Source: Oscillospiraceae bacterium
Lineage (GTDB): Bacteria; Bacillota; Clostridia; Oscillospirales; Ruminococcaceae
NCBI GenBank assembly: GCA_017408395.1
Contig: JAFQUQ010000039.1
Coordinates: 1-54,112 of the forward strand
Length of the DNA stretch: 54,112 bases
Direction: 5' to 3'
Made by a program: the position numbers and the translations under genes. The notes beneath the pieces were generated by a model, which made no database searches, was not told the DNA's origin, and saw only the letters and a list, made by a program, of their open reading frames with translations. Below, one piece after another: positions 1-54,112 of this stretch. Each line of letters starts with the position of its first letter. Position 1 is the first letter of the stretch.

Positions 1-1
1 C

Positions 2-1267
2 CGTTATGACTCGGCACACTACAAGGCTATACTCCGCAAGAACGGAGTAAAGGTCGTGTCTGCAACTGAGGTAATCTCGGAGGGTGCAGAGGGAATTATT
101 CTTGAAGCTGTGCTGGAAGGCTACGCCGAATATTATTCCGCCGAGCTTTCGGAAAAAGTTATCAGGGGTATGACAGAAAATGCTTTGAAATGTCAGTACA
201 ACGGCGGGTATGTTCCTGTTGGGTACAAGATTGACGAGAAGAAGCATTTTCAGCTTGACGAGCTTACCGCACCGTTTGTAAAAGAAGCATTTTTAATGTA
301 CATCAACGGCAGACAGCTTAAAGACATTGCAAAATTCTTCAATGATAATAGTGTGCTTTCTTCGCGAAAACTGCCGATGACAATTACAAGCGTATCCGCA
401 ATTTTGCAGAATAGACGGTATACGGGTGAATATCGGTATAGGGACATAGTTGTTCCCGACGGTATCCCGCCGATAATTTCAAAGGAACTGTTTGCAATGG
501 CGCAGGGCAGACTTGAACGAAACAGGTATGCACCATCAAGCTATAAATCCGATGACAGGTACTTGCTTACGACCAAGCTGGTGTGCAGTGACTGCGGAGC
601 ATATATGGTTGGTGAAAGCGGCACAGGTCGGACAGGCAAGAAGTATCATTATTATAAATGTGTGACGGCAAAGAAAAAGTGCGGTTGTGAGCGAAAGGCT
701 GTACGCAAAGAAGATATTGAAGATGTGGTAATCGACAACACCATTGATTTCATCTTTGATGAAGAAGTAATAGAAGGTCTTGCAGACAGGGTAGTAAAGT
801 GGCTGCAAAAGGATGATACTACCGTTCCGCTTCTTCAGAGAGAATTGGCGGAGGTTGAACAGGCACTTGATAATGTAATGAAAGCCGTGGAGCAGGGTAT
901 CATCAATTCTACCACAAGAAAAAGAATGTCCGAGCTAGAAGAACAGAAAACGGATTTGCAGGTCAGAATTGCACGAGAGGAAATTCAGGCAGATATCCTG
1001 ACGAAAGAACAGGTCATATTCTGGCTTTCAAATATGCAGAAGCTTAACCTTGCAACCGCTGAAAACAGGCAGAGGATAGTCGACACATTTATAAATTCAA
1101 TTCACGTTTATGATGACAGGTTAGTCATTAATTTCAACTGTCGGGAGGAGTCGGAAACGATTCCTCTCGAATTAAGCAAAAAAGTTTCTCGTTTACGGGA
1201 ATCGGGGGAGCCAAATTTATCCGAACTCTTACGAGTTCGGATTTTTTGTTTATATTTATCTCTGTAA
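2..1267 (+). CDS. Large serine recombinase, 5'-truncated by the window edge
   Basis: Site-specific DNA recombinase of the large serine family, which integrates or excises mobile elements. The frame is open back to base 2 and already reads as recombinase sequence (RYDSAHYKAILRKNG) before the GTG at 56, so that GTG is not the true start and the N-terminal catalytic resolvase domain with its serine lies outside the window. What remains is the recombinase DNA-binding domain (starting near YVPVGYKID), a zinc-ribbon with CSDCG and two later cysteine pairs, and a coiled-coil stretch (about residues 255-315 counted from base 56). The last residues (RVRIFCLYLSL) are encoded through a transcription terminator, so the reading frame probably runs on past its ancestral end. 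The genes that follow are on the opposite strand and of ordinary chromosomal type, so this is probably the last gene of an integrated element. Family assignment is firm; the identity of the element is unknown. Confidence 0.93.
   Translation, partial: RYDSAHYKAILRKNGVKVVSATEVISEGAEGIILEAVLEGYAEYYSAELSEKVIRGMTENALKCQYNGGYVPVGYKIDEKKHFQLDELTAPFVKEAFLMYINGRQLKDIAKFFNDNSVLSSRKLPMTITSVSAILQNRRYTGEYRYRDIVVPDGIPPIISKELFAMAQGRLERNRYAPSSYKSDDRYLLTTKLVCSDCGAYMVGESGTGRTGKKYHYYKCVTAKKKCGCERKAVRKEDIEDVVIDNTIDFIFDEEVIEGLADRVVKWLQKDDTTVPLLQRELAEVEQALDNVMKAVEQGIINSTTRKRMSELEEQKTDLQVRIAREEIQADILTKEQVIFWLSNMQKLNLATAENRQRIVDTFINSIHVYDDRLVINFNCREESETIPLELSKKVSRLRESGEPNLSELLRVRIFCLYLSL
1219..1247 (+). terminator. 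Rho-independent terminator inside the recombinase 3' end
   Basis: A perfect 10-bp stem (ATCCGAACTC at 1219-1228 with its complement at 1233-1242) with a TTAC loop is followed by a run of T. It sits before the recombinase stop codon at 1265, so the final codons are read through terminator sequence. Confidence 0.85.
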
Positions 1268-1287
1268 AATTTAAGCAGAAAAAACAA

Positions 1288-1312
1288 CCCCATATTCTCA
1301 GCGAATATGGGG
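1288..1312. terminator. Bidirectional terminator between recombinase and YesL-like gene
   Basis: A perfect 10-bp stem (CCCCATATTC / GAATATGGGG, loop TCAGC). On the minus strand it is followed by a TTGTTTTTT tract, so it mainly ends the minus-strand pectin operon; on the plus strand the T-tract is weaker. Confidence 0.85.
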
Positions 1313-1317
1313 TCTTG

Positions 1318-2013
1318 TTATCTGATAACCTTTTTCTTTCGTGGCTTCTTCTCAGGCTTAAGCTCCTGACCGTCAACAGCTTCGGGGCGGTCGGGCATAA
1401 GCGCCTCATTGTACTTTCTGAAGATTACAAGAAATCGTACAGCGTAGATCATTGTGAACACCCCTGAGCCGATAAGCAGGAAAAGATAAAGCACGATCGG
1501 CAGAATGTACAGCACATAGGAAATTCCCACGCTTACCACCACAAGAAGCAGGGTGTTGGGCCAGTTCTGAAGCGCCATAAAGAATGCCGTGGACAATGTC
1601 TTTTTTACAGGATTTTCAAAAATAGCCTGTACAGGGAAAAGATAAAGCAGAGTTGAAACGTACAGCAGGGCAATACCAAGGCTTATAGCATTCATAAAGA
1701 ATGCCATCTGGCTTTCGCTTTTCTGTGCCCAGTAGTAAAGGTCCAGAGCGATAACTGCACCGATGGGAAGCATAATTCCCCACAGGGCGGTAGCCTGTTT
1801 AAAATTGTTCTTGAAGGACTTGAAAAAATCCTTGAAAACGTTGGTATCTCTCGCACGCAGGATTTTAAACGCACAGTCGTAGGCGGCTGTTGTGGAAGCT
1901 CCCAGCGTTATAACAGGCAGGCTTGTTATCAGCCAGAAAAACGACAGCATAAACATATCGCCTATGCGTGAAATAAAACGGAAAACAGGATTTTCAGCGC
2001 TGAAAATTTTCAA
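1318..2013 (-). CDS. YesL-like integral membrane protein (DUF624)
   Basis: A 231-residue membrane protein resembling Bacillus YesL (DUF624). These proteins sit in operons for uptake and breakdown of pectin and other plant polysaccharides; their biochemical role is unknown. About five or six hydrophobic segments are visible. The N-terminal half carries the family-typical stretch FFWLITSLPVITLGAST, and the C-terminus is a basic tail ending KPRKKKVIR. The start is a TTG at 2013, preceded by AGGGAG at a suitable distance. It is the last gene of the 13-gene minus-strand operon, 20 bp after the isomerase gene and just before a strong terminator, a position that supports a link to the sugar importer. 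Confidence 0.85.
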   Translation of the reverse strand: MKIFSAENPVFRFISRIGDMFMLSFFWLITSLPVITLGASTTAAYDCAFKILRARDTNVFKDFFKSFKNNFKQATALWGIMLPIGAVIALDLYYWAQKSESQMAFFMNAISLGIALLYVSTLLYLFPVQAIFENPVKKTLSTAFFMALQNWPNTLLLVVVSVGISYVLYILPIVLYLFLLIGSGVFTMIYAVRFLVIFRKYNEALMPDRPEAVDGQELKPEKKPRKKKVIR

Positions 2014-2033
2014 TTGATACTCTCCCTTTCGGT

Positions 2034-2870
2034 TTAAGCCTTATCCCAGATGGACTGTATAAGCTTCCTTGACTGCTCCGCATTTTCGGGGACGGTATTT
2101 TCAAGGGTAACATGGATGTAAGGCTTTTCTTTTTTGATAAACCTGATGATCTCGTCGTAATTCATCTCGCCCTGTCCCGCAGCAACGGAAACCAGGTCGT
2201 TGTCCTTTACGACAAAATCCTTGATGTGGACAACGGCGATGTCCTTGCCTAAAAGCTCCATAGCTTCGGCAAAAATAGCGTCCCTGTCCTTATAATTATT
2301 ATAGCACAGTAAGTTTACGGGGTCAAATATTATTTGCAGATTAGGTGAAGAAATTCTGTCAAGAACAATTCTCGCACGCTTCGGAGAGTAAACTATATGC
2401 TTCCACACAGGCTCGATGGCAAGGATAACGCCCATTTTTTCAGCGTACTCAACCACGGGACGCAGATTTGTTATAAACGTTTCCAGAGCCTCGTCGGTGT
2501 GGCAGGCAGGCTCATATCTGTACTCCTTGTTGGGAGCGCCTGTTTCTGTGCCGACAACGCCGCAGCCAAGGTGTGAAGCGAAGCGGATGTTTGCCATATA
2601 TTTTTCTGTGTTAGACTTTAAAGCGTCTGCGTCGGGAGTCGCAAGATTAAGATAGCACCCCAGCACAGCAATATCAAGGTCGTTTGCCGCAAAAAGCTTA
2701 CGCAGGTACATTGCAAGTCCCGGAGTCAGCGCAGGAACGCCCACGCTGTACTGTGAGATTGATTTTGACAAAGCAATGTGACCGCACTTGAAGCCACGGC
2801 TTTTAAGTACAGGCAGAAGCTCCTCAAGGGGAAGCTTTTCGCCGTCGTGAACACGGATACCAAGCTGCAT
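2034..2870 (-). CDS. Sugar phosphate isomerase/epimerase-like TIM-barrel protein
   Basis: A 278-residue protein of the xylose-isomerase-like / AP-endonuclease-2 TIM-barrel family. Metal-binding style residues are visible: Glu in ILAIEPVWKH, Asp in IIFDPVNLL, His in VVHIKDFVV and Glu in VTLENTVPE, the usual Glu-Asp-His-Glu set. Relatives isomerise or epimerise sugars or act as inositol-type dehydratases; the substrate cannot be read from the sequence. It starts 1 bp from the GH28 stop, with GAGGT about 8 nt before the ATG, and lies in a pectin operon, so an unusual uronate or ketose is the likely substrate (inference). Confidence 0.8.
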   Translation of the reverse strand: MQLGIRVHDGEKLPLEELLPVLKSRGFKCGHIALSKSISQYSVGVPALTPGLAMYLRKLFAANDLDIAVLGCYLNLATPDADALKSNTEKYMANIRFASHLGCGVVGTETGAPNKEYRYEPACHTDEALETFITNLRPVVEYAEKMGVILAIEPVWKHIVYSPKRARIVLDRISSPNLQIIFDPVNLLCYNNYKDRDAIFAEAMELLGKDIAVVHIKDFVVKDNDLVSVAAGQGEMNYDEIIRFIKKEKPYIHVTLENTVPENAEQSRKLIQSIWDKA

Positions 2871-2871
2871 T

Positions 2872-4398
2872 TTAAACTACCTCGCTTTCATCAACATTTA
2901 TAAGCTCAACGGGGTCGCCCTCCTGACCGCTGATGTTTACGTTTATAAGGGTGATTTTTTCGGCATTTTCCGCAATGATACCCCTGCGTGACATTTCATC
3001 AATTCCGCAGAGCATTGCAGCGTAGCCCTTTTCAGCGTTTTCAGCAAAGCTTATGTCAACGTTCTTCATATAGATCTCGCTGATTTTTCTTTCGGGAAGT
3101 CCCATAAAATAAGCCGCCGCAAAGTGACAGTTACTGCACTTGATATTTTCAAATGCAAGCTTTCTGATGTGAGGAGTTGTTTCGTCAACAGGGTGAGGGT
3201 TTCTGTCCTGAACGTAGCTTGTTCTGCCGTCGGGGTCGCAGAAGTAGAAGCAGTTTGCAACAAAAGGCGTCTTTACTCCGTCCATATCAATATGGCGGAA
3301 GGTGATACTGTCGATAACAGCGGTGTCGCCTCTGCCGCGGCGTGTCTTTATTCTTAAACCTCTGTCGGTGTTGCGGAAGCGGCAGTTTTCAACCAGCACG
3401 TTCTTTATGCCGCCTGACATTTCGCTGCCCAGAGTAACCGCACCGTGTCCGTTTTCCATTAAACAGCGGCGGATGTGGACATTTTCGCAGGAAACACGGT
3501 ATTTTCTGCCCATATAGATTTTGCCTGCCTTAAGAGCAATGCAGTCGTCGCCGAGAGTAAAGTGCACGCCCTCGATTTTAACGTTTTTGCAGGACTCTAC
3601 GTCAATTCCGTCGGTGTTGGGGGAGTTGGAAGGGTTGTTTATGCTTATGCCGCAGAGGGTGATGTTTTCGGAGAAATAGGGGTGGATAGTCCAGGAAGGG
3701 CTGTTTTTGAAGTTTATGCCGTAAACGTTGATATTTTTACAGCGGTTAAGGAAAAGCAGACGTGGTCTGAATGCGCCCACCATCACCTTTTCGTTGTACC
3801 ACCAGTCTTCGTGGGAAGCGTTGCCGAAAAGCGTACCCTCGCCGTAAATCGTCACGTTTTCAACGTCCACGCCTGTTACGATACCTGCAAACATTTTAAG
3901 AGGGTTGCCCTCCCAGGTGCCTAAGTTGTACTCGGATTTTTCGTCGTAGCTTTGAATCATTCCGGGGAAAATGGTGTGGCTGAAACGCTCGTTGTCTGCA
4001 ATTATTTCAGCGTCCTTTGCAAGCTCGATGGAGATGTTGCTCTTCAAGAAAAGGTTTGTGACCTTGTAGCGTCCCTTGGGAATAAGCACACGGCTCTTTT
4101 CGGGACACGCCGCAATAGCACCCTGAATGTAAACTGTATCGTCGTTTAAACCGTCGCCGATAGCACCGAATTTCTTTACGTCAAGGGTAACGAACTCATA
4201 GTCCGTTCTGAAAGAAACCGAGTCGCCGTCAACGGAGAGGCTGTATTCAGTTTCGGGTTTAAGCCCGCCGATAAAGGTGATGTCACGTTTGAGGGTGATT
4301 TCCTTTCCGTTTAAAAAAGCCGCCGCAGTTTCTTCGTTGCAGCCTGTAAGCTCGGCAACGGCGTATCTTGCACCTGTGTAAATTATTTTAATGTCCAT
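2872..4398 (-). CDS. Glycoside hydrolase family 28 (polygalacturonase-type)
   Basis: A 508-residue GH28 enzyme that hydrolyses galacturonide linkages (polygalacturonase, exo-polygalacturonase or rhamnogalacturonan hydrolase). Residues 1-70 form a small beta-rich domain, and the right-handed beta-helix begins at VKKFGAIGDGLNDDT. All GH28 catalytic signatures are present: NTDGID near residue 261, GDDCIAL near 283, GHGAVTLGSE near 317 and RIKT near 350. No signal peptide is visible, so it probably acts in the cytoplasm on imported oligogalacturonides from their ends, as in other GH28/GH105 import operons. The start has GGAGG 5 nt upstream. A strong hairpin separates it from the permease gene upstream and may lower its expression. 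Exact linkage specificity is not determined. Confidence 0.93.
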   Translation of the reverse strand: MDIKIIYTGARYAVAELTGCNEETAAAFLNGKEITLKRDITFIGGLKPETEYSLSVDGDSVSFRTDYEFVTLDVKKFGAIGDGLNDDTVYIQGAIAACPEKSRVLIPKGRYKVTNLFLKSNISIELAKDAEIIADNERFSHTIFPGMIQSYDEKSEYNLGTWEGNPLKMFAGIVTGVDVENVTIYGEGTLFGNASHEDWWYNEKVMVGAFRPRLLFLNRCKNINVYGINFKNSPSWTIHPYFSENITLCGISINNPSNSPNTDGIDVESCKNVKIEGVHFTLGDDCIALKAGKIYMGRKYRVSCENVHIRRCLMENGHGAVTLGSEMSGGIKNVLVENCRFRNTDRGLRIKTRRGRGDTAVIDSITFRHIDMDGVKTPFVANCFYFCDPDGRTSYVQDRNPHPVDETTPHIRKLAFENIKCSNCHFAAAYFMGLPERKISEIYMKNVDISFAENAEKGYAAMLCGIDEMSRRGIIAENAEKITLINVNISGQEGDPVELINVDESEVV

Positions 4399-4417
4399 AA
4401 AAACCTCCGTATATAAA

Positions 4418-4448
4418 TTTAAGGCAGAGCAAGAAACTCTGCCTTAAA
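4418..4448 (-). terminator. Hairpin between permease and GH28 (partial terminator)
   Basis: A perfect 12-bp stem (TTTAAGGCAGAG with its complement) and a 7-nt loop. The following minus-strand sequence is only AT-rich (TTTATATAC), so partial termination or mRNA-end protection is more likely than complete termination. Confidence 0.6.
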
Positions 4449-4470
4449 CAATTCAGTCTTGAAATTCCGA

Positions 4471-5328
4471 TTAACCCTTTACGCTGCCTGCGGAAACGCC
4501 TTCGATGAACTGCTTCTGTGCACAGAAGAATACAACGAGGGATGGGATAATGGAGATAAGTGAAACTGCAAGTACACGGTTCCATTCAAATCCTGTGTCA
4601 GCGTCCATTGAAAGACGAACGAAGATTGCAGCAGGATAATTTTCAGGAGTCTTTACATAAAGCAGAGGACCCATATAGTCGTTTGAAGACCACATAAACT
4701 GGAAGAGTGCACAGCTTACGATAGCAGGCTTAAGCATCGGACAGATTACCAGAATAAGTGTCTGGATAGCATTACATCCGTCGATTGTAGCCGCTTCGTC
4801 AAGTTCTCTCGGAATACCTCTGAGGAACTGGATGATCATAAATACAAAGTATGTATCGAATGCAAAAAGTGATGGAATAATGAGTGGGAGATAAAGGTCT
4901 GAGTCAACCCAGTTGAACTTGTTGTAAAGAATAAACTGCGGTACGTTCATTACAACCTGTGGAAGGAAGAGTGTAGCCATAAGTACGGAGAAGAGCACGC
5001 CCTTACCGATAAACTTGAATCTGCCGAAGCCGTAAGCTGTAACAGTTGCGGAGATTACTGTGAAGATAACCTTAGGAAGAACGTAGCTGTATGTATTGAG
5101 CATAGCCTTGAAGATGTTGATCTTTCCGCCGTAGTCGTTCATTGCGTTCTTGTAACCGTCAAGAGTAGGATGTGCAGTAAACGGTGTGAGGTTGCTGAAG
5201 ATTTCGTTATTGGTCTTGAAAGTTGCGCCGACCATCCAGATAAGAGGATATACCATAATAAAGCCTACGAGAATGAGGATGATATATTTAACAACTGTGC
5301 CGACCTTCTGTAACTGTGTATAGTTCAT
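4471..5328 (-). CDS. ABC sugar transporter permease, MalG/LplC type
   Basis: A 285-residue inner-membrane permease of the carbohydrate uptake family 1 (MalG-like). Six transmembrane helices are apparent. The cytoplasmic EAA loop that docks the ATPase reads ELDEAATIDGCNAIQT. With the adjoining permease and the lipoprotein at 7523-8914 it forms an importer, probably for oligogalacturonides or rhamnogalacturonan fragments given the neighbouring GH28, GH105 and uronate enzymes. No ATP-binding subunit is encoded in the window, so it likely shares a multitask MsmX-type ATPase encoded elsewhere (known for this transporter family; inference here). Confidence 0.93.
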   Translation of the reverse strand: MNYTQLQKVGTVVKYIILILVGFIMVYPLIWMVGATFKTNNEIFSNLTPFTAHPTLDGYKNAMNDYGGKINIFKAMLNTYSYVLPKVIFTVISATVTAYGFGRFKFIGKGVLFSVLMATLFLPQVVMNVPQFILYNKFNWVDSDLYLPLIIPSLFAFDTYFVFMIIQFLRGIPRELDEAATIDGCNAIQTLILVICPMLKPAIVSCALFQFMWSSNDYMGPLLYVKTPENYPAAIFVRLSMDADTGFEWNRVLAVSLISIIPSLVVFFCAQKQFIEGVSAGSVKG

Positions 5329-5341
5329 ATATTAATCCTCC

Positions 5342-6259
5342 TTACTTTTCGTCGCCGTAGTATACCCAGTATTTCTGGCTCATGAAGGCGATAAGGCTGA
5401 GAACCATTACGATAACGAAGAGTACCCATGCCATTGCGCTTGCCATACCCATTTCGTAGTCCTGGAACGCTCTGTTGTAGATGAGGAGCGATAAGAGTGT
5501 TGTAGCACCACGAGGACCACCCTGTGTAATGATGTACGGACCGTTGAATTCCTGGAATGCCTGACAGAGCTGTGTTACAAGGTTGTAGAATACAACAGGT
5601 GTGATAAGAGGAACGGTAATGCTGAAGAACTGTCTTGCCTTGCTTGCACCGTCGATTGTAGCAGCTTCGTAAAGCTCAACGGATACGCCCTTAAGAGCAG
5701 CAAGGAAAAGAACCATGGCAGAACCGAACTGCCATACTCTCAGGAGAGAGATGATGAAAAGCGCATAGTCAGGTTCAGCAAGCCAGTTTACGCCTTCGCC
5801 GCCGAATGTTCTGATTACTGCATTGATAAGACCTTCGTCACGGAACAGTGCCTTCCAGAGAACTGCGATAGCAACGGAGCCGCCGAGGATGGAAGGAATG
5901 TAGTATGCTGTTCTGAATAAGCCTACGCCCTTGATCTTATAGTTGAGGATGTAAGCGATAAAGAGAGCAAACGCCAGTTTAAGAGGAACTGTTACGAATG
6001 CGTAGGAGAATGTGATGCCCAGGGAGCTCATAATCTTCTTGTTAGCGAAGATCTCCTGATAGTTCATAAGACCCCATTCGCTTATGCCTTTGAAAAGGTT
6101 GAAGTCGGAGAAGCTGTAAATGAGGGATGAGATGAACGGATAAAGTCTGAAAACAGAGAAACCTACAAGCCAGAGCAAAACAAACAGGAAGCCGTAGTTA
6201 TTACGGAAGAACTTCTGGAATTTTGTCGGCGAATTAGGATTTGAAGTTTTAGTAGCCAT
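5342..6259 (-). CDS. ABC sugar transporter permease, MalF/LplB type
   Basis: The partner permease of the same importer, 305 residues, with about six membrane helices and an EAA loop (ELYEAATIDGASKARQ). I place the start at the ATG at 6259, which has GGAGG 6 nt upstream; the frame extends to a TTG at 6280 that overlaps the GH105 gene, but that codon lacks a ribosome binding site. The gene lies between GH105 and the second permease, with 13 bp to the latter, consistent with translational coupling of the two membrane subunits. Confidence 0.93.
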   Translation of the reverse strand: MATKTSNPNSPTKFQKFFRNNYGFLFVLLWLVGFSVFRLYPFISSLIYSFSDFNLFKGISEWGLMNYQEIFANKKIMSSLGITFSYAFVTVPLKLAFALFIAYILNYKIKGVGLFRTAYYIPSILGGSVAIAVLWKALFRDEGLINAVIRTFGGEGVNWLAEPDYALFIISLLRVWQFGSAMVLFLAALKGVSVELYEAATIDGASKARQFFSITVPLITPVVFYNLVTQLCQAFQEFNGPYIITQGGPRGATTLLSLLIYNRAFQDYEMGMASAMAWVLFVIVMVLSLIAFMSQKYWVYYGDEK

Positions 6260-6276
6260 ATTAACCTCCACAATAA

Positions 6277-7353
6277 TCAATTTTTAAGCATAAGCTTCTG
6301 TGCGTATGCCATCATAAACGGTCCGACGCCCTTTGAATCATCGCTTACTATCTTTTCGGAAAGGTAGTATTCAACGCTGCCGTCACGCTGTTCGCCGGGA
6401 CCTAAGCCTGCAACCCAGCAGATGTCTGTAAGCCTGCCGTCCTTAAGCTTTTCCTTAACGATGCCGTCGAAGATACCAACGCCCAGGTCTTCGTACTTTT
6501 CACGGCTTATAACTTCAAGACGGGCAGCCTTCATAACCGCATATGCAACCATTGCAGAGCCTGATGTTTCAGTGTAATTGCCCTCTGTCTCCGCATGGTC
6601 AATGACCTGATAGAAAAGACCTGTTTCCTTGTCCTGATACTGAAGGATACCGTCGATAGTTTCCTTGAAAAGGTCACAGTATTCACGGTACTGTTCGTAA
6701 ATTTCCTCTGACATATTATCGATAACGTCGATAAGCGCCATCAGGTACCAGCCCATTGATCTGAGCCAGAAGTTAGGGGAGAGGCCTGTTGCTTTGTCTG
6801 CCCAGGGCTGTATCTTTGCTTCGTCGTAGCCGTGGTAGGAAAGCTTCTTTTCGGGGTTATACATATATTTTCTGACGTTTCTGAACTGGTTCAGAATGTC
6901 ATTGTAGTTTTCCTTCTTGTTGTACTTTGTTTCGTACTCCATATAAAAGGGCTGCGCCATATAGAGTCCGTCAAGCCACACCTGATTGGGGTAAATAGCC
7001 TTATGGAAGAAGTTGCCTTCCTTTGTACGGGGCTGTTCCATAAGATTTTTAATCAGAAAGTCGATGGCTTTTCTGTACTTTTCGTTTTTGGTTTCATCGT
7101 AAGCAAGAAAGAGCACCTTGCCTGCGTTGAAGCCGTCAATGTTGTGCTTGCCGAATTCAAAGTTTGTGATAACGCCGTCTTCCGTAATAAGCGGGTCAAG
7201 ATAATCCAGAATAAAATTCAGGTATTTCCTGTCGGAAGTCGCCTGATAAAGCTGCTGACAGCCCATCAGAACACAGCCGTCTTCATAGTTCCAGTAGTCT
7301 TTATAGTGCTGATAATTGTCAAGGAACTGGTTGATATAGTTTAGCTCTGACAT
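6277..7353 (-). CDS. GH105 unsaturated glucuronyl/galacturonyl hydrolase (YteR/YesR type)
   Basis: A 358-residue (alpha/alpha)6-barrel enzyme of GH105. It removes the 4,5-unsaturated galacturonate from the non-reducing end of lyase-generated pectin or rhamnogalacturonan oligosaccharides, hydrating the double bond. The signature QVWLDGLYMAQPF is present; its Asp (about residue 128) matches the catalytic Asp of characterised members. No signal peptide is seen, so it is cytoplasmic. Its product feeds KduI and KduD, both encoded upstream in the same operon. It is separated from the lipoprotein gene by about 170 bp containing a stable hairpin. Confidence 0.93.
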   Translation of the reverse strand: MSELNYINQFLDNYQHYKDYWNYEDGCVLMGCQQLYQATSDRKYLNFILDYLDPLITEDGVITNFEFGKHNIDGFNAGKVLFLAYDETKNEKYRKAIDFLIKNLMEQPRTKEGNFFHKAIYPNQVWLDGLYMAQPFYMEYETKYNKKENYNDILNQFRNVRKYMYNPEKKLSYHGYDEAKIQPWADKATGLSPNFWLRSMGWYLMALIDVIDNMSEEIYEQYREYCDLFKETIDGILQYQDKETGLFYQVIDHAETEGNYTETSGSAMVAYAVMKAARLEVISREKYEDLGVGIFDGIVKEKLKDGRLTDICWVAGLGPGEQRDGSVEYYLSEKIVSDDSKGVGPFMMAYAQKLMLKN

Positions 7354-7440
7354 TTTTCCCTATCCCTTTCTGAGTTTTGCTTGATGAACATCATATACGG
7401 TGATATGGTGCTCATTAAGGAAAGCTCAGCTTTTCTTGTT

Positions 7441-7485
7441 CCGACATACCCGTCACCGCCCCGTATGGGACGGTGAAAGAGTCGG
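7441..7485 (-). other. Stable hairpin between binding-protein and GH105 genes
   Basis: The core 7454-7475 folds as a 9-bp stem (one G-T pair) with a 4-nt loop, inside an outer CCGAC/GTCGG pairing at 7441-7445 and 7481-7485. No T-tract follows on the minus strand. Hairpins at this place in importer operons commonly protect the 3' end of the abundant binding-protein mRNA; that role is inferred here. Confidence 0.6.
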
Positions 7486-7522
7486 ATTTTTATGAAAATG
7501 TGGTTCAGTGAGGTCTTTTTAA

Positions 7523-8914
7523 TTAGCCTGCAAGAACGTCGGAGATACCATCGATGAGGATCTGAGCAGCTGTAGCGTAGTCATATTCGTCATAGCTGAG
7601 ACCGCCGAGAGCATCGTAGTAAACGCCGTCAGGGTTACCCTTGAGCTTGGAGTTTTCGAACTGTGTATCGAGTGGGAACTGTACCCAGTCAAGAACCTTG
7701 CCGTTAGCTTCAGCAACCATTTCGTTGAGGAGGCCCTGTGAGAGGCAGTTTTCTTTAGCAGCTGCGCTGAGTGGGATACCACGTTCGGAAGCCATGATAG
7801 CTGTACCTTCAGGATCGTTGAGGAGGTACTGCATAAGCATTGCACATTCTGTTGGGTATGGAGTTGTTTCTGTGATAGCGAATGCGAGGGAAACCTTGGA
7901 GTAACCACCCTGGTAGTCGCCCATATCCTTGAAGTAGTCGCCTACAACGAGTGTCTGGCCTTCGTTAAGAGCAGAGTTGAACTTGGAAGCAGAGGAATCC
8001 CATTCAAAGATACCAGCGTACTTGCCTTCCATCCACTTAGGGTTCTTATCGAGGGATTCAGCACCGTCGCCGAGGATTGTAGCGATTGTAGGTGTTACGT
8101 GCTTTTCTTCGAGGGAGTCGATGAATTCAAGACCCTTAGCAATTTCTTCTGCTGTGTAGTTGAGCTGGCCGTCAACAACCCAAGCCTTGCCGTATACGGA
8201 TTCGAGGTAGTAAACCATAAGGATCATTCTGTCGTATTCACCGAGAGCGAGTGGGTAGTAGTCATCACCGAGGTTTGTCTTGAATGCTTCGCCTGCAGCG
8301 TAGAGTTCTTCGAGGGATGTAGGAACTGCAACGCCTGCGTTAGCAAATGTAGATTCGTTCCAGTAGAAGATACGGCCTGTCATGGAAACAGGGATAGCCT
8401 GGAGTTCGCCTGCTGTTGTACACTGATCAAGAGCAGCCTGGCTGTACTGTGTAAGGTCGAATGTGTTGGAAACCTTGTTCATATCGAGGAAGATGCTTCC
8501 GTCGGAGGAGTAGTTTGTGATCCAGTTCCAGTTGATCTGGTTTACGTCAGGAGCTGTGCCTGCGTAGAAGGATGTGGACATGGAGTCTTCCCAGCCGGAC
8601 CATGCACCGAAGTTAACGTCAACCTTGATGTTAGGGTTCTTTTCCATGAAAGCGTTAACAGCGTTCTGTGTAGCTTCGTGTCTGGAGTCGCCGCCCCACC
8701 AAGAGAACTTGATTGTAACGTCTTCGCCTGAAGCAGGAGCTGCTGTTTCAACAGGTTCAGCAGCGCCGCCGTCTGCAGCAGCAGTTGTTGCAGCAGCATC
8801 GTTGCCGCCAGCAGTTGTTGTTGTGCCTTCGTCAGTTGTTTTTGTGCCGCAAGCAGTAAGTGCAGCGAGCATAGAAACGCTCATAATGCCTGCGAGAACT
8901 TTTTTCATGCGCAT
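7523..8914 (-). CDS. ABC transporter sugar-binding lipoprotein
   Basis: A 463-residue extracellular solute-binding protein (family 1). The N-terminus is a lipoprotein signal (charged MRMKK, hydrophobic core, lipobox LTAC), followed by a flexible Thr/Ala/Gly/Glu-rich linker to about residue 60 and then the binding fold (start KFSWWGGDSRHEATQN). AGGAGA lies about 10 nt before the ATG at 8914. It captures the oligosaccharide for the two downstream permeases. A possible promoter-operator just upstream (8946-8973) and a hairpin just downstream suggest extra expression of this subunit. The ligand is inferred from context as a pectin oligomer. Confidence 0.94.
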   Translation of the reverse strand: MRMKKVLAGIMSVSMLAALTACGTKTTDEGTTTTAGGNDAAATTAAADGGAAEPVETAAPASGEDVTIKFSWWGGDSRHEATQNAVNAFMEKNPNIKVDVNFGAWSGWEDSMSTSFYAGTAPDVNQINWNWITNYSSDGSIFLDMNKVSNTFDLTQYSQAALDQCTTAGELQAIPVSMTGRIFYWNESTFANAGVAVPTSLEELYAAGEAFKTNLGDDYYPLALGEYDRMILMVYYLESVYGKAWVVDGQLNYTAEEIAKGLEFIDSLEEKHVTPTIATILGDGAESLDKNPKWMEGKYAGIFEWDSSASKFNSALNEGQTLVVGDYFKDMGDYQGGYSKVSLAFAITETTPYPTECAMLMQYLLNDPEGTAIMASERGIPLSAAAKENCLSQGLLNEMVAEANGKVLDWVQFPLDTQFENSKLKGNPDGVYYDALGGLSYDEYDYATAAQILIDGISDVLAG

Positions 8915-8945
8915 AAAAAATTTCTCCTTTAAATCAAATTTAAAA

Positions 8946-8973
8946 TTTATATACCATACAGCTTAAGCTGTAA
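8946..8973 (-). promoter_or_regulatory. Candidate internal promoter with overlapping 16-bp palindrome
   Basis: On the minus strand TTACAG, a 16-bp gap and TATAAA resemble a vegetative promoter ahead of the binding-protein gene. A perfect palindrome (TACAGCTTAAGCTGTA, 8957-8972) covers the -35 and spacer, like an operator. Its sequence differs from the TGTAAGCGCTTACA sites, so another regulator or mere chance is possible. Confidence 0.4.
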
Positions 8974-8984
8974 GAGTACCGTGG

Positions 8985-9788
8985 TTATTTAGGCTGCTTA
9001 CCGATGTAAGCGAGGATACCGCCGTCTACGTAAAGGATGTGACCGTTTACGAAGTTTGAAGCGTCGGATGCAAGGAATACCGCAGGACCGCCCAGATCTT
9101 CGGGATTACCCCATCTTGCAGCAGGTGTCTTGGCGATGATGAACTGGTCGAACGGATGCTTGGAGCCGTCAGGCTGAACTTCTCTGAGAGGAGCAGTCTG
9201 AGGTGTAGCGATGTAGCCGGGACCGATACCGTTGCACTGAATATTGAACTCGCCGTATTCGGAAGCAATATTCTTTGTGAGCATCTTAAGTCCGCCCTTT
9301 GCAGCAGCGTAAGCGGAAACTGTTTCACGGCCGAGCTCGGACATCATTGAGCAGATGTTGATGATCTTGCCGTGACCCTTCTTTATCATTGAAGGGATTA
9401 CAGCCTTTGCAACAATGAAAGGTGCGTTGAGGTCAACGTCGATGACCTGTCTGAATTCAGCAGCGGACATTTCGCACATCGGGATTCTCTTGATGATACC
9501 CGCATTGTTTACGAGAATGTCAATAACGCCGACTTCCTTTTCAATGTCAGCAACCATGCTGTTTACCTGGTCTTCGTCTGTAACGTCGCAGACATAACCC
9601 TTAGCGTCGATGCCTGCTGCCTTGTAAGCTTCAAGACCCTTGTCAACAAGCTCCTGCTTGATGTCGTTGAATACGATCTTTGCGCCTGCTGCGGCAAGTG
9701 ACTCAGCGATTGCAAAGCCGATACCGTAGGAAGCACCCGTTACGAGAGCAATTTTACCGTTGAGTGAAAACTGTTCGGAAAAATTCAT
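8985..9788 (-). CDS. kduD: Short-chain dehydrogenase, probable 2-keto-3-deoxygluconate 5-dehydrogenase
   Basis: A 267-residue classical short-chain dehydrogenase. It has the Rossmann motif TGASYGIG, the NNAG motif, and the catalytic Ser (ICSMM) with YAAAK. It resembles the clostridial group often labelled gluconate 5-dehydrogenase. Because it lies directly downstream of kduI and upstream of the pectin importer, the most likely reaction is NAD(P)H-dependent reduction of 3-deoxy-D-glycero-2,5-hexodiulosonate to 2-keto-3-deoxygluconate (KduD). The fold is certain; the substrate rests on gene context. The gap to kduI is 15 bp, with a purine-rich AGGAGG ribosome binding site in it. Confidence 0.85.
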   Translation of the reverse strand: MNFSEQFSLNGKIALVTGASYGIGFAIAESLAAAGAKIVFNDIKQELVDKGLEAYKAAGIDAKGYVCDVTDEDQVNSMVADIEKEVGVIDILVNNAGIIKRIPMCEMSAAEFRQVIDVDLNAPFIVAKAVIPSMIKKGHGKIINICSMMSELGRETVSAYAAAKGGLKMLTKNIASEYGEFNIQCNGIGPGYIATPQTAPLREVQPDGSKHPFDQFIIAKTPAARWGNPEDLGGPAVFLASDASNFVNGHILYVDGGILAYIGKQPK

Positions 9789-9803
9789 TTTTTATCGTCC
9801 TCC

Positions 9804-10643
9804 TTATCTGATGTCCTTCATAGCAACAGGGTCCATATCATTGAACGCCTGATTTTCGCCGACCATACCCCAGATGAAGGTGTAAGCCTTTGTGCCTGAA
9901 GCGCTGTGGATAGACCAGCTTGGTGAGATTACAGCTTCTTCGTTTCTCATAACGATGTGGCGTGTTTCGGTTGGCTCGCCCATGTAGTGGAAAACTACTG
10001 CGTCATCTGTAAGCTCGAAGTAGAGGTAAACTTCCATTCTTCTGTCGTGAGTGTGGCAAGGCATTGTGTTCCAAACGCTGCCCGGTTTAAGAGAAGTCAT
10101 ACCCATTACAAGCTGACAGCTTTCAACCTGACCGGGAAGAATGTACTTATTGATAACTCTGTGGTTTGATTCTTCAAGTGAACCAAGCTCAACCTTGTTT
10201 TCAGGCTTGATTGAATCGGGAGTAATGAGAACGGTAGGGTAAGTCTTGTGAGCAGGAGCGCTGTTGAAGTAGAACTTAGCAGGCTCGTCTGCGTTATCGC
10301 TTTCAAAGGAGATGTCCTTTGAGCCCATACCGATGTAAATGCCGTCCTTGTAGCCCAGCTCGTAAACTGTGCCGTCGATTGTGATCTTGCCCTTGCCGCC
10401 GATGTTTATAACGCCCATTTCTCTTCTTTCGAGGAAATATTCAGCACGGAGCTCATCGCCTGCTGTGAGGACAAGTGTCTTTGATGTAGGAACTGCGGAG
10501 CCGATAATGATTCTGTCGATGTGGCTGTAAATTGTCTTGATTTCGTCAGCTTTGAAGAGGTCTTCAATGAGGAATTCCTCACGGAGTCTTGCAGTATCGT
10601 AGTGTTTAACGTCCTTAGGGGACGCTGCTGTTCTGAGTTCCAT
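9804..10643 (-). CDS. kduI: 5-keto-4-deoxyuronate isomerase
   Basis: A 279-residue cupin enzyme that isomerises 5-keto-4-deoxyuronate (the product of unsaturated galacturonate released by GH105) to 3-deoxy-D-glycero-2,5-hexodiulosonate. The zinc-binding segment [16 protein letters not shown] is intact (His-X-His, then Glu), with a further His late in the protein ([10 protein letters not shown]). The length equals that of Escherichia coli and Enterococcus KduI. It lies between kdgK and kduD with short gaps, so the 5-keto branch is encoded in order. Confidence 0.96.
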
Positions 10644-10660
10644 TAAAAAATCTCCTTTGC

Positions 10661-11686
10661 TTATCTCTGTACACGGCCTGAAGCGTCGCCGCCTGCAAGC
10701 TTCATAACTTCATCAACGGAAACCATATTGAAGTCGCCTTCGATGCTGTGCTTAAGGCAGCTTGCAGCAACTGCGAATTCGATTATCTGCTGTGGTTCCA
10801 TATTTTCGAGGCAAGCGTAGATTAAACCGCCGCCGAAGCTGTCGCCGCCGCCTACACGGTCAACGATGTGCATAAGGTAGCTCTTGCTGAAGTAGTAGTC
10901 ATTGCCGTCGTAAAGCATTGCAGCCCACTTGTTGTCGTTAGCGGAGATGGAAGTTCTGAGAGTGATCGCAACCTTCTTGAAGCCGAATCTGTCAGCAAGC
11001 TGCTTGGCAACTGACTTGTAGCCTTCGTGGTTGACTTCGCCGGCTGTAACGTCTGTGCCTTCGGACTTGATGCCGAAAACGTCGCCTGCGTCTTCTTCGT
11101 TAGCGATGCAAACGTCAACGTACTTGCAGAGCTCGCCCATTACCTGACCTGCCTTTTCCTTGGACCAGAGCTTGTTGCGGTAGTTAAGGTCGCAGCTTAT
11201 CATAACGCCCTTTTCCTTGGCAGCCTTACAAGCTTCGAGGCAGATTGCAGCAACGTCATCGTTGAGTGCGGGAGTGATACCTGTGAAGTGGAACCATTCT
11301 GCGCCGTCAAAGATTTCGTCCCAGTTGAAGTCGGACTTGGAAGCAGTGTAGATTGAAGAGCCTGCTCTGTCGTAAATAACCTTTGAAGGTCTCTGGGAAG
11401 CGCCCTTTTCGAGGTAGTAGATACCAACTCTGTCGCCGCCTCTGGAGATGTATGAAGTGTCAACGCCGTACTTTCTGAGAGAGTTTACGGCAGCCTGACC
11501 GATTTCGTGCTTAGGGAGCTTTGTAACGAACTTAGCGTCGTAGCCGTAGTTTGCAAGAGAAACTGCAACGTTAGCCTCGCCGCCGCCGTATGTTGCGCCG
11601 AACTTGTCAGCCTGAACGAATCTGTAATATCCTTCAGGAGCAAGTCTGAGCATAAGTTCACCGAAGGTTACAACTTTTTTGGACAT
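10661..11686 (-). CDS. kdgK: 2-keto-3-deoxygluconate kinase
   Basis: A 341-residue PfkB-family sugar kinase that phosphorylates 2-keto-3-deoxygluconate to KDPG. The N-terminal PfkB signature region ([15 protein letters not shown]) and the C-terminal ATP/anion-hole motif [12 protein letters not shown] with the catalytic Asp are present. Position between eda and kduI, and a pathway that needs exactly this kinase, make the substrate assignment strong. It is preceded by an AAGGTTG-type ribosome binding site and a 31-bp gap to eda. Confidence 0.95.
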
Positions 11687-11717
11687 TTTAAATCAACCTT
11701 TCTGAATGTAGTGGGAT

Positions 11718-12680
11718 TTATTTCTGAACAAGGTGTACAGCGAAGCCGCCGATCTCACCCTTTAAGTAAATTGCCTTGAGATTGCCCTTTGCGTCACGCT
11801 TTGCGGTGTCGTTGTCAAACTCAACCCCACGCTTTTCAAGGTGGTAAACAGCACGTTCGATGTAGTTTGTGCCGATAGCAATGTGACCGTTCTTGCCGAG
11901 GTAAGGGGACTTCATAAGCTCGATTGCAGTACCTGCGAATACGGAGCTGTTGCCGTCCTTCTTTGTGAAGCCGAAGATTGAGTCGAACTTTTCAGCGTCG
12001 GACTGTGCGGAAGCTTCATCGTTTTCGTTGATGCCGATGTGCTTAAGCTCAAAGCCAAGCATCTTTGTAACAGCCTCGTTTGTAAGCTTGGCGATCTTGT
12101 CGAATTCGCCGGCGGAAACCATATCCTTGCTTACCATCCAGGAGCCGCCGCAGGCAACGATCTTATTGAAGTTGAGGTAGTCGATAAGGTTGTTTGCGTT
12201 GATACCGCCTGTCGGCATAAACTTTACGGATGTGTAAGGTGCGCTCATTGCCTTGATCATATTAAGACCGCCTGCAGCTTCGGCAGGGAAGAACTTTACA
12301 ACGTCAAGACCAAGCTCGATAGCCTGTTCAACATCGCTTGGGTTTGCACAACCCGGAACGATAGGGATATTCTTTGATGTGCAGTAAGCAACCACCTTAG
12401 GATTAAGGCCCGGGCTTACGATAAACTTTGCGCCTGCGTTTACAGCTCTGTCAACCTGTTCTGTTGTAAGAACGGTGCCTGCGCCTACAAGCATTTCAGG
12501 GAACTTTTCAGCCATAATTCTGATGCTTTCTTCAGCAGCAGCGGTTCTGAAAGTGATTTCCGCACAAGGAAGACCGCCTTCGCAGAGAGCCTTTGCAAGA
12601 GGTTCAGCGTCCTTAGCGTCGTCAAGCGCAATTACAGGAACTATGCCTATTTTAGAAATTTCTTCAATTACAGAATTCAT
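11718..12680 (-). CDS. eda: KHG/KDPG aldolase fused to a glyoxalase-like domain
   Basis: Residues 1 to about 210 are a class I KDPG aldolase, cleaving 2-keto-3-deoxy-6-phosphogluconate to pyruvate and glyceraldehyde-3-phosphate. Glu41 (EITFRT) and the Schiff-base Lys129 (VVKFFPAEAAGG) are present. Residues from about 212 to 320 form a second module (starting FELKHIGINEND, ending GGFAVHLVQK) that resembles a vicinal-oxygen-chelate/glyoxalase fold. Stand-alone aldolases are about 210 residues, so this is a genuine C-terminal addition without a frame break. The added domain's role is unknown; similar long aldolases occur in other Clostridia as far as I recall. The start overlaps the uxaA stop by one base (TAATG), implying translational coupling. 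Confidence 0.93.
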   Translation of the reverse strand: MNSVIEEISKIGIVPVIALDDAKDAEPLAKALCEGGLPCAEITFRTAAAEESIRIMAEKFPEMLVGAGTVLTTEQVDRAVNAGAKFIVSPGLNPKVVAYCTSKNIPIVPGCANPSDVEQAIELGLDVVKFFPAEAAGGLNMIKAMSAPYTSVKFMPTGGINANNLIDYLNFNKIVACGGSWMVSKDMVSAGEFDKIAKLTNEAVTKMLGFELKHIGINENDEASAQSDAEKFDSIFGFTKKDGNSSVFAGTAIELMKSPYLGKNGHIAIGTNYIERAVYHLEKRGVEFDNDTAKRDAKGNLKAIYLKGEIGGFAVHLVQK

Positions 12681-14164
12681 TACAGAGTAACTCCTTTTTT
12701 GAAAATTGCCATATCACGATAGCCGTAGATTTCGCTCTTTACCTTCTTGCCCGAAGCAACTTCGAGAACGTATGCAAGGAGAAGTCTTGCTAAATCGTCA
12801 ATGGTTTTATCTTCAGCAATAGGACCTGCGTTGAAGTCAATCCAGTTGGATTTCTTGTCAGCGAGAGGGGTATTGCTTGAAATCTTGATGGTGGGAACAG
12901 GTGAAGCGAAGGGAGTGCCTCGGCCTGTTGTAAAGAGGATGACCTGTGCGCCCGAAGCGGCTAAAGCAGTTGAAGCAACAAGGTCGTTGCCCGGAGCGGA
13001 AAGAAGGTTCAGACCGCTTTCCCTGACTCTTTCGCCGTATTCGAGAACGCCCTGCACTTCGCTTGTGCCTGATTTCTGAGTACAGCCCAAAGACTTGTCT
13101 TCAAGTGTTGAAATACCGCCTGCCTTGTTTCCGGGGGAGGGGTTTTCGTAAATAGGCTGACCTGCGTCCTCGTAGTAGCATTTAAAGTTATTGATAAGAC
13201 TTACGGTATCATCGAATACCTTTTCGTCCTTTGCTCTGTTCATTAAAATTGTTTCAGCGCCGAACATTTCGGGGACTTCCGTTAAGATCGTGGTGCCGCC
13301 CTGTTCAACAAGGAGGTCGGAGAAGCGTCCTACAAGAGGGTTTGCTGTAATTCCCGAGAAGCCGTCCGAGCCGCCGCATTTCAAGCCGACGATAAGCTTT
13401 CCTGCGCTGATTTTTGTTCTTTCAAACCTGCTTGCATAGTCAACAAGCTCTTCAAGGAGCTTCATACCGTCTTCAAGCTCATTTTCGGTGTCCTGACATT
13501 TAAGGAATTTTACACGCCTTTCATCATATTCACCGATGTATTCCTTTAAAACCTCGATACCCGTATTTTCGCAGCCGAGACCGAGAACAAGCACGCCCCC
13601 TGCGTTAGGGTGATTAATTATATCTGCAAGTATCTTTCTTGTGTTTTCCTGATCCTCACCAAGCTGTGAGCAGCCGTATGGATGAGCAAAGGAAGCTATT
13701 GCTTCGATTGAGCCCTTAACAAGTGAAGCGGCTCTTTTTTCAAGCTCTCTTGCAATTCCGTTTACACAGCCGACGGTAGGAACGATCCAGACTTCATTTC
13801 TTGTGCCTGTGCTGCCGTTTTCTCTAACGTAGCCGTCATACTGGAGAGGAACTGTTTCATCGTGGCGTCTGCGTGAATGAACGGGCTCGTAGTTGTAATC
13901 AACAAGACCCGAAAGCGCTGTTTTAAGGTTGTGAGTATGTACCCATTCGCCCGGCTTTATGTCAGCGGAAGCGTTTCCGATGGGGTAGCCGTACTTTATA
14001 ACGGGTGTTGCGTCTGCGATAGGCTTTATAGCGATCTTGTGACCCTCAGGAATTCTCTGGAGCACTTCAATGCTTCTGCCGTCAACATTTATAATAGTAC
14101 CTTTTTTCATTGCCTTTACAGCAACTGCGACATTATCATTCTCATTAATCTTAATAATATCCAC
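12680..14164 (-). CDS. uxaA: Altronate dehydratase
   Basis: A 494-residue dehydratase converting D-altronate to 2-keto-3-deoxygluconate. Residues 11-85 form the N-terminal SAF domain, followed by the long iron-dependent UxaA/galactarate-dehydratase domain with conserved GYVRENGSTGTRNEVWIVPT, GCENTG, KCGGSDGFSGITANP and FTTGRGTPFASP. Full length and single polypeptide, as in E. coli. It starts with GTG at 14164, with AAGGAG 8 nt upstream. It is translationally coupled to eda. An exact copy of the local operator palindrome lies 69 bp upstream of its start, inside uxaB. Confidence 0.95.
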   Translation of the reverse strand: MDIIKINENDNVAVAVKAMKKGTIINVDGRSIEVLQRIPEGHKIAIKPIADATPVIKYGYPIGNASADIKPGEWVHTHNLKTALSGLVDYNYEPVHSRRRHDETVPLQYDGYVRENGSTGTRNEVWIVPTVGCVNGIARELEKRAASLVKGSIEAIASFAHPYGCSQLGEDQENTRKILADIINHPNAGGVLVLGLGCENTGIEVLKEYIGEYDERRVKFLKCQDTENELEDGMKLLEELVDYASRFERTKISAGKLIVGLKCGGSDGFSGITANPLVGRFSDLLVEQGGTTILTEVPEMFGAETILMNRAKDEKVFDDTVSLINNFKCYYEDAGQPIYENPSPGNKAGGISTLEDKSLGCTQKSGTSEVQGVLEYGERVRESGLNLLSAPGNDLVASTALAASGAQVILFTTGRGTPFASPVPTIKISSNTPLADKKSNWIDFNAGPIAEDKTIDDLARLLLAYVLEVASGKKVKSEIYGYRDMAIFKKGVTL

Positions 14165-14176
14165 GATATGAACTCC

Positions 14177-15640
14177 TTATCCGAAATTCTTTTCCATAGC
14201 CTTTCTCATACCAAGGGCTCTTATGTCGGAAATGTAAGCGCTTACAACTTCCTGCGCATCAAGGTATTCCGCAAGATTTTCGCCCCAGAAGGCAGTGTTT
14301 TCAAGTACAAGCTTTGTAAGCTCCTCAGCGGGGAGGGAGGAATTCTTTGCGAAGAATTCAAGTACAAAGCCGTCATCCTTAATGAGGTACTCTTCACCGT
14401 TTCTGTTACCGATGAGAGCGCCGTCACGGATCTCGCTTCCGCAGTAGAAAGCGATGAGTGAAGCAAGTGAGAAGGTCAGGTGCTTTGGAAGTGCACCCTT
14501 TCTCTTTACGTATTCGGTAAAGCTTGGCATACATCTTGCCTTCCACTTGGAAACGCTGTTAAGTGATATAGCCAGCAGTGAGTGCTTGATGAACGGGTTT
14601 CTGAATCTGTCGATAACAGCCTCTGCAAACTCGTTAAGCTCCTTTTCGGGAAGGTCAAGAGTCGGGATGACTTCATCGAAGATGGTGGACTTCATAAAGC
14701 CGAACACGGTTTCATCGTCCATTGACTGTCCCACGTAATCGTTGCCTGCAAGATAGGAAGCAAGCACGAATGAAGTGTGAGCGCCGTTCAGAATTCTTAC
14801 CTTACGCTGCTTGTAAGGCTTGTGATTGTCTGTAAATATAACAGGGAGCCCTGCCTTTTCAAAAGGAAGCTCGCCGCTGATGTCACGGTCGGATTCGATT
14901 ACCCACAGAGCGAAAGGCTCGCCTGTAACCAGGAGCTTGTCTTCGTAGCCGAATTCCTCGAAAATCTGCCGGTCTTCATCTCTTGGATAGCCTGTAACTA
15001 TTCTGTCTACCAGAGTGCTTGCAAACACACAGGCTTCATCCAGCCAGTTTATGTAACCGCTTTCAAGGTTCCACGCTTCAGCAAGTGCCTTTACACATTT
15101 TTCAAGCTCCCTGCCGTTGTTGTCGATAAGCTCAACAGGGAGAATGATGAGACCCTTTTCCTTATCGCCGCCGAAGTGCTTGTAGCGTTCATAGAGGAAC
15201 TTTGCAAGCTTTGCGGGGTAGCTTGCAGGCGGTGTCATTTCAAGCTTATCTTCAAGGTTGAGAACGATGCCTGCCTCAGTGGTGTTTGAGATTACAAATC
15301 TTAATGTATCAAGCTTTGCAAGTGCGGCATATTCTTCGTAGTCCTCGTGAGCCGCAACGGTCTTGCTGATGCTTGTTATAACTCTTTTCTTAATAGTCTC
15401 CCTGCCGTTTTCAAGACCTCTCAAATAAACGGTGTAGAGGTTGTTCTGCTTTGCAAACTGTTCAACGGAGCCGAACTGGATAGGCTTGATGAGGACCGTG
15501 CTTCCGTTGAAATCCGTTTCATCATTTAAAATATCCAGCATATAGTCCACGAAAGCTCTCAGGAAGTTGCCTTCTCCGAACTGAACTGCCTTTATGGGAC
15601 GTTCCTTCTTTTCTAAAATCACTTCGTTAATTGCTTTCAC
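14177..15640 (-). CDS. uxaB: Tagaturonate reductase (altronate oxidoreductase)
   Basis: A 487-residue member of the mannitol dehydrogenase family that reduces D-tagaturonate to D-altronate with NADH. The N-terminal Rossmann region (KAVQFGEGNFLRAFVDYML) and the family stretch TDNHKPYKQRKVRILNGAH with the catalytic Lys are visible. It is the first gene of the minus-strand operon, starting with GTG at 15640 behind AAAAGGAG. Its codons for VVSAYI carry an intact TGTAAGCGCTTACA palindrome (14233-14246). Confidence 0.95.
   Translation of the reverse strand: MKAINEVILEKKERPIKAVQFGEGNFLRAFVDYMLDILNDETDFNGSTVLIKPIQFGSVEQFAKQNNLYTVYLRGLENGRETIKKRVITSISKTVAAHEDYEEYAALAKLDTLRFVISNTTEAGIVLNLEDKLEMTPPASYPAKLAKFLYERYKHFGGDKEKGLIILPVELIDNNGRELEKCVKALAEAWNLESGYINWLDEACVFASTLVDRIVTGYPRDEDRQIFEEFGYEDKLLVTGEPFALWVIESDRDISGELPFEKAGLPVIFTDNHKPYKQRKVRILNGAHTSFVLASYLAGNDYVGQSMDDETVFGFMKSTIFDEVIPTLDLPEKELNEFAEAVIDRFRNPFIKHSLLAISLNSVSKWKARCMPSFTEYVKRKGALPKHLTFSLASLIAFYCGSEIRDGALIGNRNGEEYLIKDDGFVLEFFAKNSSLPAEELTKLVLENTAFWGENLAEYLDAQEVVSAYISDIRALGMRKAMEKNFG
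14233..14246. promoter_or_regulatory. Intragenic copy of the 14-bp operator palindrome
   Basis: TGTAAGCGCTTACA, identical to the two sites in the divergent control region, lies in the uxaB coding sequence 69 bp upstream of uxaA. It could bind the local LacI-family protein (DNA looping or a roadblock to transcription) or CcpA. Confidence 0.6.
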
Positions 15641-15708
15641 GGCTATACTCCTTTTAATATGTAGTTTGTAATATATTTCAGCTTGTCAGCTTTATTGATT
15701 TTGTTTTG

Positions 15709-15722
15709 TGTAAGCGCTTACA
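15709..15722. promoter_or_regulatory. LacI/cre-type operator 1 (uxaB leader)
   Basis: TGTAAGCGCTTACA is a perfect palindrome with the AA-CG-TT core of LacI-family sites. It lies between the uxaB promoter and the uxaB start, about 70 bp before the GTG. It also satisfies the CcpA cre consensus, so sequence alone cannot decide between a specific regulator and catabolite repression. Confidence 0.8.
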
Positions 15723-15730
15723 AGGGAGCG

Positions 15731-15778
15731 TTGAGTTAAATGCGTAACTCAAGCTGCATTAATGAATTACGCATTTAA
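15731..15778 (-). promoter_or_regulatory. Two mutually exclusive hairpins in the uxaB leader
   Basis: A perfect 12-bp stem pairs 15736-15747 with 15767-15778. A perfect 8-bp stem pairs 15731-15738 with 15745-15752. They share bases 15736-15747, so only one can form at a time. They lie in the roughly 240-nt untranslated leader of the minus-strand operon. The AATGCGTAATT words also resemble the dispersed repeat seen at 43769 and 53827, so a mobile-repeat origin is possible. Confidence 0.5.
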
Positions 15779-15865
15779 AGCAAACGCTTTGGAAGAAGAT
15801 GGTGAAGAATATAAAAGGATAAAATATCGAAATACGCTTAACTAATTATGTCAAATTTCTTACAA

Positions 15866-15879
15866 TGTAACTGCTTACA
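15866..15879. promoter_or_regulatory. Degenerate operator at the uxaB start point
   Basis: TGTAACTGCTTACA differs from the operator palindrome at two central bases. It begins 7 bp downstream of the minus-strand -10 box, i.e. over the expected transcription start. Confidence 0.45.
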
Positions 15880-15885
15880 ATTTGA

Positions 15886-15914
15886 ATTATAATCTCATTG
15901 CACCAAAAAGTCAA
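15886..15914 (-). promoter_or_regulatory. Promoter of the uxaB pectin operon
   Basis: On the minus strand TTGACT (15909-15914), a 17-bp spacer and TATAAT (15886-15891) form a near-consensus vegetative promoter. It leaves a leader of about 240 nt before the uxaB start at 15640. Confidence 0.8.
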
Positions 15915-15994
15915 CAATTTTTCAACACTTTCATACACAATGACAATTTTTTAATGATTTTTTGTATGGTATTAACAATTATTTAAAAAAGCCC

Positions 15995-16023
15995 TTGATT
16001 TTATTACATTACAGCATTATAAT
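15995..16023 (+). promoter_or_regulatory. Promoter of the lacI-type regulator and downstream genes
   Basis: TTGATT (15995-16000), a 17-bp spacer and TATAAT (16018-16023). The next operator palindrome starts 15 bp after the -10 box, an arrangement typical of autorepression. Confidence 0.8.
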
Positions 16024-16038
16024 AAATCAAGAAGTAGC

Positions 16039-16052
16039 TGTAAGCGCTTACA
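16039..16052. promoter_or_regulatory. LacI/cre-type operator 2 (regulator promoter)
   Basis: A second exact TGTAAGCGCTTACA, just downstream of the plus-strand promoter. It is 316 bp from operator 1 (centre to centre 330 bp), a spacing that would allow looping between the two divergent transcripts. Confidence 0.8.
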
Positions 16053-16128
16053 TATTAAGTGCAGACAGCGATTGCAGACTTTCGTTCTGTTTACATTTTA
16101 ATATAAATCCAACGGAAAGGAAATTATT

Positions 16129-17151
16129 GTGAACATCTACGACATCTCCAAAAAAACAGGTGTATCCATAGCAACTGTTTCAAGGGTAATCAACGGAAGC
16201 GCCAGCGTAAGCGAAAAGACAAGGGCGAAGGTGCTTGCGGCAATCGAAGAATCAGGGTATACCCCCAACGTTTTTGCAAGAGGTCTTGGTCTGAACACTA
16301 TGAAGACCATCGGCATAATGTGCGCCGACTCCTCCGACCCCTATCTTGCACGTGCGGTATACTATATAGAACAGGACCTGAGAAAGAACAACTACGACTC
16401 CCTGCTGCTCTGTACAGGCTACGACCACGACGTCAAGGTGAAATGTATGGACCAGCTTCTTTCAAAGAGAGTTGACGCTGTTATACTTGTCGGTTCAAAC
16501 TATGTTGAATTCAACGATGAAATGAACGATTACATAAGAAACGCCGCTGCTACGGTTCCCGTAATGCTTGTAAACGGTGTGCTCAACGCACCTAATATAT
16601 ACAGTACCCTCTGTGACGACCGTGCGGCTATCTACGAGGTTACAACAAGCTTTATAAACAACGGCAGAAAAAAGCTTGTTTACCTCTACAACTCCCGTTC
16701 ATACAGCGGAATGAAGAAGCTGGGCGGTTTTACGGACGCTTTAAAGGACGCAGGTATTCCTATCAAAAAAGACAGGATCGTTTTCATTGACTCCCACAAC
16801 GTTTCCGTTCAGGGGGCAAAGAAGATAGTAAGCGACCTTGCAAAGAAGGGCGTGAAGTTTGACGGTATAATCGCCGCTGACGACATTATTTCCGTAGGCG
16901 TGCTCAAATACGCAAAGGAAAGCGGTCTTTCGATACCCGACGACCTTTTTGTTGCAGGGTACAACAATTTTGACATATCCGAGTGCTGCGAGCCTGAGCT
17001 GACCTCTGTTGACAATAAGCTTGAGGTGCTCTGCCGCCACTGTGTTTCCACGCTTATGAGCGTGTTTGCGGAAGACAAGTCCGTGCCGAAAAGGACGGTT
17101 TTCTCCGCAGAAATAGTTGAAAGAGCAACTACCGATTTTAAAATAAAATAG
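16129..17151 (+). CDS. LacI-family transcriptional regulator
   Basis: A 340-residue regulator with an N-terminal helix-turn-helix (IYDISKKTGVSIATVSRVIN), the hinge region after GYTPNVFARGL and a C-terminal periplasmic-binding-protein-like ligand domain. The start is GTG at 16129 behind GGAAAGGA. It sits between the two pectin transcripts, and the divergent control region holds LacI-type palindromes, so it very likely controls uronate catabolism, probably responding to a uronate or KDG-type metabolite (inference). It would be expected to repress both strands and itself. Confidence 0.93.
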   Translation: MNIYDISKKTGVSIATVSRVINGSASVSEKTRAKVLAAIEESGYTPNVFARGLGLNTMKTIGIMCADSSDPYLARAVYYIEQDLRKNNYDSLLLCTGYDHDVKVKCMDQLLSKRVDAVILVGSNYVEFNDEMNDYIRNAAATVPVMLVNGVLNAPNIYSTLCDDRAAIYEVTTSFINNGRKKLVYLYNSRSYSGMKKLGGFTDALKDAGIPIKKDRIVFIDSHNVSVQGAKKIVSDLAKKGVKFDGIIAADDIISVGVLKYAKESGLSIPDDLFVAGYNNFDISECCEPELTSVDNKLEVLCRHCVSTLMSVFAEDKSVPKRTVFSAEIVERATTDFKIK

Positions 17152-17166
17152 GAAAGGAACAATATT

Positions 17167-18570
17167 ATGAAAAAGTTTATGGACAAGGATTTTCTCCTGT
17201 CAACACCGACGGCTGTAAAGCTTTTTGAGGATTACGCTTCAAAGCAGCCTATCATCGACTACCACTGCCACATCAATCCCAAGGAAATTGCCGAGGACAG
17301 AAGGTTTGAAAACATCACACAGGTATGGCTGGGCGGCGACCATTACAAATGGCGTCTTATGCGTTCGGCAGGCGTTGATGAAAAGTATATCACAGGCGAC
17401 GCTTCCGACAGGGAAAAGTTCCAGAAATGGGCTGAAGTCGTAGGCAAGGCTGTGGGCAATCCACTTCTCCACTGGAGCCACCTTGAACTCCAGCGCTACT
17501 TCGGCTACCAGGGCGTTTTAAACGGCAGCACAGCCGAGGAAGTATGGCAGCTCTGCAACAAGAAGCTTGCCGAGGACGGTATGACCGTAAGAGGTCTGAT
17601 CAGGCAGTCGGGCGTTGAAGTAATCTGCACAACCGACGACCCTGTTGACTCTCTTGAATGGCATAAAATCATCGCCGCAGACAGCAGCTTTGAAACAAAG
17701 GTGTACCCTGCGTGGCGTCCCGATAAGGCAATGAACATCGAAAAGAAGGACTTTGCCGACTATATTGCAAAGCTTTCCGAGGTAAGCGGCGTTAAAATCG
17801 ACAGCTTTGCTTCACTTAAGGAAGCTCTCGTAAAGAGAATGGCTTTCTTCAACGATATGAAGTGCTGTGTTTCCGACCACGCTTTGGAGTACGTTTACTA
17901 TGCTCCCGCTTCCGAAAACGAAATCGAGGAGATATTCTCAAAGAAGATGAACGGCGGCCAGCTTACAGCTGACGACGTTAAACGCTACAAGACAATGTTT
18001 ATGCTCTTCTGCAGCAAGGAATACTATAAAATGGGCTGGGTGCTCCAGCTTCACTACGGCGCAAAGCGTGACAACAACAGCCGTATGTTTGAAAAGCTTG
18101 GTCCCGATACAGGCTATGACTGCATAAACAACTACGCACCGTCCTCTGAAACAGCGGATTTCCTCAACGCACTGGAATGTGACGGTTCACTTCCCAAAAC
18201 AATAATTTACAGCCTTAATCCTAACGATAATCAGGCGATTGATACAATTCTCGGCTGCTTCCAGAGCTCCGAGGCAGTAAGCAAGATACAGCACGGCTCC
18301 GCTTGGTGGTTCAACGACCACAAGACAGGTATGCGTGACCAGCTTATCTCACTGGGCAATCTTGGTTATCTTGCAGGCTTTGTAGGAATGCTTACCGACT
18401 CAAGAAGCTTCCTTTCATACCCACGTCACGAATATTTCAGACGCATACTCTGCAATCTTCTCGGCGAGCTTGCTGAAAACGGAGAATTCCCCGATGATAT
18501 TGAAACTCTCGGCGAAATTGCGGCTGATATTTCCTACGGAAACGCCAAGAGATACTTTAATTTCAGCTGA
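17167..18570 (+). CDS. uxaC: Glucuronate/galacturonate isomerase
   Basis: A 467-residue uronate isomerase that converts D-galacturonate to D-tagaturonate (or glucuronate to fructuronate). The metal-binding motif YHCHINP (His33, His35) and conserved TDDP and WWFNDHKTGM segments are intact, and the length is normal for the family. It begins 15 bp after the regulator stop with AAAGGA upstream. It is the entry step of the uxaC-uxaB-uxaA route, whose other enzymes are on the opposite strand of the same control region. Confidence 0.96.
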   Translation: MKKFMDKDFLLSTPTAVKLFEDYASKQPIIDYHCHINPKEIAEDRRFENITQVWLGGDHYKWRLMRSAGVDEKYITGDASDREKFQKWAEVVGKAVGNPLLHWSHLELQRYFGYQGVLNGSTAEEVWQLCNKKLAEDGMTVRGLIRQSGVEVICTTDDPVDSLEWHKIIAADSSFETKVYPAWRPDKAMNIEKKDFADYIAKLSEVSGVKIDSFASLKEALVKRMAFFNDMKCCVSDHALEYVYYAPASENEIEEIFSKKMNGGQLTADDVKRYKTMFMLFCSKEYYKMGWVLQLHYGAKRDNNSRMFEKLGPDTGYDCINNYAPSSETADFLNALECDGSLPKTIIYSLNPNDNQAIDTILGCFQSSEAVSKIQHGSAWWFNDHKTGMRDQLISLGNLGYLAGFVGMLTDSRSFLSYPRHEYFRRILCNLLGELAENGEFPDDIETLGEIAADISYGNAKRYFNFS

Positions 18571-18587
18571 CCCATTACTCCAATAAA

Positions 18588-18619
18588 GCGCCGCACTTTT
18601 TCTCCTTAGGGTGCGGCGC
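18588..18619 (+). terminator. GC-rich hairpin after uxaC (attenuator or weak terminator)
   Basis: A perfect 9-bp stem (GCGCCGCAC / GTGCGGCGC) with a 14-nt loop. The sequence after it is AAATTT, not a T-tract, so it probably stops transcription only partly, if at all. Confidence 0.5.
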
Positions 18620-18658
18620 AAATTTAATCGTAAGCAGCAGAGGTGCTCATTTAAAATT

Positions 18659-20059
18659 ATGGCAGAAATCAGAACAAAAGCGTCGGAAAAGGATGAGCGT
18701 TTCCGTGAATTTGCGCTGAACGGGAATATGTGGAAGGTAGTGCTTTATGTGTCCCTGCCGCTTATGGTATATCAGGGGCTTATGCACATACTTAAAATTC
18801 TCGACACCATAATGGCGGCGCACATAAGCTCAGGGGCGGTTTCATCCATCGCCTACATCTCACAGATAAGCTTCCTTATTTCCGCCGTGGGAACGGGTAT
18901 CGCCATCGGCGGCGGTATGAAAATAAGCGAGGCATACGGCGCAGGGGATTATGTTCTTGTAAAGAAGAGAGTGAGCACGGTTTATGCCGTCTGCGGAATT
19001 GTGGGCGGAATAGTGCTTTGCATAATACCCTTTGCGGAAGGCTTTTTAAGATTGAACGGAACTACGGAAAATATGATTTCCATAGGCACAAAATATTTCG
19101 CCGTGGAGCTTCCGGCCCTTGTCTTAAACTTCTTCAACTCGGTCTATATAGCCGTTGAAAGGGCAAGGGGCAATTCAAAGCTCATTTTAAGATTAAACAC
19201 GGTGGTGCTGCTTATCAAATTCGGGCTGACGGCATTTTTCATCTACGTGATGAACGGCGGCATAATAATGATAGCGGCGGCAACGCTGATTTCCCAGGCA
19301 ATTTTATTCATCTTTGCCCTGCGGAATATCTGCGACAAGGAAAGTCCCTTCGGCTTTTCCTTTTCTGCAATAAGCTTCAGGGGAAACACGGCGGCTCCGA
19401 TTATAAAGACCGCATTTCCCGTAATTGCGGAGCGTGCGGCGTTTGCTTACGGCAAGCTTATCGTAAACTCAATGTGCACACGCTACGGCGACGATACGGT
19501 AGGAGCGCTTGGTGTTTCAAACAACATAAGCGGTCTGCCCACCTCATTGCAGAACGGCTTTCAGGAGGGCGGCGCTTCGGTAATAAGCCAGAACATCGGC
19601 GCAGGAAAGCACGAAAGAGCGCTGGACGCATTCAAAAAGACATTTATAATATGTGTAGCGGTGGGGGCGGTTTTCCTCGGTATAATAATGCTGCTCCTTG
19701 ACCCCATATGCGGACTTTTCGCAGGGGGCGACGACAGCTTCAGGGCGCTTATCAGAAACGTTACACAGTACGAATTCTTAGGACTTATAACCCTCGGTAT
19801 GAACGCCGCTGTAATGGCTCTGCTTTACGGCTACGGCTACACAAAGCTTACCCTTCTTTTAAACGGTGCGAGGATACTCGTTTTCAGAGTGCCCGTGCTG
19901 TGGTATCTGCAGAATTACACCGATTTCGGCAGTGAAAGCGCAGGTATCGTAATGATGGTAAGCAACATTTCCGTAGGCGTGCTTGCAGTGATAGTTGCTG
20001 TTATAGTTACGGCAAGGATAAGGAAAAAGTACATAAACCAAAGGGGGGACAGCCGATGA
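18659..20059 (+). CDS. MATE-family efflux transporter
   Basis: A 12-helix MATE exporter of about 466 residues, which would use an ion gradient to expel a small organic compound. Both six-helix halves are recognisable (first begins ALNGNMWKVVLYVSLPLMVY, second near FPVIAERAAFAYGK). I choose the ATG at 18659; the frame extends to a GTG at 18611, but that codon lies in the hairpin stem. AGAGGTG is 13 nt before the ATG, a little far. The stop overlaps the pectin methylesterase start (ATGA), implying coupled translation. Substrate unknown; the context would allow export of a sugar acid or plant phenolic (speculative). Confidence 0.88.
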   Translation: MAEIRTKASEKDERFREFALNGNMWKVVLYVSLPLMVYQGLMHILKILDTIMAAHISSGAVSSIAYISQISFLISAVGTGIAIGGGMKISEAYGAGDYVLVKKRVSTVYAVCGIVGGIVLCIIPFAEGFLRLNGTTENMISIGTKYFAVELPALVLNFFNSVYIAVERARGNSKLILRLNTVVLLIKFGLTAFFIYVMNGGIIMIAAATLISQAILFIFALRNICDKESPFGFSFSAISFRGNTAAPIIKTAFPVIAERAAFAYGKLIVNSMCTRYGDDTVGALGVSNNISGLPTSLQNGFQEGGASVISQNIGAGKHERALDAFKKTFIICVAVGAVFLGIIMLLLDPICGLFAGGDDSFRALIRNVTQYEFLGLITLGMNAAVMALLYGYGYTKLTLLLNGARILVFRVPVLWYLQNYTDFGSESAGIVMMVSNISVGVLAVIVAVIVTARIRKKYINQRGDSR

Positions 20060-20982
20060 TAACGGTCTCACCCGACGGAAGGGGAGATTTTACTTCCGTA
20101 AACGAGGCGGTAAGGCACGCTTCCCCCGATGATGTGATATACATTAAAAACGGAGTGTACAGAGAGCGTGTGGAAATTCTCACAGAGTGGCTGACCCTTA
20201 TTGGCGAGGATAAGCACCGCACCGTCATCGAATACGGCTTATACGCAAAAATTCCCTGTGAGGACGGCGGAAAGCTGGGTACGTTCCGTTCATACACAAT
20301 GCTTGTGAACACGGATAATTTTATCTGTAAAAATATCACCGTCGCAAACACGGCAGGCTTCGGCGCAGATGTGGGGCAGGCGGTTGCAGTTTACGCAGAG
20401 GGGGATAACCTCACCTTTGAAAACTGCCGCTTTCTCGGACATCAGGACACCCTTTTCACAGGTCCTCTGCCTTTTAAGGAGGTGGAAAAGGGCGGCTTCA
20501 AAGGTCCTACGGAGTTTGCACAGCGTAAGACGGGACGGCATTTTTACCGCCGCTGTTACATAGAGGGCGAGGTGGATTTCATCTTCGGATGCGCCGCCGC
20601 TTACTTCGAGGAATGTGAGCTTTTCTCCCTTGACTGCGGCAAGGAAATAAACGGCTACGTTACCGCCGCTTCTACCTACAAGGGCGAAAAATACGGCTAC
20701 ATCTTCAACCGCTGCCGATTTACGGGGAACTGTCCCGAAGGCACGGTTTATCTTGGCAGACCGTGGCGTGACCACGCTCAGACGGTGCTCATAGACTGCG
20801 AGATCGGCTCTCACATAAACAGTGAGCTTTTCCACGACCGGAACAAGACAAACGCAAGGGACACGGTATTTTACGGCGTCTGCGGCTGTAACGCAAGCAA
20901 AGAAAAAGCCGCACCTTTCGTAAAATTTATGGACAGAACGGAAGCCGACAGAATTTTAAGCTATGTAAACCAAAGGGAGTGA
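20056..20982 (+). CDS. Pectin methylesterase (CE8), cytoplasmic type
   Basis: A 308-residue right-handed beta-helix enzyme that removes methyl groups from methyl-galacturonate residues. All family signatures are present: GQAVA near residue 106, QDTL (Gln130, Asp131), DFIFG (Asp174 as the nucleophile) and LGRPW (Arg235, Trp237). There is no signal peptide or lipobox, so it should act on imported methylated oligogalacturonides, as proposed for other intracellular CE8 enzymes. It overlaps the MATE gene by 4 bp, and the apbE frame begins at its stop codon. Confidence 0.94.
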   Translation: MITVSPDGRGDFTSVNEAVRHASPDDVIYIKNGVYRERVEILTEWLTLIGEDKHRTVIEYGLYAKIPCEDGGKLGTFRSYTMLVNTDNFICKNITVANTAGFGADVGQAVAVYAEGDNLTFENCRFLGHQDTLFTGPLPFKEVEKGGFKGPTEFAQRKTGRHFYRRCYIEGEVDFIFGCAAAYFEECELFSLDCGKEINGYVTAASTYKGEKYGYIFNRCRFTGNCPEGTVYLGRPWRDHAQTVLIDCEIGSHINSELFHDRNKTNARDTVFYGVCGCNASKEKAAPFVKFMDRTEADRILSYVNQRE

Positions 20983-20987
20983 GTCTT

Positions 20988-21965
20988 ATGCGGCGAAATA
21001 AAATCCTTAAAATTACTGCGGCGGCGTGTGCGGCTCTGACCCTTGGCTCCTGCTCTTTAAGCTATGCGGGAAAGCCGCATACCTACAACGACTTCCTTTT
21101 TGACACCTATGTAAATTACACCGTAGGCGGAAGCGAGGATGTGTTCAACGATGTTGTGAACGGGCTTTATAACATTGAAGAAGATTTATCGCGTTATTAC
21201 AATGATAAACCCGAGTACATTATCAGAAGGGACATAGGAAGTGTCTGCTATGAAAAGGCGTTTGCCTTAAACGAAATCTACGGCGATGATATAAACGTGA
21301 CCTGCGGTGCGCTTACGGATCTATGGGGAATTTCAACCAACTATGATCCGAGAGTGCCCGATGATGAGGACATTCAGGCGGCGCTTGACACCATGATAAA
21401 TTCTCCCGACGAGGATTTCCCCGAGGGAATGGAGCTTGACTTCGGTGCGGTTTCAAAGGGTTACGCCTGCGATGAAGCGTTTAAGCTGCTTAAAGAGGGC
21501 GGCGCTGAATATGCGGTGGTGGATTTAAGCTCGACCACTCTCCTTTACGGCGAAAAGCCAGACGGGAGCAGGTTCCGTGCGGCAGTTACCGACCCGTTTT
21601 CGGGAGTCGGTTATGCAGGCATAATCGAAACGGACGCCGCATTTATTTCAACAAGCGGCGGTTACGAAAGATACTTTGAAGCTGACGGAAAACGCTACTG
21701 CCACATCCTCGATATGAAAACAGGCAGACCCGTTGAAACCGATTTAAGCTCGGTGACGGTGATTTTACCTGCCGATGCCGAGGACGGCGGCTTTAAGTCC
21801 GATTACCTCTCCACCCTGATTTTCATACAGGGCACGGAAAGCTTAAGCAAGTGGCTTGCCGACGAGGATTTTCAAGTCATTGCAATAGACGCTGACGGCA
21901 AGATCTATACCGACTGCGGCGGCTTTACTGCCGAAAAGGGATGGGAGGTCGCTTATGCAGGATGA
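20988..21965 (+). CDS. apbE: FAD:protein FMN transferase (ApbE lipoprotein)
   Basis: A 325-residue ApbE enzyme, which attaches FMN covalently to threonine of flavoproteins such as RnfD and RnfG, with Mg2+. The N-terminus is a lipoprotein signal with lipobox LGSC; conserved ApbE segments include DFGAVSKGYACDEA and YCHILDMKTGRPV. The ATG at 20988 has GGGAG 8 nt upstream; the frame extends to a GTG at 20979 overlapping the esterase stop. It is the first gene of the Rnf group, exactly the modification enzyme that complex needs. It overlaps the next gene by 11 bp. Confidence 0.94.
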   Translation: MRRNKILKITAAACAALTLGSCSLSYAGKPHTYNDFLFDTYVNYTVGGSEDVFNDVVNGLYNIEEDLSRYYNDKPEYIIRRDIGSVCYEKAFALNEIYGDDINVTCGALTDLWGISTNYDPRVPDDEDIQAALDTMINSPDEDFPEGMELDFGAVSKGYACDEAFKLLKEGGAEYAVVDLSSTTLLYGEKPDGSRFRAAVTDPFSGVGYAGIIETDAAFISTSGGYERYFEADGKRYCHILDMKTGRPVETDLSSVTVILPADAEDGGFKSDYLSTLIFIQGTESLSKWLADEDFQVIAIDADGKIYTDCGGFTAEKGWEVAYAG

Positions 21966-22350
21966 CAGAGAGCTGTTTAAATTAAAGGATATTATCATAA
22001 TACTGCTTATTGCGGCGGTGGTAACGGCAGGTCTGCTTGTGCCTGAGCTTACGGCAAAAGAAGCAAAAATCCCTGCCGAAGCTGTGATAAAATTCGAGGG
22101 TCTGCTTGTTGAAAGAGTGTCTCTGGAAAAGGACGGAGTTTATGAATTTTATGAGTTGTATGGTATGAAATTCACGGTTGAGAACGGGGAAATTTATGTT
22201 TCGGAAAGCAACTGCGGCGATATGACCTGTATGCGTACAGGAAAAATTTCAAGGAACGGGGAAGCGATAATCTGCGTACCCAACAAGGCGGCTGTTATCA
22301 TAGAAAACAGTACCGACTATGATGATAATTTAGATGTGATATTACGATGA
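21955..22350 (+). CDS. NusG domain II-containing membrane-anchored protein
   Basis: A 131-residue protein with one N-terminal membrane helix (IIIILLIAAVVTAGLLV) and an extracytoplasmic NusG-domain-II-like region. The family's cysteine pattern SNCGDMTC...IICVPNK is present. Its function is not known, but it is regularly found between apbE and the Gx/heptaprenyl synthase component I-like gene beside Rnf genes in Clostridia. It overlaps its neighbours by 11 and 4 bp, so the three are surely co-translated. Confidence 0.88.
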   Translation: MQDDRELFKLKDIIIILLIAAVVTAGLLVPELTAKEAKIPAEAVIKFEGLLVERVSLEKDGVYEFYELYGMKFTVENGEIYVSESNCGDMTCMRTGKISRNGEAIICVPNKAAVIIENSTDYDDNLDVILR

Positions 22351-22871
22351 AGAAAAGTTTAAGACCCGAAAACACATCGCCTGCAAGATATATTGCGGTG
22401 ATGGGGATGCTGTTTGCGGTATCGGCGGTGCTGAACTGGGTGGAAAGTCTGTTTTCGGCATTTCTCCCTGCGGGGCTTCGTATCGGACTTGCAAACATAG
22501 TTATAATGGCGGCAATTTTAAGCATAAACCTGCCGTCGGCATTTCTGCTTACTCTGCTTAAAGGGGCGTTCGTTCTGCTTACAAGAGGGGCGACGGCAGG
22601 AATGATGTCAATGTGCGGAGGGCTTGCGGCATTTGCGGTAACGGCTCTGCTTTTCCGTAAAACCAGGGCTTCCTACATTTTAATAAGCGTCTGCGGCGCA
22701 CTTGCCCATACGGCAGGTCAGCTTGCGGCGGCACGGCTCATTACGGGAACGGGTGCGGTTTTTGCATACGGCGCTGTTCTCGGTGCAAGCTCACTTGCGG
22801 CAGGAATTTGCACTGGTATCGTCCTGAGGGCGGTGTTCCCGAAGCTGCGGCAGGTGCTTAAATCGGCGTGA
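22347..22871 (+). CDS. Gx transporter-family / heptaprenyl diphosphate synthase component I-like membrane protein
   Basis: A 174-residue membrane protein with five or six hydrophobic helices. It matches the family named after heptaprenyl diphosphate synthase component I, also called Gx transporter. In Clostridia these proteins accompany NusG-II and Rnf genes and may be small-molecule transporters rather than prenyl synthases. The start overlaps the preceding stop by 4 bp. The real function is uncertain. Confidence 0.83.
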   Translation: MKKSLRPENTSPARYIAVMGMLFAVSAVLNWVESLFSAFLPAGLRIGLANIVIMAAILSINLPSAFLLTLLKGAFVLLTRGATAGMMSMCGGLAAFAVTALLFRKTRASYILISVCGALAHTAGQLAAARLITGTGAVFAYGAVLGASSLAAGICTGIVLRAVFPKLRQVLKSA

Positions 22872-22908
22872 AATTTACTATCATACTCAGAAAGGGTGGT
22901 TTTAATAA

Positions 22909-24192
22909 ATGAACAAGCTTAACGGTATACACCTCAGCCACGACAAGGGCACAAAGGACTGCAAAACCATAGATTTCCCCCTGCCTAAAACCGTGGTCAT
23001 CCCTATGTCACAGCATATGGGCGCACCCTGTAACTGCCTTGTGAAAAAGGGCGACCCTGTTACAAAGGGACAGAAAATCGGCGACTCCGAGGCGTTTATG
23101 TCAGCGCCTATACATTCATCCGTTTCGGGCACGGTAACTGACGTTATCGACTATCTTCTCCCCAACGGCTCCGTCTGTAAGGCTGCCGTCATCGAAACCG
23201 ACGGCGCACAGACCCTCTGCCCCGACCTTAAAGCACCTGTTGTAAACGACAGAAAATCCCTTATTGCCGCTGTAAAGGAAAGCGGTCTGACAGGTCTTGG
23301 CGGTGCAGGCTTCCCAACGCACATCAAGCTTAATTTTGACCCCTCAAAGACTCCCGTTGACGTTCTCGTGATAAATGCGGCGGAATGTGAGCCGTACATC
23401 ACCAGCGACTACCGTGAGCTTATTGAAAATACCGACGATGTTTTAAACGGCATAAAGCTTGTGATGAAGCACCTTGACATCAAGGAATGCAAGCTCTGCA
23501 TAGAAGAAAACAAGCCCGACGCTATCGAGCTTATGAAGAAAAAGACGGAAAAGATAAAGAATATCGAGATAATCTCACTTCCGTCAACCTACCCTCAGGG
23601 CGCTGAAAAGGTCATCATCTATTCGGCAACGGGACGTATCGTAGCCGAGGGTGAGCTTCCCTCAAACCAGGGCGTAATGGTAATGAACGTTTCGACGGCA
23701 GGCTTCATTTACCGCTACACACAGGACGGCATACCTCTTACAACAAGACGTATCACCGTTGACGGCGACTGTATCGCACGAAACAAGGGCAACTATTTTG
23801 TACCCGTAGGTACGAAGGTTTCGGATATTCTTTCCCACTGCGGCGCAGAAAAGGCAGGAAAGGTCCTCTACGGCGGTCCGATGATGGGTATGTGCCTTTA
23901 CGACACCGACCAGCCCGTAACCAAGACCACCAACGCAATTCTGGCGTTTAAGGAAGGCAGGAAGCCTGAAACCACCGCCTGCATACGCTGCGGAAGATGC
24001 GTGCGTACCTGTCCGCTTTCACTTATGCCGCTTATGATTGAGAAGGCATACAAGGAAAAGGACGTAGAGGAGCTTAAAAAGCTTAAGGTAATGCTCTGTA
24101 TGAACTGCGGATGCTGTGCCTATGCGTGTCCGGCGCACCGTCCTCTTGCTGAGATAAATCAGCTTGCAAAGGGACTTATTCCAAGAAAATAA
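22909..24192 (+). CDS. rnfC: Electron transport complex subunit RnfC
   Basis: A 427-residue peripheral subunit of the Rnf complex, the NADH-side module that binds FMN/NADH and two [4Fe-4S] clusters. The nucleotide-binding region GLTGLGGAGFPTHIKL and the conserved NAAECEPY are present; the two cluster motifs are CIRCGRCVRTCP (from about residue 358) and CMNCGCCAYACP (from about 397). AAAGGGTGG lies upstream of the ATG. It is the first of the contiguous rnfCDGEAB order, typical of Clostridia. Confidence 0.97.
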   Translation: MNKLNGIHLSHDKGTKDCKTIDFPLPKTVVIPMSQHMGAPCNCLVKKGDPVTKGQKIGDSEAFMSAPIHSSVSGTVTDVIDYLLPNGSVCKAAVIETDGAQTLCPDLKAPVVNDRKSLIAAVKESGLTGLGGAGFPTHIKLNFDPSKTPVDVLVINAAECEPYITSDYRELIENTDDVLNGIKLVMKHLDIKECKLCIEENKPDAIELMKKKTEKIKNIEIISLPSTYPQGAEKVIIYSATGRIVAEGELPSNQGVMVMNVSTAGFIYRYTQDGIPLTTRRITVDGDCIARNKGNYFVPVGTKVSDILSHCGAEKAGKVLYGGPMMGMCLYDTDQPVTKTTNAILAFKEGRKPETTACIRCGRCVRTCPLSLMPLMIEKAYKEKDVEELKKLKVMLCMNCGCCAYACPAHRPLAEINQLAKGLIPRK

Positions 24193-24222
24193 GCTTAAAT
24201 TTATAGATAAAGGACTGATATT

Positions 24223-25206
24223 TTGAAAGGGTTATTTGTATCACCGTCCCCGCACAGAGGAACGGAAATGTCAACGGCAAAAATTATGCTGATGGTAATT
24301 ATTGCGCTGCTTCCTGCGGCAATTGCAGGCTGTGTTTTCTTCGGACCGCGTGCGGCGCTTGTTCTTGCAGTATCCGTAATTTCCTGCGTAGTGTTTGAAG
24401 CGCTTTGCAGAATAGTAATGAAGCGTGAGCAGACGGTTTCCGACCTGTCTGCAATCGTAACTGGACTTCTTCTCGGTATGAACCTCCCCGCAGCAGCACC
24501 TATCCACGCAGTTGTAATAGGCAGCTTCATTGCGATAGTTGTAATCAAACAGCTTTTCGGCGGTATCGGACAGAATTTTGCAAACCCTGCCCTTGCCGCA
24601 AGAATTGTGCTTATGCTTTCCTTCGGCGAAGGTATGACAACCTGGGTTGCACCTTACTGGTACAAGAGCGTTGACGTTGTAACAAGCGCAACTCCTCTTT
24701 CCGCAAGCTGGATAAACTACACCGAAAACGGCGTAAGCTACAAAATGGCACCATTCTCACTTGCAGAAATGTTCCTCGGCGTAACAGGCGGCTGTATCGG
24801 CGAAACCTGTGCGGCAGGACTTATCATAGGCGGTCTTTTCCTTATTGTGACAAAGATAATCTCCCCTTGTGCACCTGCGGCGTTTATCGGCTCATTTGCG
24901 CTCCTTACCTTCCTTTACACAGGCAGCGCAGTTGAAACCGTGTACGGCGTGCTTGCAGGCGGTCTGCTCATCGGTGCGTTCTTTATGGCGACCGACTACG
25001 CAACAACACCTGTTACCGCAAAGGGCAAGATAATCTTCGGCATCGGCTGCGGCGTCATTACATTTGTAATCAGAAGCTTCGGCAATTTCCCTGAGGGCGT
25101 ATCCTTTGCGATAATCCTTATGAACCTGCTAACACCTTATAATGATAAGCTTACGCTTACAAATCCTTTTGGTGCAAAGAAGCCTGTTAAGGCAGAAAAC
25201 AAGTAA
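24223..25206 (+). CDS. rnfD: Electron transport complex subunit RnfD
   Basis: A 327-residue membrane subunit with about nine or ten helices. Thr157, in the motif VVTSATPLS, is the residue to which ApbE attaches FMN in the family. The start is a TTG at 24223 with AAAGGA 8 nt upstream. With RnfG, E and A it forms the membrane part that couples electron flow to Na+ or H+ translocation; which ion is used cannot be told from the sequence by eye. Confidence 0.97.
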   Translation: MKGLFVSPSPHRGTEMSTAKIMLMVIIALLPAAIAGCVFFGPRAALVLAVSVISCVVFEALCRIVMKREQTVSDLSAIVTGLLLGMNLPAAAPIHAVVIGSFIAIVVIKQLFGGIGQNFANPALAARIVLMLSFGEGMTTWVAPYWYKSVDVVTSATPLSASWINYTENGVSYKMAPFSLAEMFLGVTGGCIGETCAAGLIIGGLFLIVTKIISPCAPAAFIGSFALLTFLYTGSAVETVYGVLAGGLLIGAFFMATDYATTPVTAKGKIIFGIGCGVITFVIRSFGNFPEGVSFAIILMNLLTPYNDKLTLTNPFGAKKPVKAENK

Positions 25207-25227
25207 TACGGAAAGGACTGAATAACA

Positions 25228-25878
25228 ATGTTTAACGAAAAAATCAAGCCGCCTCTTGTGCTTACGCTGATATGCATCATTGCCTGCGGACTTCTCGTTG
25301 CGGCACACGACGCTACCTATGTAGACACAACAGGCGTTATCACAGATAAGCTTTCGTCAGGACTTACCGAGGTTTACGGCACCGCAGAGGGCTTTGAAAT
25401 GCTCAGAAACGACGACGGCACAGTAAAGACATACGAGGGCGTGACCTCCATTCTTTCCGACGGAACAAACACAGCCTTTGAAATTACGGCAGACGGCTAC
25501 TCAAAGGGCGGTCTCCACGTTCTTGTAGGCGTTGACGCAAACGGCGCAGTAAGCGGAGTTTCCGTTATGACAATCGGCGAAACACCGGGTCTTGGTACAA
25601 AGGTGCAGGACGCTGGCTTCCTTTCACAGTTCAGCGGCGTAAGCTACGGAATGACAGTTTCCGAAGAAAGCGGAGAGCCTGCCGAAGCAACGGCGGTATG
25701 GGGCTCAAGAGTAAAGATCGACGCACTTAAAGCAGAAGCTGAAGCGGCTTCTTCAGACGCAGACAGCGGCTTTAAGCTTGACGCGGTAACGGGTGCGACA
25801 CTTTCCTCAAACGGTATGTACGGCGCTGTAAGAACGGCTCTTGCGGCTTATGAAGAAATGAAAGGCGGTGTGGAGTAA
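25228..25878 (+). CDS. rnfG: Electron transport complex subunit RnfG
   Basis: A 216-residue subunit with one N-terminal membrane helix and an extracytoplasmic flavin domain. The covalent-FMN motif is DAVTGATLSS, Thr191 being the attachment residue. The segment GETPGLGTKV is a conserved RnfG/NqrC feature. It overlaps rnfE by one base. Confidence 0.97.
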   Translation: MFNEKIKPPLVLTLICIIACGLLVAAHDATYVDTTGVITDKLSSGLTEVYGTAEGFEMLRNDDGTVKTYEGVTSILSDGTNTAFEITADGYSKGGLHVLVGVDANGAVSGVSVMTIGETPGLGTKVQDAGFLSQFSGVSYGMTVSEESGEPAEATAVWGSRVKIDALKAEAEAASSDADSGFKLDAVTGATLSSNGMYGAVRTALAAYEEMKGGVE

Positions 25879-26561
25879 TGTCTGAAAAGAAAGGTAATCT
25901 TTACGAGCTTACCAAGGGTATCATAAAAGAAAACCCTACTCTTGTAACTCTTCTCGGTATGTGCCCTACGCTTGCCGTAACAACAATGGCCTCAAACGGT
26001 ATCGGTATGGGACTTGCAACGACGTTTGTACTTGTATGTTCAAACATCGTAATCTCCCTGCTTAAGAATGTGATACCGAAGGCTGTGCGTCTGCCCTGCT
26101 TTATCGTAGTAATCGCAAGCTTTGTAACGCTTATAGAATTTCTTATGAAGGGCTACCTGCCTGCACTTTACGACAGCTTAGGACTGTTTCTTTCACTTAT
26201 CACAGTAAACTGTATCATCCTCGGCAGAGCGGAAGCGTTTGCTTCAAAGAACGGCGTATTCAAGTCTGCTCTCGACGGTGTGGGAATGGGTCTCGGCTTT
26301 ACCCTTGCGCTTTTCGTAATGGGCAGTATCCGTGAAATTCTCGGAGCAGGTCAGTGGATGGGTATGGACCTTAACCTGCCTTCAACAATGACCCTGTTCA
26401 TTATGCCTGCGGGCGGTTTCTTCACGCTGGGCGTGGTAATTGCAATGGTAAATAAAATCGCAAACAAGAAGCCACCTCAGGAGATAGGCTGTGCAAACTG
26501 TCCTAACGCAAAGAACTGTCCTACATTCAATAAAGAAGTAACGGAAGGAGCTGATAGCTGA
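25878..26561 (+). CDS. rnfE: Electron transport complex subunit RnfE
   Basis: A 227-residue integral membrane subunit, with the family pattern ENPTLVTLLGMCPTLAVT in the first helix and FTLALFVMGSIREILGAG later. The hydrophilic C-terminal tail holds cysteines (CANCPNAKNCP), a feature seen in several clostridial RnfE proteins. It overlaps rnfG and rnfA by one base each. Confidence 0.96.
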   Translation: MSEKKGNLYELTKGIIKENPTLVTLLGMCPTLAVTTMASNGIGMGLATTFVLVCSNIVISLLKNVIPKAVRLPCFIVVIASFVTLIEFLMKGYLPALYDSLGLFLSLITVNCIILGRAEAFASKNGVFKSALDGVGMGLGFTLALFVMGSIREILGAGQWMGMDLNLPSTMTLFIMPAGGFFTLGVVIAMVNKIANKKPPQEIGCANCPNAKNCPTFNKEVTEGADS

Positions 26562-27139
26562 TGAAGGAACTGCTTGTAATTTTACTCAGCGCAATGCTGG
26601 TTGACAACTTTGTACTTTCAAAATTCATGGGTATCTGTCCTTTCCTCGGCGTATCGAAGAAGCTTGACAGCGCAGTAGGTATGGGTGCGGCAGTAACCTT
26701 CGTAATGGTCTGTGCAACTATCTGCACATACGTTATCTACTCCTTTATCCTTGTTCCCATGGAGCTTGAATATCTTAAAACCATCGCATTCATTCTGATC
26801 ATCGCCCTGTTTGTACAGCTGGTTGAGATGATACTCAAGAAAAAAGTACCGTCCCTTTATAAATCGCTGGGCGTGTATCTTCCGCTTATCACAACAAACT
26901 GTGCTGTTCTCGGCGTAACCATCCTTAACATTGACAACAGCTACACCATCATCCAGTCAATCGTAAACTCTCTGGGTGCAGGCCTGGGCTTTACACTTGC
27001 GCTTGTAATTTTCAGCGGTGTACGTTCAAGAGTAAACAGCGCAGACATTCCCGAAACCTTCAAGGGCATACCCTCAACGCTTATTGCGGCTTCTGTCGTA
27101 TCCGTAAGCTTTATGGGCTTTGCAGGACTGTTCGGCTGA
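26561..27139 (+). CDS. rnfA: Electron transport complex subunit RnfA
   Basis: A 192-residue, six-helix membrane subunit homologous to RnfE but inserted in the opposite orientation. Conserved DNFVLSKFMGICPFLGVSKK and LPLITTNCAVLGV stretches carry the cysteines that hold the intramembrane iron centre in this family. Confidence 0.97.
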   Translation: MKELLVILLSAMLVDNFVLSKFMGICPFLGVSKKLDSAVGMGAAVTFVMVCATICTYVIYSFILVPMELEYLKTIAFILIIALFVQLVEMILKKKVPSLYKSLGVYLPLITTNCAVLGVTILNIDNSYTIIQSIVNSLGAGLGFTLALVIFSGVRSRVNSADIPETFKGIPSTLIAASVVSVSFMGFAGLFG

Positions 27140-27167
27140 TACCGTAATAAGAAAGGAGAGAGTTGAA

Positions 27168-27968
27168 ATGTCAATTATTTTACCTATGCTTGTTTTCGGT
27201 GCAATCGGACTTGCGGCAGGCGTGCTTTTAACGGTGTGCTCAAAGATTTTCGAGGTAAAGACCGATGAAAGAATAGAAGCAATAAACGAGGCGCTTCCTC
27301 AGGTAAACTGCGGCTCCTGCGGCTTTGCGGGATGTCCCGACTATGCGGCGGCTATTGTAAACAACGGCGTTGCAACCAATTTATGCAAGCCGGGCGGCGC
27401 AGATTGTGCAAAGAAAATCGCCGCTGTTATGGGCGTAGAGGAAACTGCGGTAATGCCGCAGGTTGCAGTGGTGCTCTGTAACGGTGACTGCAAGGCGACG
27501 GAAAGCAAATTCGTTTTTCAGGGCGTACAGTCCTGTAAGGCGGCAAACAGATTTTACAACGGCTCAGAGGTCTGCACACACGGCTGTTTAGGCTTCGGCG
27601 ACTGTGCAAAGGTTTGTCCTCAGGACGCTATCGTAATAAAGGACGGCCTTGCAAGAGTAGATAAATCCAAGTGTATAGGCTGCGGAATATGTACAAAAGC
27701 CTGTCCCGACCATATTATCGTGCTCCGTGACATTGACAAGAAAATCGACGTATGCTGCAGCTCCACAGAAATGGGCAAAATGGTCCGTTCGACCTGTAAA
27801 AGCGGCTGCATAGGCTGTAAATTATGCGAAAAGAAGTGTGAACACGACGCTATCCACGTTGAAAACAACCTTGCACGCATTGATTACAGCAAGTGTACAG
27901 CCTGCGGTGCCTGTGCTGACGCTTGTCCTACAAAGGCAATCAGAAAGTGCGATATGATTTACGAATAA
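27168..27968 (+). CDS. rnfB: Electron transport complex subunit RnfB
   Basis: A 266-residue ferredoxin-like subunit that receives electrons from reduced ferredoxin. An N-terminal membrane helix is followed by the membrane-proximal cluster motif NCGSCGFAGCPDYA and four ferredoxin-type segments (CLGFGDCAKVCP, CIGCGICTKACP, CIGCKLCEKKC, CTACGACADACP). The start is the ATG at 27168 with AGGAGAG upstream; the frame opens earlier, inside rnfA. It ends the operon at a strong terminator. Confidence 0.97.
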   Translation: MSIILPMLVFGAIGLAAGVLLTVCSKIFEVKTDERIEAINEALPQVNCGSCGFAGCPDYAAAIVNNGVATNLCKPGGADCAKKIAAVMGVEETAVMPQVAVVLCNGDCKATESKFVFQGVQSCKAANRFYNGSEVCTHGCLGFGDCAKVCPQDAIVIKDGLARVDKSKCIGCGICTKACPDHIIVLRDIDKKIDVCCSSTEMGKMVRSTCKSGCIGCKLCEKKCEHDAIHVENNLARIDYSKCTACGACADACPTKAIRKCDMIYE

Positions 27969-27980
27969 GATTTAAAACCG

Positions 27981-28012
27981 ACACGCAGATGTAAAAGTCT
28001 GCGTGTTTTTTT
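27981..28012 (+). terminator. Terminator after rnfB
   Basis: A perfect 9-bp stem (ACACGCAGA / TCTGCGTGT), 8-nt loop and seven T. This is the first strong plus-strand terminator after the lacI-type promoter at 15995. Confidence 0.92.
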
Positions 28013-28063
28013 GTTTTAAACATTCCATTTTACAGCAGAATTGATAAAATTATGCAGAAACTA

Positions 28064-28092
28064 TTGTAAAAAAAATCGTATTGGTGTATAAT
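28064..28092 (+). promoter_or_regulatory. Promoter of the cyclase/FecR/receptor unit
   Basis: TTGTAA (28064-28069), a 17-bp spacer and TATAAT (28087-28092), just after the rnfB terminator and upstream of the cyclase gene. Confidence 0.8.
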
Positions 28093-28114
28093 GTAAATAA
28101 TTATAAGTATAGGT

Positions 28115-29926
28115 ATGTGTAAAAGAAGGGCGGTCTTGGGTATAAAACGTGTAATTACAGCGGTTATTTTTGCAATAGCGGCATTTCTTGTGCTGTTTTC
28201 AGACCTGACGGATGCTGTTGACAGAACTGCGGAGGATATTTTTTACCACACTCCAAGCGGTACTACCGATAAAATCAAAATCATAAAAATTGACGATAAA
28301 TCAATAAACGCCCTTGGCGACTTTGAAAAGTGGGACAGGGGAGTTTATGCACAGCTTATAGAAAAACTGTGCGTTTCCGAGGAAATAAAGCCTGCGGTAA
28401 TAGGCCTCGACGTAATTTTCAGCAGCGAAAACAACGACGAAGCCGACGCCGAATTTGTAAAAGCCTGTGAAGAACACGGCAATGTCGTTACCGCCTTCAG
28501 CTACGTTTTCGAAAGCAGATTTGAACAGGCGGGGGACAATCTTAAGCTTAACAATATGCACGTTGCCGACGTTGTAAAGCCGTTTCCCGCACTTTACGAC
28601 GCAACCTCCCACGGCTTCGCAAACGCCCTTATGGACAGCGATGACGGCTATGTAAGAAAGTCCTTCCTTAATTTTACACAGGACGACGGCGTGACGGAAT
28701 ACAGCCTTAACACGGAAATTTATAAAAATTACGCAAAATCACAGGGCTTTGAAGCAAGGCTTCCCCAGGGTACGTCCTTCAGCTTCCGATACAGCGGAAA
28801 GCCGGGTAAGTTTGAGAACGTGTCATTGTCGGACGTGCTTGACGGAACGGTGCCTGCGGAAGCTTTTGACGGATGCATCGTGCTTGTGGGTGCATACACC
28901 GCAGGAATGATGGACTCCTACTATGTTCCTGTTGACCGTGGTCAGCAGATGTACGGGGTGGAGATACACGCAAATGCCGTGCAGGCTCTTATGGAAGAAA
29001 AATACATATATAAACTGCCTGAGTGGGCGGCTGCCCTTATAGGTGCGGTGCTTGCGGGAATTCTTGCGTATGTCTGCGGAGGGGTGTCGGTGGCAAAGGC
29101 GGCGGCAGTCTGCGCAGGTGCGGCTGCGGCAAGGTTTGCGGCAGGGTACGCAATGTTCAACCTGTGGGGAATTTCAGCGGATACAGCGGCATTTCCCATG
29201 ATAGCGGCGGTAATTCTCGGATATTTCATTTCCGCACACTATTATTCCGCAAAGCGTGCAAAGAAGCGTATCGAGAATGCGTTTAAAAAGTACGTGGCAC
29301 CTCAGGTGGTAAGCGATATTGCAAAAAGCGGTACCTACGAGCTCAGACTTGGCGGTGAAATGCGTGATATAGCCGTGCTTTTTGTGGATATACGAGGCTT
29401 TACGCCCCTTTCGGAAAAGCTTTCCCCTGAAGAAGTGGTAGAAATTCTCAACGAGTATTTAAAGCTGACAACAAGCTGTATATTTAAACACGATGGAACT
29501 CTCGACAAGTTTATCGGCGACGCAACAATGGCGGTTTTCAACGCGCCGTTTGATACTGACGACTACGTTTACAAAGCTGTAATGACGGCGTGGGACATCG
29601 TTCAGGGGGGCAAGACCCTTGAAGGGATGCTTATGGAAAAGCACGGTGTCCGTGTAAGCTTCGGCGTTGGCGTAAACTGCGGACCTGCGGTAGTGGGAAA
29701 TATCGGATGTGACTTCCGTATGGACTACACAGCCATCGGCGATACCGTAAACACCGCTGCACGTCTTGAGTCAAAAGCCCCGGGCGGCACGGTTTACATC
29801 AGCAGCGCAGTCTACGACAAGGTAAAGGACCGCATAAAAGCCGACGGAATAGGCGAAATACCGCTTAAAGGCAAATCAAACGGGGTGTATGTCTACTCCG
29901 TGACGGATGTTGAGGAAAACCAGTAA
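28115..29926 (+). CDS. CHASE2-domain class III adenylate/guanylate cyclase
   Basis: A 603-residue membrane cyclase predicted to make a cyclic nucleotide. Order: membrane helix (about 10-30), extracellular CHASE2 sensor (about 35-295), two or three membrane helices (about 305-380), catalytic domain (about 410-595). Both metal aspartates are present (Asp425 in VDIRGFT, Asp469 in FIGDATMAVF), as are the Asn/Arg pair in NTAARLE. Base-selecting residues are Lys465 (DKFIGD) and Thr539 (DYTAIGD), the Lys/Thr pair of bacterial class IIIb adenylate cyclases, so cAMP is the likely product. Start: ATG 28115 has a weak ribosome site; TTG 28136 is preceded by AAGAAGGG and may be the real start. A likely receptor is encoded three genes downstream. 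Confidence 0.92.
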   Translation: MCKRRAVLGIKRVITAVIFAIAAFLVLFSDLTDAVDRTAEDIFYHTPSGTTDKIKIIKIDDKSINALGDFEKWDRGVYAQLIEKLCVSEEIKPAVIGLDVIFSSENNDEADAEFVKACEEHGNVVTAFSYVFESRFEQAGDNLKLNNMHVADVVKPFPALYDATSHGFANALMDSDDGYVRKSFLNFTQDDGVTEYSLNTEIYKNYAKSQGFEARLPQGTSFSFRYSGKPGKFENVSLSDVLDGTVPAEAFDGCIVLVGAYTAGMMDSYYVPVDRGQQMYGVEIHANAVQALMEEKYIYKLPEWAAALIGAVLAGILAYVCGGVSVAKAAAVCAGAAAARFAAGYAMFNLWGISADTAAFPMIAAVILGYFISAHYYSAKRAKKRIENAFKKYVAPQVVSDIAKSGTYELRLGGEMRDIAVLFVDIRGFTPLSEKLSPEEVVEILNEYLKLTTSCIFKHDGTLDKFIGDATMAVFNAPFDTDDYVYKAVMTAWDIVQGGKTLEGMLMEKHGVRVSFGVGVNCGPAVVGNIGCDFRMDYTAIGDTVNTAARLESKAPGGTVYISSAVYDKVKDRIKADGIGEIPLKGKSNGVYVYSVTDVEENQ

Positions 29927-29945
29927 AATTTCGGAGATGGTGGAA

Positions 29946-30722
29946 ATGAAACGCTTTCTGATAATACCAAAGTCTGACAATATTGAAAAAAGCCTTGAAA
30001 TTGCCGCAAAATACGGCACAGGCTTTGAATATAACGACTTCTTTCTTCCCGATGTGCTTGACAGCAGGGAGCAGACAGAGGACAGGATAAGCTTTTACCG
30101 AGGCTTGAAACTGCCTGAATACTGCACTCTGCACGGTGCATTTTTCGATGTGACCGTGTTCAGTCCCGACAGGCTGATACGTGAAACGTCGGATATGCGT
30201 GTAAAACAGAGCATTTCTGCGGCAAAAGCGCTTGGTGCAAAGGGCGTGGTATTCCACACAAACTACAATCCGTTCCTTAATTCGGCAGAGTATGTAAAAA
30301 ACTGGATTAACGCCAACGAAAGCTACTGGAGCAGAATTCTTGCGGAAAACTCCGATGTAAATATTTACCTTGAAAATATGTTTGACAGCTCCCCCGAAAT
30401 CCTTGCAGAGCTTTCAGAAAGGCTGTGCGGATTTGAAAATTACGGCATATGCCTTGATTATGCACACGCTTCCCTGACGGCTGTTCCGCAAAGGGAATGG
30501 GTGGTTAAGCTTGGAAAATATGTCAGACACATCCACATAAATGACAATGACCTTAAATCCGACCTGCACCTTGCAATCGGTGACGGTATAATAAACTGGG
30601 CGGAATTTTACGGCTTATACGAGAAGTTTATGGAAAATGCTTCCGTGCTTATAGAAACATCTTCCGTTGAAAATCAGGAAAAATCCATAAAACGTCTTAT
30701 TGCAGACGGATTTATGAACTGA
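29946..30722 (+). CDS. Xylose-isomerase-like TIM-barrel protein
   Basis: About 258 residues of the AP-endonuclease-2/sugar isomerase fold. Visible candidate metal ligands: His in GVVFHTNYN, Glu in IYLENMFD, Asp in CLDYAHASL, His in RHIHINDND and Glu in VLIETSSVE. I place the start at ATG 29946 (GGAG and GGTGG just upstream) rather than the earlier ATG inside the cyclase gene. The substrate is unknown, and its place between a cyclase and a FecR protein is unexpected. The gap to the giant protein is 15 bp, so it belongs to the same transcript. Confidence 0.75.
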   Translation: MKRFLIIPKSDNIEKSLEIAAKYGTGFEYNDFFLPDVLDSREQTEDRISFYRGLKLPEYCTLHGAFFDVTVFSPDRLIRETSDMRVKQSISAAKALGAKGVVFHTNYNPFLNSAEYVKNWINANESYWSRILAENSDVNIYLENMFDSSPEILAELSERLCGFENYGICLDYAHASLTAVPQREWVVKLGKYVRHIHINDNDLKSDLHLAIGDGIINWAEFYGLYEKFMENASVLIETSSVENQEKSIKRLIADGFMN

Positions 30723-30737
30723 CGGGTGGTTATGGTT

Positions 30738-33700
30738 ATGAAGGATTTTATTAATTCAAAAAAGGGAAAAATCACGCTGATATGCGTGCTGCTGCTGATA
30801 ATTGCAGCGGTGGTGCTGCTGTTTGTGTTTAATGGCGAAAAGGGTTACAGAAGCATAAGCGTTTCCGAGGTCGTGGGCAGCGTTATGACCGAAAACGACG
30901 GCAAGGAATATGAAGCGTACCAGAATATGCGTATTGCAGGCGGTTATGCGCTCACAACCGACAGCGACAGCTATACCCGTATGGTGCTTGATGACGATAA
31001 GTACGTCAAGCTTGAGCAGCTGAGCCGTGCGAAGTTTGAGGAGCTTGGAAATGACAAGCACCGCAACACCATAATCCGCCTTGAGCAGGGTGCTATCACA
31101 AATGAAATTGCCGCACCCCTTGCCGAGGATGAGGATTATATCGTAAACACGCCTAATGCCGTGCTTGCTGTAAGAGGTACATTTTTCAGAGTCGAGGTAA
31201 GATATGATGTAAACGGTGACGCTTACACCAATGTTTATACCTACGGCGGTACTGTTGTCTGCCGACGTGTTATGCCTGACGGTACGGTCGTTGATGAAGA
31301 AGTCGAGATCACAGCAGGCTACAAGGCTCGCATTAAAATGGATGAAATTGTAACCATATACATAGAGGACCGCATCGAAGAAGAAGAGGACAACGTAGAC
31401 CCCATAGAGCTTTCCGAAATTACGGACTGGGATATTGTGGATATGTATAACGCTTCCATTCACGGCCACGAGCTGTTTGTGGACAGCGGTGAGCTCTGGG
31501 ATGAGATTGACGACAGGGATATTGACATTGATGAATACACCTCCGCTTACGGCGAGGAAGAAATAGAGGAGTACCCTGACTATCAGCAGCGTACAGATGC
31601 AAACAACAATAAAAACAACGGAAATGATAATGGAAATAACGGAAATAAAAACGGAAAAGGCGACGACAAAAACGGAAATAAGGACGGAAACAAAAATAAA
31701 AACAACGACGGCTCCGATGACAAAAACGATACTGATTCCGAAAACGGAAATGAAGATGGAAATGGCGGAAACGACGTAGGCAACGGCAATTCCGACAACG
31801 GAAACAAAAACGGAAATGACGGAAATAACGGAAACGGAAATAATTCCGACGACAGAAACGACAACGGAAATAACGGAAATAACAGTAACGGCGGTAACGG
31901 AAACCACAACGGCTGGGAAGAAAACGACGGTAATGATAATGACGCTCCCGACGATAAAAAATCCGACCCGTCCGACAATGAAAATGATAATTCCGACGAC
32001 AGAAACGACAACGGAAATAACGGAAACAACGGTAACGGCGGTAACGGAAACCATAACGGCTGGGAAGAAAATGACAATAATGACAAGGACGACTCCGACG
32101 ATAAATCCGATAATGACAAGTCTGACCCGTCCGACGACAAGGACGACTCCGATGACAAATCCGACAATGACAAGTCTGACCCGTCCGACGACAAGGACGA
32201 CTCCGACGATAAATCCGACAATGACAAGTCTGACCCGTCCGACGATAAGGACGACTCCGACGATAAATCCGACAATGACAAGTCCGACCCGTCCGACGAT
32301 AAGGACGACACCGACGACAAATCCGACAATGACAAGTCTGACCCGTCCGACGATAAGGATGACTCTGACGGCAAATCCGATAATGACAAGTCTGACCCGT
32401 CCGACGACAAGGACGACTCTGACGATAATTCCGACAATGACAAGTCTGACCCGTCCGACGATAAGGATGACTCCGACGACAAATCCGACAATGACAAGTC
32501 TGACCCGTCCGACGACAAGGACGACTCTGACGATAAATCCGACAATGACAAATCCGACCCGTCCGATGATAAGGACGACTCTGACGGCAATACAGGCGGC
32601 TCAGGCAATGGCGGCGGCTCAGGCAATGGCGGCGGCTCAGGCAATGGCGGCGGCTCAGGCAATGGCGGCGGCTCGGTATTCCCTCCTGCACATACCCACT
32701 CTTTCGGCGAATATGTAAGCGACAACAATGCAACCTGCACAGAGGACGGTACAAAGACAGCCGTATGCTCCTGCGGTGAAAAGGACACGGTCGTTGATGA
32801 AGGCTCTGCGAAGGGTCACACCGAAAAGGAAGAGGTAACACCTGCAACTGCAACAGAGGAAGGTTTAAGACGTGTTTACTGTACAGTTTGCGGTGAAACT
32901 CTGGAAAAAGAGGTACTGCCTGTAACTGCGCTTACGCTTTATACCGAGGACGGCGATATTACAATCAGAGAAAACGGCTATACAGTTAGTAAAGAAAATA
33001 ACACATACGTCAATAATAATTACACAGGTGCATACCTTATCTCGCAGAGAGATTACGATACCGTTGCCGAATGTTCAATTACAGTTGAAAGCGGCAAGCA
33101 TGATATAACTTTTGACGGAATAAATATTTACTTCAACGGTACTGCAATTAAAGTTGAACAAGGTGCTGAAATAACCTTAAACAGCACTGAAACGGAAAAT
33201 ATTATTGCAAATGATGTATCCAACGGCTTTGAGAATAACGGTACAGCAGCTATCGCAGGCGTGTTTACATTTACTGACAGTCAGGATTACGGTATTTACA
33301 ATACGGGTACGCTTAAAATCAGCGGTGGTGAAATAAAAGCAAGCGGATCTGTTAACGGCGTAATGAATGAGGGCGGCTCAATTGAAATCAGCGGCGGAAA
33401 GCTTACTGTAAACAAATGGGGATTAAACAATTCCGAAAACAGCTCTGTTACAGTTTCAGGCGGTACGCTCGGATTAGGCTATGAATCCAGTAATGACGGC
33501 AGTATTATTGTAAACAGCGGTGAGCTTGCTGCTAAGTCGCATTTTGAAAATAATGGCAGCATTGCTGTGAACGGCGGCAGTTTTAAAGTAAATAACGGCA
33601 CATTGTATAATAATGGCGATTTTACACTTACAAACGGCAATGTTGAAATCAAGGAATGTGATTCGGAAGGAATTATCAACACAGGAACGTTTAATGCAAA

Positions 33701-36700
33701 CGGCGGAAAGCTGGTTTGTGAATGTGAAAATTTTTCCATACAGAATGAAAATACATTCACAGTTAACGGTGCTGAAGTAGAGCTGAATATTGCTATCTGG
33801 AATCAGGGCGATTTTACGATTGAAAACGGTAAATTTACAATCAATACAGAATATGAAGCGGTAACTAATGAAAAAAATATTTATATCAATGGAGGTACTA
33901 TAAATATAAAATGTGATTTCGGAATAGACAATCTACCTGATGCACATATGGAAATCAATGACGGTACAATTGAAATAAATGCCATGACCGAAGGTGTTGT
34001 GAATGACGGACAATTCGTAATCAATGGCGGAAAGTTAACTGTTATTTGTGATAAAGGCGAATATACACGTGGTATCGGTAACAACGGTACTATGCAGGTC
34101 AATGGCGGTGATATAAATATTTCTGCAACCGAAGCAGGCATGCAGAATGCCGGTAGTTTATCCGTTAGTGGCGGCAGAATAAATATTTCATGTGAAAGCC
34201 CCGGAAATTGTGTTCTGAATCATGCTAAGTTTGAAATCAACGGCGGCTCTATGGATTTAGACGGCAGCTTTAATAACAATCCTTATACAATATATAATGG
34301 TTATTTTTATATAAACGGTGGTTCTGTAAAAATGAACAACAGTTCGGAAATAGATGTTACAAACTCCGGTAATTCCAAACTCAAATGCGTAGCTTACGAC
34401 ACCTTCCCCACAGAAGCAGAACGTACCTTCACAAATTCCGACGGCACAAGCTATATCTATGCCCTGACGGAAGCTGACAAGGCAGACGACGGCAAATATT
34501 ATGTATGGAAGCCTGCTTCGATGGATGAAGTACCTTTTGACGGAAAGCTTTATACTGAGGATGGCTCTGTCAAGATTACGGAAACAGGTTATACGCAGGG
34601 TAATGCATCCGAAGAAACACCATATACAGGAGATTATGTTATTGCCCAGAGAGATTCTTCTGCGGTAGCAGAATTTTCGCTTACTATTGAAGGCAGCAAA
34701 AAAGTTACTTTGGATAAAGTAAATATTAAGGTCAGTATTGAAAATGAAGGCGGAATCATAGAGATCAACGATTCTGCAATTATTGACGCTGCATTAGGAA
34801 ATCGTGAAAATTCAACCATAACATTTAACGGAGGATCAGTTCAATTAGCAGACAGAATAGGCAATGAAGGATTGATAACTGTTAACGAAACAAATATAGA
34901 GTGTGTTGCTGATGATATTGGATTGGAAAATTACGGCGAATTTATATTGAACAGCGGAACATTCAAGATGGACGAAATGGTAAGTAATGATGGTTCTTTT
35001 ACGATATCAGGCGGTACGTTGATTATTGAACGTACAGGTTCTCAGCTGGATAATAACGGTGAATTTACTGTAAATGGCGGAACATTAACTGCTGATAGCG
35101 TAGGGTTCTGTAACAATGATTCAGGTATATTTAATCTGTCAAGCGGCAGTATGAGTTTCTATTATGTAAATAATGAGGGCGAAACCAATATATCAGGCGG
35201 TGAACTTTCAGTTCTGTGTGAAGATGGAATTGCAATTTTTAATGATGGCAAGTTCACTGTAAATGATGGTTTGCTGAATCTCAAGGGTGCAGGTGGAATT
35301 GGAAATGGAGGAAATTTTGTAATAAACGGCGGTGAAATAATCATTGATGCTGACGATCCGGAATCATGGTATTCAGGTGCCTTTGAGAATACTAATGGTG
35401 GTATTGTAGAAGTTAACAGCGGTGAATTAAAAATATCAGGTGACAATGTAGGCATATTTAACGAAAGTAAATTTGCAATCAGTGGCGGAAGGATAAATAT
35501 ATCTTATTTGAACAATGCTCAGGAACCATATAACTGCGGAGGAATATTTAATTACAGCAGCTTTGAGATTACAGGAGGATCCGTTGAAATATCGGGAGAT
35601 GGATATGATATAAATACTTCGGATACAAGCGTCTCAATTATCGGCGGTTCGGTAAAATGTGACAGTATCATGGGTTCTATTACCAATGAAAAAGATAATG
35701 TAAGCATATCAAGTTTTGACACTTTCCCCACAGAAGCACAGCGTACCTTCACAAATTCCGACGGCACAAGCTATATCTATGCCCTGACGGAAGCTGACAA
35801 GGCAGACGACGGCAAATATTATGTATGGAAGCCTGTTTCAATGCCTGAAGCAACGGGCATTGCCATTGACAGCACAAACTTCCCCGACGAGGTTTTCAGA
35901 AATTACGTAAGCACAAACTTTGATACTGACAGTGACGGCTATCTCAGCGATGAGGAAATTGCGGCGGCTACAGTGATTAATGTCAATGGACTTCCATCAT
36001 CCGATGGCGGTGTCACCTCGCTTAAAGGTCTTGAGTATTTTACTCAAATTACAAGATTGTGGTGCTACTATAATTCGGGATTAACCGAACTTGATGTAAG
36101 CAGCAATACCGCATTAACAGACCTGGACTGCCATAATACAGCAATAACAAGCCTTGATGTAAGCAATAATACGGCTTTGACACGTCTTTATTGCGACAAT
36201 ACAGGAATAACAAGTCTTGATGTAAGCAGCAATACAGCTTTGACAGAATTAGGCTGCGGCAGTACAGAAATAACAGCTCTTGATGTAAGCAATAATACTG
36301 CGCTGACACGTCTGTATTGCGACAATACAGGAATAACAAGCCTTAATGTGAGCAATAACACTGCGTTGACAATTTTGTCTTGCTACAATATGGAAATAGC
36401 AAGTCTTGATGTGAGCAACAATACTGCTTTGACATATCTGGGGTTTGATGGTACAAATATTTCAAGCATTGATGTGAGCAATAATACTGCTTTGACAGAT
36501 TTACGCTGTAATACGCTGCTAACAAGTCTTGATGTAAGCAATAATACTGCCCTGAAAATATTATCCTGTTATGGTGCAAATATCAAAACCCTTGATGTAG
36601 GCAATAACGTTGCTTTGGAATCTTTAAACTGTAATTATGCTAAATTAGCCTGCATCGACCTCACAAATAACACAAACCTCACATCATTCAGCGCAAACGG

Positions 36701-37394
36701 TAACCAATACTCTATCCCATCCAACGCAGCCGAATTTGACGGTAAAACCATAGCAGGCTTTGACCCAGGCAAGGTTTCAGACGTCACAGGTGCGTCTTTT
36801 GACAGCACAACAGGTATGTTCACCAACATCACAAGTAACATCAGCTACACCTACGACTGCGGACAGGGCTATTCCACATCGTTCATTCTTACAAGAACAG
36901 GTGCCGCAGTAACATCCACAGGTATGTCAGTTTCCGATGAAGAATCTGAGGAAACCGAAGATGAAACCACTGACGACGATGTAGTTGACGACGGCACTCC
37001 CGATGATGAAGTGGTTGACGACGGTACTCCCGACGACGAGGTAGTTGACGACAGCACTCCCGATGATGAAGTGGTTGACGACGGCACTTCCGATGATGAA
37101 GTGGTTGACGACGGTACTCCCGATGATGAAGTAGTTGACGACGGTACAGCCGATGATGAAGTAGTTGACGACGGCACTCCCGACGACGAGATAGTTGACG
37201 ACGGTACCCCAGACGACGAGGTAGTTGACGACGTTACACCCGATGATGAAGTGGTTGACGACGGTACACCCGACAATGAAATCCCCGACGACAGCGAAAC
37301 AGGGAAAGGTGCGTCCGATGAGGGAAGCGGTGCTTCTGAAACAGAGGAAAACAGCGGCGGCGAAACAGAAGAGACCCCTGCCGGTATAATTTAA
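30738..37394 (+). CDS. Giant FecR-domain surface protein with low-complexity, beta-helix and leucine-rich repeats
   Basis: A 2,218-residue protein, not assignable to a named family as a whole. Start chosen at ATG 30738 (GGGTGG 8 nt upstream; the frame opens at a GTG at 30726). Order by residue: one membrane helix (12-32), FecR-type domain (about 40-210), acidic linker, Asn/Gly/Asp-rich region (285-450), nine 18-residue Asp/Ser/Lys repeats (451-612), a Gly-Asn-Ser linker, a cysteine-bearing HTHSFGEY module (652-733), two beta-helix-like modules of Asn/Gly-rich repeats (about 734-1265 and 1271-1705), a NFPDEVFRNYV cap with an Asp-rich loop, ten 21-residue leucine-rich repeats (from about 1785), and ten copies of VVDDGTPDDE (2082-2181). 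No sorting signal or C-terminal membrane helix. It probably faces outward, anchored by its N-terminal helix. Ligand unknown. Confidence 0.85.
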   Translation: MKDFINSKKGKITLICVLLLIIAAVVLLFVFNGEKGYRSISVSEVVGSVMTENDGKEYEAYQNMRIAGGYALTTDSDSYTRMVLDDDKYVKLEQLSRAKFEELGNDKHRNTIIRLEQGAITNEIAAPLAEDEDYIVNTPNAVLAVRGTFFRVEVRYDVNGDAYTNVYTYGGTVVCRRVMPDGTVVDEEVEITAGYKARIKMDEIVTIYIEDRIEEEEDNVDPIELSEITDWDIVDMYNASIHGHELFVDSGELWDEIDDRDIDIDEYTSAYGEEEIEEYPDYQQRTDANNNKNNGNDNGNNGNKNGKGDDKNGNKDGNKNKNNDGSDDKNDTDSENGNEDGNGGNDVGNGNSDNGNKNGNDGNNGNGNNSDDRNDNGNNGNNSNGGNGNHNGWEENDGNDNDAPDDKKSDPSDNENDNSDDRNDNGNNGNNGNGGNGNHNGWEENDNNDKDDSDDKSDNDKSDPSDDKDDSDDKSDNDKSDPSDDKDDSDDKSDNDKSDPSDDKDDSDDKSDNDKSDPSDDKDDTDDKSDNDKSDPSDDKDDSDGKSDNDKSDPSDDKDDSDDNSDNDKSDPSDDKDDSDDKSDNDKSDPSDDKDDSDDKSDNDKSDPSDDKDDSDGNTGGSGNGGGSGNGGGSGNGGGSGNGGGSVFPPAHTHSFGEYVSDNNATCTEDGTKTAVCSCGEKDTVVDEGSAKGHTEKEEVTPATATEEGLRRVYCTVCGETLEKEVLPVTALTLYTEDGDITIRENGYTVSKENNTYVNNNYTGAYLISQRDYDTVAECSITVESGKHDITFDGINIYFNGTAIKVEQGAEITLNSTETENIIANDVSNGFENNGTAAIAGVFTFTDSQDYGIYNTGTLKISGGEIKASGSVNGVMNEGGSIEISGGKLTVNKWGLNNSENSSVTVSGGTLGLGYESSNDGSIIVNSGELAAKSHFENNGSIAVNGGSFKVNNGTLYNNGDFTLTNGNVEIKECDSEGIINTGTFNANGGKLVCECENFSIQNENTFTVNGAEVELNIAIWNQGDFTIENGKFTINTEYEAVTNEKNIYINGGTINIKCDFGIDNLPDAHMEINDGTIEINAMTEGVVNDGQFVINGGKLTVICDKGEYTRGIGNNGTMQVNGGDINISATEAGMQNAGSLSVSGGRINISCESPGNCVLNHAKFEINGGSMDLDGSFNNNPYTIYNGYFYINGGSVKMNNSSEIDVTNSGNSKLKCVAYDTFPTEAERTFTNSDGTSYIYALTEADKADDGKYYVWKPASMDEVPFDGKLYTEDGSVKITETGYTQGNASEETPYTGDYVIAQRDSSAVAEFSLTIEGSKKVTLDKVNIKVSIENEGGIIEINDSAIIDAALGNRENSTITFNGGSVQLADRIGNEGLITVNETNIECVADDIGLENYGEFILNSGTFKMDEMVSNDGSFTISGGTLIIERTGSQLDNNGEFTVNGGTLTADSVGFCNNDSGIFNLSSGSMSFYYVNNEGETNISGGELSVLCEDGIAIFNDGKFTVNDGLLNLKGAGGIGNGGNFVINGGEIIIDADDPESWYSGAFENTNGGIVEVNSGELKISGDNVGIFNESKFAISGGRINISYLNNAQEPYNCGGIFNYSSFEITGGSVEISGDGYDINTSDTSVSIIGGSVKCDSIMGSITNEKDNVSISSFDTFPTEAQRTFTNSDGTSYIYALTEADKADDGKYYVWKPVSMPEATGIAIDSTNFPDEVFRNYVSTNFDTDSDGYLSDEEIAAATVINVNGLPSSDGGVTSLKGLEYFTQITRLWCYYNSGLTELDVSSNTALTDLDCHNTAITSLDVSNNTALTRLYCDNTGITSLDVSSNTALTELGCGSTEITALDVSNNTALTRLYCDNTGITSLNVSNNTALTILSCYNMEIASLDVSNNTALTYLGFDGTNISSIDVSNNTALTDLRCNTLLTSLDVSNNTALKILSCYGANIKTLDVGNNVALESLNCNYAKLACIDLTNNTNLTSFSANGNQYSIPSNAAEFDGKTIAGFDPGKVSDVTGASFDSTTGMFTNITSNISYTYDCGQGYSTSFILTRTGAAVTSTGMSVSDEESEETEDETTDDDVVDDGTPDDEVVDDGTPDDEVVDDSTPDDEVVDDGTSDDEVVDDGTPDDEVVDDGTADDEVVDDGTPDDEIVDDGTPDDEVVDDVTPDDEVVDDGTPDNEIPDDSETGKGASDEGSGASETEENSGGETEETPAGII
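32088..32573 (+). repeat. 54-bp tandem repeat, nine copies, in the giant gene
   Basis: Each unit encodes 18 residues of the form DDSDDKSDNDKSDPSDDK; copies differ at only a few bases (variants include DDTDDKS, DDSDGKS and DDSDDNS). Unit length is a multiple of three, so changes in copy number would keep the frame. Confidence 0.95.
32604..32675 (+). repeat. 18-bp tandem repeat, four copies (GNGGGS linker)
   Basis: Four nearly identical 18-bp units encode GNGGGS, a flexible linker between the acidic repeats and the cysteine-bearing module. Confidence 0.93.
34422..34515 (+). repeat. 94-bp exact repeat, copy 1
   Basis: These 94 bases are identical to 35742-35835, exactly 1,320 bp (440 codons) away in the same frame. 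It encodes RTFTNSDGTSYIYALTEADK and the residues after it, at the end of beta-helix module 1, while the modules themselves have diverged. Confidence 0.93.
35742..35835 (+). repeat. 94-bp exact repeat, copy 2
   Basis: Second copy of the repeat at 34422-34515, closing beta-helix module 2. Recombination between the copies would remove one module in frame. Confidence 0.93.
36090..36720 (+). repeat. Ten 63-bp leucine-rich repeat units
   Basis: The coding sequence repeats LDVSNNTALTxLxCxxTxITS about every 21 residues; the last two units are more divergent and one is a residue shorter. This is the clostridial/treponemal leucine-rich repeat pattern found in secreted and surface proteins. Confidence 0.9.
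36981..37280 (+). repeat. 30-bp tandem repeat, ten copies, C-terminal
   Basis: Ten units encode VVDDGTPDDE with minor changes (STPDDE, GTSDDE, GTADDE, VTPDDE, final PDNE). The segment is strongly acidic and close to the C-terminus. Confidence 0.95.
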
Positions 37395-37406
37395 GGAGGA
37401 AGAGAA

Positions 37407-38531
37407 ATGATACAGGACGAAACAGTCAGAAGACTTATGCAGATAAGCGTGCCAAAGACCTTCAAGGCACAGGAATATATCTGCTATGAGGGACAGCCGG
37501 GCAGCGAGATGTATATTATTCTCAGAGGCAGCGTGGGCGTTTATGTCAGCAATGCAATTGAAACACAGACCGAGGTTTCAAGGATAATGGCAGGTGATTT
37601 CTTCGGAGAAATGTCTATTTTTGACAATCTCCCCAGAAGTGCGTCCTGTATTGCCCTTGAGGATGTTATCTGCGTTGCCATAAGCAAGGATAAGCTGATA
37701 CCGTTCTTTTCGGCGTGTCCCGATATGGCAATGAAGCTACTTGAAAATATGAGCGGCAGAATACGCAGACTTGACAACGCACTCTATAAAAGCGAGCGTT
37801 TTGTGCAGAATAAGAAGCTTCCGCCCTTTGAGATACCCGAAGAATATTCCTTCAGCCATATTGTGGAAGAGCCTGCACATAATCTTGATTTTACCGAGCC
37901 TGTCACCGCAGAGTGTCCTATCTGCGGCAAGAGCATAACCGTGCTTAATCTTAAGAAACGCATTATGAGCATGAGCAAGATACAGAGCGACGGCAGAATA
38001 AAGTATGCGGAATGTGAGCCGCTGTGGTATGATGTGTGGAACTGTCCGTACTGTCATTACAGCAACCACTATCTCAGCTTTTTCAGAATGCTGTCCTTTA
38101 AAAAGGAGTTCATCAAGCGTATCCTCAAGGAACAGCACAACCCTGTCATTCTTAAAGCAAACAGCCTGAATACCCCATTTGACCACTTATTTGTCAAATA
38201 TATCCAGGCTATACATATAAATGAGGCCTGCAACGCCAACGACAACACCCTCATCGGCAAGCTGTGGCTTAATCTTTACTGGCTTTTCGACGACGCCGCA
38301 GACGACAATATGAAGCTTTACTGCGGTGAAAAAGCGGCGGCTTACCTTTCAAAGGCGATAGAGGACGAGTCGCTTTCCGACAAACAGAGCGTCCAGAGCT
38401 TTGCCCTGACCCTTGCAAACATCTATACTCAGCTTGGTCAGACGGAGTCTGCAAAGAGAATGCAGGATATTGCAATAAACGGCGAAGACGCTCAGCTAAA
38501 AGCCTTTGCCTACGCTCTTAATGCCAATTAA
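37407..38531 (+). CDS. Cyclic-nucleotide-binding domain protein with DUF2225
   Basis: A 374-residue cytoplasmic protein with no DNA-binding helix-turn-helix. Residues 1 to about 130 form a cyclic-nucleotide-binding domain; the phosphate-binding cassette reads GDFFGEMSIFDNLPRSAS, with Glu68 for the ribose and Arg77 for the phosphate, so binding capacity looks intact. From about 170 it has a DUF2225 region with two zinc-finger-like CxxC pairs (CPICGKSI and CPYCHYSNH) and then a helical, TPR-like C-terminus. It starts 12 bp after the giant gene with GGAGGAAGAG upstream and is followed by a terminator, so it is the last gene of the cyclase unit and the obvious receptor for its product (inference). 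Confidence 0.9.
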   Translation: MIQDETVRRLMQISVPKTFKAQEYICYEGQPGSEMYIILRGSVGVYVSNAIETQTEVSRIMAGDFFGEMSIFDNLPRSASCIALEDVICVAISKDKLIPFFSACPDMAMKLLENMSGRIRRLDNALYKSERFVQNKKLPPFEIPEEYSFSHIVEEPAHNLDFTEPVTAECPICGKSITVLNLKKRIMSMSKIQSDGRIKYAECEPLWYDVWNCPYCHYSNHYLSFFRMLSFKKEFIKRILKEQHNPVILKANSLNTPFDHLFVKYIQAIHINEACNANDNTLIGKLWLNLYWLFDDAADDNMKLYCGEKAAAYLSKAIEDESLSDKQSVQSFALTLANIYTQLGQTESAKRMQDIAINGEDAQLKAFAYALNAN

Positions 38532-38543
38532 TTACAATAAAAG

Positions 38544-38582
38544 GTCTGTGTACGTCTGAAAATGGCTGTGCACAGGCTTTTT
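38544..38582 (+). terminator. Terminator after the cyclic-nucleotide-binding gene
   Basis: A 10-bp stem with two G-T pairs (GTCTGTGTAC with GTGCACAGGC), a 14-nt loop, then five T. It closes the unit that begins at 28064. Confidence 0.75.
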
Positions 38583-38624
38583 GCGCCCTTTTTCCGTAAA
38601 AGTAAAAATTATTTCCGCAAATGA

Positions 38625-38653
38625 TTGACGAATGGAATTTTATTTGATATAAT
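38625..38653 (+). promoter_or_regulatory. Promoter of the hybrid kinase operon
   Basis: TTGACG (38625-38630), a 17-bp spacer and TATAAT (38648-38653), 47 bp before the kinase ATG. Confidence 0.83.
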
Positions 38654-38699
38654 AATTTTGTGTTAATAATTATGAACTTTTTTGTTAAGGGGAGTAATA

Positions 38700-41489
38700 A
38701 TGAATATATTGGGAAAATTAATGCGGAATATAAGGGACGACTTCTCAAAGACGGAACAGAAGACTTTATTCAGCTGCTGTATGATATTTTCGCTGATAAT
38801 GTTCGTGATGGTGTTTGTGAATATCTTTTCAAAATCTATCACTATGGTTTACATAACGGCGGCGATGTCGCTGTGGTTTCTGGTTACGGGCATATTTTTC
38901 AGGGTGTTTAAGAATAAGGTATTCGTTATGATAAATGCCCTTGCGGCAGTTTATGTAATGGTAATGTACTTCCTGATAAGCGGCGGTGAATACGGCTTCA
39001 GCATAGTATGGCTGCTGGTAGTTCCGCCTGCGGTAATGCCCTTTGTGGGACTGTACGGCGGCGGTGCGTTTGCGATGCTGGTGGGAATATCCACGGCAAT
39101 TTATATGTGGACGCCCCTTCACGAGCTTGGCTACGATTACTCGGAAACCTATGTAACGAGATTTCCGCTGGTTTATTTCTGCCTGACGTTGCTCTGTATT
39201 TTTTCGCAGTACCATATCTATTCTTCAAGCAACAAACAGAAGGAGCTTGTTGAGAAGCTTGAATACGCAAATCAGACCAAGGGCGACTTTCTTGCCAATA
39301 TGAGCCATGAGATACGTACTCCTATGAATGCGATAGTGGGTATGTGCGAGCTTATTCTCCGTGAGCAGGACATCAGCGACGGCGTAAGGGAGAACTGCTT
39401 CAACATCCAGAGCTCAGGCAGAAGCCTCCTTTCCATCATAAACGACATCCTTGACTTTTCAAAGATAGAGTCGGGAAAAATGGAGATAATCGAGGCTAAA
39501 TTCAACATAGCCTCATTGCTTAATGACGTTATAAATATGACAATGACCCGTAAGGGAAGCAAAAAAATCGAAATTATGGTGCACGCTGACCCTGCCATAC
39601 CGTGCGGACTTATCGGCGACGAGGTAAGAATACGTCAGGTAATGATCAATCTTATGACAAATGCCGTAAAATTCACAAACAGCGGTGCGGTCACGCTCAA
39701 GGTGTCCCAGACAAAGCAGGAATACGGCATAAACCTGCGTATTTCCGTAGAGGATTCGGGTATCGGCATTACGGAAGAAAATATGGAAAAGCTCTTCAAG
39801 AGCTTCCAGCAGGTTGACACAAGAAAGAACAGGGCTATCGAGGGAACAGGTCTGGGACTTGCCATCTCTAAGCGTCTGATAACAAAAATGGGCGGCTTTA
39901 TAAACGTGTCCAGCGTTTACGGTCAGGGCTCAAAATTCAGCTTTGTAATTCCCCTTAAAGTAGCTGACGAAAATCCGTTTATCACAGTAAAGAATGCGTC
40001 TGAAATAAGAGCCGCAGGCTTCATTGACTTCTCAAAATTCAGCGTTCCCGCCGTTGAGCGCAATTACAGGGACCTTATCCGTGAGATAAGCACCCAGCTT
40101 AATATTGAATATATGCACACAAGCAGCTTTGAACGGTTTAAAAAGGTGCTTGAAGAAAGAAAAATCACCCACTGCTTTACCGCAAAGGAGGAGTACCTTG
40201 CCCATAAGGAATTCTTTACGGAGCTTGCGGAAAAGATGTGCGTGACCATTGTTCAGGACGTTATCGACGCTGTTCAGCTGCCTGAAAACATAAAGTGCAT
40301 CTATAAGCCGTTCTACACCATGTCGGCGGCGTCTGCACTCAATGACGAAAAGATTATGACAAACCTGAACGAGCGCAGAGGCTCCTCCATAAGCTTCTCC
40401 GCACCTAAGGCGAGGGTGCTTATCGTTGACGACAACGCTATCAATCTTAAGGTTGCGGTAGGTCTTATGCAGCCTTATCATATGCAGGTAATGACCGTTG
40501 AAAGCGGCAAGGCGGCTATTTCAATGCTTCGCTCAAAGGACATAGACATCGTGTTTATGGACCATATGATGCCTGAAATGGACGGCGTTGAGGCAACAAA
40601 GATAATCCGTGAAATGGAAGGCGAGTATTATCAGAAGCTGCCTGTCGTTGCACTTACGGCAAATGCCGTAAACGGTGTAAGAGAAATGTTTATAGAGTCG
40701 GGCTTCAACGATTTTGTGGCAAAGCCTATCGAGCTGAATTCGCTTGACAGGGTGCTCAAAGCGTGGCTGCCCAAGGAATATATAATGCCTCCCGTCAGCA
40801 CCTCATACGGTGCAAACGACCGCAGAAAATCCCGTAATAAGAAGCCTGAGGAGGACAGTGCACTTATCAGCGTTTCAAAGGGTCTTAACTACGCAGGCGG
40901 AAGCGAGGACGCTTATTTTGACATACTTGATATGTATGTACGCAAGGGCGGCGAAAAGCGTGATTACATAAATCAGCTTGCTTCAGAGGAAAACTGGAAG
41001 AATTACGTTATCGAGGTACACGCCCTCAAGAGCACCTCTTTAAGCATAGGCGCAGTAAAGCTTTCCGAGCTTGCAAAGAAGCTTGAGCTTGCAGGCAAGG
41101 CAGGGGATTACAGCACTATCGTAAAGGAAAATGATGAACTCAGCGTCCTTTATGAAAAGGTAATGGACGAGGGCAGAAGGCTGCTCATTGAAAACGGGTA
41201 CGATTTCAGCGAGGAGGCGGCAGGGGAAACCACCGTTTCCGCAGAAGAAATCGACGCCGGTAAGCTTAAGGAATATATTGAAAGGATACGCACCTGCTGT
41301 GATGATTTCGACGGCGACGAAATCGAAAGCACGGCAAAGGAAGCGTCGGTGTATTCATTCGGCGGAAAGCTGCTTAAGCCTTATTTTGACAAAATTGCGG
41401 AATATGCCGCTGACTTTGAATATGAAAGCGCTATGGGCGAGCTTGAAAAAATGACGGAAGAGCTTTCCATCGGAAAGGAGCAGACATAA
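38700..41489 (+). CDS. Hybrid sensor histidine kinase with receiver and HPt domains
   Basis: A 929-residue membrane sensor kinase. The start is ATG 38700 behind AGGGGAG. Residues 1 to about 180 contain roughly six membrane helices with short loops. Then follow the dimerisation/phosphoacceptor domain (His203 in MSHEIRTPMN), the ATPase domain (NLMTNAVKFT, EDSGIGI, GTGLGLAIS), a degenerate receiver-like segment (about 430-560) lacking the acidic pocket, a true receiver (VDDNAIN; Asp621 in MDHMMPEMDG; Lys in VAKPIE), and a C-terminal HPt domain (His774 in EVHALKST). This is a complete phosphorelay, His-Asp-His. The downstream receiver-GGDEF protein is a likely final acceptor (inference). The signal is unknown. 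Confidence 0.94.
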   Translation: MNILGKLMRNIRDDFSKTEQKTLFSCCMIFSLIMFVMVFVNIFSKSITMVYITAAMSLWFLVTGIFFRVFKNKVFVMINALAAVYVMVMYFLISGGEYGFSIVWLLVVPPAVMPFVGLYGGGAFAMLVGISTAIYMWTPLHELGYDYSETYVTRFPLVYFCLTLLCIFSQYHIYSSSNKQKELVEKLEYANQTKGDFLANMSHEIRTPMNAIVGMCELILREQDISDGVRENCFNIQSSGRSLLSIINDILDFSKIESGKMEIIEAKFNIASLLNDVINMTMTRKGSKKIEIMVHADPAIPCGLIGDEVRIRQVMINLMTNAVKFTNSGAVTLKVSQTKQEYGINLRISVEDSGIGITEENMEKLFKSFQQVDTRKNRAIEGTGLGLAISKRLITKMGGFINVSSVYGQGSKFSFVIPLKVADENPFITVKNASEIRAAGFIDFSKFSVPAVERNYRDLIREISTQLNIEYMHTSSFERFKKVLEERKITHCFTAKEEYLAHKEFFTELAEKMCVTIVQDVIDAVQLPENIKCIYKPFYTMSAASALNDEKIMTNLNERRGSSISFSAPKARVLIVDDNAINLKVAVGLMQPYHMQVMTVESGKAAISMLRSKDIDIVFMDHMMPEMDGVEATKIIREMEGEYYQKLPVVALTANAVNGVREMFIESGFNDFVAKPIELNSLDRVLKAWLPKEYIMPPVSTSYGANDRRKSRNKKPEEDSALISVSKGLNYAGGSEDAYFDILDMYVRKGGEKRDYINQLASEENWKNYVIEVHALKSTSLSIGAVKLSELAKKLELAGKAGDYSTIVKENDELSVLYEKVMDEGRRLLIENGYDFSEEAAGETTVSAEEIDAGKLKEYIERIRTCCDDFDGDEIESTAKEASVYSFGGKLLKPYFDKIAEYAADFEYESAMGELEKMTEELSIGKEQT

Positions 41490-41490
41490 T

Positions 41491-42351
41491 ATGAACGGCA
41501 GGAAAATTTGTATCACCGCAGACTGCGTTTGCGACCTTTCCGACGACATTCTCAAGGAACACAACATTGAAATCGTATATTTCTATATCGTGACAGATAC
41601 GGGGGTTTTCCGTGACGTTGACGAGATAACCGCCGACAATATCTTTGAATATCAGAGCAGCGGCGGCAGAAGCGAAACACGCTCTGCACCCCCCGATGAT
41701 TTTGCAGGCTTTTTCAGAAGAAAGCTCAGACGCTGTGACGAGATAATCCACATTGCCGTAAGCTCAAAGGTCAGCAGGAGCGTTTCACACTGCTATGAGG
41801 CAAAAGAGCTTCTCGGCGAGGACGGCGACAGGCTTCACATCTTCGACTCGGAGCACCTTTCAACAGGTATGGGTATCCTTGCCCTGAGAGCCGCCGAGCT
41901 TGCTGAGGAGGGACGTGACGCCGCCTATATCCTTGATGAGCTGGAGGATATGAGGGATAAGATCTCCACCACCTTTATTGCAAACAATGCCGAATATCTC
42001 TACATAAACGGCAAAGTCAGCAAGGGGCTGAAAAACATCTGCAACCTCTTCAGCATCCACCCTGTCCTTGAAGTAAAGGACGGTGTTCTTAAGCTTAAAA
42101 CGGTTGAGATAGGCAACTACGAAAAAAGTATGCAGCGGTATATCCGTAAACAGCTTAAACACAGCGATGACATAAACAAATCCCTGCTTTTCATAACCCA
42201 TGCAGGCTGTTCGGTAAATGATCTGAAGCTTGTAAAGCGTGAAGTAAACAGGATTATGAGCACGAACATTACGGGTGCCGTAAAGGCGTCCGCCACTATT
42301 TCCGTAAACTGCGGTCCGCGCACCGTAGGAGTGTTTTATGCAAACAAATAA
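41491..42351 (+). CDS. DegV-family fatty-acid-binding protein
   Basis: A 286-residue DegV-fold protein. Family members bind a fatty acid and present it to the FakA kinase. Conserved segments include ICITADCVCDLS at the N-terminus, the IAVSSKVSRSVS ligand loop and SEHLSTGMGILAL. No FakA partner is encoded nearby. It starts 1 bp after the kinase stop and is followed by the response regulator, so it is co-transcribed with signalling genes, an unusual setting for DegV. Confidence 0.9.
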   Translation: MNGRKICITADCVCDLSDDILKEHNIEIVYFYIVTDTGVFRDVDEITADNIFEYQSSGGRSETRSAPPDDFAGFFRRKLRRCDEIIHIAVSSKVSRSVSHCYEAKELLGEDGDRLHIFDSEHLSTGMGILALRAAELAEEGRDAAYILDELEDMRDKISTTFIANNAEYLYINGKVSKGLKNICNLFSIHPVLEVKDGVLKLKTVEIGNYEKSMQRYIRKQLKHSDDINKSLLFITHAGCSVNDLKLVKREVNRIMSTNITGAVKASATISVNCGPRTVGVFYANK

Positions 42352-42373
42352 CCGTGCGAAAGGATAAGATAAT

Positions 42374-43768
42374 ATGAAGCACATACTCATTGTTGACGAT
42401 AACAAAGCAAACCTTACTGCGGCAAAGGCTGCCCTTGCGGACCTTTACAAGACCACAGCTGTAATTTCGGGTGCACAGACCTTCAAGTTCCTTGAAAAGA
42501 ACATCCCCGACCTTATTCTGCTGGATATAAATATGCCTGAAATGGACGGCTTTGAGGTGCTTGAAAAAATCAAGGCAGACTCAAACTGCTGCAACATTCC
42601 CGTAATCTTCCTTACAGCAGACAGCGACGCTGAAACCGAAAGCAAGTGTCTTGAAGCGGGTGCACTTGACTTTATTGCAAAGCCTTTCGTGCCTGCGGTA
42701 ATGCGTTCAAGAATAGGCCGTATCCTTGAAGTTGAGGAGCTGAGAAAGAGCCTTGCAGACCGTCTTGAACAGAAGATACAGGAGGTTTCCGACATCAAGA
42801 GCAAGTCCTTCCAGGACGCACTCACAGGACTCTGGAACCGTGCCTATACCGAAGAAAAGGTAGGGGAAATGCTTAAAAACGGCACCAAGGGTGCGCTGTT
42901 TATGATGGATATGGATAATTTCAAGGCCATAAACGACAACTACGGTCATATTGCAGGTGACAACACGCTTAAAAAGTTCGGTGAGACCCTGTGCAAGTTT
43001 GCAGGGGAAAATGATGTAGTGTGCCGTATCGGCGGTGACGAGTTTATGACTTTTGTTGCAGGCAGCAATTCAAAGGGTGCTCTCGGAAACCACGCAAACG
43101 ATATTATTTCCGAGATGTGCTGCTATCTTGAGGAGTGCAAATTTGAAACAAACTCATCCGTATCGGTGGGTATTGCACAGTTCCCCGAAGACGGTACCGA
43201 CTTCAAGAGCCTTTACAATGCGGCAGACAAGGCGCTTTACTATGTAAAGCAGAACGGCAAGAACTCCTACCACTTCTTCAGCGACCAGAACGAGGTAGAA
43301 AAGAGCCGTGCAAGCCAGCTTGTTGACATAAACTATCTCCGTGAAATTATGAAGCGAAACGACCCGGGCAAGGGCTCATACGTCGTGGATTACGACAACT
43401 TCCACCACGTTTTCAACTTTGTAAGACGACTGGTTGAAAGAAGCAACAGGGACGTTCATACGGTACTGTTCACCCTTAATTCAGACGAAGCGCCAAATGC
43501 AGAGCTGAGCGAAATCGAAATGGCGGTAGAGCTTCTTGAAAAGGCGATTTTCACATCCCTCAGACGAGTTGACGTTTCCACAAGATATTCCAGCCGTCAG
43601 GTAATCGTAATACTTCTCGACGCAAACGTGGAGGGCGGCAGTATCGTTGCAAACAGAATTCTCAGCTGCTTCGGCAAGCTTTATACAGGCAAGCTTAAAT
43701 TTGACTATGACATTGTAAAAATGGAAGGTGCAGAGCTTCCGAAAAACCTTGTTCCTCAGCAGACGTAA
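42374..43768 (+). CDS. Response regulator with GGDEF domain and extra C-terminal domain
   Basis: A 464-residue receiver-diguanylate cyclase, predicted to make cyclic di-GMP when phosphorylated. Receiver: VDDNKAN, phosphoacceptor Asp51 in LLDINMPEMDG, Lys in IAKPFV. After a short coiled linker comes the cyclase, with an intact RIGGDEF (Gly220-Phe224). The usual inhibitory RxxD site upstream is not conserved (Gly at the Arg position), so product feedback may be weak. Residues from about 310 to 464 form an additional domain I cannot name; it could be a degenerate GGDEF-like or partner domain. It ends in a repeat-rich convergent intergenic region. Confidence 0.92.
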   Translation: MKHILIVDDNKANLTAAKAALADLYKTTAVISGAQTFKFLEKNIPDLILLDINMPEMDGFEVLEKIKADSNCCNIPVIFLTADSDAETESKCLEAGALDFIAKPFVPAVMRSRIGRILEVEELRKSLADRLEQKIQEVSDIKSKSFQDALTGLWNRAYTEEKVGEMLKNGTKGALFMMDMDNFKAINDNYGHIAGDNTLKKFGETLCKFAGENDVVCRIGGDEFMTFVAGSNSKGALGNHANDIISEMCCYLEECKFETNSSVSVGIAQFPEDGTDFKSLYNAADKALYYVKQNGKNSYHFFSDQNEVEKSRASQLVDINYLREIMKRNDPGKGSYVVDYDNFHHVFNFVRRLVERSNRDVHTVLFTLNSDEAPNAELSEIEMAVELLEKAIFTSLRRVDVSTRYSSRQVIVILLDANVEGGSIVANRILSCFGKLYTGKLKFDYDIVKMEGAELPKNLVPQQT

Positions 43769-43958
43769 TTAATGCTTAATGCTTAATTCGTAATGCGTAA
43801 TTAAGGGCGGCAGATGCCGCCCTATTTTATTTAATGAATGATGAATATTGCCGTAGTGACAGCCGCAAGGGCTGTCACTACATATATATACAGCAAAAAA
43901 CGTGCAGAAAATCAATTCTGCACGTTTTATAATTACGCATTAAGCATTACGAATTACG
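43767..43958. repeat. Convergent intergenic repeat cassette with three hairpins
   Basis: AT-rich words related to AATGCGTAATT flank the region in inverted orientation (43769-43802 and 43931-43962). Between them are three stems: 43804-43823 (GGGCGGCA type, then TATTTTATTT), 43853-43881 (perfect 12 bp, 5-nt loop) and 43897-43928 (13 bp, AAAACGTGCAGAA type). The first and last recur at 53869-53938 in the same order. The cassette serves both convergent genes as terminators and may be a dispersed repeat. Confidence 0.8.
43897..43928. terminator. Bidirectional terminator (rodA and response regulator)
   Basis: A perfect 13-bp stem with a 6-nt loop; its ends supply A and T tracts on both strands, so it can end the rodA transcript on the minus strand and any read-through on the plus strand. 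Confidence 0.88.
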
Positions 43959-43965
43959 CATTGAA

Positions 43966-45126
43966 CTAAGCTTCGTAGTCGTAGAAAACACGGTAATTTT
44001 TCTCGGAATGAGCGTAAACGCTCATAACAAGCCCCACGCTTATGAACATACTCACCATCGACGAGCCGCCCTGGCTTACAAACGGGAGAGGTACGCCGAT
44101 AACAGGCATTACCGCAAGTACCATTCCGATGTTTAAAATGCAGTGAATGAAAATCATTGCAAACACGCCCACGCAGATGTTCTTGCCCAGCTCGTCCTTT
44201 GCAATGCGGCTGTCGGCTACGATTTTAAGGCAGACGTAAGCAAGCACCGCAATCAGTCCCACACAGCCGATAAAGCCGAAGCACTGTCCCACAAAGGTAA
44301 AGATGAAGTCGTTCTGCACTTCGGGAACGCTGACGTATTTTTCGGCATTGAGTCCCTTTCCGAAAATCTGTCCCGACCCGAGAGCAAGCTTGCCCCAGTA
44401 TTGCTGATAGTAGATGTCAGCGTACATCGGGTCGTTTATGGGGTCTTCCGCAAACAGCACCTCAAATCTCAGCTTCTGATGTGGGAGAAGTATCTTTTCC
44501 CACAAAAACCATATTCCGAATGGAAGCGCCGCAAGAACAGGGATAATGTACTTCCACGACAGACCTGCCGCAAAAATCATACACGCAAAAATTACCAGGA
44601 ACACCACTGCCGTACCGTCGTCACCCTGAAGCACGACAATAAGCGTAGGCACCGCACCGTGTATGCAGAGAAGTATGACATTAAGGAAGTGGTTAAGCTT
44701 TTCCTTTACCTTGTCAAGATGGATGGCAAAGGTCATAATAAAGGCAATTTTCAGAATTTCCGACGGCTGCACCGTAATAAAGCCTAAATCTATCCACGCC
44801 TTGTCGTCAACGCCCTCAACAGGCTGATAGCCGAGGGAGGTAAACGTCAGCAGCGTAAACCCGAGGGCGGCAGGCGCATAAAGAAACCACAGTTTAGTAA
44901 ACCAGTGGTAGTCCAGCGCAGACATTATCAGTGCAATTACCGCACCAATGCATAAACAAAGAAGCTGCACCTTGTACATTCTATCGTCCTTTGTGGTGAT
45001 ACCGTTGTTTACAAGTGCATACATAAGCAGCACCGAAAATCCCGACAGACCGCACACCGCAAGAAAAAGACCCTTGTCAAGCTTATAGAAATAATGTATG
45101 ACAGCTTTAAAAATCTTTTTAAGCAT
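43966..45126 (-). CDS. rodA: RodA/FtsW-family peptidoglycan glycosyltransferase
   Basis: A 386-residue SEDS protein with about ten membrane helices that polymerises lipid II with a partner class B PBP. Conserved features: KAWIDLGFITVQPSE, LKIAFI, GSGQIFGKGL, VPEVQNDFIF (catalytic-type Asp) and PLPFVSQGGSS. The ATG at 45126 has AAAGGA upstream; the frame extends five codons to a GTG without a ribosome site. It is monocistronic. RodA fits better than FtsW by overall pattern, but this is a judgement; a SpoVE-like role is also possible. Confidence 0.85.
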   Translation of the reverse strand: MLKKIFKAVIHYFYKLDKGLFLAVCGLSGFSVLLMYALVNNGITTKDDRMYKVQLLCLCIGAVIALIMSALDYHWFTKLWFLYAPAALGFTLLTFTSLGYQPVEGVDDKAWIDLGFITVQPSEILKIAFIMTFAIHLDKVKEKLNHFLNVILLCIHGAVPTLIVVLQGDDGTAVVFLVIFACMIFAAGLSWKYIIPVLAALPFGIWFLWEKILLPHQKLRFEVLFAEDPINDPMYADIYYQQYWGKLALGSGQIFGKGLNAEKYVSVPEVQNDFIFTFVGQCFGFIGCVGLIAVLAYVCLKIVADSRIAKDELGKNICVGVFAMIFIHCILNIGMVLAVMPVIGVPLPFVSQGGSSMVSMFISVGLVMSVYAHSEKNYRVFYDYEA

Positions 45127-45158
45127 AAAAAATCCTTTCACAAATCATTTACAAAAAT

Positions 45159-45187
45159 ATTATACACCATAAAAAACAATCTTTCAA
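45159..45187 (-). promoter_or_regulatory. Promoter of rodA
   Basis: On the minus strand TTGAAA (45182-45187), a 17-bp spacer and TATAAT (45159-45164), 33 bp before the ATG. Confidence 0.8.
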
Positions 45188-45293
45188 TAGCATACGGACT
45201 AAACTTTGCAATATTTTTTCACATTTTCTTTCAGATTTCATAAAATAAACAGGAGAATATACACCTTAATTTTATTTTACGGAGCTGATTTAA

Positions 45294-46343
45294 ATGAGCA
45301 CACACACATTTTTTCTCGGCGGAAGCTCTCCCGACGGTTTCCGCACACATTTCGGGGATATTGTAAACGATACGGATTTTCACACCTACATAATCAAGGG
45401 CGGTCCGGGCACGGGAAAATCCACCCTTATGAAAAAAATCGCCGCCGCCTTTGACGGGGATAAGGAGGTTTACCTCTGCTCATCGGACCCGTCCTCTTAT
45501 GACGCAGTTGTTTTAAAAGAGAGGAAAGCGGTCATTCTTGACGGTACATCACCTCACGTTTTCGAGCCTGAATATGCAGGTGCGGTGCAGGAAATTTTAA
45601 ACCTCGGACAGTGCTGGGACAGCGGAAAGCTTGAACGGCAGAAGGGGGAAATCATCGTCGCACACCGCAATTACAGCCTGCATCATCTGCGCTGCCGACG
45701 TTATCTTTCAGCCGCTTCATCGGTCATCGGGGATACCCTTGCAATAACAGAAGCCGCCCTTGACATACCAAAGCTTGAAGCCTTTTCACAGCGTCTTCTC
45801 AAAAAGCTTGTGCCGCACAAAAAGGACGGTGAAGGCAGGCTCAGCTATAAACAGATCTCCGCCGTAACGCCTGAGGGCTACAGGACTATCCTGCCCGAAA
45901 ATGATACGGTTTATCTGCTTAACGACGTAAATATGGCGGCAACGGACAGCTTTCTGCGTAAATTTTCGGAGCTTTTACGCAATAAAGGGTACGATACTGA
46001 AATAAGCGAATGCCTGCTTATGAAGGACAGTTTTTTCGAGCATATGCGAGTGCCTGAGGCGGGAATTTCCTTTATTTCCGCAAACAGGCTCAACGGGGTG
46101 ACGGTCGAAAATAAGAAGCCGCTTAATTTTGCACGGTTTTATAAAAAAGAGGTGTTGACCGCCAAGAAAACACGCCTTAAATTCAATTCGTCAGTATCGG
46201 CGGAGCTTACGGAAGAAGCGGTAAAATGCCTTGTCAGCGCAAAAACAGCGCACGATAAGCTTGAAGAGTATTACATCGGGGCGGTGGATTTCAAAAAGGC
46301 GGATAAAATCTGCAAGGAGCTGACGCAGAAGATAAAAAGCTGA
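45294..46343 (+). CDS. P-loop ATPase of unknown function (PRK06851-like)
   Basis: A 349-residue protein with a Walker A motif GGPGTGKST near residue 37. It resembles a clostridial family of duplicated P-loop proteins; the first half starts FFLGGSSPDGF and the second half contains DVNMAATDSFL. No partner gene is adjacent, and the function of the family is not established to my knowledge. GGAG is 10 nt before the ATG at 45294. The stop codon is only 3 bp from the 840-bp palindromic element. Confidence 0.75.
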   Translation: MSTHTFFLGGSSPDGFRTHFGDIVNDTDFHTYIIKGGPGTGKSTLMKKIAAAFDGDKEVYLCSSDPSSYDAVVLKERKAVILDGTSPHVFEPEYAGAVQEILNLGQCWDSGKLERQKGEIIVAHRNYSLHHLRCRRYLSAASSVIGDTLAITEAALDIPKLEAFSQRLLKKLVPHKKDGEGRLSYKQISAVTPEGYRTILPENDTVYLLNDVNMAATDSFLRKFSELLRNKGYDTEISECLLMKDSFFEHMRVPEAGISFISANRLNGVTVENKKPLNFARFYKKEVLTAKKTRLKFNSSVSAELTEEAVKCLVSAKTAHDKLEEYYIGAVDFKKADKICKELTQKIKS

Positions 46344-46570
46344 ACGGACACTAAAGTTTAGGTCAACCCTTTTCAAAGGGTTGCAGGGTTGAGGGGCAGA
46401 GCCCCCACGGGTTAAGGGCAGAGCCCTTAGCAAACCCAAGCTGAACAAAGCCGCAATTCAGAACATAAGGCAAAGATAAGTAAAATTATAGAATTTTTAC
46501 TATCTGAAAAAGCACCTTAATCTGAATTGCGGCTAAATTTTCTGAAAAAGTAAACTAAATCATATCTCAG

Positions 46571-46611
46571 CTGATAAAGGAAAAGAGCGACAGCGGTTTT
46601 TTCTTTATCAG
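46571..46611 (+). repeat. Palindromic element hairpin H1
   Basis: Stem CTGATAAAG (46571-46579) with CTTTATCAG (46603-46611), continued by A/T pairs to a 13-nt loop reading GAGCGACAGCGGT. Confidence 0.85.
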
Positions 46612-46657
46612 GTGACACACTAAATCAATGCCGAACAGCCCCTTGCAAATTCTCCCT

Positions 46658-46702
46658 CTCATATAAAAGAAAAGAGCGTAAGCGTGTTTTCTTTTATATG
46701 AG
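46658..46702 (+). repeat. Palindromic element hairpin H2
   Basis: A perfect 16-bp stem (46658-46673 with 46687-46702) and the 13-nt loop GAGCGTAAGCGTG. Confidence 0.88.
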
Positions 46703-46795
46703 ACACGACAAAGTAAAATTCACGGTTTGAGGTTGTCTGTATTTTCTGCAATGTGCAGATGATTTGCAGAAGTATAATTTTTTTATTCAGCCTGT

Positions 46796-46838
46796 CACAG
46801 AAAAAAGAAATATCGCTGCGCTCTTTCTTTTTTCTGTG
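46796..46838 (-). repeat. Palindromic element hairpin H3
   Basis: A perfect 15-bp stem (46796-46810 with 46824-46838). Read on the minus strand the 13-nt loop is GAGCGCAGCGATA, the counterpart of H2. Confidence 0.88.
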
Positions 46839-46881
46839 AGGTTTGGTTTGCAGAAAACGGTTTGTAATTGGTGTGGTTTGT

Positions 46882-46928
46882 CACCCGACAAAGAAAAAAC
46901 CGCTATCGCTCTTTTTCTTTATCGGGTG
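46882..46928 (-). repeat. Palindromic element hairpin H4
   Basis: A 17-bp stem with one mismatch (46882-46898 with 46912-46928). Read on the minus strand the 13-nt loop is GAGCGATAGCGGT, the counterpart of H1. Confidence 0.88.
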
Positions 46929-47207
46929 AGATATAATTTTGCTTAACACAGTTAAAATTTTAGCCGCAATTCAGATTAACGTACTTTTTAAGACAGAAGA
47001 AATCGGATGATTTAATTTATCTTTGCTTTATACTCTGAATTGCGGCTTTGTTTTTGCTTTTTGTTTTGCTTAGGTTTGCTAAGGGCTGCTCGCCCTTAAC
47101 CTCGCAGGGGACGCTGTCCCCTTGACCTAAGCAAACGCAGTTTGCTTTCAACCGATTTGAAAAGGGTTGACCTAAACTTTAGTGTCGGGTCGCTTTATGC
47201 GGTGAGA

Positions 47208-48398
47208 TTACTTATTATTCTTCATATACTCCAGATTTTTTGCAATAAGCTCACATCTCTGCTTTACGCAGTCAACGGAACGGAGTGGGTCCTCAGGTGT
47301 ATTGAAGGTATAGTCCATAAGCTTTTCCATTGTTGTTTTTGCAACGTGGAGTCTTGTATCGGAGGACGCATAGTAAATGTAAATATCTCCGTTTTCTCTT
47401 GCAATTGCTCCGTTTGTAAAGGTTACGTTTGAAACGTCGCCCACTCTTTCTTCGCCGTGCGGTGCAATGAAAAGTCCTGACGGTGATGCGATAAGCTTGG
47501 ACGGGTCGTTGAGGTCGGTTGCAAAAACGTAGATTACATAACGTAAGCCTGCGGCGGTGTTTCTTACGCCGTGAGCAATATGTATCCAGCCCTTGGGGGT
47601 CTTGATTGGAACTGCACCTGCGCCGTTCTTTACTTCGGTGATGGTGTGGTAAACTCTCGGAGAAATAACGGTTTCCTCGGTGCAAATCTCTGCGTTGGTG
47701 ATGTCCTTTGCAAGTCCGAAGCATACGCCGCCGCCTGAGCCTGTCTGAATGAAATCGTCCTGAGGACGGGTATAGAATGCGTACATTCCGTTTACAAATT
47801 CTGGGTGAAGCACAACATTTCTCTGCTGCGGTGATTTTGATTTAAGGTTAGGAAGTCTTTCCCATACCTTTAAATCCTTTGTGCGGACGATACCTGCCTG
47901 TGCAACAGCGGCGGAGAGGTCGTTTGAAGAGGTGTCCTTGCTTTCGGAGCAGAAAACGCCGTATATCCAGCCGTCCTCGTGTTTAGTCAGACGCATATCG
48001 TAAACGTTGGTTTCTTCGGGGTTTGTGTCGGGAAGCTGAACAGGGAAATCCCAGAATTTAAAGCCGTCAACGGGGCTGTCGCTTTCCGCTACGGCAAAGA
48101 AGGATTTTCTGTCGTTGCCCTCAACTCGTGCTACAAGGTAAAATTTACCGTCCATTTCAATAGCACCCGAATTAAGCACAGCATTTATGCCAAGTCTTTC
48201 CATAAAATAAGGGTTGGTTTCGGGGTTGAAATCGTATTTCCAGATAAGGGGAGCGTGTGCGGCGGTAAGCACGGGGTATTTATAGCAGTCGTAAATTCCG
48301 TTGTAACGGTCTGATCTCTCGTTTTTACGGCTGATAAGCTGCTCATATTTTTCGGAAGCAGCTTTAAAATTTGCGTTGAATTCTTCTCTTGTGGACAT
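47208..48398 (-). CDS. GH130 glycoside phosphorylase, probable 4-O-beta-mannosyl-glucose phosphorylase
   Basis: A 396-residue five-bladed beta-propeller enzyme of GH130. It closely follows the mannosylglucose phosphorylase group: RYPVLTAAH-type start (here [11 protein letters not shown]), [39 protein letters not shown] (Asp134, probable acid catalyst by family comparison), [45 protein letters not shown] and [12 protein letters not shown]. The reaction would be phosphorolysis of mannosyl-glucose to mannose-1-phosphate and glucose, the last step of mannan use in ruminococci. No signal peptide. AAAGGA precedes the ATG. It is monocistronic; no mannobiose epimerase is nearby. Confidence 0.9.
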
Positions 48399-48459
48399 TG
48401 AAAATTCATTCCTTTCCCATAAATTGTATCACAGGGACACTTTTTCCGTCTTGCTTTTT

Positions 48460-48488
48460 ATTATAACCTATAAATTACAGTCTTTCAA
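48460..48488 (-). promoter_or_regulatory. Promoter of the GH130 gene
   Basis: On the minus strand TTGAAA (48483-48488), a 17-bp spacer and TATAAT (48460-48465). The leader is about 55 nt. Confidence 0.75.
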
Positions 48489-48510
48489 TAGAAAAAATAA
48501 CTTTTTTTCA

Positions 48511-48539
48511 TTGACTTTTTCGAAAAAAAGTATTATTAT
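48511..48539 (+). promoter_or_regulatory. Promoter of the lipoprotein gene
   Basis: TTGACT (48511-48516), a 17-bp spacer and TATTAT (48534-48539), facing away from the GH130 promoter. Confidence 0.7.
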
Positions 48540-48591
48540 AAATAATAGCTATTATTGCGAATACTTTTTGTTTATATATACGGAGGTCATT

Positions 48592-49272
48592 ATGAAGAAG
48601 CTTCTGTCCATATTAATGACAGTTATTATGTGTGTGACACTGTTTACAGCCTGCGGAAAGGAAGAGTCAGAGCCGCTTGCAACTGAATATGCAGGTATTC
48701 TTACAAAGGTCAAGCTCGGTATGCCGCTGACTAAAATTATTTCTCTCCAGAACGACGGCGTTGAGCTTTACTATGAGGACGACGTTACTATCTGGAGTAT
48801 GAACGAGGATACCGACCTTTATGTTGATACCTCTGCGATAATCCCTGCCGAGGACCCTATCTTCTATACAGGAAATTCCATTATTACATATAAATTCCGT
48901 ACCGTAAAGGGCGACGAGGAAATTTATCTCAACGGCTTCACCGAAGAGGTGCACTGCCTTATCGAAAGAACTGCCGCTGAGGATTACTTCAACAAGAAGA
49001 CCGAACAGCTTGTAAACAAGCACTGTGCAGGCGAGGGGGCTACCGTAAACGGCTCTATGACAGGCACAGAGGATATTGATATGGAGCTTGTCTACACACA
49101 GAACCTTTCAGCAAGCAGCTATGACGTTATTTTCTCAATGACCCTTACCTATGATACTGTAAACGGCGTTGAGGGCTACTACGCAACAAAGTATGAGATA
49201 CAGTTCATTGAAAAGGCTGTAAAGAACCCTGTTGCAATTGACTCCCCTGAGGTATCATCTGCGGAGGAATAA
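48592..49272 (+). CDS. Small lipoprotein of unknown function
   Basis: A 226-residue predicted lipoprotein: MKKLLSILMTVIMCVTLFTACGKEE carries the signal with the lipobox FTAC (sequence given in parts: charged MKKLL, hydrophobic core, then TAC). The frame is open further upstream, but GGAGG lies 6 nt before the ATG at 48592, which also starts the signal peptide. The mature part has the pattern AGILTKVKLGMPLTKI near its start and is rich in Glu, Asp and Tyr. I do not recognise a family. It stands alone between the GH130 gene and the isomerase-like gene. Confidence 0.85.
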   Translation: MKKLLSILMTVIMCVTLFTACGKEESEPLATEYAGILTKVKLGMPLTKIISLQNDGVELYYEDDVTIWSMNEDTDLYVDTSAIIPAEDPIFYTGNSIITYKFRTVKGDEEIYLNGFTEEVHCLIERTAAEDYFNKKTEQLVNKHCAGEGATVNGSMTGTEDIDMELVYTQNLSASSYDVIFSMTLTYDTVNGVEGYYATKYEIQFIEKAVKNPVAIDSPEVSSAEE

Positions 49273-49289
49273 ACTTAATAATGAATTTA

Positions 49290-49319
49290 AAGCGGCTCAG
49301 ATTTGCGTTTGTGCCGCTT
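49290..49319 (+). terminator. Weak hairpin after the lipoprotein gene
   Basis: A 7-bp stem AAGCGGC / GCCGCTT with a 16-nt loop, followed only by GATTTAT. Possibly a weak terminator. Confidence 0.4.
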
Positions 49320-49345
49320 GATTTATAGAGAGGAACGTGAAAATT

Positions 49346-50827
49346 ATGATGAATATGCCAACTGTAAAATTAGGTGTTGCGGCAGTAAGCCGTGACTGCT
49401 TCCCAAAGAGCCTTTCCGCTTCAAGAAGAAGCAACGTTGTAAAGGCGTGTCAGGAAAAGGGAATTGAAATTTACGAATGTCCCGTAACGATTGAAAATGA
49501 AAATGAAATGCTTGAAGCAGTAGAGGACCTTAAAAAAGCAGGCGTTAACGCACTTGTTGTTTATCTCGGAAACTTCGGCCCCGAAACTGCCGAAACACTT
49601 CTTGCAAAGAAATTCGGTCTGCCTGTAATGTTTGCGGCAGCTGCCGAGGAATTCGGCGATAACCTTGTTGACGGCAGAGGCGACGCTTACTGCGGTATGC
49701 TCAATGCAAGCTACAACCTCGGTTTAAGAGGAATAAAGGCTTATATTCCCGAATATCCCGTAGGCACTCCCGACGAGGTTGCGGATATGATAAAGGAATT
49801 CGTGCCTGTTGCAAGAACGGTGCTGGCTCTCAATTCACTTAAAATCATCACATTCGGTCCACGTCCTCAGGACTTCCTTGCCTGCAACGCACCTATCGCA
49901 CGTCTTTACGATTTAGGCGTTGAAATCGAGGAAAACTCTGAGCTTGACCTTTTCGCTTCCTTTAATGAGCACGAGGGCGACCAGCGTATTGCGGGAGTGG
50001 TTGCTGAAATGGAAGCAGAGCTTGGCGACGGCAACAAGATGGCAGGTATCCTTCCTAAGCTTGCACAGCTTGAAATCACCCTTCTTGACTGGGCTGAGGC
50101 TCACAAGGGCTCAAGAGAATACGTTGCTTTTGCAAACAAGTGCTGGCCTGCATTCCAGACACAGTTCGGCTGTGTTCCCTGCTATGTAAACAGCCGCCTT
50201 ACAGCAAGAGGAATTCCTTGTGCCTGCGAGGTTGACATTTACGGTGCATTAAGCGAATTCATCGGTCAGTGTGTTTCCGACGACATCGTAACACTTCTCG
50301 ACATAAACAATACCGTACCTTCCGATATTTACTTAAACGACATCAAGGGCAAGTACGACTATGCTCTTACAGATACATTTATGGGCTTCCACTGCGGAAA
50401 CACAGCCGCTGAAAAGCTGTCCACACGCACAATGAAGTACCAGCTCATTATGCACAGAGGACTTGAGCCTGACAAGGAGCCTGACATCACAAGAGGTACT
50501 CTCGAAGGCGATATTGCACCTTCCGACATTACCTTCTTTCGTTTACAGAGCACCTCTGACGCAAAGCTCCGTGCATACGTTGCAGAGGGCGAGGTACTTC
50601 CTGTACCTACACGTTCCTTCGGCGGCATAGGCATTTTTGCAATCAAGGAAATGGGCAGATTTTACCGTCACGTTCTCATTGAAGGCAGATATCCTCACCA
50701 CGGCGCAGTTACATTTGCACACAACGGCAAGGCGCTCTTCAATGTGTTCCGTTACCTGGGCGTAGAGGAGATCGGCTTCAACCAGCCAAAGGGTATGCTT
50801 TACAAGACAGAGAATCCGTTTGCGTGA
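49346..50827 (+). CDS. L-fucose/L-arabinose isomerase-family protein
   Basis: About 493 residues with the fold of L-fucose and L-arabinose isomerases, which interconvert aldoses and ketoses with Mn2+. Visible features: an N-terminal Rossmann-like segment (VVYLGNFGPETAETLL), CEVDIYGALSEFIGQ with Glu and Asp of the metal-site type, and a later HCGNTAAEKLS. Start: ATG 49346 or ATG 49349 fit the AGAGGA better than GTG 49337, which is only 3 nt from it. The real sugar is unknown; proteins of this clade in gut Clostridia are usually annotated only to family level. It is followed by a strong terminator. Confidence 0.83.
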   Translation: MMNMPTVKLGVAAVSRDCFPKSLSASRRSNVVKACQEKGIEIYECPVTIENENEMLEAVEDLKKAGVNALVVYLGNFGPETAETLLAKKFGLPVMFAAAAEEFGDNLVDGRGDAYCGMLNASYNLGLRGIKAYIPEYPVGTPDEVADMIKEFVPVARTVLALNSLKIITFGPRPQDFLACNAPIARLYDLGVEIEENSELDLFASFNEHEGDQRIAGVVAEMEAELGDGNKMAGILPKLAQLEITLLDWAEAHKGSREYVAFANKCWPAFQTQFGCVPCYVNSRLTARGIPCACEVDIYGALSEFIGQCVSDDIVTLLDINNTVPSDIYLNDIKGKYDYALTDTFMGFHCGNTAAEKLSTRTMKYQLIMHRGLEPDKEPDITRGTLEGDIAPSDITFFRLQSTSDAKLRAYVAEGEVLPVPTRSFGGIGIFAIKEMGRFYRHVLIEGRYPHHGAVTFAHNGKALFNVFRYLGVEEIGFNQPKGMLYKTENPFA

Positions 50828-50882
50828 TTGTGAGATTATTCATTTTTCACTATTCATTATTCAATATTCATTAAATGATTTA

Positions 50883-50909
50883 GGGCGGATTCTATATCCG
50901 CCCGTTTTT
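50883..50909 (+). terminator. Terminator after the isomerase-like gene
   Basis: A perfect 8-bp stem (GGGCGGAT / ATCCGCCC), 5-nt loop, one G and five T. It is preceded by AT-rich words of the ATTCATTATTC type. Confidence 0.9.
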
Positions 50910-50935
50910 ATGCAACAAACCAAAGGAGTACTGTT

Positions 50936-51472
50936 ATGAAAATTTATGCCACAAGACACGGCGAAACGGTCTGGAACAGCCTTGACAAAATCTGCGGAGT
51001 GACCGATGTTGAGCTTACCGATAAGGGTCGTGCACAGGCGGCGGAGCTTGCAGAAAAAATTGCTGAAAAGGGTGACGTTGACCTGATTTTATGCTCACCC
51101 TTAAAGCGTGCAAGGGACACCGCACAGGCCGTTGCTGACAGGATACACAGGGAAATCATCATCGAGGAACGCCTTACCGAGTGGGATTACGGCAGCTACG
51201 AGGGTATGCACAGGACCGCAGAGGGCTTTCCTCAGTCGAAAATCGAGTTCGGCGTTAAAATGCACGGTGACGGCGAGTCCCTTTTTCAGCTTTGCCACAG
51301 GGTCTACTCCGTGATAGACGATGTGCGGAAAAATTACCCCGATAAAAACGTGCTTTTAGTCTGCCACGGCGGCGTTTGCAGAGTTATCGAAACCTTTTTC
51401 AACGATATGACAATTGATGAGTTCCTGCATTTCTTTATGGGCAATTGTGAACTGAGGGAGTATGTGATTTGA
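50936..51472 (+). CDS. Histidine phosphatase-family protein
   Basis: A 178-residue phosphoglycerate-mutase-like phosphatase. The catalytic motif TRHGETVWN at residues 6-14 and the second histidine motif VCHGGVCRVI are intact, with Glu in the ERLTEWDYG segment. The substrate could be a phosphosugar or alpha-ribazole phosphate; nothing nearby decides this. AAAGGAG lies 8 nt before the ATG. Monocistronic between two terminators or promoters. Confidence 0.9.
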   Translation: MKIYATRHGETVWNSLDKICGVTDVELTDKGRAQAAELAEKIAEKGDVDLILCSPLKRARDTAQAVADRIHREIIIEERLTEWDYGSYEGMHRTAEGFPQSKIEFGVKMHGDGESLFQLCHRVYSVIDDVRKNYPDKNVLLVCHGGVCRVIETFFNDMTIDEFLHFFMGNCELREYVI

Positions 51473-51583
51473 ATAAATAAAAATCTTCCTGCGTAAATCG
51501 TAACCTTTAAGTTGCTTTTGAGCTGTCTTGATAACAAAGCGGTTACAAATTATTAAGTTATGGTGAATTATCATAAAAAGTGC

Positions 51584-51611
51584 TTGATTTATTTGTGATG
51601 TTTGCTATAAT
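51584..51611 (+). promoter_or_regulatory. Promoter of the DUF4358 lipoprotein
   Basis: TTGATT (51584-51589), a 16-bp spacer and TATAAT (51606-51611). Confidence 0.72.
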
Positions 51612-51689
51612 ATCAAATGGTGAAGGAAATAAGGTCCTTTACAGCTTAAAAAAGAGAAAAACGAAAAACATAAAGGAAGGTATTTACTT

Positions 51690-52340
51690 ATGAGAAAAAC
51701 AAGAATTATTGCTCTTATCGCAGCTCTTTCCGTTGCAGGTCTTATGCTTACAGCGTGCGGCTCTTCCGCAGGAACAGAGGAAACAACAACTGCTGAAACA
51801 ACTGTTGCAGTAAGCGAGGACACATCCGCTGCTGAAACAGAAGCTTCCGTTGAAAGCGAACTTGTTGAAGACGAGAGCGTTGAAGAGGTTACTGACGAAG
51901 GCGCTTCCGATGAAGAAGTTGTTGAAGAAGGCGACATCGCTGACGAGCCTGTTTCTTCAAACCCTCTCCAGTCACTTGCTGACGCTGCAATGTCCGTAGG
52001 CGAATGGCCTATGCTTATGGAAGTTACAGACGATATGATCCTCACAGACTACTATCAGTTTGACCTTTCAAAGTACGAAGCTGCTCTTGTTATGCAGAAC
52101 CCTATGAGCGCAAATATGACTGAGATCATCATTTTCAAGTCTGCTGACGTTGATGCTGCAAAGGCTGACCTTGAGGTAAGAAGAACAAACGCTATCGTAA
52201 TGCACGCTTTCTACCCTGATGACGTTGTTCGTGCAGAAGCTTCAATCGTAGGCACAGAGGGCGATTACGCTTACTTTATTATGGGCGACTACGCTGCTGA
52301 CGGCGAAAAGGCTCTCGTTGACGCAATCAAGGCTCTTTAA
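51690..52340 (+). CDS. DUF4358 lipoprotein
   Basis: A 216-residue lipoprotein (lipobox LTAC after about 20 residues), then an acidic Glu/Thr/Ser/Val-rich linker of about 70 residues, then a DUF4358-type domain from about residue 90 (MLMEVTDDMILTDYYQFDLS). This domain is common in Clostridia, usually beside membrane or spore-associated genes; its function is unknown. Own promoter and own terminator. Confidence 0.87.
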   Translation: MRKTRIIALIAALSVAGLMLTACGSSAGTEETTTAETTVAVSEDTSAAETEASVESELVEDESVEEVTDEGASDEEVVEEGDIADEPVSSNPLQSLADAAMSVGEWPMLMEVTDDMILTDYYQFDLSKYEAALVMQNPMSANMTEIIIFKSADVDAAKADLEVRRTNAIVMHAFYPDDVVRAEASIVGTEGDYAYFIMGDYAADGEKALVDAIKAL

Positions 52341-52370
52341 TAAGCTTTTATCCCCCATTAAAATAGTCGG

Positions 52371-52406
52371 AACGGCACAGAGTTAACGTCTCTGTGCCGT
52401 TTTGTT
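52371..52406 (+). terminator. Terminator after the DUF4358 gene
   Basis: A perfect 12-bp stem (AACGGCACAGAG with its complement at 52390-52401), a 7-nt loop, then TTGTTT. Confidence 0.9.
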
Positions 52407-52419
52407 TACAGAAATTACA

Positions 52420-52447
52420 TTGATTTTTACGGTGACGGTGATATAAT
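52420..52447 (+). promoter_or_regulatory. Promoter of the second MATE gene
   Basis: TTGATT (52420-52425), a 16-bp spacer and TATAAT (52442-52447), 33 bp before the ATG. Confidence 0.72.
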
Positions 52448-52480
52448 TTATCAGTATTATTTCGGACAGAAGGTGATTTT

Positions 52481-53836
52481 ATGGCTGCGTATACAGAAAA
52501 TATGACAACAGGCAGCGAGGCAAGGCACATTATAAAATTTACGCTTCCTCTGCTGGCAGGCAACCTCTTTCAGCAGCTTTACAACATTGTTGACTCGGCT
52601 ATCGTAGGAAAGCATCTGGGTGCGGACGCTCTTGCGGCGGTAGGTGCAACAGGCTCTATGACGTTCCTTTTTTATACCCTTTGCATAGGTCTTTCAATCG
52701 GTGCAGGCATACTTGTGGCGCAGAGCTTCGGCGCAGGGAAAAAGCGTGAGGTAAAGGTGCTGATAATAAATGCGGCGTATGCGGCGGTGATTTTCGGTGC
52801 GGCAATAAGCGTGATTTCGTTTCTGCTGGCAGGTCCTCTGCTTAAAATGATGAACACCCCTGAAAATCTTTACGCAGATGCTGTAAAATATATGAAAATA
52901 GCCTGTTCGGGCACAATTGCGGTTGCAGTTTACAACTGGATAAACGCTGTTATGAGAGCACTGGGTGACGCAAGGACGCCGCTTATTTTTCTTATAGTTG
53001 CAAGCGTGATAAACGTTGTGCTGGACATCGTTTTTGTAATGGTGCTGGATTTCGGAGTTGCAGGTGCGGCTTATGCAACAATAATCGCACAGAGCATTTC
53101 CGCAGTCGGCTGTATAATTTACGCATTTGCAAAGGTAAAATATTTCCGTTTCGGCAGGAAGACACTTAAATTTGCACCGAACTACTTCTTTAAAGTCGTA
53201 AGGACGGGCGTGCCTATTGCATTGCAGAATTCAATGATTTCCGTGTCAATGATTTACCTGCAGCGTACCGCTAACAGCTTCGGCGAAACGGTTATGGCGG
53301 CTTATACCGCAACAATGCGTGTAGAGCAGCTTATCCACCAGCCGTTTTCCTCTCTCAATGCGGCACTCTCCACATTTGCAGGGCAGAATATGGGCGCAGG
53401 AAAGCTTGACCGCACGGTTAAGGGCTATCATAAAACAATGCAGATAATGGCAGGCTTCGGCGTGTTTATGCTGATTGTGTTTATGATATTCAGCAGAAAT
53501 ATCGTAGGTATTTTTGTAAATGAAGCGGATGTAATCGACATCGGCGGCAGGGCGCTCAAGCTTTCCGCAATGTTTTATGTACCTCTGGGCACTATCCACG
53601 TAACAAGAGGTCTGTTAAACGGTGCAGGGGACGTCGGCTATGCAATGATAAACGGCTTTGTTGAGGTAATCGGACGTATCGGCTTTGCAATTCTGCTTGT
53701 AAACATTCCCTCAATGGGGTACTGGGCAGTATGGGGCACAACCTGTCTGACCTGGGTGCTTACCGCCCTGATGAGCCTTATCCGATACAAGCAGGGCAAA
53801 TGGAAAAACAAGGTGCTTATTGAAACTAATTCGTAA
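52481..53836 (+). CDS. MATE-family efflux transporter (NorM/DinF type)
   Basis: A 451-residue, 12-helix MATE transporter. The first half has the family pattern LPLLAGNLFQQLYNIVDSAIVG and the loop AQSFGAGKKREVK; the second half repeats it with AGQNMGAGKLDRTVKGYH. It is only distantly similar to the MATE protein at 18659-20059 (which is linked to pectin genes), so they are not a recent duplication. Own promoter; monocistronic. Substrate unknown, perhaps drugs or cationic compounds. Confidence 0.9.
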   Translation: MAAYTENMTTGSEARHIIKFTLPLLAGNLFQQLYNIVDSAIVGKHLGADALAAVGATGSMTFLFYTLCIGLSIGAGILVAQSFGAGKKREVKVLIINAAYAAVIFGAAISVISFLLAGPLLKMMNTPENLYADAVKYMKIACSGTIAVAVYNWINAVMRALGDARTPLIFLIVASVINVVLDIVFVMVLDFGVAGAAYATIIAQSISAVGCIIYAFAKVKYFRFGRKTLKFAPNYFFKVVRTGVPIALQNSMISVSMIYLQRTANSFGETVMAAYTATMRVEQLIHQPFSSLNAALSTFAGQNMGAGKLDRTVKGYHKTMQIMAGFGVFMLIVFMIFSRNIVGIFVNEADVIDIGGRALKLSAMFYVPLGTIHVTRGLLNGAGDVGYAMINGFVEVIGRIGFAILLVNIPSMGYWAVWGTTCLTWVLTALMSLIRYKQGKWKNKVLIETNS

Positions 53837-53938
53837 TGCGTAATTCGTAATGCGTAATTCATAATTCCGGGCGGCAACCTGCCGCCCCGTTTATTCTATA
53901 TCAACAAAAAAACGTGCAGAAAAATCATTTCTGCACGT
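53827..53938. repeat. Second copy of the intergenic repeat cassette with two hairpins
   Basis: TTCGTAATGCGTAA words in tandem, then a GGGCGGCA / TGCCGCCC stem (53869-53887) and an ACGTGCAGAAA / TTTCTGCACGT stem (53912-53938) with a T-tract on the minus strand. Same parts and order as at 43767-43928, after an unrelated gene. Confidence 0.8.
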
Positions 53939-53985
53939 CAGACTGTAGAAAAAGGTGCAACGATATGTTATAATGCACAAATTTA

Positions 53986-54047
53986 GGGGACGCCCTCTCT
54001 TGCAGGGCGTCCCCTCTTCAAAAACAGTCCACTGGACTGTTTTTGAA
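53986..54047. repeat. Two large adjacent palindromes at the window end
   Basis: An 11-bp perfect stem (GGGGACGCCCT type, 53986-53996 with 54004-54014) is followed by a 31-bp near-perfect palindrome centred on 54032 (arms of 15 bp, AACAGTCCACTGGACTGTT at its core). The rest to 54112 (about 65 bp) shows no coding sequence I can support. This kind of repeat recurs in related genomes as far as I recall. Confidence 0.75.
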
Positions 54048-54112
54048 TTCACCCCTTGCGGAGCGCCTCTCAGGCAAGGAATTTCGCCCTCTGCGGAGGA
54101 CGACAAGGGCTC

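Follow-up and report, generated by a model that had tools for sequence, protein, structure and literature searches.

The 840-bp element between two convergent genes in the window, the whole stretch of 54,112 nucleotides from an Oscillospiraceae bacterium that was analyzed, was found to be one copy of a repeat that is numerous in its genome, restricted (within the reach of the search patterns) to part of one genus, oriented relative to its neighboring genes and built from hairpins with covarying stems. In the window's own genome, gene ends bearing the repeat were short of ordinary terminators. These properties were all obtained by calculation. We propose, tentatively and at somewhat less than even chances, that the element is a REP/BIME-like repeat and serves as a structured 3' trailer, whose terminating or shielding action we infer from its structure and position.

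Layout of the element in the window

The element fills the convergent-gene gap with two half-units in inverted orientation (Table 1). Each half-unit, roughly 270-320 bp long, spans from a TAAAG end to a terminal hairpin termed H, in the order terminal repeat (TAAAGTTTA...), G-rich hairpins, long inner hairpin with the stem CGCAATTCA, and H. Besides the four hairpins H1-H4, there is thus one long inner hairpin per side, and G-rich hairpins adjoin the ends. In most listed cases the feet of H were CTC before and GACA after the hairpin.

A sequence-only reading of the window had described a perfect 31-bp inverted repeat around a non-coding interior, filling the space between the two genes within a few bases. 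This was borne out. When the element was dinucleotide-shuffled 200 times, no perfect inverted repeat exceeded 15 bp (mean of the longest, 10.0), the distance from the 31-bp repeat to the gene ends is 3 bases on the left (stop at 46343) and 21 bases on the right (gene end at 47208), and the ORF calls of the window, in which genes are simple ORF picks, gave no gene expected within the element. Three hairpins of at least 15 bp with at most one mismatch were found in the element (not all four H hairpins pass this threshold), against none in every one of 200 shuffles.

The same reading had taken the four hairpins to be fully paired with a common loop. All four are present, but H1 has a G.G mismatch at the fourth pair and H4 a U.G pair, so the hairpins of the window are nearly, not fully, paired. 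The loop consensus GAGCGNNAGCGG fits H1 and H4, whereas H2 reads GAGCGTAAGCGT and H3 GAGCGCAGCGA, one base shorter. Likewise, H1 and inverted H4 do belong to one stem class, but H2 and inverted H3, also thought to match, belong to two different ones. The long inner hairpins of both sides and the G-rich hairpins by the ends were absent from that reading.

No Rfam family matched at gathering score across the whole window. No description of the repeat was found in the literature searched, and five short stretches of its end sequence led to no paper.

Table 1. Positions in the window of the element, its parts and the flanking genes.
Feature	Position	Strand	Basis or remark
Left convergent gene, AAA-type ATPase-like protein, 349 aa	45294..46343	+	ORF call; Pfam AAA_5 6.7e-5
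Right convergent gene, GH130-like phosphorylase, 396 aa	47208..48398	-	ORF call; Pfam Glyco_hydro_130 2.4e-21
Whole element, two inverted half-units	46347..47186	.	Sequence comparison, copies, half-unit analysis
Left half-unit, reads with left gene	46347..46620	+	
Right half-unit, reads with right gene	46881..47186	-	
Left terminal inverted repeat, opens left half-unit (GACACTAAAGTTTAGGTCAACCC...)	46347..46377	+	
Right terminal inverted repeat, opens right half-unit	47156..47186	-	
G-rich short hairpins of left half-unit (GGGGCAGAGCCCC, AAGGGCAGAGCCCTT)	46384..46441	+	Sequence; repeat comparison
Left inner hairpin, stem CGCAATTCA/TGAATTGCG	46449..46534	+	
Right inner hairpin	46962..47047	-	
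H1, terminal hairpin of left half-unit, class I	46567..46615	+	
H2, extra central hairpin, class III	46657..46703	+	
H3, extra central hairpin, class IV	46795..46839	-	Best G000 match of G005-only model
H4, terminal hairpin of right half-unit, class I	46881..46929	-	
Partial second copy, near end of the window's contig	53988..54094	.	

Copies and range of the repeat

The window's own genome (G000; 1.85 Mb in 61 contigs, 71% complete) gave 100 matches with the element as DNA query. Thirty-three stretches were then taken, and in these and the window the matches from eight queries merged into 44 segments, of which 12 exceeded 700 bp. The long copies were 72-80% alike to the window copy in their longest aligned pieces. 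Of the 44 segments, 12 were contig-end pieces of a related repeat, one such piece having itself been among the eight queries. This related repeat was found at 12 contig ends of G000 (L030-L039, L041, L016) and also at L040. Judged by eye, 10 of 13 lined-up ends had a flank of about 48 bases in common, beyond which a different terminator-like hairpin followed each time in those ends that were read.

The search for further copies that the sequence-only reading had called for was thus successful in the element's own genome, and it was so in three congeners as well. Among 41 genomes (G000 and 40 relatives) six had a match to the element, outside G000 nearly always to its first 60 bases only. In the congener G005, two such places proved to be complete elements with the plan of G000 and another sequence: their ends are inverted, the inner hairpin contains GCGCAATTCACAT, and the loops of the hairpins read GAGCGCAGCGA or GAGCGAAGCAA. 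With a G005 element as query, matches were obtained in four of six genomes of the genus (G000, G002, G004, and G005) and none in the congeners G001 and G003. The inner-hairpin pattern CGCAATTCA...TGAATTGCG, searched in 61 genomes, occurred 41 times in G000, 43 times in G002, 8 times in G004 and 71 times in G005, and was not found in the other 57; the reversed pattern was not found in any of the 61. In G002, terminal repeat and inner hairpin together identified 14 distinct half-units (a list of 15 included one place twice). Five of the 15 were followed by a hairpin H whose CGAAG-containing loop departs from GC-N3/4-GC; in the other ten, H was not found. In G004, parts of the repeat were all that was seen.

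A covariance model built from 20 G005 hairpins was searched against 119 genomes of the family. It gave eight hits in G000, mostly of class IV with H3 of the window as the best, while H1, H2, and H4 of the window stayed below passing; 117 of the 119 genomes, G004 included, gave no hit. The sole model hit outside the genus, in G141 (L268, ~1500-1546), was a hairpin that follows what by eye appeared to be a tRNA. It resembles the H hairpins of G005 in its GAGCGAAGCGA loop and T tract, and we took it as chance or convergence.

Within the reach of the pattern, element and model searches, the composite repeat is thus limited to part of one genus. Its terminal repeat ("head") ranges wider. The terminal-repeat pattern alone was found in at least 110 stretches of other genomes, the listed titles being Clostridia, and in 26 loci inspected by eye it usually headed a short hairpin repeat of about 65-95 bp. 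Seven site pairs were aligned (the related MAGs RUG158 and RUG213; phage-like contigs) and both members carried the repeat in each; as they had been selected for this, they are no measure of loss. In some of the seven, the middle hairpin is a different version. In the pairs L206/L224, L242/L243, and L180/L186, short TAAAG-headed repeats have unchanged ends but differing middle hairpins.

Orientation to genes and terminators at gene ends

We scored the orientation of the gene located within 350 bp of each TAAAG end. After removal of one double count, the gene that this end follows was co-oriented in 87 of 102 cases: 31 of 39 in G000, 44 of 50 in G005 and 12 of 13 in G002 (corrected from 13:1, which counted L298 twice). 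Solo half-units made up 11 of 43 in G000 and 28 of 56 in G005, and they were co-oriented at their TAAAG end in 9 of 11 and 23 of 25 cases, respectively. On their H side, the gene direction was the same in 9 cases and opposite in 15, so the orientation on the TAAAG side is not mere promoter avoidance. In a broader set that includes some G005 loci, the counts were 77 vs. 31 on the TAAAG side and 44 vs. 51 on the other side. Co-orientation could also stem from an insertion preference for the 3' ends of genes.

Similarity between the two arms of an element did not significantly exceed that between arms taken from different elements (16 and 13 elements; p = 0.15 and 0.30), and we therefore dropped the idea that the arms of the palindrome homogenize each other, of which this comparison gave no overall sign. 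Solo occurrence, gene polarity and independent arms together show the palindrome to be best seen as two units, one per convergent gene. Two directional half-units fit better than a single palindromic transposon, one of the possibilities raised from the sequence.

The hairpins of the window do not appear to be classical terminators: a standard terminator scan of 45800-47700 found none, compared to 2.2 in shuffles. Among the 3' ends of G000, an ordinary terminator was found at 5 of 27 element-bearing ends but at 14 of 23 element-free ends (p = 0.003; our own test, with 400 bases searched at element-bearing and 200 at element-free ends). G005 showed no difference (18 of 36 element-bearing vs. 8 of 18 free ends). 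Of the 18 terminators, 12 at its element-bearing ends consisted of the upper part of H with a T-rich arm, located 304-369 bases past the stop codon.

A half-unit located close behind a co-oriented stop codon should be copied into the mRNA as a 3' trailer. Such a trailer would most likely end transcription, shield the 3' end of the mRNA, or both. With one half-unit per gene, the element would be an inverted pair of a directional repeat, and both convergent messages would receive a trailer and could stop before reaching the opposite gene.

The GH130 gene was compared in four congeners, and no full element was found at it in any of them. By eye, the G005 gene is followed by an ordinary hairpin terminator and then a degenerate repeat remnant, and the G001 and G002 genes had no element within 1000 bases. 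In G004, a lone inner hairpin with a T tract lies directly past the stop codon (L254:2733-2802), the way an ordinary terminator does, and is possibly related to the composite's ancestor.

Paired stems, spread and known repeat families

Covariation was assessed in hairpins of the elements picked solely for their loop motif. They were retained when Watson-Crick pairs made up 8 or more of the 15, a threshold that still favors good stems. Loop-motif places numbered 49 in G000 and 63 in G005, of which 44 and 45 were kept; those dropped looked by eye mostly like chance hits of the motif. Standard pairs occupied 97.4% of cells in G000 (66.7% when shuffled) and 91.7% in G005 (72.0% when shuffled). Cells changed on both sides numbered 211 in G000 vs. 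58.4 in shuffles, and 127 vs. 35.9 in G005. None of 500 shuffles reached the observed pairing or double-change values in either genome, and swapping arms between hairpins left a mean of 7.3 (G000) and 6.8 (G005) of 15 pairs. The suggestion that changed stems keep their pairing thus extends to hairpins selected without regard to the stem, but an A.G mismatch next to the loop is common to 17 of the 45 G005 hairpins, and pairing is therefore not always full.

Hand-chosen class alignments gave 99.7, 99.0, 100, and 100% pairing with 9, 4, 2, and 5 pairs changed on both sides, but these sets are stem-selected: the 99.7% belongs to 20 of 25 listed G005 hairpins without the A.G-mismatch subclass, and the G000 alignments lack class IV, the window's H2 and those class II hairpins that differ in length. 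We accordingly discarded near-perfect pairing in G005 as a product of the selected set. Changed pairs in the aligned G000 classes cluster at positions 4-9 from the foot and at 14, with the rest of the stem held. Class III copies are identical save for two neighboring pairs, both changed on both sides without intermediates, and one loop base. Consensus folding of the inner hairpin gave the outer stem only, with no conserved sub-stems. The loops of G000 and most G005 hairpins read GC-GNA-GC or GC-GNNA-GC. Loops of the GNA/GNNA type in GC context, and GCGNAGC minihairpins as DNA, are very stable.

A strand-asymmetric excess of wobble pairs (G.U over A.C) would show that folding occurs at the RNA level. 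In the loop-chosen hairpins of both genomes the ratio of G.U to A.C events varied with the cluster cut, being 18:11 (p = 0.27), 20:11 (p = 0.15), or 22:11 (p = 0.08); counted by cluster, G000 alone gave 12:4 to 14:4 and G005 6:7 to 8:7. An earlier hand tally of 15:3, taken as proof of an RNA-level fold, was biased by stem-selected hairpins and was abandoned, as the loop-chosen set is not significant. We accordingly gave the trailer reading, also in its boldest form, lower odds than before and its rivals higher ones.

The repeat may have been mobile. Nested terminal repeats were found in copies on C25, C32, and C8, and only 4 of 67 flanking genes of G000 had a flanking homologue in G005 at 64% identity or more. 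Nested repeats, differing neighbors and the GH130 comparison speak for spread. At L012:2074-2940, an element has a further terminal repeat on each side, which looks like the insertion of one repeat into the center of another.

The strongest rival to a trailer is a MITE-like or TIRtron/REPtron-type element, the hairpins and ends of which bind a transposase acting in trans (RAYT or another HUH enzyme) whose polar preference for gene 3' ends sets the positions. This agrees with the many copies, some of them nested, with the lack of a full copy at the GH130 genes of the four congeners, with the exchanged neighbors and with the wide range of the terminal repeat, and the suggestion of a non-autonomous transposon made from the sequence stands to that extent. 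On the marks of transposition it is less well supported. Target duplication was not above mismatched flanks (mean 2.8 vs. 2.05, control range 0.7-3.1; 11 copies), and two scans of viral contigs for an empty site gave, apart from one far relative, only contigs that carry the repeat. In G000, which is 71% complete, neither a RAYT nor a Y1 transposase was found. A Y1/IS200 transposase was rejected as partner: Pfam Y1_Tnp was present in four of six congeners and missing in G000 and G002, so it does not track the element. No obvious transposase was seen by eye among the 25 largest ORF clusters near the terminal-repeat pattern, drawn from 1034 ORF entries in 113 loci.

RAYT-like genes (NF047646) were detected in G005, G002 and weakly in G004, all below the curated cut-off, and in neither of the element-free genomes G001 and G003; across six genomes this pattern is suggestive only. 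The 720 bases read around the G005 RAYT contained GTAG REPs and no H hairpins, which counts against its being the partner. This gene (L130:1303-1815, + strand; NCBIfam REP_Tyr_transpos, 60 bits with a cut-off of 80) carries two inverted GTAG palindromes, GTAGGGGCGCACA..., within its own reading frame. The GTAGGGGCGCACA core occurred 17 times in the G005 loci taken, in some cases mid-element, and the GTAGGGG palindrome did not occur in 196,009 bases of G000 loci. Finally, dead insertions should not keep mostly paired stems at the 72-80% likeness of the long copies. We regard a purely mobile element as a serious contender that is nonetheless rather unlikely.

Mutation alone might also keep stems paired, if, by template switching, one arm of a hairpin is rewritten from the other and a neutral repeat thereby stays complementary. 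The double changes without intermediates in class III would suit this, as would the similar numbers of G.U and A.C, which a strand-symmetric process would give. However, template switching should neither confine changed pairs to a few positions while the rest of the stem is held nor leave the A.G mismatches by the loop of G005 hairpins uncorrected, and the arms of the long palindrome are not homogenized. We find this explanation quite unlikely.

Least probable is a role of single-stranded or extruded DNA, as a nucleoid, gyrase or condensin-like binding array located where supercoils gather, at the ends of genes: strong palindromes, a loop that in G000 and G005 is mostly the GCGNAGC/GCGNNAGC minihairpin, the frequency of convergent gaps among resolved elements (15 of 25 in G000, 20 of 41 in G005) and the non-significant G.U excess are all compatible with it, but a symmetric DNA site needs no orientation to one gene such as the solo half-units show.

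Among known systems, the element comes closest to REP/BIME repeats. According to PMC3733652, these GTAG and CGTC families are high-copy palindromes found mostly behind genes and in gaps between convergent or tandem genes, frequently as pairs of opposite orientation, and thought to act as RNA; a REP has 20-40 bp, one hairpin and an unpaired tag, and the CGTC tag is often TGTC or CCTC. Element copies are likewise numerous, extragenic and located behind genes, and the feet of H, TGTC on one side and CCTC on the other, recall the CGTC tag as described there (PMC3733652). Unlike such a REP, the half-unit has several hairpins in ~270-320 bp, and its tag-like foot is partly paired. The listed H hairpins measure 43-49 nt with TC...GA feet that are mostly paired, and so fall outside the definition by a short hairpin and an unpaired tag. 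No RAYT flanked by the element was seen, none being found in G000 and the G005 RAYT being judged on 720 bases.

With TIRtrons and the TIR families of RAYT-like transposases, as described in the same paper (PMC3733652), the element shares long inverted ends, dimers and self-complementary tracts, but no transposase gene was found between or beside its copies. It resembles MITEs in being non-coding, bounded by terminal inverted repeats and present in many copies, and differs from them in that no target duplication and no parent element were found and in that the halves occur singly and are directional. Its position between convergent genes and the A-tract/hairpin/T-tract layout of the G005 H are those of bidirectional intrinsic terminators. 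Unlike these, it is hundreds of bases long and the window hairpins fail the standard scan; the upper part of H passes our own terminator test at 12 G005 ends.

A structured 3' trailer derived from a REP/BIME-like repeat would combine these features, having spread through part of an Oscillospiraceae/Ruminococcus-like genus by means of a putative mobilizing enzyme. In its boldest form, which we consider unlikely, a spreading multi-hairpin RNA trailer would have replaced ordinary terminators at dozens of gene ends, mobile and with one plan but diverging in sequence between species, its stable GNA/GNNA-type loop on a freely changing, mostly paired stem base possibly being read by a dedicated RNA-binding or termination factor.

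The related repeat at 12 contig ends of G000 is a cause of broken assemblies. If the trailer reading is right, one lineage has rebuilt many of its gene ends with a repeat that multiplies selfishly and yet is kept folded functionally. Dozens of natural variants built on one plan with shifting sequence would then allow a direct test of an old question, namely whether repeats of the REP type live as parasites or serve as mRNA tails.
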